DNA of 64,000 nucleotides, taken from positions 1 through 64,000 of the forward strand of contig CACECO010000005.1 in assembly GCA_902558075.1 (NCBI GenBank). The letters are read 5' to 3'. The stretch comes from an uncultured Litorivicinus sp. (GTDB taxonomy: Bacteria; Pseudomonadota; Gammaproteobacteria; Pseudomonadales; Litorivicinaceae). Of this stretch, positions 1 through 64,000 are shown in pieces; the stretch's first letter is position 1; every line of letters begins with the position of its first letter. Made by a program: the position numbers and the translations under genes. The notes beneath the pieces are model-generated. The model saw only the letters and a program-made list of their open reading frames with translations, was not told the origin of the DNA and did not search any database.

Positions 1-1
1 A

Positions 2-592
2 CTAATCGCTCGCAAAGCTGCTTTAAGTAAAATCGTGGTCAGTCAAAGTCTGACAGTTCATCCAATGTGTTCTGAAAGCATTCACGCCATGCGCCAGGAA
101 GCCCGAAGGAAAGGCGCCGAAGGAGTCATGATCAAAGGCAAGCAAAGTTGCTATGTCGGTGGTCGAAAAGCAGGTCATTGGTGGAAATGGAAACTTGATC
201 CAATGACTGCAGACTGTGTGTTGATTTATGCCCAAGCAGGACATGGACGCAGAGCAAGCCTTCACAGCGACTACACCCTAGCCTGCTGGAATCAGGATAA
301 CGAACTTGTTCCTGTGGCTAAAGCGTACTCGGGCCTGACGGACGCCGAATTAAAGGACATGGACCGATGGATTCGAAATCACACGCTACAAAAATTTGGT
401 CCGGTACGACAAGTTGAAGCATTTCACGTTTTTGAGATTGGGTTCGAGGGAATCGCGCGTTCAACCCGGCACAAAAGTGGTATCGCGCTGAGGTTTCCAA
501 GGATATTACGCTGGCGGCAAGATGTTGGGCCGAAGGATGCTGATCACTTGACGCATTTCGAAGCATTGATGAGCGACTCTCATGCCGTTTGA
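2..592 (+). CDS. ATP-dependent DNA ligase, C-terminal part (5' end outside window)
   Basis: The frame is open from base 2 with no start required, so the gene begins before the window. About 196 C-terminal residues are visible. Nucleotidyltransferase motifs are recognisable: EGVMIKG (motif IV), WWKWKLDP (motif V lysines) and, in the OB-fold, GIALRFPRILRWRQD (motif VI). It seals nicks in duplex DNA using ATP. It overlaps the next gene (Lhr-type helicase) by 11 bp and is followed by a metallophosphoesterase, the known ligase-associated DNA-damage-response cassette. The companion exonuclease gene, if present, would lie upstream of the window. The family call is firm; the exact repair role is inferred from other bacteria. 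Confidence 0.9.
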   Translation, partial: LIARKAALSKIVVSQSLTVHPMCSESIHAMRQEARRKGAEGVMIKGKQSCYVGGRKAGHWWKWKLDPMTADCVLIYAQAGHGRRASLHSDYTLACWNQDNELVPVAKAYSGLTDAELKDMDRWIRNHTLQKFGPVRQVEAFHVFEIGFEGIARSTRHKSGIALRFPRILRWRQDVGPKDADHLTHFEALMSDSHAV

Positions 593-3014
593 ACACATCA
601 AGCGCTACTTTGAAACGAAAGGGTTTCAACCATTCCCATTCCAAATTGAAGCCTGGACACAATCCGCAGCAGGCACACATCAACTGATCCAATGCCCGAC
701 CGGCTCCGGTAAAACCCTTGCTGCAACCGGTGCGATGATTAATCGCCTATTGGCAGCGCCAGACTCCAAAGGACTTCGGCTTCTCTACGTGACACCGCTA
801 CGGGCGATGACCAAAGATCTAGAATTAGCGCTCAGAGATCCACTGGCAGGTACCGAAATTCGGGTCTTGGCACGCAATGGTGACACGTCTGCTAAAGATC
901 GCGCGAGCCTATTCAGAACGCATCCGCATGTATTGATGACAACCCCTGAGTCACTCTCAGTTATTTTATCATCCCCGAAATCACTGGACTTATTTGCGCG
1001 GCTAGAATCAATCGTTGTCGATGAATGGCACGACCTCATGGCGACAAAACGTGGCGTACAAATGAGTCTCTGTTTACAGCGTCTCGTAAAGTTAAGCAGA
1101 AGGGTTACAATTACAGGAGTCTCTGCAACACTGAAAGATCCCAAAGTGGCACTTCAGGTATTGCTTCCTCACGGATGGACAGGGCGGCTCACGCAAGCGG
1201 ATATTGATCGAACAATGACGCTTACAATTGCCGAATCAACCGCGGATGCCAGACTCCCGTGGGCCGGTCATCTGGGCCTCAGCCTGCTAAAACCAGTCAG
1301 TAAGACACTGACTCAAGGTCGAACGACACTCTTGTTCACCAATACACGTAATCAAGCAGAACAATGGTTCCAAGCCCTCAGTATCGTGCGGATGGATTTA
1401 TCCATTGCACTGCATCACGGATCACTTGCAAGCTCCATCCGCCAGGACGTTGAAACCCAATTGAAAACGGGCTCCATTGACTGCGTTGTCGCGACCAGCG
1501 CACTGGATCTCGGCGTGGATTTTCAGGCGGTCGAACAAATTATTCAGATCGGTTCACCACGTTCAGTCAGCCGTTTAATTCAACGCGCGGGTCGCGCAAG
1601 TCATCGGCCTGGAGAAGGAACTGACGTACTCCTCGTGCCGACCAATCGTCTGCACTTGAATGAATATGCAGCTCTTGCTGATGCCCTCGATACTGGCGCG
1701 CTCGAACCGATTCGACCACCCGAACATTGTCTCGATGTGTTAATCCAACATCTTGTCACGATGGCATTGCAAGCCCCTTGGCATCCGGATGAGATGTTTC
1801 AGGAAATTACGAAATCCTGGGCTTATCGACATCTCACACGAGATCTGTTTGATCGACTCTTGAACGTACTTCTTCGAGGATCAGATTCACTCAAAGAATA
1901 CCCAGAATACCGTCGACTCGTAGAACGCAACGACGGACGATTAATCCTCGTCTCCAATCAAGCTGCCAGACGGCATCGGATGAGTATTGGAACCATCGTG
2001 GCGCATGCACACGTGCGAGTCAAAATGCGACGAGGTGGGAGTCTGGGGGAGGTCGAAGAATCATTTGCAAGCCGACTTCAACCGGGCGACGTCTTCCGAT
2101 TTTCGGGTAAGCGCCTGGAAATGGTTCGCTTTTCGGATGGAGAACTGGTTGTCAAACCGGCTGGTTCCCGCAAAGCCAGTGAGGTCCCTCGCTGGACAGG
2201 AGGTCGGCTGCCACTCTCTGAAACGCTCGCCACTCGGGTTATGTCCGATTTTGAAAGAACCACGTCATTATCGACTCGAATCCAAAATGGACACTGGTTG
2301 GCCGAAGCGCTACAACACACGGCAACTATTCAAGCTCAGATCAGCAGTTGTCCGAAACTCGATGTTGCGATTGCCGAGCGATTCAAGTCACGCGACGGCT
2401 ACCACTTGTGTATTTATCCATTCGCTGGTTGGCTAGTTCATCAAGCGCTCGGACCTCTGATTGCAAGCAGAATCGCAAAATTAACACCCGCAACATTAAC
2501 TGTGACCGTGAATGATTATGGCATCGAGCTTCTGAGTCCCGAGTCCCAGCCGCTTGAGATCTGCACTGATCGGTGGTCATCGATTGTTGAAAACGACAAT
2601 ATCGACCAAGATCTTGAGGAAGCACTGAACCTATCAGAACTGGTCCGACGTCAATTCCGCGCGACCGCCCGTATCTCCGGATTGATTTTTGAAGGTTATC
2701 CGGGCCGTCAGAAATCTCTACGGATGCTCCAAACATCGGCTGGTTTGCTGTATGACGTCTTGTATCAATACGATCCCGAACATGTATTACTCCGACAAGC
2801 CAAAGATGATGTAATGCGAGATGAATTCGATGTTGAGAGGCTTTCAGAAACGCTTCGCCTACTCGCGGGACAACCGATCCGAGTCAAACAGATCTCCCAA
2901 CCCTCACCACTCGCTCTACCCCTTGTGATCGACCGATTGAGTTCGAGGCTATCGACCGAGACGATTGCCACTCGGTTAGAACGGTTCACCCGGAGTTTCG
3001 ATGCAGCATCTTGA
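582..3014 (+). CDS. ligase-associated DEXH-box helicase (Lhr-type)
   Basis: An 810-residue superfamily 2 helicase of the Lhr type. Visible motifs are Q-motif-like FQPFPFQIEAW near residue 15, Walker A PTGSGKT at 39-45, the DEWH box at 147-150 (DEXH class), SAT near 180, and a second RecA domain with TSALDLGVDF and QRAGRASHR. The long C-terminal half corresponds to the winged-helix and Lhr-specific domains. It presumably unwinds or translocates on DNA or RNA:DNA duplexes during repair with the adjacent ligase. The ATG lies inside the ligase gene (11-bp overlap) and the gene overlaps the phosphoesterase by 14 bp, so the three are translationally coupled. Confidence 0.92.
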   Translation: MPFEHIKRYFETKGFQPFPFQIEAWTQSAAGTHQLIQCPTGSGKTLAATGAMINRLLAAPDSKGLRLLYVTPLRAMTKDLELALRDPLAGTEIRVLARNGDTSAKDRASLFRTHPHVLMTTPESLSVILSSPKSLDLFARLESIVVDEWHDLMATKRGVQMSLCLQRLVKLSRRVTITGVSATLKDPKVALQVLLPHGWTGRLTQADIDRTMTLTIAESTADARLPWAGHLGLSLLKPVSKTLTQGRTTLLFTNTRNQAEQWFQALSIVRMDLSIALHHGSLASSIRQDVETQLKTGSIDCVVATSALDLGVDFQAVEQIIQIGSPRSVSRLIQRAGRASHRPGEGTDVLLVPTNRLHLNEYAALADALDTGALEPIRPPEHCLDVLIQHLVTMALQAPWHPDEMFQEITKSWAYRHLTRDLFDRLLNVLLRGSDSLKEYPEYRRLVERNDGRLILVSNQAARRHRMSIGTIVAHAHVRVKMRRGGSLGEVEESFASRLQPGDVFRFSGKRLEMVRFSDGELVVKPAGSRKASEVPRWTGGRLPLSETLATRVMSDFERTTSLSTRIQNGHWLAEALQHTATIQAQISSCPKLDVAIAERFKSRDGYHLCIYPFAGWLVHQALGPLIASRIAKLTPATLTVTVNDYGIELLSPESQPLEICTDRWSSIVENDNIDQDLEEALNLSELVRRQFRATARISGLIFEGYPGRQKSLRMLQTSAGLLYDVLYQYDPEHVLLRQAKDDVMRDEFDVERLSETLRLLAGQPIRVKQISQPSPLALPLVIDRLSSRLSTETIATRLERFTRSFDAAS

Positions 3015-3642
3015 ATTTGGTCATTCAAAATTCATCGCCAGAGCCGATCGCACGCTCTGGCACAAAAAAAGTGATACGTTATTTTTGAGTGATCTGCATC
3101 TCGGAAAAGGCGCACACTTCAGACAAGCTGGAATTCCGATTCCTGATGCAAGCGAACTGTCTGATTTGGATCGACTGATCCAAGCAATCAAGGACACACA
3201 GGCGAAGACCGTTTGGGTGCTCGGCGATTTATTTCATCAGCCACAATCAATCTCAAGCGCCCAAATGGATCGCTGGCAGCACGTGCTCGACACATTGCAC
3301 GTCGAACTGAACGTGATCCTCGGTAATCACGATAGACAATCGGAATCCGTTGCTTGCGCTCTGGGGTTTTTAATTTATCCCGAGCCAACGCTCTGGCGTG
3401 GAATTGAATTAGCTCACCACCCTGATGATGACTCGGCCTATCGCATTGCCGGTCACATCCATCCGCAGGTTGAATTCAAAGCGGCATCTGACCGCCTGAG
3501 TTATCCCTGCTTCGCAATCAAACATCGACGGCTTCTTCTACTTCCTGCATTCACTGCGTTTTCTGGTGGCCCTCGCTTTCAGCCTAAAGATGCGCACTGT
3601 TATGCAATCGTCAACGATGACGTATTGCCTCCAACAAATTAA
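3001..3642 (+). CDS. pdeM: ligase-associated DNA damage response metallophosphoesterase
   Basis: A 213-residue calcineurin-like phosphoesterase. The metal-binding motifs are in canonical order: DLHLG at residues 31-35, GDLFH near 75, GNHDR near 110 and GHIHP near 150. It is the third member of the ligase-helicase-phosphoesterase cassette and overlaps the helicase gene by 14 bp. The natural substrate is not settled in the family: nuclease activity or cleaning of 3'/5' DNA ends fits the context, while some homologues act on cyclic nucleotides in vitro. The cassette appears to end here; a 33-bp gap follows before the next ORF, which has its own ribosome binding site. Confidence 0.88.
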   Translation: MQHLEFGHSKFIARADRTLWHKKSDTLFLSDLHLGKGAHFRQAGIPIPDASELSDLDRLIQAIKDTQAKTVWVLGDLFHQPQSISSAQMDRWQHVLDTLHVELNVILGNHDRQSESVACALGFLIYPEPTLWRGIELAHHPDDDSAYRIAGHIHPQVEFKAASDRLSYPCFAIKHRRLLLLPAFTAFSGGPRFQPKDAHCYAIVNDDVLPPTN

Positions 3643-3675
3643 TCCCCATTTCTTCAAAAACAGCGGAGGTAGTTT

Positions 3676-4134
3676 ATGCGTTGGCTAATCGTTTTATCCC
3701 TCGGAGTGACGTCGTTCGCGTTTGGCTACGATAAGACTCCGTCTCCTGAGTTGTCCCCCAAAGACGTCGTCGAAATTGTTCTCGGAAGCATGGCAAACAA
3801 TGACAGTCCGAAACCTGATGCCGGGCTACAGCAGGCATTTGAATTCGCTAGCCCCTCGAATAAGCGAACAACGGGTCCATTTTGGCATTTCAAAGCAATT
3901 GTTGAGCAACCAGCATATGCCCCACTCATTAATCACACCCGCCGCACACTGGGGGAACCCGAGTTTGCTGGAAACAATAACGCATCAATTCCAATCATGG
4001 TTGTTGGTTCCAATGGCGAGGTCGCAGGCTATCTCTGGTCTCTTTCGAAACAAAATGGTGGTGATTATCAGAACAGCTGGATGACTGACTCTGTTCGGAG
4101 GATTCCGCTGGGTCCAAAAATGAATGCACTCTGA
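3676..4134 (+). CDS. secreted protein, DUF4864-like
   Basis: A 152-residue protein with a probable signal peptide (MRWLIVLSLGVTSFAFG, cleavage around residue 18). The middle part (AFEFASPSNKRTTGPFWHFKAIV) resembles the DUF4864 pattern of a FASP segment followed by a residue-rich tryptophan/phenylalanine stretch and a predicted alpha+beta cone-like fold. Its function is unknown. The start is supported by GGAGG at 3664-3668, 7 bp before the ATG. The stop codon overlaps the next start (TGATG), so the two small genes are probably co-translated. It may act in the periplasm; no partner is evident from the context. Confidence 0.7.
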   Translation: MRWLIVLSLGVTSFAFGYDKTPSPELSPKDVVEIVLGSMANNDSPKPDAGLQQAFEFASPSNKRTTGPFWHFKAIVEQPAYAPLINHTRRTLGEPEFAGNNNASIPIMVVGSNGEVAGYLWSLSKQNGGDYQNSWMTDSVRRIPLGPKMNAL

Positions 4135-4421
4135 TGTACACAATTGTTACGGAACCTGAGAATTTGGCTCGTCATGCTCGCGAATATCAGTTGTTGTTAG
4201 CCTGGTTTACGCGTCGCCAACATGAACTTGGACTTGATCACCTCAGTGGCGGGGATCCGATGGATCCCCATCACCCATATAACCAGGCGTTCGACGCACT
4301 GTGTAAAGAAGCAGAGCAGTATTGGCGTCAAGAGCGAAATTATTGGCCGTCCCCCTTGCAACTGTCGCATGCCTTCTTTCAAATGGAGGACCCTATTCGA
4401 CCGGATAACCTCATGGCATGA
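4134..4421 (+). CDS. small uncharacterised protein
   Basis: A 95-residue soluble, acidic, His/Trp-rich protein that I do not recognise. It has no signal peptide or membrane segment. Features that stand out are a conserved-looking DPMDPHHPYNQAFDALCKEA centre and a WRQERNYWP stretch. It overlaps its upstream neighbour by one base (TGATG) and the folM start by four bases (ATGA), which supports it being a real coding gene in a three-gene operon ending in folM. It could be a small binding or regulatory protein; no function is proposed. Confidence 0.65.
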   Translation: MYTIVTEPENLARHAREYQLLLAWFTRRQHELGLDHLSGGDPMDPHHPYNQAFDALCKEAEQYWRQERNYWPSPLQLSHAFFQMEDPIRPDNLMA

Positions 4422-5128
4422 CTGACCCAATACTCATTACTGGTGGTGCAACCCGTCTAGGCTTGGCGCTAGCTGAATACTATTTAACGGTCGGACAACA
4501 GGTTGTTATCACCTATCGAAGCCCAAGACCACAAGTCGAGCAACTGACTGATCGGGGGGCGCTATGTGTGCTAGCCGATTTCTCCACCGATGACGGCATC
4601 TATGCAGCAGCTCAGGAGCTGCAAGACAAATGTCCAGTGCTTCATTCGATCGTACACAACGCATCAAGTTGGTTCACAGATCCTGGCGGGCGTCAGAATC
4701 TCGATCATCTCGCTCTGATGATGAGAGTTCATATCGGTGCTCCCATGGTACTTACGGAAACGCTAGCACCGGCGCTACTTGGTTCAGATAATCCATCTGT
4801 GATCCATGTATCTGACCATGTCGCCAACCGCGGGAGTGATCAGCATATGGCTTACGCAGCATCCAAAAGTGCGATGCTTAATCTCACAAAAAGCCAGGCG
4901 AAAAAATATGCACCGGAGATTCGCGTCAATGCATTGTGCCCCGCGTTACTTGATTTCCGCGATGAGGACGAAGCGGCATATCGCGAGCGTGCCATTGCTA
5001 AAAGTGCGTTAAAAATCGTCCCCGGATTTGATGTCGCAATTGAAGCCATTTGCTATCTTCAATCGAATCGCTACACCACAGGTTCAATCCTTCCACTCGA
5101 CGGTGGCCGCCCACTCGGAATGCCCTAA
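4418..5128 (+). CDS. folM: dihydromonapterin / dihydrofolate reductase FolM (SDR family)
   Basis: A 236-residue short-chain dehydrogenase. The Rossmann motif is ITGGATRLGLA (residues 6-16), the active-site pair is Y146xxxK150 in AYAASKSA, and the C-terminus ends in LPLDGGRPLG. The pattern HNASSW, VANRGSDQHMAYAASK and the FRDEDEAAYRERAI segment match E. coli FolM well. FolM reduces dihydromonapterin to tetrahydromonapterin with NADPH and has weak dihydrofolate reductase activity. It overlaps the preceding small gene by ATGA. Its TAA overlaps the ATG of the nadC relic (TAATG), so nadC was once translationally coupled to folM. Confidence 0.9.
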   Translation: MTDPILITGGATRLGLALAEYYLTVGQQVVITYRSPRPQVEQLTDRGALCVLADFSTDDGIYAAAQELQDKCPVLHSIVHNASSWFTDPGGRQNLDHLALMMRVHIGAPMVLTETLAPALLGSDNPSVIHVSDHVANRGSDQHMAYAASKSAMLNLTKSQAKKYAPEIRVNALCPALLDFRDEDEAAYRERAIAKSALKIVPGFDVAIEAICYLQSNRYTTGSILPLDGGRPLGMP

Positions 5129-5566
5129 TGATTCAAATTCCAACCACCGTTGCCGTCGATGTCAGCCGCGCGCTTGACGAGGATTTTCGTACCGGTGACG
5201 AGACCGTGGATCTAATTCCAGCAGATGCTGGTGGACAAGCATCACTGATTACTCGAGATCCAGTGGTGATCGCTAAAGTCCCCTATTTGGAGGCGGGTTT
5301 TAGGCAACTAGACCCTAAAGTGAGTATCGACCGGCTAGGTTAGAGGGCGATCACCTAGAGGTAAATTCTCAGCTAGCCACATTAACCGTTCCTGCTCGAG
5401 CGCTATTAATTGGCGAACGCACGGCCCTCAATTTCATCCAAATGCTCTTTGCAGTTGCCTCGCGAAGAAGGCGATTGGCACAACTGGTGTCAATCAAATT
5501 TCACTTGGTACACTGACCAACGACATCCGGGCAATTGATCTCTCAATGAGGGTTGAATTGTCATAA
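5128..5566 (+). pseudogene. nadC: nadC remnant (nicotinate-nucleotide pyrophosphorylase), frameshifted and internally deleted
   Basis: Three NadC segments lie in three different reading frames. The N-terminus runs from ATG 5128 (AVDVSRALDEDFRTGDETVD, then FRQLDPKVSID) and stops at 5341. The middle runs from 5343 in another frame (EGDHLEVNSQLATL, PARALLIGERTALNF). The C-terminus runs from about 5468 in the third frame (IGTTGVNQISLGTLTNDIRA then IDLSMR, stop 5564-5566). Normal NadC is about 280-297 residues; roughly 140-150 residues of the catalytic barrel between ERTALNF and the ATGV segment are missing. NadC makes nicotinate mononucleotide from quinolinate in de novo NAD synthesis. No functional copy is in the window. 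The stretch holds nothing else recognisable. Confidence 0.85.
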
Positions 5567-5598
5567 AAAACATGTAGCTTTTGAGCAAAGGAGCGCTC

Positions 5599-6159
5599 AT
5601 GCACGAAAGGATCCTGCGTTTAAATATTGCTGGCTCCCCAGTCGAATGGTTGAACTGGGAAGATGCTGTGACCCTGCAGGCTCGCGGGATGGTTGCCTGG
5701 ACGCTGGGCTCTGCGTGTATGACCGTAAGAGGTGGACGATCGAGACTCACAGGCACGCAGTCGACACTCGTACTGCATTCTATCATGGCTTGTGCAGGTC
5801 GAGTTTTTGACCTCGCAAGCCGAACCCCAAACCTGACCAACACCTCCCTTTTCCGCCGCGACCAACACCTCTGCCTTTATTGCGGTAAACTAAACGAACA
5901 TCGTAACCTCACGCGAGACCATGTTGTTCCCATTTCGAAAGGTGGGGATGACACTTGGATGAATGTCGTATCTGCATGCCGTCGCTGCAATCAGTTCAAA
6001 GGCAATAAATTGCTTGATGAAACAAATATGGAATTGCTGGCGTTGCCGTACACGCCAAATCACGCAGAGTATTTGGCGCTAATCAACTCGCATCGAATTC
6101 GAGCAGATCAGATGGAGTTCTTGCGACCCAGTTTTAGTCGACAAAGCCGCTTGCGTTAA
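5599..6159 (+). CDS. HNH endonuclease family protein
   Basis: A 186-residue protein with a C-terminal HNH domain. Zinc ligands are CLYC at residues 92-95 and CRRC at 127-130, with the catalytic DH at 107-108 followed by VPISKGGDD and N-x-CN-x-KGN. The N-terminal 85 residues have the pattern of the widespread chromosomal HNH proteins rather than homing or restriction enzymes. The ATG at 5599 is chosen because AAAGGAG at 5587-5593 precedes it; a TTG at 5581 would extend it by 6 residues. It begins 32 bp after the nadC relic. Its substrate is unknown; it is probably a DNA nuclease. Nothing suggests a mobile element. Confidence 0.82.
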   Translation: MHERILRLNIAGSPVEWLNWEDAVTLQARGMVAWTLGSACMTVRGGRSRLTGTQSTLVLHSIMACAGRVFDLASRTPNLTNTSLFRRDQHLCLYCGKLNEHRNLTRDHVVPISKGGDDTWMNVVSACRRCNQFKGNKLLDETNMELLALPYTPNHAEYLALINSHRIRADQMEFLRPSFSRQSRLR

Positions 6160-6201
6160 CTACACCAATTAGGCAATTCTTTTCTCTCAGTCAATGATAG
6201 T

Positions 6202-7200
6202 GTGAACATGGATCCTTGGATTGTCGAAATATCACGCGGGCAACGCGTTGAAAGCTCATCTCTCGGTCACGGCATTGTGGTCAATGCAGATGGGGAAACC
6301 ATATTGGCTTTTGGTGACCTCAAACGTGAGACCTTCCCACGCTCTGCGGCTAAATGGATCCAGGCGCTTGAACTGGTTTTGAGTGGAGCGGCCGATGCAC
6401 TTTGTCTATCTGACGAGCACCTGGCAATCGCCTGCGCATCCCATAACGGCGAACACGAACATGTCACTCTGGTGAATCAATGGCTGACTCAGCTGAATCT
6501 CGATGTCGATGATCTAGAGTGCGGTATCACGCTCCCATTTACTGAACCTGTCCGCTTAAAGTTGAGTCATGATCATGTCACGGCAACCCAACTCCATCAC
6601 TGTTGCTCCGGGAAACACACAGGCATGTTATCGGTCTGTCAACATGTTGGCTGGCAAACTAATGGGTACACAGCATACGACCACCCGCTTCAAGCCAAGA
6701 TCCGAGAGCATATGAGCCTCATTTTTGGGATCGATGCAAATGCACTCGATTACGCATCTGATGGCTGTTCTGTACCAACCTACGCACTGCCACTGGATAT
6801 CATGGCGCTGGGATTCGCGAAGCTTGGCGCTGAGCGCTTTTCCGATGAATTCAATGAGGCCTCTCGCAGACTGCGTAACGCACAAGCGAGTGCACCATTC
6901 ATGGTTGCCGGCTCAGATCGATTAGACACCCAGCTTCTTGAGGCAGGACAAGGACGCTTGCAAGTCAAGATGGGCGCTGAGGGAGTCTATCTTGGAGCCA
7001 TTGCTGATCGCGAAATCGGGTTTGCTCTAAAATGCGAAGATGGCTCACTGCGAGGACAAGAAGCGCTCGTCGTTGAGTTACTCCGGGCAATTGGTGAGGA
7101 CGACTTAGTCAACCGTCTACCAAAGGCTTTCAGCCAACCTGTGATTGAGACGGCCCGCGGCGAGGCGGTTGGACAAATCTCAGTTCGACGTGGTCGCTAG
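6202..7200 (+). CDS. asparaginase family protein (AnsA/L-asparaginase II type)
   Basis: A 332-residue cytosolic protein of the asparaginase II family (rhizobial AnsA-like, unrelated to E. coli AnsA/AnsB). Recognisable elements are SRGQRVESSSLGHGIVV at the N-terminus, a K-W-IQALELV segment, HCCSGKHTGML in the middle, and DGCSVPTYALPL about 50 residues later. It is expected to hydrolyse L-asparagine to aspartate and ammonia; some members of the family act on other amides. The GTG at 6202 and ATG at 6208 are both possible starts. The end overlaps the convergent olsA relic by 21 bp (7180-7200). Confidence 0.85.
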   Translation: MNMDPWIVEISRGQRVESSSLGHGIVVNADGETILAFGDLKRETFPRSAAKWIQALELVLSGAADALCLSDEHLAIACASHNGEHEHVTLVNQWLTQLNLDVDDLECGITLPFTEPVRLKLSHDHVTATQLHHCCSGKHTGMLSVCQHVGWQTNGYTAYDHPLQAKIREHMSLIFGIDANALDYASDGCSVPTYALPLDIMALGFAKLGAERFSDEFNEASRRLRNAQASAPFMVAGSDRLDTQLLEAGQGRLQVKMGAEGVYLGAIADREIGFALKCEDGSLRGQEALVVELLRAIGEDDLVNRLPKAFSQPVIETARGEAVGQISVRRGR

Positions 7201-7944
7201 ATCAATGCTTTGACTCGTCGCGATCGATTGACGGTCGTCACACACGACAAGTTCGAGCATTGATTCGACATTCGATTGTGCCTCACGCGCAATCACAGCT
7301 GCCGCATCAGTCGGCGCAATAGCCGAACCAATGGCAACGCGACCACGAATAAAAGGCGCCTGACACAACCGCGTCATGTGAGAGACAAAATCATCATCGC
7401 CCGCATATGAGGCAAACGCTTTACCGGGGCCATGATAACTGAGCGCCATCGGTACGATAGAAACACCAGCGCGACGCGCAGCTTCAATCAAGCGGCTCCG
7501 AAATTTAATCGGCATCGGCCCACGAGTGGATGTTCCTTCTGGGAAAACCACCACCTGATCACCTTGTTTCAACGCAGTTTCAATATCATTCAACGCGATC
7601 TCAGCAGATTGTCGGTCACCACGGTGAACAAATAATGTCCCAGCACCTTTGGCTAATTTCCCAACGATTGGCCAACTTGCGACCTATGCCTTTGACAGGA
7701 AGCGCACATTCATCATTGAGCCAATCATCAGGATGTCGATCCAGGACAAATGGTTCGACACAATCAAACAAGGCCCTTTGGGAATATCGCCAACGAGGAC
7801 TCTTTCAAGACCAAAGAGGTGCAACGCTTTTCGATGCCACAACTGCACTTTGCGACGCGTCAAGCGAAGGTCATTGCGCTTCTCGAGTCGCTTTAATGTC
7901 CACAGACCGCGGAGCATGTGAAGGAGAATACGAACAAATTTCAT
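7180..7944 (-). pseudogene. olsA: olsA-like 1-acyl-glycerol/lyso-ornithine lipid acyltransferase interrupted by an in-frame TAG
   Basis: A 254-codon PlsC-family reading frame is intact except for one TAG at codon 87 (7684-7686). Before the stop is the acyltransferase motif NHLSWID (H65, D70, HX4D). After the stop, in the same frame, come VASWPIVGKL, AGTLFVHRGD and FPEGTSTRG (134-142). In the family the interrupted site usually reads AKAE; GAG to TAG would explain it. The gene overlaps olsB by 4 bp. The OlsB-OlsA pair makes ornithine lipid: OlsB N-acylates ornithine and OlsA adds the second acyl chain. The truncated product lacks the FPEG block and should be inactive unless the stop is read through. 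Confidence 0.85.
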
Positions 7945-8735
7945 GCGGTAATTGCAACCTCTTGTGGCTTGCCGACTTGATCAGCAACTTTCGACTCACG
8001 ACCAAGGAAATGTCTGAAATACCGATGATTTAATTCACGCATGTCCAAAAGCACCATCAGATCCGCAACACCAAACTCTTCATCCAAGCTGGGCTCTCCG
8101 CAAATCCATGCACCCAACCGTAAATACGCTTTTAAGAGAGGCGGCATAATCGCACCATCTACTTCCTGACCGGACAACGCGGAGACCGGCACACGTGGTT
8201 CTGCGCGCAGACGGTCAGGACTCAGATGCTTTGCTCTCAAGCCATTCATCAGCGTTTGCACAAGCTGCCCATCATCACGGCACGGGACACTTGCGCAACC
8301 CAACAAATAATCGATATCCCAGCGCTTCATGAGTTGAGCAATACCGCTCCATAAAAGCATAATGCCGCCGCCTGAGCGGAAATCGACGTGAACACAGGTG
8401 CGTCCCAATTCGACCACTTCACCGTCGAGCCTTGCAATAAAGCCGGCAGAAAATTCAGACTCTGAGTAGAAACGTCCAATCGTCTTCGCAGCCTCTTTTC
8501 TCAAGAGTCGCGTGGATGCGACGATGCGACCAGTCTCAAGTTCTTCAACCAATAAATGTTCACAGTACAAATCAAAATCATCAGACTCGACGCCTGGTTT
8601 GACTGTATGGACCTGTGCACCCATTTCCCCAGCAAAGACGTCATAACGGAGGCGTTGTGTCTTTTCAATTTCTTCGGGAGTGGTTGCCAAACGAACCGAA
8701 AAGCCTTGGCTTCGGTTAAGTTCTGCCGTCAACAT
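7941..8735 (-). CDS. olsB: L-ornithine N-acyltransferase OlsB (GNAT/hemolysin-like)
   Basis: A 264-residue acyl-ACP-dependent N-acyltransferase. Family pattern: RLRYDVFAGEMGA near residue 30, a D-FD-YCEHLLV segment, VASTRLL, GRFYSESEF, EVVELGRTCV, and a C-terminal PPLLKAYLRLGAWICGEP. It makes lyso-ornithine lipid from ornithine and a 3-hydroxyacyl-ACP, the first step to phosphorus-free ornithine lipid. The stop overlaps the start of the olsA frame (ATGA). The ATG at 8735 fits the family length. A good Pho-box-like site lies 57-74 bp upstream (8792-8809), in keeping with induction by phosphate limitation known for ornithine lipid synthesis in several bacteria. The sequence appears intact. Confidence 0.87.
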   Translation of the reverse strand: MLTAELNRSQGFSVRLATTPEEIEKTQRLRYDVFAGEMGAQVHTVKPGVESDDFDLYCEHLLVEELETGRIVASTRLLRKEAAKTIGRFYSESEFSAGFIARLDGEVVELGRTCVHVDFRSGGGIMLLWSGIAQLMKRWDIDYLLGCASVPCRDDGQLVQTLMNGLRAKHLSPDRLRAEPRVPVSALSGQEVDGAIMPPLLKAYLRLGAWICGEPSLDEEFGVADLMVLLDMRELNHRYFRHFLGRESKVADQVGKPQEVAITA

Positions 8736-8791
8736 ACTATGTTTATTCCTCTGCCGTTTTACGCAGTTTATGAACCACTGAAGACGGTTCG

Positions 8792-8809
8792 ATGAACGAT
8801 TAATGACAC
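8792..8809 (-). promoter_or_regulatory. candidate Pho box upstream of olsB
   Basis: Read on the minus strand: GTGTCAT, 4-bp spacer TAAT, CGTTCAT, then CGAA and a weaker CCGTCTT unit (down to 8781). The 7+4 layout with an 11-bp period matches the PhoB consensus CTGTCAT-N4-CTGTCAT. It sits between the end of phnP and the start of olsB, which suggests that olsBA has its own phosphate-controlled promoter. Confidence 0.6.
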
Positions 8810-8831
8810 TTGTGTTACGGCGAATCGGCCT

Positions 8832-9587
8832 TTAGTCGATGTTCAGCGTGAGCCCATCTCTGGCGAGAAGAATTCGTCCATCCTCGGGCAACGGATGCGA
8901 CAACAGGTAGTTTTCAAGATCGTGTCCGATATGAGTCAGATAGAGCCACTGCGCACCGAGTTCGTCGAGTAATGGCAGCGCTCGATCTAAACTCAAATGG
9001 TTTCGGCCGACCTCAGGCGGGAAACTGCAGTCAACGATGACTACTTTTGGCATTGATTCACGGATTACTGAAGCACTTTCAGGCCCAATACCATCACAAT
9101 CACTCAAATAGACAACCACCTCTCGGCGTCCTTTAATGATGTATCCAAAAGTCATTTTCGAATGCTTAATGGGTACCGGAATAATCGTCATTTCCTCACA
9201 TAGGCGACGCTCACGATATGGCTCAAGCGTGTGGGTAAAATCAAGACAACCGGGATGCGCGTATAAATCATCACATCCATTGGGATCCGAAGGCCCGAAC
9301 ACGGGAATTGATCCGGCCACACCCCACCTCAAGTGAAACAAACCAGCAACGTGGTCCATGTGGTAATGCGTCAGAATGACACCTTTCAGAGTCTTAGGAT
9401 CAGCCCAATCAGCGAGGTCAGTTCGACCCGCATCTAACAAAAATCGACCGGCAGACGTTTGAATTTCGGCGGATGCTGGACGACGTCTGTAATTTTCATC
9501 AACACGAGCGCGCGAACAGCTTTTACAGTAGCAACCGTACACTGGAATTTGTGGTGCATTCCCTGTGCCAGTTAGCCGGATATACAT
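8832..9587 (-). CDS. phnP: phosphoribosyl 1,2-cyclic phosphate phosphodiesterase PhnP
   Basis: A 251-residue metallo-beta-lactamase-fold phosphodiesterase. The metal motif THYHMDH is at residues 73-79, preceded by the PhnP-specific N-terminal Cys cluster (CYCKSC, 19-24) that binds a structural zinc. It opens the 1,2-cyclic phosphate left by C-P lyase to give ribose 1,5-bisphosphate. It is the last gene of the phn operon and overlaps phnN by 16 bp. The length and LSDCDGIGPES and LTHIGHDL segments match the family. The next gene, olsB, has its own upstream site. Confidence 0.9.
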   Translation of the reverse strand: MYIRLTGTGNAPQIPVYGCYCKSCSRARVDENYRRRPASAEIQTSAGRFLLDAGRTDLADWADPKTLKGVILTHYHMDHVAGLFHLRWGVAGSIPVFGPSDPNGCDDLYAHPGCLDFTHTLEPYRERRLCEEMTIIPVPIKHSKMTFGYIIKGRREVVVYLSDCDGIGPESASVIRESMPKVVIVDCSFPPEVGRNHLSLDRALPLLDELGAQWLYLTHIGHDLENYLLSHPLPEDGRILLARDGLTLNID

Positions 9588-10111
9588 CCGAGTCTCTCCA
9601 TAAAGTCGACGGCCATATCGCGGGGCGATCGATCATTGATCAGTGTACAAAATGGCGTTTCTTTTTGAAGCGCTTTCGATAATTCACGATTCCGCTTCAA
9701 CCGCGCAAAGATCTCAAATTCTGACTCGCGCCCGCGAGCAAGCAAACGGTCTTTCAAGATCGGCTCAGGAACTTCGATTGTCACTAGGGCCATGTCAGGA
9801 AATCGGCGTTTTGCTTCAGGCCAATAGGCTCTAGAGCCGTTAATAATGACTGAATCGGAGCACGCAATTTCACTTGTCCGAATCCCGTAGTGAAAGCCAT
9901 TCGCTAACCAGTCTAGGGCAAACAAGCCCGCCTCTTTTAGTTGCGTAAACTCACGATCCGTGACTGGCTCAGATGCTTCTGTAATATCCGCAGGTCGAGT
10001 AATGGTACGAATCGCCACATATGGCGCCGATTTAAACTCATTGAGTGCCGACAGCAACGCATTTTTACCAGCCCCCGATGGCGCACACAGGTAAAAAAGT
10101 GCTGCGGTCAT
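9572..10111 (-). CDS. phnN: ribose 1,5-bisphosphokinase PhnN
   Basis: A 179-residue P-loop kinase related to guanylate kinase. Walker A is APSGAGKNAL at about 9-18; the usual KS/KT is KN here, which also occurs among PhnN proteins. TRPADITEASEPV and the FALDWLANGFHYGI segment are typical. It phosphorylates ribose 1,5-bisphosphate to PRPP, returning the C-P lyase product to nucleotide metabolism. Its start overlaps the phnM stop by one base and its end overlaps phnP by 16 bp, so it is embedded in a tightly coupled operon. Confidence 0.9.
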   Translation of the reverse strand: MTAALFYLCAPSGAGKNALLSALNEFKSAPYVAIRTITRPADITEASEPVTDREFTQLKEAGLFALDWLANGFHYGIRTSEIACSDSVIINGSRAYWPEAKRRFPDMALVTIEVPEPILKDRLLARGRESEFEIFARLKRNRELSKALQKETPFCTLINDRSPRDMAVDFMERLGCISG

Positions 10112-11256
10112 CAGAACACCCGATAGCCTTTCACATAGGTTTCAGATACGCGAACCCCATGTTGATCCAGTGAGAATAACACCACATCACCACGCAAACC
10201 CTCAGCCAAACAGCCCCTGTCGTTGAAGTGTGCGGCCTTGGCTGGATTTTCTGTAACAGTTGCTATCGCATCACCTAGAGACATCCCGATTTCTGGATCC
10301 GTCAACTTCACAGCGGCTGGTAAGAGCGCCGTTGGATAATAATCTGACGACAGCACATCAAGCCATCCGCATGATGCAAAGTCTTTGGCTGCAACATTTC
10401 CCGAATGCGATCCCCCTCGAATCACATTCGGCGCCCCCATCATGACCAAGAGATCCCGCTGATGACAGGCCTCTCCCGCCTCGAGTGTGGTCGGAAACTC
10501 TGCCAGAGAACACCCAAGACTTTCTGACTCAAGGACATGAGCCAGTGTTGCATCGTCGTGCGATGCGAGGGCAATGTCATGTTGAGCACAAAGCGCTGAG
10601 ATCGCCTGTCGATTCGGATCTGAAAACGCCTCAGAGGCCTTTAAGTGATCATCCATCACTTGCTTCAGCGCCTCGTCCGTGTAGCCGTATTTCTTTTTGT
10701 AGTATTCGATGTATTTGTCGATCGATGCGAATTGACGTTGCCCTGGCGCGTGATCCATCAGTGAGACAAGGTCAATCCCATCGACTCCAGCCCAAGGTTC
10801 AAAATATGCGCTAGTTCCCTCGCACGAACACTCACAACGCAAATGGATATGATGATCCACCCGGAAAACGCCTTGGTGTCGAATATCGAGCAATGTATCA
10901 ATTGATTGCGCAGCAATTCGCTCACGATTGGCATTTGATGCGCCAACCCCGTATCCAATAGCAATCGCATCAAATACAGTCGTAATTCCAGCAGTCGCCA
11001 ACTGTGCATCATGCGCAATCAACGCATCCATGTGCGGCCAGTTGACCCCAGGTCGCGGTTCAAAATATTTTTCGTGATTGTCTGTGTGTAATTCGATGAG
11101 ACCAGGTATGACATAACGCTCACCTGCCTCGATAACATGGAGGCCGCTTTTCAATTCACGCAAAACGGAAACGATGACTCCATCGTCAATTGAGATTGTT
11201 GCCGGTTGAAAAACCCCATCAATGAGCACCTGCTTCCCCGAAATGACCAGACTCAT
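10111..11256 (-). CDS. phnM: alpha-D-ribose 1-methylphosphonate 5-triphosphate diphosphatase PhnM
   Basis: A 381-residue amidohydrolase-superfamily enzyme. Metal-binding HTDNHEKYFEPRPG (near residue 58), the WPHMDALIAHD segment, HHIHLRCE, and ASHDDAT with a C-terminal GGSHSGN are the PhnM pattern. It removes pyrophosphate from the triphosphate intermediate made by PhnGHIL, giving the PhnJ substrate. Overlaps of ATGA with phnL upstream and one base with phnN downstream show coupling. Length and motifs are normal, and I see no defect. Confidence 0.92.
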   Translation of the reverse strand: MSLVISGKQVLIDGVFQPATISIDDGVIVSVLRELKSGLHVIEAGERYVIPGLIELHTDNHEKYFEPRPGVNWPHMDALIAHDAQLATAGITTVFDAIAIGYGVGASNANRERIAAQSIDTLLDIRHQGVFRVDHHIHLRCECSCEGTSAYFEPWAGVDGIDLVSLMDHAPGQRQFASIDKYIEYYKKKYGYTDEALKQVMDDHLKASEAFSDPNRQAISALCAQHDIALASHDDATLAHVLESESLGCSLAEFPTTLEAGEACHQRDLLVMMGAPNVIRGGSHSGNVAAKDFASCGWLDVLSSDYYPTALLPAAVKLTDPEIGMSLGDAIATVTENPAKAAHFNDRGCLAEGLRGDVVLFSLDQHGVRVSETYVKGYRVF

Positions 11257-11939
11257 GCCACAGCCTCCAAATGAATCAATCGATCAGCGACATGGCTCCG
11301 TAATGTGTCATCATGAAAAATGCCAACAAGTGCAGCACCACGCTCACCCGCATCAGCAATCAAACCCGCAACCACCTCACGATTTGCTGCATCGAGCGAG
11401 GCGGTGGGTTCGTCCAACAGAACTATCGGATAATCGAGAATCAGACTCCGTGCGATATTCACACGTTGCTGTTCACCCCCTGAAAATGTTGCTGGAGCCA
11501 GGTGCCATAGCGACTCCGGAAGGTTGAGCCGCTTTAACATGTGCGCAACTCGTTCGTCGATTTCAGTCGGATCAATTCCTTGACGCTTTAATGGATCACA
11601 GACCAAATCCCAGGTCGAAATACGCGGAATAACACGCAAAAACTGACTCACAAAGCCAAGCGTCTGCTGACGTAGCGTCAATACCTCATGCGGATGGGCT
11701 CGAACTAAATCGACGACACCCTCCTCGGAATGAATCTCAATGGAACCTTGATCTGCCAAATAATTACCGAAAAGCATTTTCAAAAATGTGCTCTTTCCAC
11801 AGCCCGAAGGCCCATAGAGAACGACGCATTCGCCGGCATCCACATGAAATGACATCCGATCAAGGACTGGTAGTTTCGTTCCACCTTGGTTGTGCAACGT
11901 GAACGTTTTAGAGACTTCTGTCACAGTGATTCGACGCAT
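11253..11939 (-). CDS. phnL: C-P lyase ABC-type component PhnL
   Basis: A 228-residue ABC ATPase with Walker A GPSGCGKST (43-51), signature FSGGEQQR near 157 and Walker B IVLLDEPTASLD. PhnL works with PhnG, PhnH and PhnI to exchange the adenine of ATP for the phosphonate, and is not a membrane transporter component. Its position between phnK and phnM, with a one-base overlap (TGATG) to phnK and four bases to phnM, is diagnostic. Normal length for the family. Confidence 0.92.
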   Translation of the reverse strand: MRRITVTEVSKTFTLHNQGGTKLPVLDRMSFHVDAGECVVLYGPSGCGKSTFLKMLFGNYLADQGSIEIHSEEGVVDLVRAHPHEVLTLRQQTLGFVSQFLRVIPRISTWDLVCDPLKRQGIDPTEIDERVAHMLKRLNLPESLWHLAPATFSGGEQQRVNIARSLILDYPIVLLDEPTASLDAANREVVAGLIADAGERGAALVGIFHDDTLRSHVADRLIHLEAVA

Positions 11940-12715
11940 CAGTTCACCTGTAGGATTGAGGCAACAAGCTGTTGGGTGTATGACGCATGCGGGTCGTCAA
12001 GCACCTGATCGGTCAAGCCAGACTCGATCACTCGACCGTTCTTCATCACTAGCAAACGGTCTGCTAAGAGACGTGCAACACCCATATCATGTGTCACGAT
12101 GATGACCGCTATACCGAGCTCCTGAACGAGTCGTTTGAGCGTATCGAGAAGTCGAGCCTGAACCGACACATCGAGTCCACCAGTCGGCTCATCCATAAAG
12201 ATCAAGCGTGGATTTGTGACAAGGTTACGAGCGATTTGAAGGCGTTGTTGCATGCCCCCAGAAAAATACAGAGGCTTGTCATCAATCCGGGCAGGATCAA
12301 TCTCAACCTCTTGCATCCACTGGGCCGCACGTGCGCGAATATCCCCATAGTTCCGTTCACCAACACCCATGAGTCGCTCTCCGATGTTGCCACCAGCGCT
12401 GATTCGCAAACGCAATCCATCCCGAGGATTTTGGTGGATGATTCCAAACTCCGTGCGCCCCAAATAGCGAAGATGACTTTCTGACGCTTCCGTTAATTCG
12501 ACCCACTCATCGGTACTGGTAAAGAAGCGATTTGAACCCGTATCGGGACGTTCTTGACCCGATAGGAGACGCAGCAATGTTGATTTGCCAGAACCAGACT
12601 CACCAACGATGCCAAGCACTTCGCCTGGCCAAACATCGAGTTCAATGTCTAAACAGCCCTGACCAGGCGCATACTCTCTGGTGAGATGACGCGCTGATAA
12701 AATTGGGTCACGCAT
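11939..12715 (-). CDS. phnK: C-P lyase ABC-type component PhnK
   Basis: A 258-residue ABC ATPase with Walker A GESGSGKST (38-46), the signature YFSGGMQQRLQIARN and Walker B RLIFMDEPTGGLD. PhnK docks on the PhnGHIJ core complex and is needed for phosphonate use in vivo. The ATG at 12715 (MRDPILSARHL) is preferred because it gives an 8-bp overlap with phnJ and the normal family length; the open frame upstream would add 23 unlikely residues. It sits between phnJ and phnL as usual. Confidence 0.92.
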   Translation of the reverse strand: MRDPILSARHLTREYAPGQGCLDIELDVWPGEVLGIVGESGSGKSTLLRLLSGQERPDTGSNRFFTSTDEWVELTEASESHLRYLGRTEFGIIHQNPRDGLRLRISAGGNIGERLMGVGERNYGDIRARAAQWMQEVEIDPARIDDKPLYFSGGMQQRLQIARNLVTNPRLIFMDEPTGGLDVSVQARLLDTLKRLVQELGIAVIIVTHDMGVARLLADRLLVMKNGRVIESGLTDQVLDDPHASYTQQLVASILQVN

Positions 12716-13556
12716 TCTGAGCCTCCTGACGCTGGACGCAAAAATGCGTGTCTGAGCACACAAACATGCGCGTTCCAGCATCATCGACGATCACCTCATC
12801 TAAAAAGGTATCTGTCGCTCCGCACAATGCACAGTTTTCGTCCCAGCTTTGCACCTCAAACGGATGATCTTCGAAATCGAGAGATTGCACATCGGTATAG
12901 GGGGGAACTGCGTACAGCCGCTTCTCACGACCCGCTCCGAAGAGTTGCAATGCAGGATTTTGATTCATTTTAGGATTGTCGAATTTCGGGATTGGCGATG
13001 GATCCATCACGTAACGACCGTTCACCATCACCGGATAGGCATACGCTGTCGCTATCTGGCCGAATTGCGCGATGTCTTCATACAGTTTGACGTGCATCAC
13101 ACCGTACTCAGACAGCGCATGCATCTTTCGAGTTTCTGTCTCTCGGGGCTCAATGAATCGCAACGGTTCAGGAATTGGCACCTGATAAATTAAGATTTGA
13201 CCCGATGACAGCGGCGTTTCAGGAATCCGATGCCTTGTTTGAATCAATGTCGCTTCTTCAGTGATTTCTGTAGTCTTGACCGATGCCGTCTTGGCAAAGA
13301 ACTTGCGGATACTGACGGCATTCGTTGTATCGTCAGCGCCTTGGTCAATGACTTTGAGACAGTCCTCTTCGCCGATCACAGAGGCGGTCACCTGAATACC
13401 GCCCGTGCCCCATCCGTAGGGAAGTGGCATTTCGCGACCACCGAATGGAACTTGAAGTCCAGGCACAGCAACTGCTTTTAAAAGACCACGACGAATCATG
13501 CGCTTGGTTTGTTCATCCAGATAAGCAAAGTTATAGCTCTCCGTATCAAGCATCAT
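12708..13556 (-). CDS. phnJ: alpha-D-ribose 1-methylphosphonate 5-phosphate C-P lyase PhnJ
   Basis: A 282-residue radical SAM C-P lyase, the catalytic heart of the pathway. The iron-sulphur cysteines are C242, C245 and C267, and the conserved thiyl-radical cysteine is C273. The glycyl site is G33 in VPGLQVP. These correspond to C241/C244/C266/C272 and G32 of E. coli PhnJ. It breaks the carbon-phosphorus bond to release methane (or another alkane) and the cyclic ribose phosphate. It overlaps phnI by 11 bp and phnK by 8 bp. All catalytic residues are present, so the enzyme is expected to be functional. Confidence 0.95.
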   Translation of the reverse strand: MMLDTESYNFAYLDEQTKRMIRRGLLKAVAVPGLQVPFGGREMPLPYGWGTGGIQVTASVIGEEDCLKVIDQGADDTTNAVSIRKFFAKTASVKTTEITEEATLIQTRHRIPETPLSSGQILIYQVPIPEPLRFIEPRETETRKMHALSEYGVMHVKLYEDIAQFGQIATAYAYPVMVNGRYVMDPSPIPKFDNPKMNQNPALQLFGAGREKRLYAVPPYTDVQSLDFEDHPFEVQSWDENCALCGATDTFLDEVIVDDAGTRMFVCSDTHFCVQRQEAQNA

Positions 13557-14661
13557 CGCGCACCTCCTGTTCCTTTCGAAGTCTGCGAATCAACTCCAAT
13601 TCACTCTGGAAATCGACGTAATGCGGTAATTTCAAATGGGAGACAAAACCCCAAGCCTCGACATTGTCACAATGTGATAAGACGAATTCCTCGTCTTGCG
13701 CCGGCGATTCAACTTCCTCATCAAATTCACCTGTTCTCAGCGCACGATCAACCAGGGCCATCGACATTGCCTTCCGCTCAGCCAAACCAATTTGCAACCC
13801 ATAGCCTCGGGTAAATGTTGGCGGAACGTCTTTAGACCCCTCAAACTGATTAATCATTTCGCATTCAGTCATCAGCAGTTCACCAACAGGAACGCTGTAA
13901 CCGAGTTCCTCTATCGGGAATTCAAGAGTGACGACTCCGGAACGAATTTCACCAGCGAATGGGTGGTTTCGTCCGTAACCACGCTGCGTGGAGTAGGCAA
14001 GCGCCAATAAATACCCTTCGTCACCTCGCGCGAGCGCTTGCAGCCGTGTTGGACGGTCTGTCGGAATATCCAACGGCTCACGTGTAATATCATCGGTTAG
14101 CTCATCCCCTTCCGGAGGGAGCTCCACCAGCGCATCGTTTTCGAGAATCGTTAACACGCGCGCCATGTCATCCAATGCATCGCTGTCTTTTTCGAAAGCA
14201 TGCGCATGCGCATGCTCCTCGACCGATTCGTCTTGTGGTTCTCGATCCATTTCAGCAACAGCTAGCGAAAAATCGAGCAGTCGATGGGTATAGTCATAGG
14301 TAGGGCCCAATAACTGACCACCGGGAACATCTTTGAAAACAGCTGATATCCGCCGCAAAATTCGCATGAGATTGGTTTCAAGCGGTACCGTTTCTCCATG
14401 CCTCGGGAGGGTGGTCCGATATGCACGGAGCAAAAATATTGCTTCGATCATGTCGCCTTGCGCTTGCTTAATCGCGAGCGCAGCCAACTCGGGATCAAAC
14501 AACGAGCCTTCATTCATGACACGATCAACTGCGAGACTCATTTGGTTTTGAATCTGTTCGAGCGTTAACTCACTAACCTCAGGATCGCCACGACGCCTAT
14601 CTGCCAAAAGAGCATGCGCCTCTCGAATAGCTCGCTCTCCACCTTTAACAGCAACGTACAT
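13546..14661 (-). CDS. phnI: C-P lyase core subunit PhnI
   Basis: A 371-residue subunit of the PhnG2H2I2J2 core complex that carries the nucleosidase activity exchanging adenine for phosphonate. Family features: MYVAVKGGERAI start, LRAYRTTLPR near 80, and C-terminal LSHCDNVEAWGFVSHLKLPH. It starts on the phnH stop (TGATG) and overlaps phnJ by 11 bp. One oddity is an alternating His-Ala run (HAHAHA, residues 150-155) encoded by a short GCATGC-type repeat near 14202-14217 in a mobile-looking acidic loop. Confidence 0.93.
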   Translation of the reverse strand: MYVAVKGGERAIREAHALLADRRRGDPEVSELTLEQIQNQMSLAVDRVMNEGSLFDPELAALAIKQAQGDMIEAIFLLRAYRTTLPRHGETVPLETNLMRILRRISAVFKDVPGGQLLGPTYDYTHRLLDFSLAVAEMDREPQDESVEEHAHAHAFEKDSDALDDMARVLTILENDALVELPPEGDELTDDITREPLDIPTDRPTRLQALARGDEGYLLALAYSTQRGYGRNHPFAGEIRSGVVTLEFPIEELGYSVPVGELLMTECEMINQFEGSKDVPPTFTRGYGLQIGLAERKAMSMALVDRALRTGEFDEEVESPAQDEEFVLSHCDNVEAWGFVSHLKLPHYVDFQSELELIRRLRKEQEVRDDA

Positions 14662-15248
14662 CAGTCAGTCCTCATCATTAAACGCGTTGACCGAGGAAGA
14701 CCGGTAACCGAGTGCTCACCAACCAAAAACAGGTCAAATCCCAGCGGATACTGTTGATTGTTTTGAATCACGCGATACACCAACGATTCGGACAACTTGA
14801 CCTTCAACTCTTGTGGATTCTCAAATCCTGGGCCTTCGGCAAGAACATCAGTCGAAGCATTTGAAGTGAGCATGAGAATGCTGGTTGCTGCATCTGGTCT
14901 TTCGTGTGTTCCTATGGGGACTCGATCCAATACTGATTCCGCATTCGGATCATCGGAATGTAAGACAACCCAATCTGCTTTCTCTGGTTCTTCCGCAATC
15001 TGCACACCTGTATGGAAAACCAAATTCGCCCTCATCGATTCGTTCATATCCGGCCAGTAGACGGTGACATCGTGATCGAGCAGCGTTAAAACCATCGCCC
15101 ACAGAGCCGTGCCGATGCCCTCCGGAGCGGTCACTTCAGGAAGCGAGAGCGGTCTTAACGGTTCAGCCAACGCACTTAATGCACAACGAAATGTTTGTTG
15201 CATCAGGCGGGTTTGTCGGGATGGGGCTTCGATAATGTTGGCGAGCAT
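14661..15248 (-). CDS. phnH: C-P lyase core subunit PhnH
   Basis: A 195-residue protein of the C-P lyase core complex with a PLP-transferase-like fold but no known activity of its own. The N-terminal pattern (TFRCALSALAEPLRPL), the GPGFENPQELKV segment and the ending PLGFDLFLVGEHSVTGLPRST are typical of PhnH. It has one-base overlaps (TGATG) with both phnG upstream and phnI downstream. Normal length; no anomalies seen. Confidence 0.92.
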   Translation of the reverse strand: MLANIIEAPSRQTRLMQQTFRCALSALAEPLRPLSLPEVTAPEGIGTALWAMVLTLLDHDVTVYWPDMNESMRANLVFHTGVQIAEEPEKADWVVLHSDDPNAESVLDRVPIGTHERPDAATSILMLTSNASTDVLAEGPGFENPQELKVKLSESLVYRVIQNNQQYPLGFDLFLVGEHSVTGLPRSTRLMMRTD

Positions 15249-15709
15249 CAGGACTCTCCTCGGACCATCGTGAAGAAATCGACACGAGTTTCTTCGACAA
15301 CCTCCGACTCCATCGCATCAATTTCTGCAATTTCTTCTTTCCAGGCGTCGAGTCGGATTAAGGCTGCGTGAGCAGAATCATTCCGTTGTAGTGCAAGATC
15401 GAAGAGTGCGATCGCTTTGGCTTGTTGCTTATTCCGGCCAATGATGTGCCCGTAGCCAAGTAACCCCTGATCATCTCTCAAGACACACTTCGTCAAACTG
15501 ACTTCACCCAGATGAAATGGACGCCCAGTGCTGTGAATGCGTCCATTGGTCATCAAGAGACCCACTTCAGGACCTTTGAGTATGACCACGTTGAAGTCAA
15601 ACGCATTGGACGCCTCAATGACTTCGTTCGCCGGAACGCGAACGAGTGTCCCCAACCAATCGTGCCTCGCCTTTTGCAGCTCATCGCCTTGAGAAAATCG
15701 CGAAACCAT
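15248..15709 (-). CDS. phnG: C-P lyase core subunit PhnG
   Basis: A 153-residue core subunit of the C-P lyase complex. PhnG features include LVRVPANEV, GPEVGLLMTNGRIHSTG and the FHLGEVSLTKCVLRDDQGLLGYGHIIGR block. With PhnH, PhnI and PhnL it forms ribose 1-phosphonate triphosphate from ATP and phosphonate. Its ATG overlaps the HD-protein stop (TAATG) and its TGA overlaps the phnH start. Normal length. Confidence 0.92.
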   Translation of the reverse strand: MVSRFSQGDELQKARHDWLGTLVRVPANEVIEASNAFDFNVVILKGPEVGLLMTNGRIHSTGRPFHLGEVSLTKCVLRDDQGLLGYGHIIGRNKQQAKAIALFDLALQRNDSAHAALIRLDAWKEEIAEIDAMESEVVEETRVDFFTMVRGES

Positions 15710-16254
15710 TATGCGAACTCACGATTCGCTAATGACTCCAAAAGCTCCCTGAAATCAGATAACTGAAGCGATAGATCCAGATCGGTTTCTTTGGCTTGAT
15801 CATCCCAACGTCTGAGTTGAATCGCTTCTTTGGCAAAGGGCACATTGAGGAACTGGCGTTGCGCATCGGCCGACATCGGGCCACCTTGAAGATCTAAACT
15901 ATGTTTCGAAGCGGGACTTAATGTGTTGTAATACTCAATATCGTTACCTGTCAAAAAGCGTTTTGCTACGACATGCAGACGTACAGGCTCAGTCACTTCT
16001 TTTGGAAACCACTGTGCCAAAAAATCGGCACCTGTTACTTCATGCACGAGGTCTTCGCCAGGGTTCTTCGACCCGATGCTGTGATCGAGCATGTGGCCGA
16101 TATCATGGAGAAGCGAAGCCGCGATAAGGGCTGACGAGGAACCTTCTTGAGATGCCAACATTGCACACTGCAATGCATGCTGTCGCTGGGTTACGAATTC
16201 ACCGTATTTTTTGTCGCCGTGCTTGGCAAAACATTGTTCAATCACTTTAAACAT
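15709..16254 (-). CDS. phosphonate-operon HD-domain protein (PhnZ-like)
   Basis: A 181-residue HD-superfamily protein of the type often found in phosphonate operons. Metal motifs are QRQHALQ (first His), LLHDIGH (HD pair), VTGADFL, LHVVAKRFL, and a distal Asp in RRWDDQAKE. These fit the mixed-valent di-iron HD oxygenase PhnZ, which cleaves 2-amino-1-hydroxyethylphosphonate after PhnY hydroxylation. No PhnY dioxygenase gene is in the window, so the substrate is open. It leads the phnG-P operon and overlaps phnG by one base. The ATG at 16254 matches the family start; an in-frame ATG at 16281 would add 9 residues. Confidence 0.8.
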   Translation of the reverse strand: MFKVIEQCFAKHGDKKYGEFVTQRQHALQCAMLASQEGSSSALIAASLLHDIGHMLDHSIGSKNPGEDLVHEVTGADFLAQWFPKEVTEPVRLHVVAKRFLTGNDIEYYNTLSPASKHSLDLQGGPMSADAQRQFLNVPFAKEAIQLRRWDDQAKETDLDLSLQLSDFRELLESLANREFA

Positions 16255-16298
16255 GAGTATTAACCGCCCGCTGATTTCCATTTATTCTGGCGGACAAT

Positions 16299-16316
16299 AG
16301 CGTTTAATTATGACAG
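16299..16316 (-). promoter_or_regulatory. possible degenerate Pho box before the HD-phnG operon
   Basis: On the minus strand a perfect half-site CTGTCAT (16316-16310) is followed by AATT and the poor unit AAACGCT, 45-62 bp before the preferred start at 16254. Only one of two repeats matches, so this is weaker than the sites before olsB and phnC. Confidence 0.4.
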
Positions 16317-16376
16317 TTTGGTGATGTTTAAATTGCACTGTATGGCGTCACCGATTCAATGCATCACTCGATAGAG

Positions 16377-16404
16377 AAAAGCCTCGAACGCTCCTGTTCA
16401 AGGC
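16377..16404 (-). terminator. intrinsic terminator after the small secreted protein gene
   Basis: On the minus strand GCCTTGAAC and GTTCGAGGC form a 9-bp stem with one T-G wobble around the loop AGGAGC, followed by TTTT. It starts 8 nt after the stop codon of the gene at 16412-16732 and would keep that transcript out of the phn operon. Confidence 0.65.
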
Positions 16405-16411
16405 AATCACG

Positions 16412-16732
16412 TTAGATCGGATTCGGCACCAATTTTTTGCTCCAACGATTACCTGAATCGCACTGCGAATACTGCATCAATGACTCGTAATGCGCTTTTT
16501 TACGCTCGGCAACATCAATCTCGTAGATTAAGGCCTCCAAATAGAGGGGGTCGTGGGAGAAATCTTCTTGTCGTTTCTCGGCTGCCCAGTTTAAAAAGCC
16601 CTCTTGTTGACGGCTCGATAACGCCAGGTAGGCGCACAAATCACCCTTGGTCATCATTGGCTCAGGTTCTGCAACGACTTGCGAGGTTGCGATGAGCGAT
16701 CCGAGGACACCAATCATTATTATCTTTTTCAT
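16412..16732 (-). CDS. small secreted protein of unknown function
   Basis: A 106-residue protein with a clear signal peptide (MKKIIMIGVLGSLIATSQVVA, cleavage after VVA). The mature part is helical and charged, with two cysteines (C in KGDLCAYLA and SQCDSG) that could form a disulphide; family unknown. ATG 16732 is preferred over GTG 16741 because AAGGGG lies about 8 nt upstream. It is followed at once by an intrinsic terminator and preceded by the long inverted repeat at 16747-16805, so it is a single-gene transcript whose ribosome-binding region touches the repeat. Confidence 0.65.
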   Translation of the reverse strand: MKKIIMIGVLGSLIATSQVVAEPEPMMTKGDLCAYLALSSRQQEGFLNWAAEKRQEDFSHDPLYLEALIYEIDVAERKKAHYESLMQYSQCDSGNRWSKKLVPNPI

Positions 16733-16746
16733 AATGCTCACCCCTT

Positions 16747-16805
16747 AAATACGCACAATTTGCATGTTACAAATAAAGTTCTTAGATTGCAAATTGTGCG
16801 TATTT
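16747..16805. repeat. perfect 18-bp inverted repeat with 23-bp spacer
   Basis: AAATACGCACAATTTGCA (16747-16764) is exactly reverse-complemented at 16788-16805. The spacer is A/T-rich. It lies between two divergent genes, 15 bp before the secreted-protein start on the minus strand and 73 bp before the methyltransferase start. It could be a paired operator for a dimeric regulator or a stable hairpin in the leader RNA of the secreted-protein gene. No T-run follows on either strand that would make it a standard terminator. Confidence 0.85.
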
Positions 16806-16877
16806 GAAGTGTCGCCTGTGGAACAGGACAGCCCCACTCGTTATGCTCCCGCTTGATGTGGAAAGGATAGAAAGTCG

Positions 16878-17615
16878 ATGCCGGCTCGATACGATCTGAT
16901 TGGCCAACAGTACTCAACTGGCCGCAAAAGCGATCCGCGGATCGAGGCTTTGATTCATGCTCAGTTAAAACAAGCAACCTCGGTACTCAACGTGGGTGCC
17001 GGAACAGGATCATATGAGCCAGTGAGCCTCTCGGGGGTCTCGGTTGAACCGTCGACAATCATGATCCGGCAACGCGCGTCCGACCGCTTCCCAGTCGTAC
17101 AAGGGCAGGCCGAGTATCTTCCTTTTCCCAACCAAAGTTTTGATGTGGTGATGGGGGTGATGACCATGCATCACTGGTCCGATGTCACACAAGGACTCAG
17201 AGAATTAAAGCGAGTCGCAAGAAGTACAGTTGTGCTGATGACACACGATCCAAGCCACGATGGATTTTGGCTCGATCAATACCTTCCCGACCGACGATTA
17301 TTGGACCAGCATGAAATGCCTTCGATTCAATCAATCACCAAAATATTAGGGACCTCTGAGGTCCTTCCTGTACCGATTCCGTTTGATTGTCATGACGGCT
17401 TCTACGGTGCCTACTGGCGACGACCACAGGCATACCTTGATCCGAACGTGCGACGGAACATTTCACTGTTTGCAAGACTTCGGGACACAGAGGGCGCTAT
17501 GAGCCGACTCAGTAATGACTTATCAACCGGACTCTGGCATCAGCAATTCGGCCACCTGGAGAAGTTCACATTTCTTGATTTAGGCTATTGCCTTCTCATC
17601 TGCCGGCTCGCTTAA
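16878..17615 (+). CDS. class I SAM-dependent methyltransferase
   Basis: A 245-residue protein with methyltransferase motifs: YDLIGQQYSTGRKSDPRI start, SVLNVGAGTGSY (motif I, SAM binding, near 37), VSVEPS (motif II) and QGQAEYLPFPNQSFDVVMGV (motifs III-IV). The HH in MTMHHW follows. It resembles the UbiE/type 11 group in fold, but the substrate cannot be read from the sequence. It lies between the phn core operon and phnCDE, in the same direction as phnC and 95 bp before it. A link to phosphonate or lipid metabolism is only suggested by position. GGAAAGG at 16860-16866 precedes the ATG. Confidence 0.85.
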   Translation: MPARYDLIGQQYSTGRKSDPRIEALIHAQLKQATSVLNVGAGTGSYEPVSLSGVSVEPSTIMIRQRASDRFPVVQGQAEYLPFPNQSFDVVMGVMTMHHWSDVTQGLRELKRVARSTVVLMTHDPSHDGFWLDQYLPDRRLLDQHEMPSIQSITKILGTSEVLPVPIPFDCHDGFYGAYWRRPQAYLDPNVRRNISLFARLRDTEGAMSRLSNDLSTGLWHQQFGHLEKFTFLDLGYCLLICRLA

Positions 17616-17627
17616 AAAACGACTCAT

Positions 17628-17645
17628 ATGTCATCAATTTTTCAT
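17628..17645 (+). promoter_or_regulatory. candidate Pho box upstream of phnC
   Basis: ATGTCAT, spacer CAAT, TTTTCAT, then ATCT and a partial TCGACAC unit at 17650. The 11-bp period agrees with PhoB binding sites. It lies 65-82 bp before the phnC start, in the gap after the methyltransferase gene. Confidence 0.6.
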
Positions 17646-17709
17646 ATCTTCGACACATCTTTGTAACCAAACCTTGAATACTCTTCTGGGGCTGTAAGGG
17701 AGAAAATCT

Positions 17710-18513
17710 GTGTTAGAAGTTAAGAATCTCGTCAAACGCTTCGGAACCAATCTGGCACTCAATGATGTCTCTTTTTCAACAGATAGAGCTGAAGTCATCG
17801 GGGTCATCGGACGGTCAGGCGCCGGCAAATCAACGCTTCTTAGAACAATTAACCGACTCAACAAAGCGACGTCGGGAGAAGTGCTAGTTGACGGCCGCGA
17901 CGTTCTGACACTCAAAGGTAACGAGAAACTTCGCTGGCAAAAAGATTGCGCCATGATTTTTCAACAGTTCAATCTAGTGAACCGTTTAGACGTCATCACC
18001 AATGTGATTTTAGGCTCGCTGAATACCCAACCTCCACTGAAAGCAATGCTCAAACTCTTCTCAGATGAAGATCGTGCATTTGCACTCCAATTACTTGACC
18101 GGTTTGGAATGATCGATACCGCTTTGCAACGCGCAGAAACCCTCTCTGGTGGACAACAACAGCGTGTTGCAATCTGTCGCGCAATGATGCAGCAACCAAC
18201 GATCATTTTGGCTGATGAACCAATCGCATCGCTCGATCCTCTGAATGCACGACTCGTGATGGAAGCGCTTCATCGAATTAACCGAGAAGAAAACATCTTG
18301 GTCGTCTGCAATCTTCACACCCTCGATACGGCTCGGAATTATTGCGACCGTGTCATCGGTATGCGAACCGGCGAAGTCGTTTTTGATGGTCCATCAAGTG
18401 ACCTAACAGATGAGATGGCTAGAGAAATTTATGGTGCCGAGGCCGACGAAGCGTTCGAGCCCGGTGTCACCTCAACGTCTTTGGGGAGAACCCCAATGCT
18501 AGCTGAAGCATAG
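17710..18513 (+). CDS. phnC: phosphonate ABC transporter ATPase PhnC
   Basis: A 267-residue ABC ATPase. Walker A is GRSGAGKST (34-42), the Q-loop is in MIFQQFNLV, the signature is LSGGQQQRVAICRAM, and Walker B is IILADEPIASLD. It powers uptake of phosphonates through PhnE1/PhnE2. The GTG start at 17710 is supported by AAGGGAG at 17696-17702. It opens the phnCDE1E2 operon. The sequence is intact and of normal length. Confidence 0.93.
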   Translation: MLEVKNLVKRFGTNLALNDVSFSTDRAEVIGVIGRSGAGKSTLLRTINRLNKATSGEVLVDGRDVLTLKGNEKLRWQKDCAMIFQQFNLVNRLDVITNVILGSLNTQPPLKAMLKLFSDEDRAFALQLLDRFGMIDTALQRAETLSGGQQQRVAICRAMMQQPTIILADEPIASLDPLNARLVMEALHRINREENILVVCNLHTLDTARNYCDRVIGMRTGEVVFDGPSSDLTDEMAREIYGAEADEAFEPGVTSTSLGRTPMLAEA

Positions 18514-18559
18514 GCATCAGCTGGAATAACACATGGAAAAGCACACGGAGCAACATCAC

Positions 18560-19564
18560 ATGTCTACTTTGAAAAAGACCCTCGTTGGTCTAATGGCAGC
18601 TGCAACAACATCTGTTGTGTTGGGAGCCGCTCACGGTAACGCGCCAGAAGCTGGCACAGTCAAATACACCGGCCCAGCTATGGATCTCAGCAAGCACCAG
18701 CCAGAATTTCGCATCGGCTTTTTGGGTGACGAGGCAGCACAAGACGTTCTCACTCGAAACTCTTGTCTGAAGCCATACATCGAAGCAGCCTACGGAGTCC
18801 CAGCCAAGCTCTTCACCTTTGAAGATTACGCCGGCAACATGCAGGCAATGCTCGGCGGCAACCTTGACTACACGTGGTACGGATCATCAGGGTACGCAGG
18901 TATGGAACTTGAAAAGCCAGGCTTCGTAATCCCAGTTCTTACACGTATGCAGCCCACAGGTGACATGGGTTACTACTCAGTTATGATTGCGCGTAAAGAT
19001 TCAGGCATTAAGACACTGGCCGACGCGAAAGGTAAGCGTCTTGGTTTCGCAGACCCTAACTCAACTTCAGGTTATTTGATCCCTTCGATCGAATTGCCAG
19101 CAACTAAAGAAGTAAACGGTCCTCTCGAGAACTACTTCTCTTCAACTGAATTTTCAGGTGGACACTCTGGCGTTGTCTTGGCTGTATTGAATGGCGATAT
19201 CGACGTTGGATTCAACTGGGTTTCAGGTGTCGGTGAGTGGTCTGAAGGCTACACATCTGGAAACCTTCGTAAGATGGTTGACGCTGGACAGTTGAACATG
19301 GATGACATTGTTCAAGTTTGGTCATCAAACCTCATCCCTAACGGCCCAATCGCAATGCCAGCTAAGTGGTCAGACGGTACGCCTGCTACTGAAGGCCACA
19401 AAGTCATGCAGGGCATGAAAGCGTGGATCCACAAGAACGATCCTAAGTGTTCTGAAAATGTAGCCAACGGTATTGTTAAGTCTTGGATGCCGGTTGACAA
19501 GAGTTTCTACGACTCAATCATCAAAGCCCGTAAAGCGAAGATTGAAGCAAAAAAGGGCGGTTAA
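18560..19564 (+). CDS. phnD: phosphonate-binding periplasmic protein PhnD
   Basis: A 334-residue periplasmic binding protein with a signal peptide (MSTLKKTLVGLMAAATTSVV, cleavage near residue 25). The mature part has IGFLGDEAAQDVL, YAGNMQAMLGGNLDYTWYGS and FADPNSTSGYLIPS, typical of the phosphonate/phosphate/phosphite binding family. It captures phosphonates for PhnC/E. The ATG at 18560 is preferred to 18533 because it gives a proper signal peptide and has GGAG at 18547. A stem-loop just after the stop probably lets phnD mRNA accumulate above the permease genes. Confidence 0.93.
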   Translation: MSTLKKTLVGLMAAATTSVVLGAAHGNAPEAGTVKYTGPAMDLSKHQPEFRIGFLGDEAAQDVLTRNSCLKPYIEAAYGVPAKLFTFEDYAGNMQAMLGGNLDYTWYGSSGYAGMELEKPGFVIPVLTRMQPTGDMGYYSVMIARKDSGIKTLADAKGKRLGFADPNSTSGYLIPSIELPATKEVNGPLENYFSSTEFSGGHSGVVLAVLNGDIDVGFNWVSGVGEWSEGYTSGNLRKMVDAGQLNMDDIVQVWSSNLIPNGPIAMPAKWSDGTPATEGHKVMQGMKAWIHKNDPKCSENVANGIVKSWMPVDKSFYDSIIKARKAKIEAKKGG

Positions 19565-19577
19565 TCGCTTGAAAACC

Positions 19578-19609
19578 AAACCAGACTGGGGCTGACCTCA
19601 GTCTGGTTT
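19578..19609 (+). terminator. intercistronic stem-loop after phnD
   Basis: AAACCAGACTG (19578-19588) and CAGTCTGGTTT (19599-19609) form a perfect 11-bp stem with a 10-nt loop, 13 bp after the phnD stop. Only TTCTT follows, so it is more likely a partial terminator or mRNA-stabilising hairpin than a full stop. Confidence 0.7.
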
Positions 19610-19624
19610 CTTGAAGTGAATCTT

Positions 19625-20482
19625 ATGACAACCACAACTGAAAACTCGGTCGATGTCTATCTCGAACGGTTGCACGCTCAAGCGAAAACACGTGCGCTTT
19701 ACACGGTCATCTTCATCGGTGCGATCGTATTCGTAATCACCAGCGGTGTAATCTTTTCGGAGGAGCAAAACGCAGGCAGTCTCTCTCGGGGTCTCGATCA
19801 GTTCTGGGATTTTCCAACCGATCTCTTCAGCGGGGCCTGGGCCGCGGGGTGGGATTGGTTCGGCTTGGTAGGGATTTATACCCCTGAATTATTTCGAACG
19901 ATTAATCTCGCTTTATTTTCGACTGCGTTGGGTTTCATTTGCGCTGTTTTCTTAAGTTTATTTGCGAGTACAAATTTGATCTCGAACGGCTGGGTTGTAA
20001 GTCTTACCCGTCGCACGTTAGACGTGCTGCGTTCGTTTCCGGAGCTTGTTATCGCAATCGCGTTGCTGTTTCTGATGGGTAAGGGTGAGTTACCTGCACT
20101 GATCGCGATTTGGCTTCACACCGTTGGCGCGCTCGGCAAACTGTTCTCCGAAGCCGTCGAAAACTGTGACATGAAACCAGTCGAGGGATTGCAATCGGCT
20201 GGTGCAGGCTGGTGGCAGCGTGTCCGATTCGGCGTATTACCGCAGGTGCTGCCTCTTTTCTTCTCTTACGGAATTCTGCGATTAGAAATCAATGTACGCG
20301 CATCTACCATCTTGGGATTTGTTGGCGCTGGCGGGATTGGTGAGGCCTTGAAAACCAATATCAGCTGGAGTTATGAGCCAGACATCATGGCGATCATGGC
20401 GCTTCTGGTGATTACGATCACAACCCTTGACTACCTCTCTACATATGTCCGTAACAAACTGATCGGGGGTATCCAACTATGA
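19625..20482 (+). CDS. phnE: phosphonate ABC transporter permease PhnE1
   Basis: A 285-residue inner-membrane permease with about six membrane segments. The coupling loop that docks on PhnC is in the EAVENCDMKPVEGLQSAGAG region, and GFVGAGGIGEAL is the usual downstream motif. The ATG at 19625 and the GTG at 19616 are both possible starts. It overlaps phnE2 by ATGA, consistent with a heteromeric PhnE1E2 channel. Sequence intact. Confidence 0.9.
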   Translation: MTTTTENSVDVYLERLHAQAKTRALYTVIFIGAIVFVITSGVIFSEEQNAGSLSRGLDQFWDFPTDLFSGAWAAGWDWFGLVGIYTPELFRTINLALFSTALGFICAVFLSLFASTNLISNGWVVSLTRRTLDVLRSFPELVIAIALLFLMGKGELPALIAIWLHTVGALGKLFSEAVENCDMKPVEGLQSAGAGWWQRVRFGVLPQVLPLFFSYGILRLEINVRASTILGFVGAGGIGEALKTNISWSYEPDIMAIMALLVITITTLDYLSTYVRNKLIGGIQL

Positions 20483-21831
20483 GTTCATCGATCAGCACCA
20501 TTACAGACAAAACCGTTGAATGTAATTTAGATGCATCGCGCTACCGGAGGATACTGGTTACTGTCGTCGCGGTGGTTGTGGGTTATCTAGCATTTTCAGT
20601 GTGGATGTTTGATTTGCCATCAGTCGCCCGAAAATGGAGCCCTGAACGAGCAACCATGTTTATGCTGGATACCTACGCACACAAAGATGTGGTCTTGATG
20701 GAGTGGGATCGAGCGGGTGATATCGATGTTTATTTTGAGGCGAAGATCTATGAATACGAGAGAGATCCTGTGTGGTTTTCCCGGTCAAATGCTGACATAG
20801 GAAGCCGTGTAGAGATTGAGAACGGTTCGTATTTCGTTTTAAAAGGAAATACCGTTGAACTTCATGGATGGCCCGGTCTCGAGGCGCCATTAATTTTTGG
20901 TCGTTACGCTGACGGTCGTCCTCGAATTTTGGGATATGAAAACAGACGGGATGCGCTTCCTGACTGGATTCGTTGGACCGAGAATAAGATTGAAGTTCGT
21001 CCAGACCTTTACACGCGGCTCCAAGTTTTCGGGCGGAAAGCGGAGATACATCGTTATTCGCTGGGCTGGAAGTATTTTTGGTTTGATTTCAGCAGCCCGT
21101 TAGCCGACGTGTCGTTTTTTGACGCAATCGGGTTGATGTTTTCGAGTGACCGTGTCGACCCAAATCAATCCAATGCTTCTCTCGTTTTGAATGAGATTTG
21201 GTACAACGAAATTTGGTTCCATATGGAAATCATGGTCGCGATGTTAGAAACGCTTCTGATGGCTCTACTCGGAACATTTTTTGCCGCACTCTTCGGACTC
21301 CCACTGGCATTTTTGGCCGCGCAAAACATTACCCCGTTCGAGGCAGTACGCTTCAGTCTCCGACGTCTCTTTGACTTGTTACGCGGAATTGACATGCTGA
21401 TCTGGAGCTTAATCTTCCTGCGCGCCTTTGGTCCTGGTTTATTTACAGGAGCCTTTGCGATTGCGTTTACTGACACAGGGACGCTAGGGAAATTGATGTC
21501 TGAGGCGATTGAAAATGCAGACTCAAAGCAACAAGAAGGCATACGTTCCACCGGCGCGCAGAAATCATTGCAACATCGATTCGGTATCCTTCCGCAGATC
21601 ATGCCGATTTTTATTTCACAAACGCTCTACTACTTTGAGTCGAACGTTCGCGGTGCCGTGATCATTGGGGCGATGGGGGCGGGCGGTATTGGCCTGCAGT
21701 TCTTGGGTGCTATGCAGACGGGTTCAGATTTTGAGAACGTTGCATACATGGCCATCTTGGTTCTCCTGATGGTGATTTTTATTGATAAAATGTCAGCTCG
21801 TCTTCGACGGGTTCTGATTGGATTGGTCTAA
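20479..21831 (+). CDS. phnE: phosphonate ABC transporter permease PhnE2 with large periplasmic insert
   Basis: At 450 residues it is about 170-190 longer than standard PhnE. A first membrane helix (about 23-45) is followed by some 190 residues without membrane segments, rich in aromatic and charged residues (for example YFEAKIYEYERDPVWFSRSN), then the transporter domain from about 245. That domain has the coupling loop EAIENADSKQQEGIRSTGA and GAMGAGGIGLQFL. The extra region should be periplasmic and may contact PhnD or substrate. Long PhnE proteins are known in some marine Proteobacteria. ATGA overlap with phnE1. Confidence 0.88.
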   Translation: MSSSISTITDKTVECNLDASRYRRILVTVVAVVVGYLAFSVWMFDLPSVARKWSPERATMFMLDTYAHKDVVLMEWDRAGDIDVYFEAKIYEYERDPVWFSRSNADIGSRVEIENGSYFVLKGNTVELHGWPGLEAPLIFGRYADGRPRILGYENRRDALPDWIRWTENKIEVRPDLYTRLQVFGRKAEIHRYSLGWKYFWFDFSSPLADVSFFDAIGLMFSSDRVDPNQSNASLVLNEIWYNEIWFHMEIMVAMLETLLMALLGTFFAALFGLPLAFLAAQNITPFEAVRFSLRRLFDLLRGIDMLIWSLIFLRAFGPGLFTGAFAIAFTDTGTLGKLMSEAIENADSKQQEGIRSTGAQKSLQHRFGILPQIMPIFISQTLYYFESNVRGAVIIGAMGAGGIGLQFLGAMQTGSDFENVAYMAILVLLMVIFIDKMSARLRRVLIGLV

Positions 21832-21842
21832 GAGGATTCACT

Positions 21843-22334
21843 ATGAAACATTTTTTAGTCGCCATAACCGTCTGCGTTTTAACGAATCTGTCTTTCGCGA
21901 CAACAAACTTTCAGCAAGGTGCAGGAAACGCCGTTAGTTCAAATGCTGCTGACACATTTCAAAAATTGATTGATGCCTGCGGTGATGTATCCATTTTAGG
22001 TTTGCGTGCACGTGCACGTCTTGAAATGAATCGTGCCACACCGGACGACCAATCAAAGATCGTTGAAATGATGGATCAAGCAATGGCGACATGCGGATCT
22101 GGCGACATCGAAAAAGCAGCTGCACAGATGAATGAAGCCATTGCTTTTGGTAAAGCAAGCGTGACTGAAAACTTTGGAACGGATGCGTCGTCAACGACAC
22201 CAGTTCAAACGTCCGAGTCAACAGAAACCAAAGAAGAGCAGGGCCCTCCAACGGCCTTGATCGTTATCGGACTTGTGATCATTGCAGGGATTGTGGTGAT
22301 GATCCGCCGCAAGAAAACGGACGATGATGATTAA
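21843..22334 (+). CDS. phn-linked membrane-anchored protein of unknown function
   Basis: A 163-residue protein with an N-terminal signal peptide (MKHFLVAITVCVLTNLSFA), a periplasmic helical region with two cysteines (IDACGDV, ATCGSGD), a Ser/Thr/Glu-rich linker, one membrane helix (ALIVIGLVIIAGIVVMI) and a cytoplasmic RRKKTDDDD tail. AGAGGA at 21830-21835 precedes the ATG. It starts 11 bp after phnE2, so it is almost certainly co-transcribed with the transporter, and overlaps the phosphatase-like gene by 11 bp. I do not recognise the family. Confidence 0.75.
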   Translation: MKHFLVAITVCVLTNLSFATTNFQQGAGNAVSSNAADTFQKLIDACGDVSILGLRARARLEMNRATPDDQSKIVEMMDQAMATCGSGDIEKAAAQMNEAIAFGKASVTENFGTDASSTTPVQTSESTETKEEQGPPTALIVIGLVIIAGIVVMIRRKKTDDDD

Positions 22335-22752
22335 AAAAAATATCTTATTCCTCTGCAGTGGGAACTATTTCAGAAGCCGCTTTGCAGAGCTGTGGTTCAA
22401 CCATGAGGCAGAGAGCCGCTCGTTAGCGTGGTATGCAACGAGCGCGGGGCTTCTGATGGAAAATGAGAATCAAGGCAATATTTCGGAATACACCCGCACC
22501 TTTGCGCATGCGCGTGGTTGGGTTGTTCCGGATCGTCCGCCAATGGCCGCAACGAAAACTTTATTCGATGATGCCGAGCACGTGATTGCCCTCAAAGAGG
22601 CCGAGCACCGTCAGCCGATCGAATTACGCTTTCCGAAATACATAGACAAAGTCACGTTCTGGTCGATCCATGATGAAGACATGATGAAGCCGAGCGACAT
22701 ACTGCCCTTACTTGAGTCACAGTTGATTCAATTGACCGACACACTTGATTAG
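22324..22752 (+). CDS. low-molecular-weight protein tyrosine phosphatase-like protein
   Basis: A 142-residue protein beginning MMIKKNILFLCSGNYFRSRF. The CX5R loop (C11, R17) with following Ser matches the LMW-PTP/arsenate reductase fold, but the second loop cysteine of classical LMW-PTPs and of ArsC is absent (Phe16). A late IHDEDMM segment may hold the general acid. It could dephosphorylate a tyrosine or a small phosphate ester. Overlap of 11 bp with the membrane protein gene upstream and a 3-bp gap to the MFS gene place it in the phnCDE operon. Confidence 0.75.
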   Translation: MMIKKNILFLCSGNYFRSRFAELWFNHEAESRSLAWYATSAGLLMENENQGNISEYTRTFAHARGWVVPDRPPMAATKTLFDDAEHVIALKEAEHRQPIELRFPKYIDKVTFWSIHDEDMMKPSDILPLLESQLIQLTDTLD

Positions 22753-22755
22753 CAA

Positions 22756-23931
22756 GTGACGCAACGTAAAGCACCCGTTCACCGTCTTGGTCTATCGCAA
22801 ATCTTAGCCTATGGGCTTCTCTTCTATTCGTTTGCGTCAATCAAAGATTCGCTCGCACTCCATGTGGGTGTATCCGATTCAGCAATCATTATGGCTTTGT
22901 CTGTCGCCCTCTTTATCGAAGCACTTCTAGCCCCGGCTGTCGGCCAGCTAGTTGACCGCCTGGGAGCACTGACAGTTTTACGTGCTGGCCTCGTCATTGG
23001 CGGGGTCGGATATGCCATGCTAACGCTGATTCCCACCATCGAGTGGGTCTGGCTGAGTATTGGTCTTGTGACGCTCGGGCATGCACTCGGGACCTATACG
23101 GTCGCTTTCGCTGTTCCTGTGCAATTTGATGAAAAAAGCGCCCGACGGAAAATCTCAATCATTACATTTTATGGCGGAGTAGCGAGCTCACTGGTGTGGC
23201 TCACACAGTCAGCATTGCTCCCAACGATTGGGCTACAAAATACGACCTTTCTCGGTGGTGGACTACTGATTCTGATGGGCGCCTTGGTCTTGCGCATGAA
23301 GACGGCAGATCGCCCTCCAAAAGTCAGTCACGTTGAACCCTTTCGATGGTCTTTATTAACGCGTGATGAAAAAAAAGCGCTTTTACTACTCGCGACCAGT
23401 GGTGCGGTAGATTACATCAACTTTACAGGATTGACACTTCTATTCATCACTTGGTTCACCTACCAAGACTTTGGTGTCTACGCTGTGTTGCTCGCATCGA
23501 TCTACGGTCCCTTCCAGGTTGCAGGGCGTGTGTTTGAAATGCGCTACGCCAGTCAATTCGATGCCCGTATCAACTGTTTAGTCGCAATGATTGTGGTCGC
23601 CATTTCTCAGTTGTTCATTCTGTCTGACTCGATCGCAGTGGTTGCTGTTGGCATGGCAATCTTCGGGATGGCCCATGGCATTATCACAGTCACGTTTGGC
23701 TACGTTCCAAACTTATATTTTCGATCTGCCGTTTTTGGACGGGCCAAGGGTTGGATCGCGACGCCAAAAGCAATCGGCAGTGCGCTTGGACCCGCATTTA
23801 TTTTGATGCTTTTTCAATTGCTCGAAGCGCAAGTATTTTTTGTCACCATTGCACTCTCTGTCGTTGCCGCTTTTCTGTTTTCAGGTCTATTAAAGCTCGC
23901 AATACGAAACGATTTGGAGTCTACGTCCTGA
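22756..23931 (+). CDS. MFS transporter
   Basis: A 391-residue major facilitator with about 12 hydrophobic segments. The loop 2-3 region VGQLVDRLGALTVLRAG matches the MFS signature, and a second half begins near residue 210. Substrate unknown: the sequence gives no drug, sugar or phosphate-ester specific motif that I recognise. GTG start at 22756, 3 bp after the phosphatase-like gene. Its TGA overlaps the probable CTG start of the GNAT gene. Operon position suggests export or uptake of a compound linked to phosphonate use, which is inference only. Confidence 0.82.
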   Translation: MTQRKAPVHRLGLSQILAYGLLFYSFASIKDSLALHVGVSDSAIIMALSVALFIEALLAPAVGQLVDRLGALTVLRAGLVIGGVGYAMLTLIPTIEWVWLSIGLVTLGHALGTYTVAFAVPVQFDEKSARRKISIITFYGGVASSLVWLTQSALLPTIGLQNTTFLGGGLLILMGALVLRMKTADRPPKVSHVEPFRWSLLTRDEKKALLLLATSGAVDYINFTGLTLLFITWFTYQDFGVYAVLLASIYGPFQVAGRVFEMRYASQFDARINCLVAMIVVAISQLFILSDSIAVVAVGMAIFGMAHGIITVTFGYVPNLYFRSAVFGRAKGWIATPKAIGSALGPAFILMLFQLLEAQVFFVTIALSVVAAFLFSGLLKLAIRNDLESTS

Positions 23932-24347
23932 ATATCAGACCATTCAAAGCTCAAGATCAGGATGCTGTCATCAATTTGTGGGAACGCGCGCAACTTCTAA
24001 GACCCTGGAACGATCCTATCAAAGATATCGCAAGAAAGGTGGCCTATCAGCCTGATTTATTTGTAGTTGGTGAATACAACAACCAACTCGTTGCAACAGC
24101 GATGATTGGATACGACGGGCACCGTGGAACGCTTTTTTATTTTGCCATCGACCCAGACTACCAAGGTCACGGACTTGGTCACAAACTTCTGAACTATGCA
24201 GAAAATGTGCTCACCGGACTCGGGTGCCCCAAACTCAATGTTCTCGTCAGATCTGAAAACAACGCAGGAGCTCAATTCTATACAAAAACTGGTTTTCAAC
24301 AGGATTCAGCGGCGAGCTTCGGAAAGCGTTTGATTCCGGATAACTGA
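23928..24347 (+). CDS. ypeA: GNAT acetyltransferase, YpeA family, probable CTG start
   Basis: A 139-residue N-acetyltransferase very similar to E. coli YpeA: NLWERAQLLRPWNDP, GYDGHRGTLFYFAI, the acetyl-CoA loop YQGHGLGHKLL, GCPKLNVLVR and the ending GKRLIPDN. The frame has no ATG, GTG or TTG near the expected N-terminus. CTG at 23928 aligns exactly with the E. coli Met and overlaps the MFS stop as CTGA, like the common ATGA coupling. TTGGAG at 23912-23917 is a possible ribosome site. The substrate is unknown. It is not PhnO, which has a different pattern. Confidence 0.8.
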   Translation: MNIRPFKAQDQDAVINLWERAQLLRPWNDPIKDIARKVAYQPDLFVVGEYNNQLVATAMIGYDGHRGTLFYFAIDPDYQGHGLGHKLLNYAENVLTGLGCPKLNVLVRSENNAGAQFYTKTGFQQDSAASFGKRLIPDN

Positions 24348-24380
24348 CGACAGGCCTCGCATCATCAAGTTAAACTCCGG

Positions 24381-24409
24381 CTGTCATCATTGTGAAACAA
24401 AAACGTCAT
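24381..24409 (+). promoter_or_regulatory. candidate Pho box upstream of the glycosyltransferase
   Basis: Units CTGTCAT (24381-24387), GTGAAAC (24392-24398) and ACGTCAT (24403-24409) are separated by CATT and AAAA, keeping the 11-bp period. Units 1 and 3 match the PhoB half-site well and unit 2 is weak. The site lies 28-56 bp before the ATG at 24437. Confidence 0.5.
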
Positions 24410-24436
24410 ATAAAGCTAAAAACCATTGAGGATACT

Positions 24437-25471
24437 ATGACGATTCCAAATACAATTGCGATTGTGACAGATGCCTGGTTTCCGCAAGTCAACGGAGTCG
24501 TAAGGACGCTCTCCCGAACTAAACAAGAACTTGAACACCGTGGTCATCGCGTTGAAGTGATTAGCCCCGAAGGATATCGCTCGGTTCCCTGCCCGACCTA
24601 TCCTGAGATACGTCTTGCACTATTTGCAGCACGGTCAGTGAAACAGCGTCTCACCGCACTCAAGCCCGACGCGGTCCATATCGCCACAGAGGGCCCTCTT
24701 GGGCTGGCTGCCAGACGCTGGTGCCGGAAGAATCGTCTGCCATTCACAACAAGTTATCACACACGGTTCCCGGAATATGTCAGGCTCCGAGTGCCAATCC
24801 CTGTCAGTTGGTCTTATGCTTTTTTAAAGTGGTTCCATGGTCCAGCACACCGGATGTTGGTCGCAACACAGTCGATGGAAAATGAACTCATTGAGTGGGG
24901 GTTTTCAAATATTGGTCGCTGGTCCCGCGGCGTGGATCTCGACTTATTTCAAACCAACCCTGATCGAGAGACACCAAAGACTCCAGTCCTCTTATATGTT
25001 GGGCGCGTCGCACCAGAAAAAAACATTGGTGCCTTCTTAGATACGCCATGTGAGGGAATCAAACGCGTTGTTGGCTGAGGCCCTGAGCTTGATGAATTGA
25101 AAGCGAAATATCCGGATGTCGAATTTGTCGGATATAAGCACGGTGAAGAGCTTGCCACCTGTATGCGTGATGCCGATTGTTTTGTTTTCCCGTCACTCAC
25201 CGATACCTTTGGGCTTGTGATTCTTGAATCACTGGCCTCAGGCGTCCCAGTTGCTGCATATCCGGCACCAGGACCGATTGATCTGATTCAAAATGGAAAA
25301 AACGGCTGGATCTCTGAGGATCTTGCTGAATCGATTCGTGAAGCGCTGAAAGTTGATCGAAATGCCTGTCGCGCGTTTGCTGAGACATTTTCTTGGGAAC
25401 GCTGTACTGATCAATTTGCGTCGCAGCTGAAGCCCGCGCCGCAAGCACTTCTTGATCAAGCAGTGTCATAA
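24437..25471 (+). pseudogene. GT4 glycosyltransferase (glycolipid-synthase-like) interrupted by an in-frame TGA
   Basis: A 344-codon reading frame with one TGA at codon 214 (25076-25078) and no frameshift. Before the stop: DAWFPQVNGVVRTL, TEGPLGLAARRWCR, TTSYHTRFPEY and LLYVGRVAPEKNI. After it, in the same frame: GPELDELKAKYP, GYKHGEELA, FPSLTDTFGLVILESLASG (acidic EX7E-type region) and APGPIDLI. The closest remembered relatives are SqdX and Agt-type enzymes that put sugars on diacylglycerol under phosphate limitation; a mannosyltransferase role is the alternative. Start ATG 24437 has GAGG at 24428. The truncated product would lack the sugar-nucleotide domain. Confidence 0.85.
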
Positions 25472-25545
25472 AAAGTTCATCAAAACGACGCAAAGACGTC
25501 ATCCCCGCTTCATACCATTGGCGCATGAGTGATCAGGGGAATCTC

Positions 25546-26088
25546 ATGCAGACATCAGGATGGACGCAATTCTTTCATCACCTCGACCGGGTCGAGAGAC
25601 CATTATGTACGCTCGCGAATGCTCTCGCGGACACCCCGTCGATCCATCGGACATTTGCATGGTTCTCAAAGCTCGGTGATGGACCTGCCTGGGTCATACT
25701 GTTTGTCGCCATTGGTCTCACCACACCAGAGGCCGGCAATCTTCCGGCTGTATTGATCGGTGCGTGTGCGTTCAATCTCGGGTTATACAAGTTGATCAAG
25801 GGACAAACCTTACGGAATCGTCCGTGCACAACATGGGAAGCCATCAACCCAAAAACGCCACCACTGGATCACTACAGTTTCCCAAGTGGTCACACACTGC
25901 ACGCAGTCACGATCACCCTGATCGTATTACCCGTGCTTCCGCTGTTGGGTCTTCTGTTAATTCCAATCACTGTGATGATCATGCTGTCTCGGATTATTCT
26001 CGGCCTGCATTATCCGAGTGATGTCTTGATCGCAACCGCAATTGGTTGGGTTGTTGCGTCAGCGGCAGGCACTCTCTTCGCACTGTAG
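25546..26088 (+). CDS. PAP2-family membrane phosphatase
   Basis: A 180-residue integral membrane phosphatase with the three PAP2 motifs: KGQTLRNRPC, FPSGHTLHAV and SRIILGLHYPSDVL. Candidates are phosphatidate phosphatase, undecaprenyl pyrophosphatase or phosphatidylglycerophosphatase. Coming 74 bp after a glycolipid-type glycosyltransferase, making diacylglycerol for it is an attractive idea but is inference. ATG 25546 has AGGGGA at 25535-25540; an in-frame ATG at 25525 would add 7 residues. Its 3' end overlaps the convergent DCC gene by 30 bp. Confidence 0.85.
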   Translation: MQTSGWTQFFHHLDRVERPLCTLANALADTPSIHRTFAWFSKLGDGPAWVILFVAIGLTTPEAGNLPAVLIGACAFNLGLYKLIKGQTLRNRPCTTWEAINPKTPPLDHYSFPSGHTLHAVTITLIVLPVLPLLGLLLIPITVMIMLSRIILGLHYPSDVLIATAIGWVVASAAGTLFAL

Positions 26089-26448
26089 TCGGCGTTTGTC
26101 CCACCAAAATAACAGCGGCGCGATCACTTGGTTATACACCACAACGGCTAGATGATAAATCCCCGGGATAGCAACCAACCGCCCCAAAGCGCGATAGATT
26201 GGCATTTGAGCCCAAAGCGCAAGAAACGCATCGATACCGACTTTCACTTGCCCATCGGCTGTACGCACATGGAGCCGCTTTTTTGCATCGGTAACAGATA
26301 AGCCTGCGGATTGAAGCATCGGCCCTTTCTCTGAAATCTTTTCAAATCCCAGGTCAATGCCACGCTTCACGCACAAAGCCCGGTAATGTTCAATCTCAAA
26401 TGAACAGACCGGGCATTGATCATTGTATAAGACAGTGAGTCGCTCCAT
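26059..26448 (-). CDS. DCC-family thiol-disulphide oxidoreductase-like protein (DUF393)
   Basis: A 129-residue protein with the family motif YNDQCPVCSFEI (D-x-C-P-x-C near residue 10) and the HVRTADGQVKVGIDAFL block. It is predicted to be a thioredoxin-fold redox protein; its partner is unknown. The ATG at 26448 is tightly followed by GGAGCGAC, which is exactly complementary to bases 26462-26469 upstream, so the start codon may sit at the foot of an 8-bp hairpin. It stands alone, convergent with the PAP2 gene. Confidence 0.82.
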   Translation of the reverse strand: MERLTVLYNDQCPVCSFEIEHYRALCVKRGIDLGFEKISEKGPMLQSAGLSVTDAKKRLHVRTADGQVKVGIDAFLALWAQMPIYRALGRLVAIPGIYHLAVVVYNQVIAPLLFWWDKRRLQCEESACR

Positions 26449-26659
26449 CCCTCAGAGGTGGGGAGCGACCTGATGTTTTACAAGTTAGGCTGGAACACGG
26501 CAATCTACCGGAACATATTGATTGAGCGCAGATGATGACGCGCGACAACTCCAGGTGAGATTCTTATTCGATGTCGATGGTTCACTTTGGGCCACATTTT
26601 GCAGCGGCCACCTTGTGTTGTTGGTACCTAAAAGTCATCCTTTAGCAAAGGAGATCGAT

Positions 26660-27253
26660 TTGAAAACACCTGTCTACGGACTCACAGGCGGTATTGCTTC
26701 TGGCAAAAGTACGGTGCTCGAGCAATTCGCTGCACTTGGTATCGAAACCCTTGATACCGATCAACTGGCACGTGATGTCATCGCTCAAGGGACTTCCGGA
26801 GCTTTACAATTAGAGACCGCAATTGGATCAGAATACTTTCAAGACGCATGTTTGGATCGTGCGCGCTTACGATCAGATATGTATCAATCCGCTCACCTGA
26901 AAAAGACGGTTGAAGGGATCATCCATCCGCTGGTTCGCAATGCCGTCAATCAATGGCTCGATCAACGGTCAGGCTCGCCATATCGAATTTTGTGCTCACC
27001 GCTTTTAATCGAAACCAATCAGCACGCGATACTTGATGGAGTCATCGTGATTGATTCACCAGAAAGCGAACAGCTAAAACGCGGCACAGAACGAGATGCA
27101 ATGTCAAAAGAGACTATTCAGAACATCATCGACGCTCAAATTTCGCGGCAGGCGAGACTCGTTCACGCCTCCTTTGTGATCGATAACTCCGGTGATTTAG
27201 ACTCCCTCACTCAACAAATCCAAACCATACACGAGAAACTTAGTCATGACTGA
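26660..27253 (+). CDS. coaE: dephospho-CoA kinase CoaE
   Basis: A 197-residue P-loop kinase that phosphorylates dephospho-CoA in the last step of CoA synthesis. P-loop GGIASGKST is at 10-18, DTDQLARDV follows, then HPLVR and [10 protein letters not shown] 26660 is chosen as start because AAGGAG at 26648-26653 precedes it and the length then matches the family; the open frame runs on upstream to 26522 without family similarity. It overlaps yacG by 8 bp. The 210 bp upstream, after the divergent DCC gene, hold no recognisable gene. Confidence 0.93.
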
Positions 27254-27446
27254 TGACAAAGGCCATATCGTCGCTTGCCCGACTTGCAAACAAGAAACAC
27301 GTTATCACGCAGATAACCCGTTTCGCCCGTTTTGTTCAGAACGTTGCCGCTTGATCGATTTAGGCGAATGGGCCGACGAGGGACATCGAATTGCGGGACA
27401 ACCTGTCCCTCCTGAATTCAACGATCCAGACATCGATACTCACTGA
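27246..27446 (+). CDS. yacG: zinc-binding DNA gyrase inhibitor YacG
   Basis: A 66-residue zinc protein with C11, C14, C30 and C34 in the pattern CPTC...CSERC followed by [15 protein letters not shown], the YacG hallmark. In E. coli it binds GyrB and inhibits gyrase. It overlaps coaE by 8 bp, a common pairing, and its end overlaps the convergent mutT by 7 bp. Confidence 0.93.
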
Positions 27447-28375
27447 AAACCCCGAATTCCCGCTACCCCAAAACCGGCATGCTCAGTCACTATCGATTGA
27501 TCCTCTCGGGTCATACCGCCCAACGCATACGCTGGTACACCGACACTGCGTGCAAGTTGTGAAAACCGCTCCCACCCGAGGGGCTGCATATCACCGTGAC
27601 TTGGTGTGTCGCGCACCGGGGAGATCAGAAGCGCATCCGAAGGCCACATGCGCTGTCTTTCGATATCGCGTTCATGACGAATCCCGGCAGTGATTGGCCA
27701 AGGGTCATTGAGTTGATCCAGTTGATCGAGCGCATCAGCCAAATGATCAGTTTTTCGTAAATGCACACCACATCCGGATCGAAAACAAAGAAGCTGATCC
27801 AGTGTCAGGATCACCTGGTGTCCGCAACTGAGCGCAGCATCAATTGCAGTGTCAAGCTCAACACCTGGCAGCAATCCACGAAAATACAAGAGACACCGAT
27901 CCTCAGTCTGTGTGCCCCATATCACTGGTTCAACCATCAGTGATGGATCATAGATACGCAGCATTCTTGGCAGACCGATCGCACGAACGATCGCATCATT
28001 CGCTTTTGGAAATTGAAGTGTCTTCACTGCGTCTGCAGAAAACCATTGCACCGCTTGACCCTCAAGACCTCGAGGTTCGCCTTCAAAGACAAACACTTCA
28101 TACACCCAGAGGCGAATTGCTTTATCACCATAATCCCATGGGATTTGGAACATAAACGCTGCATCTTGCATGCGAATCCCGAGTTCCTCTTCAAGCTCCC
28201 GGTTCAAACAGGATTTTGGATCTTCGCCACTTTCAAACTTTCCGCCAGGAAATTCCCAGAGACCACCTTGATGCGCACTTTGATGACGTTTTGCGAGAAG
28301 GATTTGTCCATTACGCCAGATCAGCGCACAGGCAACCTGGATTTCAGGTTCGGTATTCGGCATTGATCCGGACAT
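27440..28375 (-). CDS. mutT: MutT Nudix hydrolase fused to a TMP-synthase-like domain
   Basis: A 311-residue two-domain protein. The N-terminal Nudix domain has a full Nudix box at 44-67 (GGKFESGE, then RELEEELGI) and removes 8-oxo-dGTP from the nucleotide pool. The C-terminal half (about 140-311) resembles thiamine phosphate synthase/TenI barrels ([33 protein letters not shown]). This fusion is well known in pseudomonads and relatives; the role of the second domain is not settled. The ATG at 28375 lies within argJ (32-bp overlap). Confidence 0.9.
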
Positions 28376-29564
28376 ACTCTTTGGTGAGATCGCAGGTCAT
28401 GACTCGACAATACCCTGATCCAACACCCATCGAAATCCGGATGTCGATATCGACAGGATTCATTGCCGCCTGACCTGCTTGTTCCGTGTACTTGGGATGA
28501 CGACCACCGTTTTCGACGATCTGCACGTCGTTAATCCACACATTCACACGATCGATCGCAATCTGCGAAATTGGTGCTCGTCCGACAGCTGCAACAATCC
28601 GACCCCAATTCGGATCTGATGCAGCTAACGCAGTTTTCACCAAGGGTGACAGCGCCACTGTATTTGCAATGACATGCGCATCTTGGTCACTGCTTGCAGC
28701 CTGACAGATTACCCGAACAAATTTGGTTGCACCTTCACCATCACGCGCCAACATTTCGGCAAGATCATCTGCCAGCGCCGATAATGCGCTCGCAAACGTC
28801 TGTGCTTCAGGACTCGCCGGGTCACGAATTATCTCGTGACCTGCCATCTGAGTCGCAACAATCGCGCAGGCGTCATTCGTTGAGGTATCGCCATCGACCG
28901 TGATGCAATTGAAACTGTGATTCACTGCATGTTCGAGGAGAGTTTGTAAGCACTCAGCGGTCATCGCAACATCCGACACGATCAGACCAAGCATGGTTGC
29001 CATGTTTGGATGAATCATTCCTGAGCCCTTGGCCATACCGTTCAGTGTCACCGTTCGACTACCGATCTCGCATTGGATGTGTCGTAACTTTGGATGTGTG
29101 TCCGTGGTCATGATGGCTCGTGAAGCACGTTCCCATGCAGCAACAGACGAGTCACAGGTATCGCAGGCTTTCGGGATTGCGTCACAAATCGCCCGCACGG
29201 GTAGCGGCTCACCGATGACGCCGGTTGAAAATGGCCACACGGTATCACTTGAAGTTCCCGTGAATGCCGCTACCGAAGCGATGGTTTGACGACACGCGTC
29301 CATCCCGTGCTTGCCTGTTCCAGCATTTGCATTACCTGCGTTGAGTAGCCAGTAGCGAACATGAGAGGTCGATGCCAGATGTGCTCTCAAGATATGCACG
29401 GGAGCTGCACAAAAATGGTTAGCTGTCGTCACACATGCACCGACAGAACCTTCGTCGAAGGCCATCAGCAACAAATCATCGCGGTCCTTGTTCTCATAGA
29501 CAGGTGCACGAACTGCACCCAATCGAACTCCACGAACTGGCAACCCACCTTCTGATGATTTCAT
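28344..29564 (-). CDS. argJ: bifunctional glutamate N-acetyltransferase / N-acetylglutamate synthase ArgJ
   Basis: A 406-residue enzyme of arginine synthesis that transfers acetyl from N-acetylornithine to glutamate. The self-cleavage site is in GSGMIHPNMATMLG, with T190 as the new N-terminal nucleophile of the beta chain. LNAGNANAGTG and the oxyanion-hole STGVIGEPLP are present, and the C-terminus has DPNWGRIVAAVG. It overlaps mutT by 32 bp and follows secA by 39 bp, the pseudomonad order secA-argJ-mutT. Confidence 0.94.
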   Translation of the reverse strand: MKSSEGGLPVRGVRLGAVRAPVYENKDRDDLLLMAFDEGSVGACVTTANHFCAAPVHILRAHLASTSHVRYWLLNAGNANAGTGKHGMDACRQTIASVAAFTGTSSDTVWPFSTGVIGEPLPVRAICDAIPKACDTCDSSVAAWERASRAIMTTDTHPKLRHIQCEIGSRTVTLNGMAKGSGMIHPNMATMLGLIVSDVAMTAECLQTLLEHAVNHSFNCITVDGDTSTNDACAIVATQMAGHEIIRDPASPEAQTFASALSALADDLAEMLARDGEGATKFVRVICQAASSDQDAHVIANTVALSPLVKTALAASDPNWGRIVAAVGRAPISQIAIDRVNVWINDVQIVENGGRHPKYTEQAGQAAMNPVDIDIRISMGVGSGYCRVMTCDLTKEYVRINAEYRT

Positions 29565-29603
29565 CTGACTCTCACACTTTACAACTGAGCAAGCGATGGC
29601 ACA

Positions 29604-32330
29604 TTAACCAATACGACCATGACATTGCTTGTATTTCTTTCCGCTGCCACAGGGGCAAGGCTCGTTTCGCCCAACTTTGTGACTAACTGCAGGTGTTGGC
29701 TTATCCGGGACAGAGTCAGAAGCACCATCATCTTTTGATGTCACAGCATCATGCATCGCCTGTGCTTTAGCCAGCTGCTCAACCGCTTGTTGCCGTCGAG
29801 CTTCTTCCTGTGCCTCGATCTCTTCCTTGGTCGGCACTCGAACCGCAGTCAATACACGAACTGATTCCCGCTTGATTTGGTCAAGCATCGACGTAAACAA
29901 TTCAAACGCTTCACGCTTGTATTCCTGCTTCGGATTTTTCTGTGCATAGCCACGGAGGTGGATACCTTGGCGCAAATAATCCATCGCAGCTAAGTGGTCT
30001 TTCCATTGATTATCGAGAACCTGAAGAAGAACCTGCTTCTCAAACCGACGCATGGTGTCTTCACCAACGATGACAATCTTTTCATCATGACGTCGAGTCG
30101 CCTCTTCGATGATCTTCTCAAGGAGTGTCTCTTCATACAAAGACTCATCGTCATCGAGCCACTTTTGGATCGGCATCTCGAAGCCAAATTGCGTCGCAAA
30201 CTCGTCCGTCAGACCTGGAATGTCCCACTGCTCAATCAAACTTTGCGGTAGAATGTAGGTTGAAACAACAGACGTGAATACATCTCGACGAATCGCATCA
30301 ACAAGATCCGATAAATCGTCCACATCCATTAAATCATTGCGCTGCGCGTAGACCTGTGTTCGCTGATCATTGGCAACGTCATCGTAATCCAATAGCTGCT
30401 TGCGCATATCAAAATTACGACCTTCAACCTTCTTCTGTGCCTTCTCGATCGCGTTGGTAACCATCTTGTGCTCGATCGCTTCACCGCGTTGCATGCCAAG
30501 ACTTTGCATGATCGAGCGCATTTTTGGTGAGGCGAAAATGCGCATTAAGTCGTCTTCCAGTGACAAAAAAAAGCGTGAGGATCCGGGATCGCCCTGACGA
30601 CCGGAACGTCCGCGTAACTGATTATCAATCCGGCGTGACTCATGACGCTCAGAGCCGATAATGTGCAGACCTCCGGCAGATAGCACCTTCTCATGTGCTT
30701 CCTGCCAGACCCGTTTGATCTCCTCGACCTTCTGTTCAGTCGGGTTATCAAGCATGATAACGTCGGCTTGCCAATTACCACCGAGAACAATATCGGTACC
30801 GCGACCGGCCATATTGGTCGCAATCGTCACCGCACCAGGACGACCTGCTTCAGCAATAATACGAGCCTCTCGCTCATGCTGCTTCGCATTCAAGACATTA
30901 TGCTGAATACCTTCTTTGTCGAGGAAGTGTGACAATAATTCAGATGCTTCGACAGAAGCCGTGCCAACAAGCACTGGACGACCTTTATCGCGCTCGGCAA
31001 TCACATCAGCCACGATCGCTTCAAACTTTTCTTCCATTGTCATGTAAACCAAATCGTTATAGTCGATTCGCTTCACAGGCACGTTGGTTGGAATCACCAC
31101 AACATCCAAACCATAGATCTGTCTAAATTCATATGCCTCAGTATCAGCGGTCCCAGTCATGCCCGATAAACGATCGTACAACCGAAAGTAATTCTGGAAT
31201 GTGGTTGAGGCCAACGTTTGGCTCTCCGGCTGGATATCCACACCCTCTTTCGCTTCAACTGCCTGATGCAGACCTTCCGACCAACGACGGCCTGGCATTG
31301 TCCGGCCGGTATGTTCGTCAACGATCACCACCTGACCATCTTGAATGATGTAGTGCACGTTTCTCTGAAATAACGTATGTGCGCGCAATCCGGCATTCAC
31401 ATGGTGGAACAACGCGAGATTTGCTGGGTTATAGAGACTATCTCCCACCTCAAGGAGGCCCATTTCGGCAAGCTCAGCTTCAATCAGTTCGTGACCAAGC
31501 TCTGTCAATTCAACCGAGCGGTTTTTTTCATCGAGCAAGAAGTGCCCCTCAATTTCGAACGCTTCACCATCTTCTGACATTTTTGCTTCAGTAAGCTTGG
31601 GGATAATGGCATTAATCGCTTGATAACGCTCTGAGTGATCATCCGCTGGTCCTGAAATGATCAACGGTGTTCGCGCTTCATCAATTAGAATTGAATCCAC
31701 TTCGTCTACGATCGCGAAAGACAACTTCCGCTGCACGCGTCCTTCCGGCGAAAAGGCCATGTTGTCTCTTAGATAATCAAATCCAAACTCGTTATTCGTA
31801 CCGTAGGTAACATCAGCACCATAGGCCTCGCGTTTTTCTTCTGGGCTTTGTCCGGAGCCTATCACTCCAACGGTAAGTCCAAGTCCCTCGTACAGTGGAC
31901 GCATCCAGTTAGCATCTCGGCTGGCAAGGTATTCGTTCACAGTCACGACATGAACACCCTTCCCTTCAATCGCATTGAGATAGGCAGGCAAGGTGGCAAC
32001 CAGCGTCTTTCCTTCGCCAGTCCGCATTTCAGAAATTCGACCCTCATGGAGGGTCATACCGCCGACCATCTGCACATCAAAATGCCTTAAGCCGAGCGTT
32101 CGCCGACTGACTTCTCGACAGACCGCAAAAGCATCTGGAAGAATTTGGTTCAGCGTCTCGCCAGCATTGATCCGTACACGAAATTCCTCGCGCTTCGATG
32201 CAAGTTCTTCATTGCTTAGGGATTCGAAGGTGGATTCTTGCTGATCGATCGCCGTGACCAACTTCAGCATCCGTTTGACTTCCCGGTCATTTTTGGAGCC
32301 GAAGATCTTTCGGACAAATGTCCCTAACAT
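29604..32330 (-). CDS. secA: preprotein translocase ATPase SecA
   Basis: A 908-residue motor of the Sec translocon. Walker A MRTGEGKT is at 102-109, the same position as in E. coli. The DEAD-motor segment [24 protein letters not shown] and [10 protein letters not shown] follow, and the C-terminal zinc domain is [16 protein letters not shown]. The ATG at 32330 ([12 protein letters not shown]) is the family start; the open frame extending to 32420 is not coding. It is divergent from dciA across 46 bp. Confidence 0.96.
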
Positions 32331-32376
32331 GCGTATCCTAAGGTGTCTGTAATAATAAAAACGGTATTGTAGCGAA

Positions 32377-32850
32377 TTGCGTGACCCCGGACAGCTAAAA
32401 AGCCTGCGAACTTTGATCAATCGATCAGGAAGTCACCTAGAGACACTTCAGCTTGAGGCATCAATTCAGGCAAAACGCGCTCAAATCGTCGAATCCCTTC
32501 TGCCTTCTGAACTCAAAAATGAGGTCGCAACGGGAGATCTCAATTGCGGACTGCTGACCTTATATGTCGTTCAAGCAGGTTTAGCTACCCGACTACGATT
32601 CGAGGAGTGCAATCTCATCGACGCGTTACGGAGCGATCCGCTTTTTCGCGGTATTCGCAGAATTCAATGTCGAGTCAGATCTCGACATCATGAACAAAAG
32701 ACGGTGGTCACCAAAACCATTCAGCCCAACACCAAAGCGGGCTCATCGATTCAAGAATTTGCGGAAACGCTCGCGGATGAGGAGCTTAAACGTCATTTTC
32801 AGCAATTGGCTGCACGGGTATCGGGCAATCAGCTGCCCGATCAAACGTAA
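32377..32850 (+). CDS. dciA: DciA/DUF721 replicative helicase loader-like protein
   Basis: A 157-residue protein with the DUF721 pattern: [46 protein letters not shown] and IRRIQCRVR. DciA proteins assist loading of the DnaB helicase in bacteria that lack DnaC/DnaI. Next to secA and lpxC is the expected gammaproteobacterial site. The TTG at 32377 is the only plausible start near the family N-terminus. The end overlaps lpxC on the other strand by 65 bp, an unusually long convergent overlap. Confidence 0.8.
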
Positions 32851-33703
32851 CGACCTCATAATTACTCGGATCTGCAAACAACTGACGGAGCAATCTATTG
32901 TTTAAAGCGTGTCCACTCCGGTTACCTGAATAGTGACCAATAATTGGCCGACCAGCTAAATACAAATCCCCCAGTGCGTCGAGGACCTTGTGTTTCACGA
33001 ACTCATCATTTTGACGTAAACCATCGTCATTCAATATGCGATCCTCACCGACGACGATGGCATTCGCCATTGAACCGCCGCGAGCCAAGTTGTTCGCTTT
33101 CAGATAATCAAGGTCACGCATAAACCCGAAGGTTCTGGCACGACTAACCTCGCGAATGAACGAGGCCTCATCAATATCAACCACAGTTTTGCATTCACCT
33201 TGATCGACAACTGGGTGATCAAAGTCGATCGAAAAGGTGATACGGAATCCGTTGAAAGGCTCTAATCGCGCAACTTTTCCTCCATGCTCAACTTCAACAA
33301 TGTGAGTGATTCGGATGTACTCGCGTGGCGCAGTCTGCTCTCGCACGCCGGCTGACTGAATCAAAAAGACGAAAGGTGAGGCGCTGCCGTCCATGATGGG
33401 AAGTTCTGGCGCATTACACTCAACAAGGACGTTATCGATACCCATTCCCGATAACGCCGATAACAAATGTTCAACGGTGGAGACCTGAGCACCGTCGGGC
33501 GAAGATAAACAGGTTGAGAGAGTCGTCTGAGAGACGCTACCTGCATTCGCTCGGATGAGCTCAGGCGGATCCAAATCCACTCGTTTGAATTGAATGCCGT
33601 GGTTCTCGGGGGCTGGCCTCAGTGTGAGGTACACCGTATCACCCGAATGCAAACCCACTCCTGTGGCTCGCACGACATTTTTCAGCGTTCGCTGTGCAAT
33701 CAA
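32786..33703 (-). CDS. lpxC: UDP-3-O-acyl-N-acetylglucosamine deacetylase LpxC
   Basis: A 305-residue zinc deacetylase, the committed step of lipid A synthesis. Starting at TTG 33703, the zinc ligand His in [10 protein letters not shown] falls at residue 79 as in E. coli. [14 protein letters not shown] holds the other ligands and [14 protein letters not shown] the catalytic His. GGAAGGAGAG (about 33711-33720) supports the TTG start; TTG 33721 would add 6 residues. A stem-loop at 33721-33743 lies just before this ribosome site. It follows ftsZ as in other Gammaproteobacteria. Confidence 0.95.
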
Positions 33704-33720
33704 TTCAACTCTCCTTCCCA

Positions 33721-33743
33721 AAGCCCGTTAGTTTAACAGGCTT
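33721..33743 (-). terminator. stem-loop between ftsZ and lpxC
   Basis: On the minus strand AAGCCTGTTA and TAACGGGCTT pair (10 bp with one T-G) around loop AAC, flanked by AAAA before and TTT after, ending about 5 nt before the lpxC ribosome site. It may act as a partial terminator of the dcw transcript or influence lpxC translation. Confidence 0.45.
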
Positions 33744-33792
33744 TTCCCCGTTGCATCTTGCAGATCGGAGCGGAAGCGTAGAGTTTTGTTCA

Positions 33793-34962
33793 CTAATCCG
33801 CCTGACGACGCAGGAATGCAGGAATATTCAAAATTCGCTCCATCTCCTGACTATCGTTGCGCTCTTCCACCAGATCTTGTGCAAGCGCTGTATTACCCGC
33901 CGCTTGTGTTCTTAAAACCTGTGGAGCCACTTCACTGGTCGGACTATAAGCCTCACGAGTTGCTCGCTCGAAATGCGCATTATCAACCACAGTTTTCGGT
34001 GCTTGCGCACCACCAAGACCCGTTGCTACAACCGTCACGCTGATCTGGTCACTCATTTCAGGATCGATCACCGTTCCAACAACCACATTAGCATTGTCAT
34101 CGCTAATTTGTTCAACGACATGACCCACTTGATCAAACTCACCCAGTGTGAAATCCGGACCCGAAGTAATGTTGACCAGAATACCGCGGGCACCCGATAA
34201 ATCGACGTCTTCCAGTAATGGTGATCGGATCGCCATCTCAGCCGCCTTGGCAGCGCGATCCTCACCCGCCGCGATACCCGTACCCATCATTGCCTTGCCC
34301 ATTTCGCTCATGACAGTCCTGACGTCAGCAAAGTCAACGTTGATCATGCCTGGACGAATAATCAAATCTGCAATCCCTCGCACAGCACCTTGCAATACAT
34401 TGTTCGCTTCGGCAAACGCAGCCATCAACGACGCATTCTTACCTAGCACAGGAAGTAATTTTTCGTTCGGTACAACGATCAAAGAATCTACATACTTCTC
34501 GAGCGCTGCGATACCTTGATCAGCGACGTGTGTGCGACGACGCCCCTCAAAACCGAATGGGCGAGTCACGATCGCAACCGTGAGGATACCCATTTCCCGA
34601 GCGATTTCAGCAACGACCGGAGCAGCGCCTGTGCCTGTACCACCACCCATGCCTGCGGTGATGAACACCATATCGGTATCTGTTACGACTTCAGCGATCG
34701 CATCGCGATCCTCCAGCGCCGCATTACGGCCCACATCAGGGTTTGCGCCAGCCCCCAAACCCTTGGTGATATCACCACCAAGTTGAAGCGTTCTATCAGC
34801 TGGAATTACTTTCATCGCTTGGGCATCCGTATTGGCGACAATGAACTCAACACCTTCGATTACATGTTTCAACATATGGTTGACGGCGTTGCCGCCGCCA
34901 CCGCCGACGCCAATCACTTTAATGATCGCGTTTGATTCGATTTGATCGACGATCTCGAACAT
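33793..34962 (-). CDS. ftsZ: cell division protein FtsZ
   Basis: A 389-residue tubulin-like GTPase that forms the Z ring. The GTP-binding tubulin signature GGGTGTG is at 106-112, preceded by [15 protein letters not shown] near the N-terminus and NTDAQAM near 44. The C-terminal peptide [11 protein letters not shown], which binds FtsA and ZipA, is intact. It lies 16 bp after ftsA at the end of the dcw cluster. GAGAGGG precedes the ATG at a normal distance. Confidence 0.97.
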
Positions 34963-34978
34963 TTAATTACCCTCTCAG

Positions 34979-36187
34979 TTAGAAATTTCCCTGGATCCAC
35001 TGCCGAACCCGATTGAACATGCTTCCCTGCGTACCAAGCCAACTTAGTCGAGGCCGGACTTCTTGGTCGCGTCCATACGCCAGAAGACCTGCCAGAACTG
35101 CATTGGCTGGATCTTGTAATAACCCATCGAGTCCGTCTTGATGGGCTTGTTTCAGTACCCGACATGGACACTGCAACATACTCTCGAAAACTTGTGCGAT
35201 TCCCGGTAATGCGGCCGTTCCGCCACACAACACAATGCCCGTTGACGCCTCTTCAAACCGTCCAGATTGACGAAGCCGCTCACCTAAGATTTCAGCGATT
35301 TCTTCAACACGTGGCTGAATGAAGGCAGTTAACTGCTGCAAGCTGATCGTTTCTGCCGGGCGATCAGCAAGCTTCTTGACCTGCACGGTTTCAGCTGGTG
35401 GTGCAAAGCGCGTGTGCGCATAAGCGCATTGCACCTTCAAATCCTCGGCATCGCCGAGTGGAGTCTTTAATGCGACAGCAAGATCATGCGTCAACAATTC
35501 GCCCCCCATTGGCATCACTTGTAACCAGGCGGGTGCGCTTTCTGAAATCACCATGGCATCAATCGTGCCGATCCCAATATCGGCAATACACACACCAAGT
35601 TCGCGCTCATCTGGCAACACCAACTGACTGATCGCAAGCGCAGACGGAATCAAGACGGAAGCCTCGAGGCCCGCAAGTTTTAGGCATTTCTTCAAATTAT
35701 TGATCACGTGGGTCGCACCAGTAATGACATGAACATGCGCATCCAACCGATTACCTGTCATCCCGTGGGGTAAGCGAATACCGGTCTGACTATCCAACGT
35801 AAATGATCGCGGAATGACACTCAAAATCTCACGTTCAGGTATTTGCGCCTGGGCCTGCACTTGTTCCATCGCTTGGGTCAACAAGATATCGGTCACCTCA
35901 TGATGATTAAGAATCACCGTCCCTGAAATGTCTTGTCCCAGAATGTGCGATCCACCCACAGATACCAGTGGATCAGTGAGTTTGGTCCCGGCCATTTGAT
36001 TCGCTTCAGCTACCGAACGGACGAGTGCATCGACCACTGAATCAATCTGAATTACCACGCCTTGCTTCAAACCACCACAGCGTGCGCGACCGAGACCTCG
36101 GACAGCGATGCGACGGTCCTCCATGATCTCAGCAACGGCGGCTATTATTTGACTTGAGCCAATATCGATGACCAGTAGATGACTCAC
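34979..36187 (-). CDS. ftsA: cell division protein FtsA
   Basis: A 402-residue actin-like ATPase that tethers FtsZ to the membrane. The phosphate-1 segment LLVIDIGSSQIIAAV opens the protein, with CIADIGIGTIDAM (phosphate-2) and VLCGGTAALPGI (adenosine site) later. The C-terminus carries an amphipathic helix (FNRVRQWIQGNF). GTG 36187 is preferred: GGAGGG is 7 nt upstream and the start overlaps the ftsQ stop as GTGA; an upstream start at 36202 would add 5 residues. Confidence 0.95.
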   Translation of the reverse strand: MSHLLVIDIGSSQIIAAVAEIMEDRRIAVRGLGRARCGGLKQGVVIQIDSVVDALVRSVAEANQMAGTKLTDPLVSVGGSHILGQDISGTVILNHHEVTDILLTQAMEQVQAQAQIPEREILSVIPRSFTLDSQTGIRLPHGMTGNRLDAHVHVITGATHVINNLKKCLKLAGLEASVLIPSALAISQLVLPDERELGVCIADIGIGTIDAMVISESAPAWLQVMPMGGELLTHDLAVALKTPLGDAEDLKVQCAYAHTRFAPPAETVQVKKLADRPAETISLQQLTAFIQPRVEEIAEILGERLRQSGRFEEASTGIVLCGGTAALPGIAQVFESMLQCPCRVLKQAHQDGLDGLLQDPANAVLAGLLAYGRDQEVRPRLSWLGTQGSMFNRVRQWIQGNF

Positions 36188-36900
36188 TGGGCAACCCTCC
36201 AAGCCAAGGCAACGCCATTGTTATAACGCGCGTCAATCTCTTGCACCTTCGCGAGCTTCTCGCCATCTAAATGGTTCAAGACATCACGCGCGCGTGCGAG
36301 CCGCCCTAAAATGTCAACGCGCCCAAGCTGCAGATTGATTCCGTTATGCAAGGCGATTTGCCATCCCAAATCATGACCACGTGATACAGACACGACTTCG
36401 GAGAAATCGGATAGACGGTCTGAGAACACCCCGTAATGGCTATAAACCTGCATGGTTTCAGATAACGCCCCATAGAGTCGTGGCAATAGTTCGTTTGCCG
36501 GAGTAGGTGGCTCAAAGAGATCACCGGATAACCCGAGGTACTGCGTATCATTGTAAATTGCGACCGGACGCTGCTCAGTGATCTCGATCAAAAGTGTATC
36601 TGGCCAAACTCGCCGCGCTGATGCACTTGCAATCCAAGGATGCGACTCAACTTCAGAAATTACCTGCGAGAGTGTGGTTTCTAGGTAATTCCTGTTGAAC
36701 CTAATACTCAGGTCGCGCGTCAGTGCGCTGGCATCCAAGTAGCGTAAATCACCTTGCAATTGAACCTGCCGAATCTGCACGTTCTGTAACAGATGGCTCA
36801 GGCCACCTGCCGCGATCGACCCTGTCACACCAAGCCCTAGCAAGAGTAATACTAGTCTCCAATGTGTGACTGTTCGATTGGTAATCTGTTTCATCGTCAT
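36184..36900 (-). CDS. ftsQ: cell division protein FtsQ
   Basis: A 238-residue bitopic division protein. A short cytoplasmic tail is followed by one membrane helix (about 15-34, LVLLLLGLGVTGSIAAGGL) and a periplasmic POTRA domain (VQIRQVQLQGDLRYLDASAL). The beta domain includes WPDTLLIEITEQRPVAIYND. It links the FtsBL pair to the divisome. ATGA overlap with ddlB upstream and GTGA overlap with ftsA downstream. Confidence 0.93.
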   Translation of the reverse strand: MTMKQITNRTVTHWRLVLLLLGLGVTGSIAAGGLSHLLQNVQIRQVQLQGDLRYLDASALTRDLSIRFNRNYLETTLSQVISEVESHPWIASASARRVWPDTLLIEITEQRPVAIYNDTQYLGLSGDLFEPPTPANELLPRLYGALSETMQVYSHYGVFSDRLSDFSEVVSVSRGHDLGWQIALHNGINLQLGRVDILGRLARARDVLNHLDGEKLAKVQEIDARYNNGVALAWRVAQ

Positions 36901-37814
36901 GGCGAAACCTCCGCATCAAGAAGGATTTGTTCAATCAACATCGGCATATCCATTCCCGAGGCACCTGCGGCTTTTGGTACCAATGAATGACTTCCCATGC
37001 CGGGCACCGTGTTGCACTCGATCAAGAGTAAATGACCTGTTTCGTCCATCATGAAGTCCACACGACCCCAAGTCCGGCATCCGAGCGCATCGAACGCTTC
37101 AAGCGCCAACTGCTGCGCTTCTGCCTCAAGCTCGGGACTTAAACCCGATGGAATCTGATATTCAGTGTCGTCGGCCTGATACTTCGCTCTATAGTCATAA
37201 AACTCTGAGTGTGGCTGAATTCCAATCACAGGAAGCGCCAAGCCTCGGACAATGCCTACAGTGATTTCCGGTCCCGGCAGCAAGGGTTCCACCAACACCC
37301 GCGTATCATGTTTAAGCGCATCGACGAGGGCTTCCTTTAATTGAACGCCACCGTGAACAACATGCGCACCAACTGATGAGCCCTCGTGCGCTGGCTTCAC
37401 AAACAATTCAGGACCCAATCGCTTGATACAAATATCGGCTTGCTCAAGGTCATTCACCACAACCATCGGTGAAGTGGGTAGTCCGAGTGATTCCCACACT
37501 TGCTTAGTTCTTGGCTTATCCAAGGCGAGGGCTGAAGCACCGACACCTGAGCCCGTGAACGGAATACCCAGCGCACATAATAGTCCCTGTAACACGCCGT
37601 CTTCCCCAGGACGCCCGTGAACCAGATTGAAGACACGTGTTGGATTCGCAGCCATCAATGGTTCAACAAGTCCATCTTTGATATCGAGCTCAATCGGTGT
37701 GATACCCAATTCACGCATTGCGGCTGCCACGATTTTTTTTCCATCACGTGAAACATCCGCTTCGGATCCAAACCCACCGTAGAGAAGCACAATCCGTTCA
37801 CTGGCCCAGTTCAT
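36897..37814 (-). CDS. ddlB: D-alanine--D-alanine ligase
   Basis: A 305-residue ATP-grasp ligase making the D-Ala-D-Ala dipeptide for MurF. Typical segments are VLLYGGFGSEADVS, NLVHGRPGEDGVLQGLL, the ATP-grasp FVKPAHEGSSVG, and the metal-binding LIECNTVPGMGSHSLVP. It overlaps murC and ftsQ by 4 bp each, the standard murC-ddlB-ftsQ arrangement. Confidence 0.95.
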   Translation of the reverse strand: MNWASERIVLLYGGFGSEADVSRDGKKIVAAAMRELGITPIELDIKDGLVEPLMAANPTRVFNLVHGRPGEDGVLQGLLCALGIPFTGSGVGASALALDKPRTKQVWESLGLPTSPMVVVNDLEQADICIKRLGPELFVKPAHEGSSVGAHVVHGGVQLKEALVDALKHDTRVLVEPLLPGPEITVGIVRGLALPVIGIQPHSEFYDYRAKYQADDTEYQIPSGLSPELEAEAQQLALEAFDALGCRTWGRVDFMMDETGHLLLIECNTVPGMGSHSLVPKAAGASGMDMPMLIEQILLDAEVSP

Positions 37815-39214
37815 TGCTCACCTCCAAGGGTTGCAACCATTTGGGATGGCAATCGTCCAATCGAGCCGGCACCTTGCACCAACACAACATCGTTTGGTTC
37901 CACTAACGCACCCACGCGCTCAATGACCTGATCAAACTCGCCTTCAACATAGGGTCGGCACCGACCAAGCCGTCGAACACTCTGAGCGAGATCTTTCGAT
38001 TCCGCACCAACAATGGGTGGTTCACCTGCGGGATACACCGGCATCAGTACTAGCTCATCCGCACGATTCAACACGGAGACAAAATCATCGAATAAATCCT
38101 GGGTCCGGGAATAACGGTGTGGCTGAAACACACTGACTAAACGACGGCCGGGATAAGCACCCCGAACTGTATCGAAGGTCACGTCCAGTTCTTTCGGGTG
38201 ATGACCGTAGTCGTCAATGACTGGAATTTGCTGCCCGCACTTTTGGATGAAGCCCGTCAGTTGGAAGCGACGACCAACTCCCTGGAATTCACTCAATGCT
38301 CTGACCAAAGATTCATCATTCACACCAAGATGATCAGACAACGCGACGACGGCAAGCGCGTTTAATACGTTGTGACGACCGGGCATTGAAAGCGTCACTT
38401 TGAGATTGTTGTCATCCGGACGCACCACTTCGAAGTGAGTTGTTAAACCGTCTGTAGTGATATCAATGGCACGATAATCCGCATCTGATTCAATGCCAAA
38501 TGTCAGAAACATTCGACCAACATTGGGCAGTAACTCAGTCACCACATCGTCATCAGCATTCGCTATCACCAGACCGTAAAATGGCAGGTTCTGCAAAAAC
38601 TGCACAAACGTTTGTTTAAGTCGTCCGAAGTCGCCGCCATAGGTTGACATATGATCAGCATCAATATTCGTCACAATCGCGATCATTGGCTTTAAAACCA
38701 AGAATGATGCATCACTCTCATCAGCCTCAGCCACCATGTATTCGCTGGCACCTAAACTTGCATTGGTATCTGCTTGATTGAGTTTTCCGCCAATAATGTA
38801 AGTCGGATCCAACCCGCCTTCAGCAAGCACAGAAGCCGCCAATGATGTGGTCGTTGTCTTACCGTGCGTTCCGGAAATGGCAATGCCATGTTTAAATCGC
38901 ATCAGTTCAGCAAGCATCTGTGCTCTCGGAATAACAGGGATTCTCGCAGCTAAGGCGCTCGCAACTTCTGGATTCGTGCGGTCAATTGCACTTGATACGA
39001 CCACCACCTCTGAGCCCTCAATATTGGACTCGCGATGGCCGATATGAATTGTTGCACCCAAACGCGCAAGTCGCTCAGTGGCTGGCCCTTCTCGTAAATC
39101 TGAACCTGATACAACGTATCCTTGGTTCAAAAGGACTTCTGCGATTCCGCTCATGCCAATTCCGCCAATTCCAACGAAATGCATGCACTGAATTTGGCCC
39201 ATCCGATTAACCAT
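37811..39214 (-). CDS. murC: UDP-N-acetylmuramate--L-alanine ligase MurC
   Basis: A 467-residue Mur ligase adding the first amino acid to UDP-MurNAc. The N-terminal CMHFVGIGGIGMSGIAEVL is the MurC signature and the ATP loop GTHGKTTT is at about 115-122. YGHHPKELDVT and VFQPHRYSRT mark the C-terminal domain. ATG 39214 overlaps the end of murG by 8 bp and is preferred; ATG 39202 is an alternative. The open frame upstream of this lies within murG and is not coding. Confidence 0.95.
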   Translation of the reverse strand: MVNRMGQIQCMHFVGIGGIGMSGIAEVLLNQGYVVSGSDLREGPATERLARLGATIHIGHRESNIEGSEVVVVSSAIDRTNPEVASALAARIPVIPRAQMLAELMRFKHGIAISGTHGKTTTTSLAASVLAEGGLDPTYIIGGKLNQADTNASLGASEYMVAEADESDASFLVLKPMIAIVTNIDADHMSTYGGDFGRLKQTFVQFLQNLPFYGLVIANADDDVVTELLPNVGRMFLTFGIESDADYRAIDITTDGLTTHFEVVRPDDNNLKVTLSMPGRHNVLNALAVVALSDHLGVNDESLVRALSEFQGVGRRFQLTGFIQKCGQQIPVIDDYGHHPKELDVTFDTVRGAYPGRRLVSVFQPHRYSRTQDLFDDFVSVLNRADELVLMPVYPAGEPPIVGAESKDLAQSVRRLGRCRPYVEGEFDQVIERVGALVEPNDVVLVQGAGSIGRLPSQMVATLGGEQ

Positions 39215-40274
39215 AAGCCACCTGCATGACACAATCGGCGACCTGTTTTGTGGCTTCAGGTTTTGCAACAGTGCGCGCAGCATGCGCCATCTGTGTAAGA
39301 TTGTCGGGGGCAGCAAGAATATCAGAGAGTTTGGCAACAAAGATGTCGAGATCTTTTTCTTGGACCACAACTGCAGCACCTGCATTTAGCAATTGCTGAC
39401 CATTTTTCGTTTGGTGATCATCCACGGCGTATGGGAATGGAATGAGTACCGATGGCATTGCAGCACCTGCTAATTCAGACACTGTTAGAGCCCCGGCCCG
39501 ACAAACGACGATATCTGCGTCTCGGTAAGCTTCATCCATCCGGCTTATAAATGCGACAACAGTGGCGTCAAGATCAAGTGCTTGATACTGCTCACTCACG
39601 TCCTGCTGTCCTGAAACACCCGACTGGTGAGTCACCTCAATTCCGAACTGGCTCGCTACGGCTTGAAGCTTGTCGGGTAATTGCTCATTCAGGAATTTTG
39701 CACCCTGTGATCCACCGATCACCAAGAGACGAGTGGTTTCACCAGGTTGACGTTCCTCGGCAATCCGCTGACGACCCACCGAATCGATTTCCGGGCGAAT
39801 TGGATTGCCGACACACTCAGCCCCCTGAATGACATCTGGAAATGCGGTTAACACCTTGGTTGCGAATTTAGCCAAATATTGATTCGTCATCCCAGCTACA
39901 GCGTTCTGTTCATGGATGACAACGGGAACCTTCATTATCTTCGCAGCGATCCCACCTGGACCTGCCGGATAGCCACCAAAGCCAACACATACCGATGGTT
40001 TGAGGCGTATCATGAGAATTAGAGCTTGAATTAGCGAAATGCCAAGTCGTATTGGACCTGTAACTCGCTGCAGTCCGTGTTTGCCGCGAAGTCCACGAAC
40101 CACGAGGTAATGAATCGGTATTTGTTTTTCGGGGACCAGTTGTCCCTCGAGACCGTATTTTGACCCAATCCAATGGACCGTTTCACCACGCTTGATGAGT
40201 TCTTCAGCCACAGCCAACCCTGGGAAAATATGCCCACCTGTGCCTCCGGCCATGACACATATTGGTTGTTTCAT
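39207..40274 (-). CDS. murG: lipid II synthase glycosyltransferase MurG
   Basis: A 355-residue GT-B enzyme transferring GlcNAc from UDP-GlcNAc onto lipid I at the inner membrane face. The N-terminal glycine-rich loop GGTGGHIFPGLAVAEEL, the second loop GGSQGAKFLNEQLP, and the donor-site CRAGALTVSELA and PYAVDDHQTKN are all present. ATGA overlap with ftsW upstream. Confidence 0.95.
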   Translation of the reverse strand: MKQPICVMAGGTGGHIFPGLAVAEELIKRGETVHWIGSKYGLEGQLVPEKQIPIHYLVVRGLRGKHGLQRVTGPIRLGISLIQALILMIRLKPSVCVGFGGYPAGPGGIAAKIMKVPVVIHEQNAVAGMTNQYLAKFATKVLTAFPDVIQGAECVGNPIRPEIDSVGRQRIAEERQPGETTRLLVIGGSQGAKFLNEQLPDKLQAVASQFGIEVTHQSGVSGQQDVSEQYQALDLDATVVAFISRMDEAYRDADIVVCRAGALTVSELAGAAMPSVLIPFPYAVDDHQTKNGQQLLNAGAAVVVQEKDLDIFVAKLSDILAAPDNLTQMAHAARTVAKPEATKQVADCVMQVAYG

Positions 40275-41416
40275 GACCGTCCTCCAAGCAGATTATCAGC
40301 ACTAATTCTCGCAATCACACCAAGGCTGACCGCAGTCACGACCAGTGAGCTGCCGCCATAGCTCAATAACGGAAGAGTTAAACCGGTGGTTGGCGCCAAG
40401 CCAACGTTGACCCCGAGATTAATCAGTATTTGGAGAGCGATGAGAAGAACTAATCCATAGGTGAAATAGGCAGCAAATGGGCGATCACCCAATTCCGCTC
40501 GTCGCCCGATCAGAAGACCACGCCAGATCAAATATGTCATCACAGCAACCGTACTCAGAGCTCCAACAAGCCCAAGCTCTTCAGCTAGGATCGCGAAGAC
40601 AAAGTCGGTATGCGCCTCTGGCAGGTAAAAGAGCTTTTGAACTGAATTACCGAGACCCATCCCAAACAGTTCTCCTCGACCAAATGCGAGAAGAGCTTGA
40701 GTCAGCTGGTAACCAGCGCCGTATCGATCGGCCCAGGGGTTGAAAATGGTTTCAATTCTCTCGAATCGATAGGGCTCAATCACTGCCAAAAAGACCAGAC
40801 CGAGCACAAGTGCTGAGCCAAAAACAAGATATTGGGTAAATGGCACGCCAGCGAGCAGTAACACCCCCATCACGGCACCACTTAACACTAACAGAGTTCC
40901 GTAATCCGGTTCCATCAACAGAAGAACCGCAATTAGCCCAACCACAGCCATCGGCTTCACAAATCCACTGAATTGCCGACGCACTTCCTCAAGCCGACGA
41001 ACGAGGTAGGAAGCCAAGAACAACATCATCGTAAATTTGACAAACTCCGATGGTTGTAGATTGAAAAAGCCAAGATCTAACCATCGCGTCGCACCCTTCA
41101 CCGTTAGGCCGACACCTGGAATCAAAATAATGGCGAGAAGGATCATCGATAGCAGTAGAAAATGCGTGGCATAGTGGTACCACCATCGAGTCGGGATCAA
41201 ATAAGCAACGACACTGCCGGCCGATGCAATCGCAAGAAATAACCCGTGCTTCACCGCAAAACTGAATGGCTGGCCATGCCGATCTGAGGCAACCTCAATT
41301 GAACTCGACGCAACCAACAGCAACCCAAGACACGCGAGTGCGCATGCCGCGAGAACAAAATGAATATCCGGCAGTCCCAAGGGCACGAAATCAGACCGGC
41401 GAATCTCACACTTCAC
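40271..41416 (-). CDS. ftsW: peptidoglycan glycosyltransferase FtsW
   Basis: A 381-residue SEDS-family membrane enzyme that polymerises septal lipid II together with FtsI. It has about 10 membrane segments, LNPWADRYGAGYQLTQALLA-type loop residues in the large periplasmic region (FNPWADRYGAGYQ), and PLLSYGGSSL near the end. GTG 41416 is preferred (GGAGG 7 nt upstream, 11-bp overlap with murD); the frame is open to 41479 within murD. Confidence 0.94.
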   Translation of the reverse strand: MKCEIRRSDFVPLGLPDIHFVLAACALACLGLLLVASSSIEVASDRHGQPFSFAVKHGLFLAIASAGSVVAYLIPTRWWYHYATHFLLLSMILLAIILIPGVGLTVKGATRWLDLGFFNLQPSEFVKFTMMLFLASYLVRRLEEVRRQFSGFVKPMAVVGLIAVLLLMEPDYGTLLVLSGAVMGVLLLAGVPFTQYLVFGSALVLGLVFLAVIEPYRFERIETIFNPWADRYGAGYQLTQALLAFGRGELFGMGLGNSVQKLFYLPEAHTDFVFAILAEELGLVGALSTVAVMTYLIWRGLLIGRRAELGDRPFAAYFTYGLVLLIALQILINLGVNVGLAPTTGLTLPLLSYGGSSLVVTAVSLGVIARISADNLLGGRS

Positions 41417-42746
41417 GGTGCGCCTCCACCAACGTCTCAAAGTAGTCGCCACGCGCTTGGTAATTCTGAAATTGATCAAAGCTTGCGCAAGCCGGACTCA
41501 ACAGCACAACATCACCTGCAACAGCCTGTTGGACAGCCAAAGCGAATGCCTCATCCAGAGTTTCTACTGCAGTGGCCTGATCTCCCAATACATCAAGAAA
41601 CCGGTGCCTATCTCGTCCAAAAGCAAATATGTGATGACAATGGACACGAACCGTTTTTACCCAGGCAGTGAGATCGGCATCTTTGCTTTCACCGCCGGCA
41701 AGCAAATACAAATGACCGTCTGCTTCAATACTCGACACCGCGGTTGCAGAGGCTCCAACATTGGTGCCTTTGGAATCATTGATGAATCGAACACCATTGA
41801 CTGGGACACGCTCATCCATACGATGTCGTAAGCCGGTGTGTTCACGTAGGGCAGCGACAGCAATCGCCTTATCGATACCGATGAGATGACAAATTCCAAA
41901 AGCAGCCATCGCATTTTGGATCATATAGCGACCAGACATCGGTAAATCGGAAACCGCCATCCATGGATCAGCACCTAGAGAGATCCATTCGTCTCCGTCA
42001 ACCACCATCACTCCAAACTGACGAAAATCGGGATGCTGTAGCGCAAATTTAATCGTCGGCGTCTGATCCGGAACCAAGGGTTGGGACAATGGATCATCCG
42101 AGTTGACAACGATGGCACCAACACCCTCGAAAATTCGATGTTTTGCTTGATGATAAGCAATCATTGAACCGTGCCAATCCAAATGATCAGGAGACATATT
42201 CAGACAAGTCGCAACCGTCGCTTTTAGGCGCCGCGTGCGTTCAAGTTGGAAGCTCGATAGCTCAAGTACAGCAAACGACTCATCTCTGCGCTTTGCCAAT
42301 AAGTCGAGTGCTTGCGGGCCAAGATTGCCTCCGACTAACACATGTCTTCCGTCAGCCTTCATGATTTCCGCAACCAATGAAGTCACTGTCGACTTGGCGT
42401 TCGAACCGGTGATTGCGATGAGCGGTTGATTTTCAGGCCAAGCGCGTCTGAATATCTGAATATCACTGATTAAGCGCGCGGAAGTTTGATCCAAGCCGTC
42501 GGTCGTTGGCGGAACACCCGGACTCACAACAATCTCTTCAAACCGATCTAGATAATTAGTCGTTAGCGGTCCAAAATAAGTTGCAACACCAGGAAACTGT
42601 GCATTAAATTCTTGTTCCAACGCATCGAATTGCCGAGTATCGGCAATCTCAAAATGAACTCCTAACTCTTGAAAATGCCGCGCAACAGCCCGGCCAGTCG
42701 GTCCGGCACCGACAATGAGGCGTTTGCTACTCGCGATTAAAGACAT
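41406..42746 (-). CDS. murD: UDP-N-acetylmuramoylalanine--D-glutamate ligase MurD
   Basis: A 446-residue Mur ligase adding D-Glu. The ATP loop is GSNAKSTVT near residue 114, with LELSSFQLE, NMSPDHLDWHGSM and FINDSKGTNVGA typical of MurD. The C-terminus has LLSPACASFDQF. It lies 3 bp after mraY and overlaps ftsW by 11 bp. Confidence 0.95.
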   Translation of the reverse strand: MSLIASSKRLIVGAGPTGRAVARHFQELGVHFEIADTRQFDALEQEFNAQFPGVATYFGPLTTNYLDRFEEIVVSPGVPPTTDGLDQTSARLISDIQIFRRAWPENQPLIAITGSNAKSTVTSLVAEIMKADGRHVLVGGNLGPQALDLLAKRRDESFAVLELSSFQLERTRRLKATVATCLNMSPDHLDWHGSMIAYHQAKHRIFEGVGAIVVNSDDPLSQPLVPDQTPTIKFALQHPDFRQFGVMVVDGDEWISLGADPWMAVSDLPMSGRYMIQNAMAAFGICHLIGIDKAIAVAALREHTGLRHRMDERVPVNGVRFINDSKGTNVGASATAVSSIEADGHLYLLAGGESKDADLTAWVKTVRVHCHHIFAFGRDRHRFLDVLGDQATAVETLDEAFALAVQQAVAGDVVLLSPACASFDQFQNYQARGDYFETLVEAHREV

Positions 42747-42749
42747 TGA

Positions 42750-43832
42750 TTACCTCAATTTCAAGGTGGCAAGACCCACCAGAACCAACATCACGGAAAT
42801 AATCCAGAACCGCACAATCACACGAGGTTCAGGCCATCCCTTTAATTCAAAATGATGGTGAATTGGAGCCATTCGGAAGAGGCGTTTGCCAGTGAGTCGG
42901 AAACTTGCAACCTGTAGCATCACCGACACCGTTTCGAGTACGAAAATTCCGCCCATAATGAAGAGCACCAGCTCTTGACGGACCATCACTGCCACGACAC
43001 CAAGCGCTGCGCCAAGTGACAATGCCCCCACATCACCCATGAACACCTGAGCGGGATAGGTGTTAAACCAGAGAAATCCTAACCCGGCGCCGACCATCGC
43101 GCCAAGGAAGACGACCAGCTCTCCGGTACCGGGGATAAATGGGATGAAAAGATACTGAGAAAAAATCGCATTACCGGTCAGATAAGCGAAAACACCAAGA
43201 GCTCCGGCAACCAATACAGTCGGTAGAATCGCCAGACCATCCAGACCATCAGTGAGATTGACAGCGTTGGATGTTCCCACAATTACAAAATAAGTGAAGA
43301 TTATGTAACCGAAGCCAAGAGGGATCAAAAAATCCTTGAAAAAAGGTACAAGAAGCGTGGTCTCAGCCGGGGTTTTTGCGATTTGATAGAGAGCGATGGC
43401 TGCAACTAGCCCCACAATCGATTGCCCGAGATATTTCGATTTAGCTGAGAGCCCTTTGGAGTTCCCCAAAACAACTTTTTTCCAATCATCAACCCAACCG
43501 ATGACGCCGAATCCCAACATAACAAGAAGAGCAATCCACACATACATATTGGTTAAATCACCCCATAGAAGCGTTGAGGCGGTGATACAAACGAGAATTA
43601 ATACTCCCCCCATTGTGGGAGTCCCCTGTTTCGAGAAATGCGTTTCAGGTCCATCACGTCGAACCGACTGTGCGATTTGGCGGGTTTCTAGTGAGCGGAT
43701 TACCCAGGGACCGACAAATAGCGCGGTTATCAATGCCGTCAAAACACCTAAAATTGAACGAAGGGTCAAATACTGGAAAACGGCAAAACCCGGCTCAAAT
43801 GTGCTGAGATAGTTGGCTAACCAAAGCAACAC
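42750..43832 (-). CDS. mraY: phospho-N-acetylmuramoyl-pentapeptide transferase MraY
   Basis: A 360-residue membrane enzyme with ten membrane segments that makes lipid I from UDP-MurNAc-pentapeptide and undecaprenyl phosphate. Catalytic motifs: [24 protein letters not shown] with the aspartates, [12 protein letters not shown], and the HHHFELKGW His loop. It sits 2 bp after murF and 3 bp before murD. Normal length. Confidence 0.96.
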
Positions 43833-43834
43833 AG

Positions 43835-45178
43835 CTACTGCCCTCCCTGTTGCAGTTTGAGTGTGTCAATCACTCGGTCCATATGCGCCGATCTTGATCC
43901 CTTCACCAGAATCACATCCGCGTCTCGAGCACTTTCAATCAACGAAGCGCTGACCTCATCGTGCGTTGGGAGATACTGTGCGTTCTCGCCATAGCCCTCA
44001 GCAATTGGATTCGCGGTACCCGTTGCAATCAGTCGATCAATCCCTTTTGATTTGGCATACACACCAAGCGCATGCATTTCCTGTTCGGCTAAATCACCAA
44101 GCTCACTCAAACCACCCATTGTCAAAATACGAAACCCAGAACGAGTCGCCAGCCAGTCAATTGCCGCCCTAACAGCTTGTGGACTCGCGTTGTAGGTATC
44201 GTCGATCAATAGAGTTTTTCCCATTTGGATCGGCGTCATGCGTCCCGGCTCAATGGATGCTGCTTCAAGGCCCTGAATGATCGCTTGATCAGTTGCACCG
44301 GCAGCGATTGCCATTGCAGACGCAAGTGCTGCGTTTTCCATAAAGTGGAGACCAAGTGTCGGTAATGACGCGTTGATCTCCCGATCGGCATAAACTATCT
44401 GCACTCTTTGATCAGAAACTTGAGACCAGATCAGATCTGCATTCGTTCGTCCGACACTGATGATGTGACGAGAACCAGCCCTCTTCACCCATTCCCGGAA
44501 TGCAGGCTCGTCGCGATTAAGGATGATTGTTCCGTCGATTGCAGTGTGATCAATGATTTCACCTTTGCCTCGAATCACACCGTCTAGTGATCCAAAACCC
44601 TCAAGGTGAGCAGCACGAGCATTCAGAACCGCTGAGATTTGGGGCTGAACAATCGATGCCAGATGATCAATCTCACCGATCGCGGATGCCCCAAGTTCAA
44701 ATAAAGCGAAGCGGTGGTGGGGGCGAAGACGTGCCATTGTCAGTGGCACACCCAAGTGATTATTCAAATTCCCTTGAGTCACGAGTATCGATTCCGAGCT
44801 TGATGCTCTGACCATTTCAGCGAGTATTGACGCCAAAAATCCGCGCGTACTGGTCTTCCCCTGGCTCCCGGTTAGGGCGAACACTTCACCCACAAATGAA
44901 TCACGGATTGCGCGTGCGATATCACTCATCGCGCACTCGGTGTCTTTAACGAAAATTGTTGGCAGTGTTTTTATTGGCTTTGATACGAGCGCCGCAGATG
45001 CGCCACTTTGAGCCGCATTATCAATGAAATCATGGCCGTCACGCTCGGTCACTAAAGCAACAAATAAATCCCCTTTTGTCACCTTTCGGCTATCGATTGC
45101 CAATCCAGAGATCATCGGATTCCCCTCGACAGTTCCACTGACAACGGACGCGATATCACTCAATGGACTAGGAAGCAT
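43835..45178 (-). CDS. murF: UDP-MurNAc-tripeptide--D-alanyl-D-alanine ligase MurF
   Basis: A 447-residue Mur ligase that adds D-Ala-D-Ala. The ATP loop reads [12 protein letters not shown] near residue 103, and [20 protein letters not shown] and [14 protein letters not shown] (D-Ala-D-Ala region) are typical. It overlaps murE by 11 bp. Normal length; no anomalies. Confidence 0.95.
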
Positions 45179-46643
45179 GCTGGGCCTCTGAGTTCATCAA
45201 GCCGATTAATCGCGCAACCTCAGCCCGGTCGGAGTAGACCGCTGTCGTTTGCCCGATAGTCTGGGTATTTTCATGACCTTTACCAGCAAGCAATACCCAA
45301 TCATCGGTAGCCGCATTTTCAACTACAAATCGAATTGCTTGCGCTCGATCCGGCTCCTCTAAAACCGGCGCTTTCGTCATGCCTGATCGAATGTCGTCAA
45401 TAATCTTTTGAGGTGACTCAGAGCGAGGATTATCCGAAGTCAAAACAACATGATCCGACCATTCTGATGCTACACGACCCATCAATGGTCGCTTCCCAAT
45501 ATCCCGATCGCCTCCACAACCAAAGACTGACCAGACCTCGCCGTCACATTGGGTCTGGCAAGTCCTAATAGCATTCTCAAGGGCGTCAGGTGTATGCGCG
45601 TAATCGACTACAACAGTGGCGAAGTGTGGCGCGCTAAAACACTCCATTCGCCCAGGGGCTGCCTGTAATTTTGAAATGAGCGCCAGTACTTGCTCGATAT
45701 CTTCCGGGAATAATGTGGTGATCGTAGCAATCGCAGCCATCATGTTTGATGCATTAAAGGCGCCTAGCAAACTCGTCTTTAATTTATAACCAACCCCATT
45801 GATCGATACGTGGATTCTTGATCCATGAGCAATGGGCTGAATTGCCTGTATATCGACATGCGCTGCGCCATATCCATATTTGGTGATAGTTGCAGGTTGA
45901 GAATGTTCTGACATTGTGCGACAAAAGGCATCGTCAACGTTGAAGACAGCCGCCTGTAAATCGAAATCTCGAAACAGACGCGCCTTCGCGTCGCCATAGG
46001 CCGTCATTGTTTGGTGATAATCCAAGTGGTCGCGCGTGAGGTTAGTCATAACACCAACAGTGAAAGGAATACCATCCGCACGTCCCTGATCTAGTGCGTG
46101 CGATGATACTTCCATCGCAACGAAGTTCACGCCTTTGTCACGAAGTTCTGCAAATATCAAAGCGAGCATGATCGCGTCTGGCGTCGTTCGGTCTGACTCA
46201 CTGATCTTTTCTGCGCCAACCGAGACACCCAAAGTTCCAATTTGCGCCGCCTTCAGACCAAGATGATCCGCCAGTTGCGCAATGAAGTGAACAGTCGTCG
46301 TTTTTCCATTGGTGCCCGTCACTCCCACAATGCACATCCCTGAGCAAGGGTTTCCATAAAATGCATGTGCAATGCGTCCAATCTGACGCTTCAATCCAGG
46401 TATATGCAAAACTGGGATCATGTTGGGAACTGGTCCATCCCAACCATCATAGATTACTGCCGATGCACCAGCTGTGATTGCAGCGTCAATGTAATCCATC
46501 CCATGCCCAGCCGAGCCCTGCGTCGCGACAAAAAGTGTTCCATCGACAACTTGGCGTGAATCAAGAGTGAGCCCTGCCACATCAACACCTGACGCTCTAT
46601 CATCATCAAGACCGATCTCTGCGAGCAAACGATCTAAACGCAT
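45168..46643 (-). CDS. murE: UDP-MurNAc-L-Ala-D-Glu--meso-diaminopimelate ligase MurE
   Basis: A 491-residue Mur ligase. The ATP loop GTNGKTTT is at 110-117, with MEVSSHALDQGR and MTNLTRDHLDYH following. The DNPRSE motif near 400 is the usual marker of meso-diaminopimelate rather than lysine specificity, so the cell wall should be of the Gram-negative A1-gamma type. It touches ftsI by one base and overlaps murF by 11 bp. Confidence 0.95.
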   Translation of the reverse strand: MRLDRLLAEIGLDDDRASGVDVAGLTLDSRQVVDGTLFVATQGSAGHGMDYIDAAITAGASAVIYDGWDGPVPNMIPVLHIPGLKRQIGRIAHAFYGNPCSGMCIVGVTGTNGKTTTVHFIAQLADHLGLKAAQIGTLGVSVGAEKISESDRTTPDAIMLALIFAELRDKGVNFVAMEVSSHALDQGRADGIPFTVGVMTNLTRDHLDYHQTMTAYGDAKARLFRDFDLQAAVFNVDDAFCRTMSEHSQPATITKYGYGAAHVDIQAIQPIAHGSRIHVSINGVGYKLKTSLLGAFNASNMMAAIATITTLFPEDIEQVLALISKLQAAPGRMECFSAPHFATVVVDYAHTPDALENAIRTCQTQCDGEVWSVFGCGGDRDIGKRPLMGRVASEWSDHVVLTSDNPRSESPQKIIDDIRSGMTKAPVLEEPDRAQAIRFVVENAATDDWVLLAGKGHENTQTIGQTTAVYSDRAEVARLIGLMNSEAQHAS

Positions 46644-48337
46644 CAGTGATCCCTCCCTGCAAAAATCGACCGATCGAGTTTGTCGGGTGGAATGTCATAA
46701 ATTCGCATCACATCATCCATGACATCAGCGAACACAGGGGCTGCCACCTGCCCACCGTAGTATTGTTGCGATCTTGGATCGTCGACGGAAATCGCCATAA
46801 CAAAACGAGGGTCGGCAATTGGCGCTAGACCTACGAAACTGGAAATGTACTGACGGCTTGCATAGGACCCATTGGCGTATTTCATCGTTGTTCCAGTTTT
46901 TCCACCAACGTGATACATCGGAATCTGAGCCCATCGTGCTGTACCACCCTCCTCGGTTACCGCTTGCAACATCGGTAAGACTTGCCTCACCGTCTCTTCT
47001 TCAAAGATCCGCGTAGGCTTCGGTGTCACACCCTTGGCTAATAATGTCAATGGCTGCAAAATGCCGCCATTAGCAAACACACTGTAGGCTTGAGCCAACT
47101 GGATTGTTGTAATGTTCAAGTTATATCCGTAGGACAGTGCTGCACGATCAAGGTCTCGCCAGGTCGCATAACTTGGCAGGAAACCCTCTTCCTCACCAGG
47201 AAATCCCGTTGCAGTTGGTTGCCCAAGTCCCAATAACGCAAGACGATCTCTCAAAGCAGAGGGCTCCATCATCATTGCAATTTTGGTAGTTCCCACATTG
47301 GATGACTTGGCAATCACTGTATTGACATCAATTTCACCGTAATTACTGACATCGCTGATCACATGGCCCTGCACTCGCATCCGACCCGGTGATGTTTCGA
47401 TCAATGTCTCAGGTTTAACAAGACCCAGATCGAGCGCAGTGGCAACGGTAAACGGCTTGATTGGCGAGCCTGGCTCCATTAAATCAGTCACTGGACGATT
47501 ACGGATTCGCTCCGGGGTTCGAGTCGACATATCATTTGGATTGAATGCGGGTTGTGCTGCCAAAGCCAGCACTTCACCGTTCCAAGCATCCACCAGAACC
47601 GCACTACCACCAGCAGCCCGCGCTCGCGCAACAGCCTCCTTCAGTGCACGGTAGGTCAAATACTGAAGGCGTAAGTCGATTGAGAGTCGAAGATCGCGGC
47701 CTTGTTGAACCTCCTGACCCGCGCTGACGTATCGAACAACGTTTGCGCGACGGTTTCTGAGCACATGACGAAGACCATCTCGACCCGATAGCCAGTTGTT
47801 GTATGAGAGCTCAAGGCCTTCTTGACCTTGATCTTCAATATTGGTGAATCCAACGAGGTGAGATGCGACCTCTCCGGCAGGATAAAATCGACGAAACTGT
47901 CGAACGACTTCGACACCCTCAAGCTCGAGGTCTTCGATCTGACTTGCGCGCTCCGGCGTCACATAGCGAGACAAATACAGAAAAGGAGAGGGACTTCGAG
48001 CTACCCGATCGCGCAGCTTTTCAGGGTCTGTACGCAGGAATGGCGCGAGCGTTTCAGGCCACGCAGAGTCTGCCAGTTTTTTCGGTCTTACAGCGATCGC
48101 AGCGACTGGTGTCGAGATCGCTAAAGGCTGCGCAAATCTATCAGTAATCATGCCACGATATGCTGGAATTTTTTGATAGCGAATCGTGATCTCATCACTT
48201 ATGTCACGCAGATGTTGTGTTTCAAAGACATGCAGCCAGACAAGACGACCACAAACTGTCGTCACTAAAAGCCCGAGAATGGTTCCGACAAACCAAAGTC
48301 TCCAGCGACTTGATGCCTGACGAATTTGTGTGCTCAT
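46643..48337 (-). CDS. ftsI: septal peptidoglycan transpeptidase FtsI (PBP3)
   Basis: A 564-residue class B penicillin-binding protein. It has one N-terminal membrane helix (about 13-34), a dimerisation domain and a transpeptidase domain. Catalytic motifs are S291PIK, SSN at 345-347 and KTG at 480-482. It cross-links septal peptidoglycan with FtsW. It overlaps ftsL and murE by one base each. Confidence 0.95.
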   Translation of the reverse strand: MSTQIRQASSRWRLWFVGTILGLLVTTVCGRLVWLHVFETQHLRDISDEITIRYQKIPAYRGMITDRFAQPLAISTPVAAIAVRPKKLADSAWPETLAPFLRTDPEKLRDRVARSPSPFLYLSRYVTPERASQIEDLELEGVEVVRQFRRFYPAGEVASHLVGFTNIEDQGQEGLELSYNNWLSGRDGLRHVLRNRRANVVRYVSAGQEVQQGRDLRLSIDLRLQYLTYRALKEAVARARAAGGSAVLVDAWNGEVLALAAQPAFNPNDMSTRTPERIRNRPVTDLMEPGSPIKPFTVATALDLGLVKPETLIETSPGRMRVQGHVISDVSNYGEIDVNTVIAKSSNVGTTKIAMMMEPSALRDRLALLGLGQPTATGFPGEEEGFLPSYATWRDLDRAALSYGYNLNITTIQLAQAYSVFANGGILQPLTLLAKGVTPKPTRIFEEETVRQVLPMLQAVTEEGGTARWAQIPMYHVGGKTGTTMKYANGSYASRQYISSFVGLAPIADPRFVMAISVDDPRSQQYYGGQVAAPVFADVMDDVMRIYDIPPDKLDRSIFAGRDH

Positions 48338-48621
48338 TATGGACGCTCCATCATGATGACATTGTCGCGACCTGGCGGGCTGAGCGATAAATGATCGCGG
48401 GCCATTGCATCGATGCGCATATCAGCCGACACCGCACCACGCTCGAGCATCAATCGCCCCCATTCAATCGTGAGGCGATCGCGTTCAGCACGGAGCTCCT
48501 GTAACGCAGAGTACATCTGACGCGTTTGATATGCTGTTTCAATGACATACATCGAGGTCACAAAAACACTGATCACCAGTAAGATCGATAGCCAAATATC
48601 TGACCGATGGAACCATTGCAT
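48337..48621 (-). CDS. ftsL: cell division protein FtsL
   Basis: A 94-residue bitopic protein with one membrane helix (about 10-28, IWLSILLVISVFVTSMYVI) and a periplasmic coiled coil (ALQELRAERDRLTIEWGRLM). It forms the FtsQLB complex. One-base overlaps with rsmH upstream and ftsI downstream. The assignment rests mainly on position and topology, since FtsL is poorly conserved. Confidence 0.92.
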   Translation of the reverse strand: MQWFHRSDIWLSILLVISVFVTSMYVIETAYQTRQMYSALQELRAERDRLTIEWGRLMLERGAVSADMRIDAMARDHLSLSPPGRDNVIMMERP

Positions 48622-49547
48622 CAGGCTGCCTCTGTCCGTTCAGCAACTCGAAGCACCGCGCTTCGTGCTCGCGGATTGAGGCGAAGTTCCTCATGGCCCG
48701 CTTTAATGGCTTTGCCAACCAGCTTCAATTTCGGTTGTGCAATACTGTCAGGCAGAGGCATCCGGGGATCGCCCTTTGGTGGACGCGATGCGTCACGCAA
48801 AGCCCGCTTCACCAACCGGTCTTCAAGCGAATGGAAAGAAATCACGGCCAATCGCCCACCTGCCTTAAGACGATTCATCGCCGCTCCAAGGCCTTGCTCG
48901 ACCTCAGCTAACTCACTGTTGATATACAAACGAATCCCCTGAAAGGACCGGGTTGCAGGATGTTTATTCTGATCTTTTCTTGGTTGTGCGTTGGTCACAA
49001 TTTGACTGAGCTGAGTAGTCGTTGCAATCGGCGCAAGTTTACGTGCTTCAACGATTGCTTTCGCAATTCTTCGCGAAAATCGCTCCTCACCAAATACCCA
49101 AAGAACATTTGCGATCTCATCGGTATCAGCACGCGCAATCCAGTCGGCTGCTGATTCGCCAGCTGTTGGATCCATACGCATATCTAGGAGACCATCTGCT
49201 TGAAAGCTAAAACCACGCTCGGGCTCATCAAGCTGTGGAGACGACACGCCGAGATCCATCAAAATCCCATCGACTCGACTGACTGCGAGAGAATCAAGCG
49301 CTGGCTCAAGTTCCGAGAAAGCCGTATGCGCAATCTCAAATCGCGGATCCTCTTGAGCAAGGTTACGAGCGACAGCGACCGCGGAGGGATCCCGATCAAG
49401 CCCAATCAATCGACCACTTTCGCCCAGCTCAGCCAAAATAGCTCTTGAGTGACCGCCTCGGCCGAATGTGCAATCGAGATATAACCCATCACGCTGAATA
49501 CAGAGGGCAGTCAGCGCTTCATGAAGTAGCACTGGTATGTGACTCAT
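48621..49547 (-). CDS. rsmH: 16S rRNA m4C1402 methyltransferase RsmH
   Basis: A 308-residue SAM-dependent methyltransferase for 16S rRNA C1402. HIPVLLHEALTAL, DCTFGRGGHSRAIL (SAM loop near 29), GILMDLGVSSPQLDEPERGF and FHSLEDRLVKR are the RsmH signature. Second gene of the dcw cluster, 11 bp after mraZ; the partner 2'-O-methylase RsmI for the same nucleotide is encoded close by at 50614-51474. Confidence 0.95.
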   Translation of the reverse strand: MSHIPVLLHEALTALCIQRDGLYLDCTFGRGGHSRAILAELGESGRLIGLDRDPSAVAVARNLAQEDPRFEIAHTAFSELEPALDSLAVSRVDGILMDLGVSSPQLDEPERGFSFQADGLLDMRMDPTAGESAADWIARADTDEIANVLWVFGEERFSRRIAKAIVEARKLAPIATTTQLSQIVTNAQPRKDQNKHPATRSFQGIRLYINSELAEVEQGLGAAMNRLKAGGRLAVISFHSLEDRLVKRALRDASRPPKGDPRMPLPDSIAQPKLKLVGKAIKAGHEELRLNPRARSAVLRVAERTEAA

Positions 49548-49558
49548 CGCACCCTCCC

Positions 49559-50014
49559 TTACAGCGACAAATTGATCAGTTCGACAGAGGCATCGTCATC
49601 AATCGTCTCGTTGAGGTATGTCTCTGTCATCGAAGTCCAGCGCGCCTCACTCCAGATTTCGAACTTCTGACCCTGACCGACCAGAATCAATCGTTTATCG
49701 AGTTCCGCGTGATCTCGGTGCATCGCGGGGAGGAGAAGACGATTGGCTGCATCAAGATCGAGTTCGGTGGCGTAGCCCACCATCAGGTGCTGAAGGCGCC
49801 GCGCCTGACGACTGGTTGAATTCGGGAGCGCGTTGACCTGGGACTCAATCACTTCCCAGTCAGCTAGCGGGTACAGTAAAAGACAGCGATCGAATGGATG
49901 TACCGTTAAAACCATATGGCCATCACAACGATTGGTCACGCGATCCCGATATTTAGCCGGTAATGCTGCGCGCCCTTTTGCATCGAGGTTGATCGGGTTA
50001 ATCCCGCGAAACAC
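49559..50014 (-). CDS. mraZ: transcriptional regulator MraZ
   Basis: A 151-residue AbrB-like DNA-binding protein with two copies of the swapped-hairpin motif (FRGINPINLDAKGRAALP and ATELDLDAANRLLLP). It binds TGGGN direct repeats and represses its own operon. GTG 50014 is chosen because it aligns with the usual family start and has AAGGAG 7 nt upstream; a TTG at 50032 is less likely. Three exactly spaced repeats lie just upstream. Confidence 0.93.
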   Translation of the reverse strand: MFRGINPINLDAKGRAALPAKYRDRVTNRCDGHMVLTVHPFDRCLLLYPLADWEVIESQVNALPNSTSRQARRLQHLMVGYATELDLDAANRLLLPAMHRDHAELDKRLILVGQGQKFEIWSEARWTSMTETYLNETIDDDASVELINLSL

Positions 50015-50056
50015 TGCCTTCTCCTTGGTCAATTCTGGGTCAGAACATAATAATTA

Positions 50057-50102
50057 CCCACAACTCACCACTTTCTCCCACACTAAAACTCTATTTACCC
50101 AC
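50057..50102 (-). promoter_or_regulatory. MraZ operator: GTGGG repeats upstream of mraZ
   Basis: On the minus strand GTGGG (50081-50077), GTGGT (50071-50067) and GTGGG (50061-50057) occur with an exact 10-bp period, matching the TGGGN-N5 MraZ box array. A fourth GTGGG lies at 50102-50098 inside the promoter spacer. The three downstream boxes would begin at the transcription start. Confidence 0.75.
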
Positions 50103-50116
50103 CTAGAGACAGTCAA
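50088..50116 (-). promoter_or_regulatory. sigma-70 promoter of the dcw (mra) operon
   Basis: On the minus strand TTGACT (50116-50111) and TAGAGT (50093-50088) are 17 bp apart, placing the start near 50081, at the first MraZ repeat. The -35 is near consensus and the -10 is moderate. Confidence 0.6.
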
Positions 50117-50268
50117 ATCATCTGCGCACCATTGCGCCGAGACATTGAAAATTGGTATTCAAAGAAGGATTTAAAATATTAAAAAATATAAGAAAATTAA
50201 TTTAATGAGCGGCTGATAAAATGCACAAAAATTCAGTGCTTTGATTCGTGGGCAAAGTGGAAAAATTG

Positions 50269-50602
<334 letters not shown>

Positions 50603-50608
50603 GCGCGC

Positions 50609-50637
50609 AGTGTCTATGCTCCGGGCTCGCCAGTCAA
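50609..50637 (-). promoter_or_regulatory. rnpB promoter
   Basis: On the minus strand TTGACT (50637-50632) and GACACT (50614-50609) are 17 bp apart and are followed by a GC-rich stretch. The predicted start at 50602 is exactly the first base of helix P1. The promoter lies over the last codons and stop of rsmI. Confidence 0.6.
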
Positions 50638-51474
50638 TTGGCGATATAAGATTCGCTTCGGCACTCCAGTGAACTCAGACGCCAATGCGGCCGCTTTTGA
50701 TGGTGGTAATTCACGAGCGAGTACACGAAGAATCTGATCCGCATCAACACTCGATTGCGTTCGATCAGCACTCCCTGGCCCCACAAGGACAACAAACTCT
50801 CCTCGGATCCGATCGGAATTGTCCGCAAACCAATCTGCACACTGTCCTGCGACGACACGAATCAGTTGTTCATGGATTTTTGTGAGCTCTCTAGCAAACA
50901 CAACTTTTCGCCCAGACGCTATCCGGTCCAGTCGTTCTGCAAAGTCTACGATACGATGCGGAGCCTCATAAAAAATCAATGTCCCGTCGTAAGACAGAGC
51001 ACGCTCAAGCTCTTGCTCACGCGCACTCGATTTGGTTGATAGAAAGCCAAAAAAATGGGAAGGCGCGGCTGGAAAACCACTCACTGACAGCGCGGCTGTC
51101 AACGCAGAGGGACCCGGGACAGGAATCACCTGAAATCCTTTTTCAACGACCTTTTCAACAAGCAATCGTCCCGGATCACTAATCCCAGGGGTCCCAGCAT
51201 CTGAAATGAGGGCTAACGATTGGCCTAACTCTAGCGACTCGATAACTCGATCTGCTTTCCCCGCTTCGGAATGGGCATTTAGCGATACCATCCGAGTCGA
51301 TACATTGACAAATTTTAAAATCTGACCGCTCACTCGAGTATCTTCCGCTAAAATCACATCTACACGGTCCAAGACATTAATTGCTCTCGAGGAGAGATCA
51401 GTCCATTGGCCAATCGGCATTGCGACAACATAAAGCGCTAATGGTAAAGTGGTAACTTGGTCATTTTGCGACAC
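50614..51474 (-). CDS. rsmI: 16S rRNA 2'-O-ribose C1402 methyltransferase RsmI
   Basis: A 286-residue tetrapyrrole-methylase-fold enzyme that methylates the ribose of C1402. Family pattern: LYVVAMPIGQWTDLSSRAI, LAEDTRVSGQIL, LISDAGTPGISDPG (SAM loop), PVPGPSALTAALSVSG and FYEAPHRI. The GTG at 51474 gives 286 residues, the E. coli length; the open frame reaches 51558 but would run across the divergent lpoA start. It ends just before rnpB, so its 3' end carries the rnpB promoter. Confidence 0.93.
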   Translation of the reverse strand: MSQNDQVTTLPLALYVVAMPIGQWTDLSSRAINVLDRVDVILAEDTRVSGQILKFVNVSTRMVSLNAHSEAGKADRVIESLELGQSLALISDAGTPGISDPGRLLVEKVVEKGFQVIPVPGPSALTAALSVSGFPAAPSHFFGFLSTKSSAREQELERALSYDGTLIFYEAPHRIVDFAERLDRIASGRKVVFARELTKIHEQLIRVVAGQCADWFADNSDRIRGEFVVLVGPGSADRTQSSVDADQILRVLARELPPSKAAALASEFTGVPKRILYRQLTGEPGA

Positions 51475-51490
51475 TATAGGGATCCATTTT

Positions 51491-53530
51491 TTGTTACGCG
51501 TTAAGCCTGCACGAAAACCCACGTTGAGAACAAGCGCTTTAGTCGGTCTGGTATTCATCGCCGGATGTCAGCAACAGGTGAAACCTCCAGTGTTCGAGTT
51601 TCCTCGCGCGGAGCAAACTACGAAGGCGCCTGAACCGCCTATTGAGCCCAACCAACAACCGCAGATCGATGTATTGCCGAAGCAAATCGATTGGAATCGC
51701 GGTTCTCGTGAGATCGCGCGAACCGAGATATCGCCAGCAGGTCGCGACAGAACGCAACCGACGCGCCAAGATTCCCAAGCGCCGCAACAAGAGGGAGCCA
51801 TCTCGGTCAATCCATCAACGATGATTGAAACGAACGAAACAGGATCTTCAGAAGCAATTGCACTAGCCGTTAGACCCTCGATCAAGCCGATCGATGAAAC
51901 ACCAGCAATCGCAGCACAACCAACGACCTCGACTGACCTTCGCCAACCAGTTTCAGAGCGTGCAGTCGTGATCACCGGACAGCCTAATGAGACCCAGCTA
52001 ACCATCGATGATTCGGTGAGGACAGCAGCCGATAAGTTAGCGGAAAATGAGCCTGAACTGGCGATACTGACGATCAATGCGATCAATCCAAAATCACTCT
52101 CGAGTGCTCAACGAGCTGAGGCCCTTCGGTTGAAAGGAGAGGCGTATCGACAACTTGATATGTCGATTGCCGCACTTCGATTCGATGCGGAGCGTTTGCG
52201 ATATCTCGACGATCAGACACTCAGTAAGGCCACACGTAATATCCTTGAAGCGCTAGCCGATCTACCCGAGCGTTTACGACAGGATTTGAGCGCCGGAACT
52301 GATCCATTGGCGGGGCTAGCCCACGCATTATCTTTGCTAATGGCTCCGTCCGAAGACGGGATATGGCAATGGCTTCGGAAGTACCGCACTCATCCACTGC
52401 TTCGCGCGGAACTTCCTGAGTACAGTTTCCTCACTACCATCAATCCACCCAAGGACTTCAACGTCACCGTATTACTCCCTCTATCCGGGGATCTTGGGAA
52501 CGCTGGGCGTGCGATCCGTGATGGAATGCTCTATGAATACCAACGGCAGCAATCTGACCTCGGCGTTGCACTACAGATCCTAGACACAGAAAAGCTGTCA
52601 AACACAGACACAATTGCGATTGGACAATCCACAGATACAGAATTCATCATCGGCCCGCTGCAAAAAGACAAGGTGGCCGGATTACTTGAGTCAAAGCCGC
52701 GCGTGCCTGTTCTGGCACTGAACCGTGTCAAAACAGATGCACTGGATTTACCAACTCCAGTTTACAGTCTCAGCCTCGCTATCGAGGATGACGCCCAATC
52801 GGCTATTAATCATGTCGCGCGTGACGTGGATCAGCCGCGGGTTTTGGTGTTCCATGCCGATTCATCTCTCGGCGAGCGTGCGGCAAATGCCATTCAGAAG
52901 CAACTCACAGCGGTTGGCGGCTCGTCTGGTGGTCAATTCACTCTCGATAGTAAAAAACCTGAAACAGCAATCATTACAGCTTTTGGGGTCAATGACAGCG
53001 ATAATAGGCGCCGACAATTGTCAAAAACGTTGGGTTTACGCCTCGAACATACCACCAGAATTCGACAAGACATGACTGCGGTCGTTGTCCATACAGATCC
53101 GAAAAGAGCACAACAAATTCGCCCCCTCCTTGATTTCTATTATCTGGATGAGACTCCCGTCTACCTTATCGGTGCCTATCGGCCTGACATCAACGAGATC
53201 GCTGAAGATCTCCGCAACAGCCAATTAATGGTCACTCCATGGGACCTCGGAACAGAAGAAAAGCAGATGTTGGCGGATCGGACAAATGCCCAAGGCGTCT
53301 TCGGCTCGCTCGTTGGTATTGGCATTGATGCAGTCCGCATGGCCATGCAACTCGGGTTTGGTGGCTCAACCTCGATCCGAGGACAAACCGGCTTTCTAAC
53401 GCTAGGTCCCGATTCCATGATCCAGCGTCAACTATCAACGATTCGGATTACCAATAACGAGCAAGTCATTGCGACCGACTGGGAGCCCGCGCCCACACTG
53501 CTGCACTCGGAGTTGCTTGATGCAAACTGA
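51491..53530 (+). CDS. lpoA: penicillin-binding protein activator LpoA-like lipoprotein
   Basis: A 679-residue outer-membrane lipoprotein. From the TTG at 51491 a lipoprotein signal ends in the lipobox FIAGC (Cys near 26). Then come a Pro/Glu/Gln-rich linker, a TPR-like helical region (about 165-280) and a periplasmic-binding-protein-like domain (FNVTVLLPLSGDLGNAGRAI, FIIGPLQKDKV, VFGSLVGIGIDAVRM). LpoA activates PBP1a from the outer membrane. AGGGAT at 51478 precedes the TTG. It overlaps diaA by 11 bp and diverges from rsmI, the conserved gammaproteobacterial order (a UPF0102/yraN gene usual in this spot is missing here). Confidence 0.87.
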   Translation: MLRVKPARKPTLRTSALVGLVFIAGCQQQVKPPVFEFPRAEQTTKAPEPPIEPNQQPQIDVLPKQIDWNRGSREIARTEISPAGRDRTQPTRQDSQAPQQEGAISVNPSTMIETNETGSSEAIALAVRPSIKPIDETPAIAAQPTTSTDLRQPVSERAVVITGQPNETQLTIDDSVRTAADKLAENEPELAILTINAINPKSLSSAQRAEALRLKGEAYRQLDMSIAALRFDAERLRYLDDQTLSKATRNILEALADLPERLRQDLSAGTDPLAGLAHALSLLMAPSEDGIWQWLRKYRTHPLLRAELPEYSFLTTINPPKDFNVTVLLPLSGDLGNAGRAIRDGMLYEYQRQQSDLGVALQILDTEKLSNTDTIAIGQSTDTEFIIGPLQKDKVAGLLESKPRVPVLALNRVKTDALDLPTPVYSLSLAIEDDAQSAINHVARDVDQPRVLVFHADSSLGERAANAIQKQLTAVGGSSGGQFTLDSKKPETAIITAFGVNDSDNRRRQLSKTLGLRLEHTTRIRQDMTAVVVHTDPKRAQQIRPLLDFYYLDETPVYLIGAYRPDINEIAEDLRNSQLMVTPWDLGTEEKQMLADRTNAQGVFGSLVGIGIDAVRMAMQLGFGGSTSIRGQTGFLTLGPDSMIQRQLSTIRITNNEQVIATDWEPAPTLLHSELLDAN

Positions 53531-54110
53531 CGAGATTCTAGAAGAACGGATCGCGATACGGATTGCCAAAGCGACTGACGCGTTACAGCAAAGTTTCGAA
53601 CTTACGCCACGGTTGGTGATTGCAGCCACACAACTCACCAATTGTATTTTGAATGATGGAAAAATCTTGGTCATCGGGTCTGGCTCATCTGCTGCAATTG
53701 GTCAAATCTTTTCAACACATCTGATGCATCGATTTGAGCGAGATCGGCCTGGACTTCCAGCAATTGCCTTAAATGCGGATGCAATCACAATAAGCTCACT
53801 GACTGATGAATCCCTTTCAGAAAAGTATTCGCGGCAAGTAAAAGCGCTCGGAAAATCCGGTGACAGCATGCTGATTGTGTCAGCCACCGGTACACGCTCA
53901 AGTTTGGTTCAGTCGGTGATTGCGGCCCACGAGCTGGAATTACCAGTGATTGCCTTAACTGGCGGTGGTGGTGGTGAAATTGCACCTTTACTCAATTACG
54001 GAGACACGGAGATTCGAGTAAACTCTGACCATCCGACCACAGTTCGCGAACAGCATTTGATGCTTGTGCATTGCCTAAGCGAATTGATTGATCTACAAAT
54101 ATTTGGCTAA
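53520..54110 (+). CDS. diaA: SIS-domain DnaA initiator-associating protein DiaA
   Basis: A 196-residue SIS-domain protein, the same length as E. coli DiaA. HLMHRFERDRPGLPAIALN and LTGGGGGEIAPLL match DiaA more than the heptose isomerase GmhA, though the two are related. DiaA tetramers bind DnaA and time replication initiation. The sugar-phosphate loop, GNGTSA or GNGGSA in relatives, is GSGSSA (53-58) here. ATG 53520 lies within lpoA. Gene order lpoA-diaA-dolP supports the call. Confidence 0.85.
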   Translation: MQTDEILEERIAIRIAKATDALQQSFELTPRLVIAATQLTNCILNDGKILVIGSGSSAAIGQIFSTHLMHRFERDRPGLPAIALNADAITISSLTDESLSEKYSRQVKALGKSGDSMLIVSATGTRSSLVQSVIAAHELELPVIALTGGGGGEIAPLLNYGDTEIRVNSDHPTTVREQHLMLVHCLSELIDLQIFG

Positions 54111-54125
54111 CTCAAGGAGTTGATG

Positions 54126-54698
54126 ATGCGTTTACCTTCGATCCTGGCAATTCTCACGCTTGGCCTTTTAACAGGCTGTGCGACGGTCATTGATTCAACG
54201 ACAGCAGAACCGATTTCGGATAGCCGAGGCAGCCGGACACCTGGGCAATTTATTGATGATGAAACAGCCGAAGTGACAATTGCCGTGAATCTCAAAAAGG
54301 CGTCACCCGAGCTAAAACTCAGCAATATCAACGTCAAAGTCTACAACGGAGTGGTGCTCATTGCGGGACAAGTACCGTCTGAGGATGCACGACAGATCGC
54401 CGAAAAAGTGACTTCACAACATCGCGGGGTAGTCCGTGTGATCAATCAGCTCGAGATCGCAGGAAAAGCAACAATCATCTCCGAAATCAATGACCTCACC
54501 ATTTCAACTCAAGTCAAAGCACTCGTTCTAAAAGACCTAGGACGCAACGTATATCAGCGAACCTTGATCACGACCGAAAACAGCGTGGTCTATGTAATGG
54601 GTTTCGTGTCGAGGACCGAAGCTACTGCACTCGAGAATGTCGTGAGTTCGGTGCGAGGGGTGAAACGGATCGTGCGCGTATTTGAGTATATCGATTAA
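54126..54698 (+). CDS. dolP: BON-domain outer-membrane lipoprotein DolP
   Basis: A 190-residue lipoprotein with the lipobox LTGC (Cys about 18) and two BON domains (about 45-110 and 120-188: VYNGVVLIAGQVPSEDARQI and ENSVVYVMGFVSRTEA). DolP (YraP) helps keep the outer membrane intact and acts near the BAM complex and division site. AAGGAG at 54114-54119 favours ATG 54126 over 54123. Its 3' end overlaps sspB by 4 bp, convergently. Confidence 0.9.
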   Translation: MRLPSILAILTLGLLTGCATVIDSTTAEPISDSRGSRTPGQFIDDETAEVTIAVNLKKASPELKLSNINVKVYNGVVLIAGQVPSEDARQIAEKVTSQHRGVVRVINQLEIAGKATIISEINDLTISTQVKALVLKDLGRNVYQRTLITTENSVVYVMGFVSRTEATALENVVSSVRGVKRIVRVFEYID

Positions 54699-55144
54699 TC
54701 ATCCGATTTCACGATTCGCAATGCGGGCCGCTCGCGCTTGGGCGGCTCAGATTCCACAAAAACTTCATCCTTAGCGGGTTCAAAGTTCGGCGCAGGAATA
54801 CCAGTGTTAGGTAATTCAGGTACCCCACCTGGCTCCTGACCGAACCTCATTCCAAGACCTGATTCCTTCCCATAAATCGCGGTGATTGCACCGTATGGTA
54901 AAACCAAATCGGTTGGGACCCCACTAAACCTTGTCTGGAACATCAATCCGAAGTTCGACATATTCCAGGCATTCAACGCTCTTGGGGCAAGATTAAGCAC
55001 AATTCGGCCCTCCTTCACGTACGATTCTGGCACTTCAACACTTGGATAGAAGCAGTCAACAACCACATAAGGATCCTCACCCCCGTCGACTATCCAATCA
55101 TAGAGAGCACGGATCAAATATGGGCGCGAGGAACCGAGGGCCAT
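54695..55144 (-). CDS. sspB: ClpXP specificity-enhancing factor SspB
   Basis: A 149-residue adaptor that delivers ssrA-tagged proteins to ClpXP. The N-terminal domain (RPYLIRALYDWIVDGGEDPY, VLNLAPRALNAW, PYGAITAIYGKESG) binds the tag. After a flexible Pro/Glu-rich linker, the C-terminal tail RPALRIVKSDD is the ClpX-binding peptide. It lies 3 bp after sspA, forming the usual sspAB pair. Confidence 0.94.
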   Translation of the reverse strand: MALGSSRPYLIRALYDWIVDGGEDPYVVVDCFYPSVEVPESYVKEGRIVLNLAPRALNAWNMSNFGLMFQTRFSGVPTDLVLPYGAITAIYGKESGLGMRFGQEPGGVPELPNTGIPAPNFEPAKDEVFVESEPPKRERPALRIVKSDD

Positions 55145-55147
55145 AAC

Positions 55148-55783
55148 TTAAGAACGCGGCATTTCCCGTTCGGGCTCAGACAGGCTCGCCTGAAACGCAT
55201 CCCGGTTAAACATGCGATATTGATAATCTTGCAGTCCACGGGTTTGCTTCGGAGGTAATTCCACACCCAAATGTGGTAGGCGCCATAAAATCGGAGCAAC
55301 GGTGCAGTCGACAAGTGAAAACTCTTCACTCATGAAATATGGCATTTCCTCAAATATTGGAGCGACAGCGACCAACTGCTCCTTCAGTTCTTTAGCTGCT
55401 GATGGTGAGCGCTTGTTGTTACGCTTGGCGGCCTCTATCGTCCGGATCAATGGCGTCCACTCTTTCTCAATCCGGTGCAAAAACATCCGCGCATTTGCAC
55501 GCGCCACTGGGTACACCGGCAGTAACGGTGGATGCGGAAAGCGTTCATCGAGATACTCCATCATGACGTTGGGCTCGTACAACACCAAATCACGATCAAG
55601 CAATGTTGGGAGATTGTTATACGGATTAATCTCTGACACTTCCTCTGGAATGTCATCCGCATCGCAATCAACGATATCGACAGTTACTCCCTTTTCCGCC
55701 AGCACGATCCGCACACGATGGGACATGTGATCCGTTGGATCCGAAAAAAAAGTCATGGTTGAACGTTTCGTCACGAGTGACAT
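55148..55783 (-). CDS. sspA: stringent starvation protein A
   Basis: A 211-residue GST-fold RNA-polymerase-associated protein. TFFSDPTDHMSHRVRIVLAE, VLYEPNVMMEYLDERFPHPP, LPVYPVARANARMFLHRIE and EFSLVDCTVAPILWRLPHLG follow E. coli SspA closely. It modulates transcription in stationary phase and starvation. It lies 76 bp after petC and 3 bp before sspB; a hairpin sits in the gap before it. Confidence 0.95.
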   Translation of the reverse strand: MSLVTKRSTMTFFSDPTDHMSHRVRIVLAEKGVTVDIVDCDADDIPEEVSEINPYNNLPTLLDRDLVLYEPNVMMEYLDERFPHPPLLPVYPVARANARMFLHRIEKEWTPLIRTIEAAKRNNKRSPSAAKELKEQLVAVAPIFEEMPYFMSEEFSLVDCTVAPILWRLPHLGVELPPKQTRGLQDYQYRMFNRDAFQASLSEPEREMPRS

Positions 55784-55812
55784 AAATATTTCAATCTCCG
55801 TAAACAGACAAG

Positions 55813-55834
55813 ACAGCCGGCGTAAGCCGGCTGT
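55813..55834 (-). terminator. hairpin between petC and sspA
   Basis: ACAGCCGGC and GCCGGCTGT form a perfect 9-bp GC-rich stem with a 4-nt loop, 26 bp after the petC stop. On the minus strand only a loose CTTGTCTGTTT follows, so it may be a partial terminator separating petABC from sspAB. Confidence 0.55.
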
Positions 55835-55859
55835 TCGTCCAACTTAGGCTTGGTTATGC

Positions 55860-56639
55860 TTAATGCACGTCTTTCCAATATTCACGCTTCAGCAAGTAAG
55901 CAAATACAAAGAAGATCATAATAAACAACAACACGTATATGCCCATGTCGTGGGCTTTCGCTTTCGAAGGCTCGCCAACATATTCTAGGAAGTTTACCAG
56001 ATCGTAGATCAACTGGTCGTATTCAGCTGGTGTCAACTGTCCAGAGCCATCAACAACTTCAAGAATACCGCACTGATTTTCAGTGGGTGGCTGTCCCGAA
56101 ATTGAATCCGTTTGACTGGTTCCATTCATGCGAATCGGCGCCTCTTTACAGACAGTCCGCTGGACCCCTTGTAGCGGCTCCAGCACATGCGGCATCCCAA
56201 CTTTCGGGAATACTTTATTGTTGACCCCCAGTGGACGAGATGGATCGAGGTAGAACGTCTTTAGGTAAGTGTAGATCCAGTCTGGTGAACGCTTCCGAGC
56301 AACCAGTGTCAAATCAGGGGGCGGTGCACCGAACCACTCAGCAGCTCCTTTCGATGGCATGGCAATCGTCCCTAAATCACCAATCTTCTGATCAGATGGC
56401 ACGATTGTTTGCACCATCACATCGGTGTCGATGCCAAGATCAGAAGCAGTCCGTTCATATCGCTGATAACTCAACGAATGACAACCCATACAGTAGTGAG
56501 CGTAGGTAGCAAGGCCTCGTTGAAGCGATGCCTTATCGTCATAATCAGGCTCGATCGTTTCAAGTGGGTAACTAGGTCCACCGGCAACAACAGCAACCGA
56601 AGAGACCAATGAAAAAATCAGAGTCCATACTAATTTCAT
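55860..56639 (-). CDS. petC: cytochrome c1 subunit of the bc1 complex
   Basis: A 259-residue haem protein with a signal peptide (cleavage near residue 20), the haem site CMGCH at 50-54, an axial-Met region around VGMPHVLEP and a C-terminal membrane anchor (MGIYVLLFIMIFFVFAYLL). It passes electrons from the Rieske centre to soluble cytochrome c. It overlaps petB by 4 bp (ATGA) at the end of petABC. Confidence 0.95.
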   Translation of the reverse strand: MKLVWTLIFSLVSSVAVVAGGPSYPLETIEPDYDDKASLQRGLATYAHYCMGCHSLSYQRYERTASDLGIDTDVMVQTIVPSDQKIGDLGTIAMPSKGAAEWFGAPPPDLTLVARKRSPDWIYTYLKTFYLDPSRPLGVNNKVFPKVGMPHVLEPLQGVQRTVCKEAPIRMNGTSQTDSISGQPPTENQCGILEVVDGSGQLTPAEYDQLIYDLVNFLEYVGEPSKAKAHDMGIYVLLFIMIFFVFAYLLKREYWKDVH

Positions 56640-57889
56640 TTCGTTACCCTATCTGGAACACGCTTCGTCGATTCCCATTGGCTATACCAAGGCATCGCAA
56701 GGAAGAATAGGAAGTAGATCGCAGTCCCTAACTGAGCTAACGATGTTCGCATTGGTGTCGATGGCAAGGCCCCTAGAATACCCAACATCACAAAGGCGAT
56801 TGCAAACAACATCAACATGATCTTCGAAAAATTGCCTTTGTAGCGAATTGAACGGACCGCGCTCCGATCAAGCCATGGCAGAACAAACAAAATTGCAATC
56901 GCGGCACCCATGACGACGACGCCCCAGAATTTGGCATCAAGACCAAACATTGGGAAGGTGATCGCCCGAAGCATCGCGTAAAACGGAGTGAAATACCAAA
57001 CAGGCGCGATGTGCTCTGGCGTCTTCAATGGATTTGCTGGTTCAAAATTTGCATACTCAATGAAGTACCCTCCCATCTCAGGAAAAAAGAAAATCACCAC
57101 TGAGAACACAAACAGGAATACCGCAACGCCAGCGATATCTTTAACCGTGTAGTACGGGTGGAAGGCGATTCCATCGAGTGGCTTACCATTGGCATCTTTA
57201 GTGTCTTTGATGTCAATGCCGTCTGGATTGTTCGAGCCGACTTCATGTAACGCCAAAATGTGAAGTACCACAAGGCCAGCAATGACAAGCGGTAAGGCAA
57301 TCACATGCAACGCAAAGAATCGGTTCAGCGTGATTCCACTGATGAGATAGTCACCACGTATCCACTGGGCCAAATCTGCACCAATCACAGGAATCGCGGA
57401 GAACAAAGACACAATCACCTGTGCACCCCAATATGACATTTGCCCCCAAGGTAACAGATAACCCATGAACGCTTCGGCCATCAACAGCAAGTAGATCGAC
57501 ATGCCAAAGATCCAGATCAGCTCGCGTGGCTTCTGATATGAGCCGTACATAATCCCACGAAGCATGTGTAAGTACACAATAACGAAAAAAGCAGATGCCC
57601 CTGTCGAGTGCATGTAGCGGATTAACCATCCCATCTCCACGTCCCGCATAATGTATTCAACAGAGGCAAATGCACCCTCAGCACTCGGCTCATAGCTCAT
57701 AGTCAGCCAAATACCTGTGAGGATTTGGTTCACTAACACCAAGAGTGCGAGTGAGCCGAAGAAATACCAGACGTTAAAGTTTTTAGGTGCGTAATACTGC
57801 GCTACGTGTGTGTTCCACGCATCCACAATAGACAGGCGCTGATCGACCCAACCGACCAACCCAGTCGCCTCAGTTTTACGTAAACCCAT
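56636..57889 (-). CDS. petB: cytochrome b subunit of the bc1 complex
   Basis: A 417-residue membrane protein with eight or more helices. Haem-ligating histidines are in RYMHSTGASAFFVIVYLHML and in RFFALHVIALPL with a later HILALHEV. The quinol-site motif reads PEHIAPVWYF (PEWY equivalent region). It oxidises ubiquinol in the respiratory chain. It starts on the petA stop by one base and overlaps petC by four. Confidence 0.95.
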   Translation of the reverse strand: MGLRKTEATGLVGWVDQRLSIVDAWNTHVAQYYAPKNFNVWYFFGSLALLVLVNQILTGIWLTMSYEPSAEGAFASVEYIMRDVEMGWLIRYMHSTGASAFFVIVYLHMLRGIMYGSYQKPRELIWIFGMSIYLLLMAEAFMGYLLPWGQMSYWGAQVIVSLFSAIPVIGADLAQWIRGDYLISGITLNRFFALHVIALPLVIAGLVVLHILALHEVGSNNPDGIDIKDTKDANGKPLDGIAFHPYYTVKDIAGVAVFLFVFSVVIFFFPEMGGYFIEYANFEPANPLKTPEHIAPVWYFTPFYAMLRAITFPMFGLDAKFWGVVVMGAAIAILFVLPWLDRSAVRSIRYKGNFSKIMLMLFAIAFVMLGILGALPSTPMRTSLAQLGTAIYFLFFLAMPWYSQWESTKRVPDRVTK

Positions 57890-58503
57890 TACGCAGTCTC
57901 CTCATCAACACCAATGATAAGAACGTTGTCGCTCTCGTAAGAGTGTGGCGGGACCAGTAAGTTCGTCGGCGCAGGGACCGCTTTGTACACGCGTCCGGCT
58001 AAGTCAAACTTTGAGCCGTGGCACGGACAAAAATAGCCACCTTGCCAATCATCACCCAGATCTGGAGCGCCAACCTCCGGGCGGAACTGTGGAGAACAAC
58101 CCAGATGTGTGCAGATCCCAACTAAAACCGCAATTTCAGCATTGATTGCACGTGCTTCATTGGCGGCATACGCTGGTTGCTGTGGTTGTTCACTGTTCGG
58201 GTCCGCTACCACACCTTTGGTCGCTTTGATTGCTTCCAGCATCTCAGGCGTCCGACGCAATACAAACACAGGCTTGCCACGCCATTCCGCCCGGATTTGT
58301 TCACCCGGCAGAATTTTTGAAATATCAACTTTCACTGGAGCCCCGGCCGCTTTTGCTTTTGCGCTCGGATTCCAAGAAGAAACAAAAGGAGTCGCTATAC
58401 CAACGGCACCGACGGCACCGAGCGTGGTAGTGACACCAACCAAAAATTTGCGGCGTGAGGTATCAGCAGACTGCTGTAAATCTCGTAAGACTGCATCAGA
58501 CAT
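57889..58503 (-). CDS. petA: Rieske iron-sulphur subunit of the bc1 complex
   Basis: A 204-residue protein with a Tat-type N-terminus (SRRKFLVGVTTTLG) that stays as membrane anchor. The [2Fe-2S] ligands are C131 and H133 in CTHLGC, and C159/H162 in CPCHG, with C136 and C161 forming the disulphide. First gene of petABC; AAGGATGG precedes the ATG. A consensus TATAAT lies 41-46 bp upstream. Confidence 0.95.
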   Translation of the reverse strand: MSDAVLRDLQQSADTSRRKFLVGVTTTLGAVGAVGIATPFVSSWNPSAKAKAAGAPVKVDISKILPGEQIRAEWRGKPVFVLRRTPEMLEAIKATKGVVADPNSEQPQQPAYAANEARAINAEIAVLVGICTHLGCSPQFRPEVGAPDLGDDWQGGYFCPCHGSKFDLAGRVYKAVPAPTNLLVPPHSYESDNVLIIGVDEETA

Positions 58504-58543
58504 AATCCATCCTTTAGATTATTTTTGTAAAATTCACTTATAT

Positions 58544-58549
58544 ATTATA
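58544..58549 (-). promoter_or_regulatory. probable -10 element of the petABC promoter
   Basis: A perfect TATAAT on the minus strand, 41-46 bp before the petA start, in an A/T-rich stretch. No clear -35 at 17 bp is seen, so an activator may be involved. Confidence 0.45.
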
Positions 58550-58659
58550 GTAGAGATAACACCGTGTTGAGGCAAGCGCGTTATAGCTTTTCGATCTAAA
58601 AAATTGTGACATTATCGCTTCGAAACCCGCTCCGGCAGGTTTTGAATTGTTGCTGTGGT

Positions 58660-59052
58660 TTAGCGCTTCGAAAATTGTGGGCGCTTCCGAGCTTTACGAA
58701 GACCAACCTTCTTTCGCTCAACCTCACGCGCATCGCGAGTCACGTAACCGGCACGGCGCAAGTCCCCTTTGAGATTCTCATCATATTCGATTAAAGCACG
58801 GGTGATTCCGTGACGAATTGCACCCGCTTGACCCGATGCACCACCACCTTCGACAGTGATAGTCACATCAAATTTCTCGACCATATCAACCAATTCAAGC
58901 GGTTGCCGAACGACCATACGAGACGTCTGGCGTCCGAAGTAGTCATCAAGTCCCTTACCATTAATGATAATTTGGCCAGAGCCTGGACGCAAAAAAACAC
59001 GCGCTGTGGAGGTCTTTCTACGGCCTGTTCCATAATTGTGTGTAGTTGCCAT
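58660..59052 (-). CDS. rpsI: 30S ribosomal protein S9
   Basis: A 130-residue ribosomal protein. [18 protein letters not shown] at the N-terminus and the terminal [12 protein letters not shown], which reaches the P-site tRNA, are diagnostic. It follows rplM by 8 bp in the conserved rplM-rpsI operon. Full length, with the normal KR ending. Confidence 0.98.
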
Positions 59053-59060
59053 CTCTTGTC

Positions 59061-59492
59061 CTATGACAAAGTCAGAGTTTCGGGTTGCTGTGCTTCATGT
59101 GGGTGCTCCTGACCCGCATAAACCTTCAGCTTCCGGTACATTGCACGTCCTAAAGAATTGCGTGGCAACATGCCCTTCACGGCACGCTCAATCACTTTCT
59201 CTGGTGAACGTTCGATCATTTGCGCGAAGTTAACTTCTTTCAAGCCGCCGGGGTGGCCTGTGTGACGGTAGTACATCTTATCGGACGCCTTACGCCCCGT
59301 CACTTGAACTTTCTCAGCGTTCACGACGACGATGTAATCACCTGTATCGATGTGTGGGGTATATCCTGTTTTGTGCTTACCGCGTAGGCGACGAGCAACT
59401 TCGGTTGCGAGACGGCCAAGTGTCTGTCCGTCGGCATCGATCACATACCAGCTATGCTGCACGGTTTCTGCTTTAGCGCTAATCGTCTTCAT
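59061..59492 (-). CDS. rplM: 50S ribosomal protein L13
   Basis: A 143-residue ribosomal protein. [48 protein letters not shown] and [19 protein letters not shown] are characteristic. First gene of rplM-rpsI, with a strong promoter 47-75 bp upstream. No L13-specific leader structure could be identified by eye. Confidence 0.98.
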
Positions 59493-59538
59493 GTTTATCT
59501 TCTGCCTTCAGCGGCGTTCAACTTCCAAAGAGGCGCGG

Positions 59539-59567
59539 ATTATAGTGATGGATAAGACTTTGCGCAA
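59539..59567 (-). promoter_or_regulatory. rplM-rpsI promoter
   Basis: On the minus strand TTGCGC (59567-59562), a 17-bp spacer and a perfect TATAAT (59544-59539), followed by the GC-rich discriminator CCGCGCC typical of stringently controlled ribosomal promoters. Confidence 0.7.
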
Positions 59568-59577
59568 CAGTCTTTTG

Positions 59578-60681
59578 TCAATCCGGTCGATGCGGCCGCT
59601 CGAGATATTCGACTGATTGCATCTCTAACAAACGTGAGCAACACCGCTCCATCTCGAATGCTAACCGTCCATCCGCATAAAGTCTGTCCATCGATACATC
59701 AGCACCCAAAATTAAATTAACCGAGCGGTCATAAATTTCGTCCACTAAATGCAAAAATCTGCGAGTCGAATCATCGCCAGCAATGCCAAGATCCGGCAAA
59801 CCAGTAATAACCACTGTGTGGTAAATCCTCGCAATCTCGATGTAGTCGGGGGCAGCACGACCATCACCGCAAATCACATCAAAATCAAACCAGACCACAT
59901 CCTCAGCCACGAAACGCACAGCCAGTTGACGCCGATTGATCTCAACAAAAGCACCTTCACTCTTCGTCGCCTCAGGCGCCAGTGCGAGAACCGACTCCCA
60001 AATTGCATCAATCGCGTGACTGTCGTATGGCACGTAGTACAGCTTGGCATGTTCAAGCGTTCGCAACCGATAGTCGGTTCCTGAATCTAGATTATAAACT
60101 TGGCAATGCTTCTGAATCAGCGCAATTGCGGGCAAAAAGCGGTCCCGTTGCAAACCATCTTTATACAAGTCATCCGGTACAATATTACTGGTCGTAACGA
60201 GTGATACTCCGCGCCTGAATAGTCCGTCAAAGAGTGTATCCAGCACCATCGCATCTGTGATGTCTGACACGAAGCACTCATCCAAGCACAGCACCTTTGC
60301 TTGACGTGCGAATTCATCAGCAATCACCTCAAGTGGATTCTCCGTTCCCTGTAAAGAAGTCAGCCGCTCATGCACTCGGTTCATGAATCGATGGAAATGC
60401 AAACGCATTGCAGCACCTTCAGGCAAAGAATCAACAAACATATCCATTAAGAATGTTTTTCCTCGACCGACACCGCCCCAAATGTACAAACCTTGCTCCG
60501 GTCGATCCCATGACTGACGACGGAATAAGCCTTTCCGACCACCGCTCCAGTACTTTTTTAAACCAAGCTTGACCGCTAACTGATCGAGTAACGCGAGAGC
60601 GGCTCGTTGATTCTTATCTGGGCTGATCTGTCCAACTTCGACAAGTCCATTATAAATATGTGATGCAGGGATCCGCGTCAT
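59578..60681 (-). CDS. zapE: cell division ATPase ZapE
   Basis: A 367-residue AAA-like ATPase (YhcM/AFG1 family). Walker A GGVGRGKT is at 69-76, followed by LMDMF, the VLCLDECFVSDITDAM Walker B region and LVTTSNIVPDDLYKDGLQR. In E. coli it binds FtsZ late in division. ATG 60681 overlaps the hydrolase stop (ATGA) and matches the family start; the open frame to 60807 lies inside the hydrolase gene. Confidence 0.92.
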   Translation of the reverse strand: MTRIPASHIYNGLVEVGQISPDKNQRAALALLDQLAVKLGLKKYWSGGRKGLFRRQSWDRPEQGLYIWGGVGRGKTFLMDMFVDSLPEGAAMRLHFHRFMNRVHERLTSLQGTENPLEVIADEFARQAKVLCLDECFVSDITDAMVLDTLFDGLFRRGVSLVTTSNIVPDDLYKDGLQRDRFLPAIALIQKHCQVYNLDSGTDYRLRTLEHAKLYYVPYDSHAIDAIWESVLALAPEATKSEGAFVEINRRQLAVRFVAEDVVWFDFDVICGDGRAAPDYIEIARIYHTVVITGLPDLGIAGDDSTRRFLHLVDEIYDRSVNLILGADVSMDRLYADGRLAFEMERCCSRLLEMQSVEYLERPHRPD

Positions 60682-61331
60682 ACAATGCCCCGCCTGAGAT
60701 AGTGGGCTGAAATCACCTCCTTCAATCGAGTAAGTTCGCCATGAAAGAAATGACCTCCTGTCGTCGCATGGATCAGTTGTGCATGAACACCCATTGCATA
60801 AGCGCATATCGCTTGGGGATCGACGACGTCGTCATCTTCGTTGTAAATCACCATTCTTGGAACATCCCCGAGCGCCGAGTGCTCGATTGGAAACTTTTCA
60901 ACCGCCGGGGCCACCTGAATTAGATCAATCACTTCAACATCGAGGCCTTCATTTCGAATTTTCTGTATAAGCCGCGCCGCAATCGATCCGCCGAATGAAA
61001 AGCCTGCTAGACACAATTTCGAGACACCATTACAAGCCATCAATGAGGCGACATGAAAGGCATCCATCAATTCACCCTCGCCATGATCCCAAACACCCTC
61101 GCTACGACCTGCGCCACGAAAATTAAAAGCAATAGTCGGTAACCCAGCATCTCTGGCGACACGAGCGATTGTTGTCACAACCTTGTTACCCATTGTTCCG
61201 CCATGCAAGGGATGTGGATGTAGGATCAAAAGTGCTTGCTCTGGCATTTGCTGCAACAGATCGCACAACAATGATGCCGTTTCGATGCGACCAACTGGAC
61301 CATCGATACAATGGATAACTGGCGTATTCAT
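60678..61331 (-). CDS. alpha/beta hydrolase
   Basis: A 217-residue hydrolase of the short CocE/YfhR-like type. LILHPHPLHGGTMGNKVV holds the oxyanion loop, AGFSFGG the nucleophile elbow (GXSXG), VIYNEDDDVVD the acid and GGHFFHG the catalytic His. Substrate unknown, probably an ester or thioester. ATG 61331 has AGGAG close upstream and is preferred to 61379. Coupled to zapE by a 4-bp overlap. Confidence 0.85.
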   Translation of the reverse strand: MNTPVIHCIDGPVGRIETASLLCDLLQQMPEQALLILHPHPLHGGTMGNKVVTTIARVARDAGLPTIAFNFRGAGRSEGVWDHGEGELMDAFHVASLMACNGVSKLCLAGFSFGGSIAARLIQKIRNEGLDVEVIDLIQVAPAVEKFPIEHSALGDVPRMVIYNEDDDVVDPQAICAYAMGVHAQLIHATTGGHFFHGELTRLKEVISAHYLRRGIV

Positions 61332-61414
61332 GAATCTCCTCAGGAACGCGAAGTCTGACGACTCGCCGAAACAACGCAAACTCCGTACACTAGATAAAAA
61401 ATGGAGATGACATC

Positions 61415-61759
61415 GTGGAATTAAATGCCTTCACTTTAGGAGCTGTTGCTCTCGCGTTTGTCGCGGGCAGTGTCATTGGATGGTTTTCACGCCAGCCAAA
61501 AACCGTGACTGTTGCACCGCCGGATCTTGAGCGCGAAAAAACCCTCGCCGAAGCTAGACATGAAAGTCTGATGGATGATATCGACAAGCATCTCAATGCC
61601 ACCAAGGATGCACTCGTTGAAATTGCTGATCGACAGCAACAACTTGCCGCGGAATTACGCGGCGAACAAACGCCTGTTGAAGTGGAGCCGGAAACTAGTG
61701 ACCAAGATGCTATGCTCCCGCCGCGCGACTATGCAGATGCTCGAGGACAACTTCAGTAG
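61415..61759 (+). CDS. zapG: ZapG/YhcB family membrane protein (DUF1043)
   Basis: A 114-residue protein with one N-terminal membrane helix (AFTLGAVALAFVAGSVIGWF) and a cytoplasmic coiled coil (about 30-85), then an acidic tail. The topology, size and gene neighbourhood (zapE, rplM, degS) fit YhcB/ZapG, which in E. coli influences division and envelope synthesis. GTG start at 61415 with GGAG upstream. It ends one base before the convergent ybgI. Confidence 0.8.
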   Translation: MELNAFTLGAVALAFVAGSVIGWFSRQPKTVTVAPPDLEREKTLAEARHESLMDDIDKHLNATKDALVEIADRQQQLAAELRGEQTPVEVEPETSDQDAMLPPRDYADARGQLQ

Positions 61760-62521
61760 TTAAGCGGGGTTATGGTCGTCGAAAAAAGAGATCTCGAGCC
61801 CCATGTCGTGTTTGATTTTAGAGCCCAGCGCCTGCACGCCATACCGTTCTGTTGCATGATGGCCGGCTGCTATGTAGTGAACTCCAAGCTCTCGCGCTTC
61901 ATGCGTTGTTCGCTCAGAGATCTCACCTGACAAATAAGTGTCTGCGCCGTAGCGTTGGGCTTTCGCAATGTAATCCTGAGCACCACCAGTACAGACAATC
62001 ATGCGGTCGAGACGATCTTTTGCCCGCGGAGACTGAATGACCATAGGTGTACGATTTAATCGGGATGCGACCCGAGCTGCCAATTGATCGAGCGTTAACT
62101 GACCGTCAAGTGCAACTGACCACAGAAGCCCTCCCTCGCCGTCAATCGGGGATCCACCCGGTAAATCTAGTTGATCCAGCAATGTTTTGTTATTCCCAAA
62201 TTCAGGATGGCAATCAAGCGGCAAATGATACGCAATCAACGACATTTGATTCTCGAGCAAGGCTCGAATCCGATGACCTTTGATCCCAGTCAACGTGGCC
62301 GGCTCATTTTTCCAAAAATATCCATGATGCACCAGTAGAGCATCCGCACCCCACGCGACCGCTTGCTCGATCACGTCTGCAGATGCGGTTACACCAAGGG
62401 CGAGTTTATGAACTTGATCGCGGCCCTCAACTTGCAGACCGTTGGGCGCATAATCTTTAAATGAATCCGATTGCATCCAATGATCGAGCGTTTGGATCAG
62501 TGTGTGTAAACTAGTCGCCAT
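61760..62521 (-). CDS. ybgI: NIF3/YbgI family metal-binding protein
   Basis: A 253-residue NIF3-family protein. ALGVTASADVIEQAV, ALLVHHGYFWKNEP (first metal site), AYHLPLDCHPEFGNN and the C-terminal AAGHHATERYGVQAL with E in the second site define it. The family forms ring-shaped hexamers with a di-metal centre; it is often labelled GTP cyclohydrolase 1 type 2, but the physiological function is unclear. It diverges from degS across 24 bp. Confidence 0.9.
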   Translation of the reverse strand: MATSLHTLIQTLDHWMQSDSFKDYAPNGLQVEGRDQVHKLALGVTASADVIEQAVAWGADALLVHHGYFWKNEPATLTGIKGHRIRALLENQMSLIAYHLPLDCHPEFGNNKTLLDQLDLPGGSPIDGEGGLLWSVALDGQLTLDQLAARVASRLNRTPMVIQSPRAKDRLDRMIVCTGGAQDYIAKAQRYGADTYLSGEISERTTHEARELGVHYIAAGHHATERYGVQALGSKIKHDMGLEISFFDDHNPA

Positions 62522-62545
62522 ATCGTCTCTCTTTCAGGATTATCC

Positions 62546-63697
62546 ATGCTACTACAAATTTCGCGATTTCTCTGGCCTGTCATCACTGGTATTTTGATTG
62601 CTCTTTTGGTGATCCGTGAATTTCCTGAACTCACTGGTCGAACGGGTGGTGTTGAACTCAATATCATTGATAACAGTGCACTTTTGAGCCAAATCCCAGC
62701 CGAGGGGCCTACTAGCTATGCTTCCGCCGTTGAGCGTGCGGCACCGGCAGTCGTTAACATCTATACAACAACCATTGTTGAAACTCGCGCCCATCCGCTG
62801 GCACGAGATCCATTCTTCCGAAATTTCTTCAATTTACCAAGTGAGCCACGCCGCAAGCGGATGGGATCGAGTCTCGGCTCCGGAGTTGTTGTTTCTGGGA
62901 ACGGTTACATTCTGACCAATCATCACGTCATTGCAGGCGCAGATGACATCGTTGTTGAATTGAAAGACGAACGTGTTTCTCAGGCATCTGTGGTGGGAAC
63001 CGATCCGGATACCGACATCGCGGTGTTGAAAATCGAACTGAACAATCTTCCAAAATTGATCCTCACAACGTCCCCAGGCCGAGTCGGAGATTTGGTATTC
63101 GCAATTGGTAACCCATTCGGCGTCGGGCAGACCGTGACGATGGGAATTCTGAGTGCAACCGGCCGCAACCAAGTTGGTGTCGCCAATTACGAGAATTTTA
63201 TTCAAACTGATGCTGCCATCAATCCAGGTAATTCTGGTGGCGCATTGATCAATGTCCGTGGTGAATTGATTGGCATTAATACGGCTATATTCACACGAAG
63301 TGGTGGATCCAATGGAATAGGGTTTGCCATCCCCGCATCTATTGCAACGGATATCATGCAAGAGCTGATCGATCATGGGCAAGTCATTCGTGGCTGGATT
63401 GGCGTTGAAACACAACCATTGACAGACGACTTGGCGAGATCCTTCGGCGTCGGTAAAGATGCTGGTGTCCTGATCTCAGGGGTATATCGTCGAGGTCCTG
63501 CTGCGACCGCCGATATTTTACCGGGAGATATTTTGACGCATATGAATGGTCAAAAAATCATAGACGGGCGACTTGCTATGAACCAAGTTGCAGATTTTGA
63601 GCCAGGCACGCAAATCCCAATCAAGCTACTCCGTGAAGGTCAAACGATCGAACGCGTAATCACGGTCGGCCAGCGTCCGAATTCAGCGACTAACTAA
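62546..63697 (+). CDS. degS: periplasmic serine protease DegS (AlgW-like)
   Basis: A 383-residue protease with an N-terminal membrane anchor (about 7-23), a trypsin-like domain with H127 (TNHHV), D157 (DTDIAVLK) and S230 (GNSGG), and one PDZ domain (about 280-370). One PDZ and an anchor rather than a cleaved signal mark it as DegS/AlgW, which senses misfolded porins and starts RseA/MucA cleavage for the sigma-E response. Its end overlaps hisC by 15 bp, convergently. Confidence 0.92.
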   Translation: MLLQISRFLWPVITGILIALLVIREFPELTGRTGGVELNIIDNSALLSQIPAEGPTSYASAVERAAPAVVNIYTTTIVETRAHPLARDPFFRNFFNLPSEPRRKRMGSSLGSGVVVSGNGYILTNHHVIAGADDIVVELKDERVSQASVVGTDPDTDIAVLKIELNNLPKLILTTSPGRVGDLVFAIGNPFGVGQTVTMGILSATGRNQVGVANYENFIQTDAAINPGNSGGALINVRGELIGINTAIFTRSGGSNGIGFAIPASIATDIMQELIDHGQVIRGWIGVETQPLTDDLARSFGVGKDAGVLISGVYRRGPAATADILPGDILTHMNGQKIIDGRLAMNQVADFEPGTQIPIKLLREGQTIERVITVGQRPNSATN

Positions 63698-64000
63698 CTG
63701 ATCAAGCGCTGATAAGAGCACATCAGACTCGTCAGGAGTGCCGACGGTTAAGCGGAGCGTATTGGTCAATCGCGGATGTGATCCGTCGAGGCATTTCACT
63801 AGTATTTGATGCTGTTTCAACCCTTCGAACAGATCTCGAGCAACATGCACCCCGCAATCTATCACTACGAAATTGGCCTCCGAGTGCCATACAGAAAATC
63901 CCCGCTTGCTCAATCGCTTCGACAATCGTGTGCGCTCTTGTCGAATGAGCCCACTTTGTTCTTCAAGTATCGATGCATGCTCGAGAGCGAACTGAACAGC
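63683..64000 (-). CDS. hisC: histidinol-phosphate aminotransferase HisC, C-terminal part (5' end outside window)
   Basis: About 105 C-terminal residues of a class II PLP aminotransferase; the frame is open to the window edge. ALEHASILEEQSGLIRQERT and GFSVWHSEANFVVID match HisC, with RLTNTLRLTVGTPDESD near the end (the substrate-phosphate Arg region). It makes histidinol phosphate in histidine synthesis. hisC beside degS/algW is the known gammaproteobacterial neighbourhood. Confidence 0.88.
   Translation of the reverse strand, partial: AVQFALEHASILEEQSGLIRQERTRLSKRLSKRGFSVWHSEANFVVIDCGVHVARDLFEGLKQHQILVKCLDGSHPRLTNTLRLTVGTPDESDVLLSALDQLVSR

Follow-up and report, generated by a model that had tools for sequence, protein, structure and literature searches.

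We analyzed a window of 64,000 nucleotides from contig C5 of the MAG G000 (G000:C5; the MAG comprises 53 contigs and 1.51 Mb at 72.4% completeness), whose host belongs to the OM252 clade ('Candidatus Halomarinus') and to the same genus as LSUCC0096 (G001) and HIMB30 (G009). Between an intact folM gene and an intact gene with an HNH endonuclease domain, the window carries at 5128-5566 a nadC pseudogene in which three pieces of NadC, the quinolinate phosphoribosyltransferase (models TIGR00078 and PF02749 + PF01729), lie in three frames of the + strand. HIMB30 served as the close relative and LSUCC0096 and G014 as outgroups in the analysis of this relic. The features at the locus are as follows:

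4418..5128, + strand: folM (dihydromonapterin reductase), intact; NF005066 at 267 bits, over the cut-off; 91% identical to HIMB30 and constrained
5128..5338, + strand: nadC relic segment 1, N-terminal, about residues 1-70; 73% identical to HIMB30 NadC over 70 aa
5339..5470, + strand: nadC relic segment 2, second frame, about residues 72-115, the RTALNF region
5469..5472, no strand: junction of a 409-bp deletion, from the alignment with HIMB30, LSUCC0096 and G014; edges uncertain by some bases
5472..5566, + strand: nadC relic segment 3, C-terminal, third frame, with the original TAA; 90% identical to HIMB30 over 31 aa
5546..5577, + strand: conserved element spanning the nadC 3' end and the HNH leader, identical to HIMB30
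5599..6159, + strand: HNH endonuclease-domain gene, intact; 96% identical to HIMB30
6208..7200, + strand: asparaginase II-like gene, intact; 99% identical to HIMB30, marking the conserved slot

The relic begins at an ATG (5128) that overlaps the folM stop as TAATG, and its last frame closes at the TAA at 5564-5566. Segment 1 stops at a 1-bp deletion between 5338 and 5339; segment 2 is 76% identical to HIMB30 NadC over 49 aa and gives the sole nadC match in the G000 assembly (NCBIfam model TIGR00078, E 2.2e-8), while segment 3 matches PF01729 with an E of 0.021. In the alignment with HIMB30, LSUCC0096 and G014 there are two gaps only, of 1 bp and 409 bp. Their total of 410 bp agrees with a folM-to-HNH spacing of 456 versus 866 bases, and replaces the estimate of about 450 bp in an earlier, sequence-only reading of this DNA; that reading's description of a NadC relic in three frames, coupled to folM by TAATG, is borne out by the HIMB30 and TIGR00078 matches and by the overlap of start and stop. 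The 409-bp deletion took out approximately residues 115-250 (~136 residues) and with them the motifs TRKTIPG, NHRIGL, LIKENH, VEVE, MLDNF and EASGGI (HIMB30 NadC residues 131-245), which form the active site in enzymes of the NadC type. With all catalytic motifs gone, no enzyme can survive from the relic.

An intact nadC occupies the same folM-HNH slot in relatives (G009, G014, G001, G010, G002 and G003; in G006 the slot runs into a contig end). The name of the asparaginase II-like gene downstream rests on resemblance, as it has no NCBIfam match. Beyond it, an olsA-like acyltransferase gene (7183-7944, - strand) has a single in-frame stop, which is either a recent loss or an error, and is otherwise 97.6% identical to HIMB30; the decay of nadC is thus the older of the two, as had been proposed.

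The leftover nadC sequence carries 13/14/16 changes at codon positions 1/2/3 on the G000 branch (~146 sites each; outgroups LSUCC0096 and G014), compared with 2/3/16 on the HIMB30 branch, so that the ratio of changes at positions 1+2 to position 3 is 27:16 in G000 versus 5:16 in HIMB30 (p 0.007). The adjacent folM has 5/2/27 changes on the same G000 branch, and its 7:27 differs from the 27:16 of nadC with p 0.0002. The relic is therefore under relaxed constraint on the G000 branch, and by a rough estimate nadC was unconstrained for ~0.8 of this branch, the bounds being 0.4 and its full length. Because change is spread evenly across the codon positions, the death of nadC fell early after the split of G000 and HIMB30; the claim that the lesions cannot be a sequencing error stands on the same contrast with the constrained folM.

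Across the genus, NadC comes in two kinds, nadC1 and nadC2, which form fully supported separate clades in the tree, with 1.72 changes per column along the inner branch. All other genus genomes that are at least 90% complete have exactly one NadC each, of one kind or the other, and no genus genome has more than one. nadC1 is carried by G001, G002, G003, G006, G009, G010 and G014, in the folM-HNH slot where this is visible, and nadC2 by G004, G005, G007, G008, G013, G015, G016, G017, G019, G020 and G021. In G013 and in G005/G008/G017/G012, nadC1 is gone and the HNH gene follows ~110 bases past folM; G013, G005, G008 and G017, all without nadC1, have nadC2 in an island. G012 was considered as a genome without any NadC and rejected as such, as it has no NadC match but the contig with its island stops where nadC2 begins. 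Because G013 and G005/G008/G017/G012 form two separate lineages in a tree of five neighboring proteins, in which G013 sits near G000 and HIMB30 with a weak support of 63, nadC1 probably disappeared on at least two occasions in the genus besides the loss in G000. We also observed a third placing of nadC, beside an ampD-like gene in G018 (L026/L091), where the NadC falls outside both genus clades.

The nadC2 product is full-length (323 bits to TIGR00078, cut-off 198) and has the motifs CTRKTIPG, NHRFGL, IKDNH, LLDNF and ASGG. Its gene is accompanied by genes for a Rieske oxygenase (PF19301), a ferredoxin reductase, a Gfo/Idh/MocA protein, a cyclodeaminase-like protein and an aldehyde dehydrogenase, several of these names being given by resemblance, within a larger catabolic region that includes TctC/TctA-like transporter genes (L082, L085 and L089 in G013, G005 and G020, respectively). 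We found nothing that fits the nadC2 island in published work on a catabolic operon of the pyridine type (homarine) that includes nadC. Bug periplasmic binding proteins of Bordetella are described as binding quinolinate (PMC11452294), and by analogy the nadC2 island could conceivably take up a pyridine carboxylate.

The sequence-only reading had offered three ways out of the loss of nadC, namely a second nadC, salvage of nicotinamide or nicotinate, or dependence on others for NAD precursors, and had pointed to the genes by which to tell. nadA is intact in G000 (C20:13611-14543; 320 bits, over the cut-off) and constrained on the G000 branch, with 9/4/27 changes at positions 1/2/3, a pattern that differs from that of nadC (p 0.008). 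Its ratio of changes at positions 1+2 to position 3 is 13:27 in G000 versus 4:35 in HIMB30, with p 0.027 in one of several tests, and this slight excess could mean mild relaxation. In the assembled 72% of G000, neither a second nadC nor DNA of the nadC2 island was detected. A cyclodeaminase-like match (G000:C31:2131-3261; L123) was examined as a sign of the island and rejected because it falls in a different paralogue group and has other neighbors; this gene is 43% identical to the island gene, and its paralogue group occurs in the genus. A true nadB and nadE were likewise not found in the assembled part of G000. Because contig C21 ends inside era, short of the rpoE-nadB stretch, and contig C17 ends ~2.5 kb short of nadE, with C5 starting across that gap, we rejected these two absences as evidence for further gene losses; they say little about gene content, and they document that gaps do hide NAD genes in G000. 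In HIMB30, the corresponding nadE site is ~27 kb upstream of folM. The salvage search covered PF04095 (PncB/NadV) and PnuC: no PF04095 protein was found in G000 or the 21 other genus members searched, and no PnuC in the assembled part of G000 or, above the cut-off, in any of 15 further genus members. Among the three options, a second nadC has the most in its favor, as relatives without nadC1 carry a divergent one in an island, although none was found in the assembled 72% of G000; salvage found no support.

Our working model is that the native nadC1 of the G000 species has been displaced by another NadC, and we assign this a probability of roughly 0.68; the likeliest candidate is a nadC2 in the unassembled 28% of the genome. 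Soon after the divergence from the HIMB30 lineage, nadC1 was inactivated; the 1-bp and 409-bp deletions and the drift free of constraint may have come in any order. Conversion of quinolinate to NaMN would now be carried out by the other NadC, probably the divergent nadC2, so that the locus would be an example of xenologous gene displacement in which decay of the native copy is still under way. Because nadA is kept while nadC is long dead, another enzyme that uses quinolinate is called for, and because relatives without nadC1 carry nadC2, G000 probably has such a copy too. The mutually exclusive occurrence of nadC1 and nadC2 in two well-separated clades also argues for displacement, whereas the lack of an island in HIMB30, the nearest relative, argues against it, since a separate gain would be needed. 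Islands are often missed in binning.

It is unlikely, but deserves consideration, that the G000 species instead gave up the step from quinolinate to NaMN and depends on import of an NAD precursor, whether NMN, nicotinamide riboside, NaMN or nicotinate by a route acquired elsewhere. The lack of intact nadC, nadB and nadE from the assembled part and the mild excess of changes at positions 1+2 in nadA are consistent with this, but nadA is intact and under constraint, two of the three missing genes coincide with contig ends, and neither a PF04095 enzyme nor a PnuC above the cut-off is present in G000 or in the genus members searched. Moreover, for the OM252 clade NAD+ biosynthesis is described as intact clade-wide, with vitamin B3 synthesis genes absent (Savoie et al. 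2021; PMC8269220). That a free-living ocean bacterium still makes quinolinate with nadA, has lost nadC and draws on the NAD precursors of its neighbors by an unrecognised route appears to us decidedly improbable.

The leftover piece could alternatively be of use as DNA, with some of the HNH gene's control region located in its 3' end. The element at 5546-5577 is identical to HIMB30 while the relic overall has diverged by ~21%, and it is partly retained in lineages that lack nadC, the string ATGAGGGTTGAATTGT persisting in G013; from this conservation, the element is probably part of the HNH control region, set within the nadC end. However, a consensus scan detected no sigma-70-type promoter there, and such a role covers the last 30-odd bases only and adds to the displacement of nadC1 more than it competes with it, making it a very improbable account of the relic as a whole. 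Finally, although the source is a MAG in 53 contigs at 72% completeness, a wrong consensus over a truly intact nadC is barely credible given two lesions, even change over the three codon positions between constrained genes on both sides, and a site inside a 90.9-kb contig.

We conclude that the loss of nadC1 is likeliest an ordinary gene replacement rather than an inability to make NAD. Within a single genus of marine bacterioplankton, a gene of an essential pathway appears to have been repeatedly exchanged, and the G000 lineage is an intermediate between an intact and a cleanly deleted nadC1. It also follows that NAD auxotrophy should not be read from a dead nadC in a MAG alone, as nadB and nadE are 'missing' here as well, beside contig ends.

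Compared with the folM-linked NadC of HIMB30 and LSUCC0096, the relic shares the slot, the start overlap with folM and the N- and C-terminal sequence, but has two frameshifting deletions, has lost ~136 residues and is no longer constrained. The island NadC (nadC2; L007, L009, L089 and others) would catalyse the same reaction as the native NadC, from which it differs in being very distant and in lying in a catabolic cluster, with none in the assembled part of G000. Unlike in a full case of xenologous displacement, then, the incoming copy is unseen in assembled G000; the likeness to such a displacement is that native and divergent copies exclude each other across the genus and that a relic of the native gene is still in situ.
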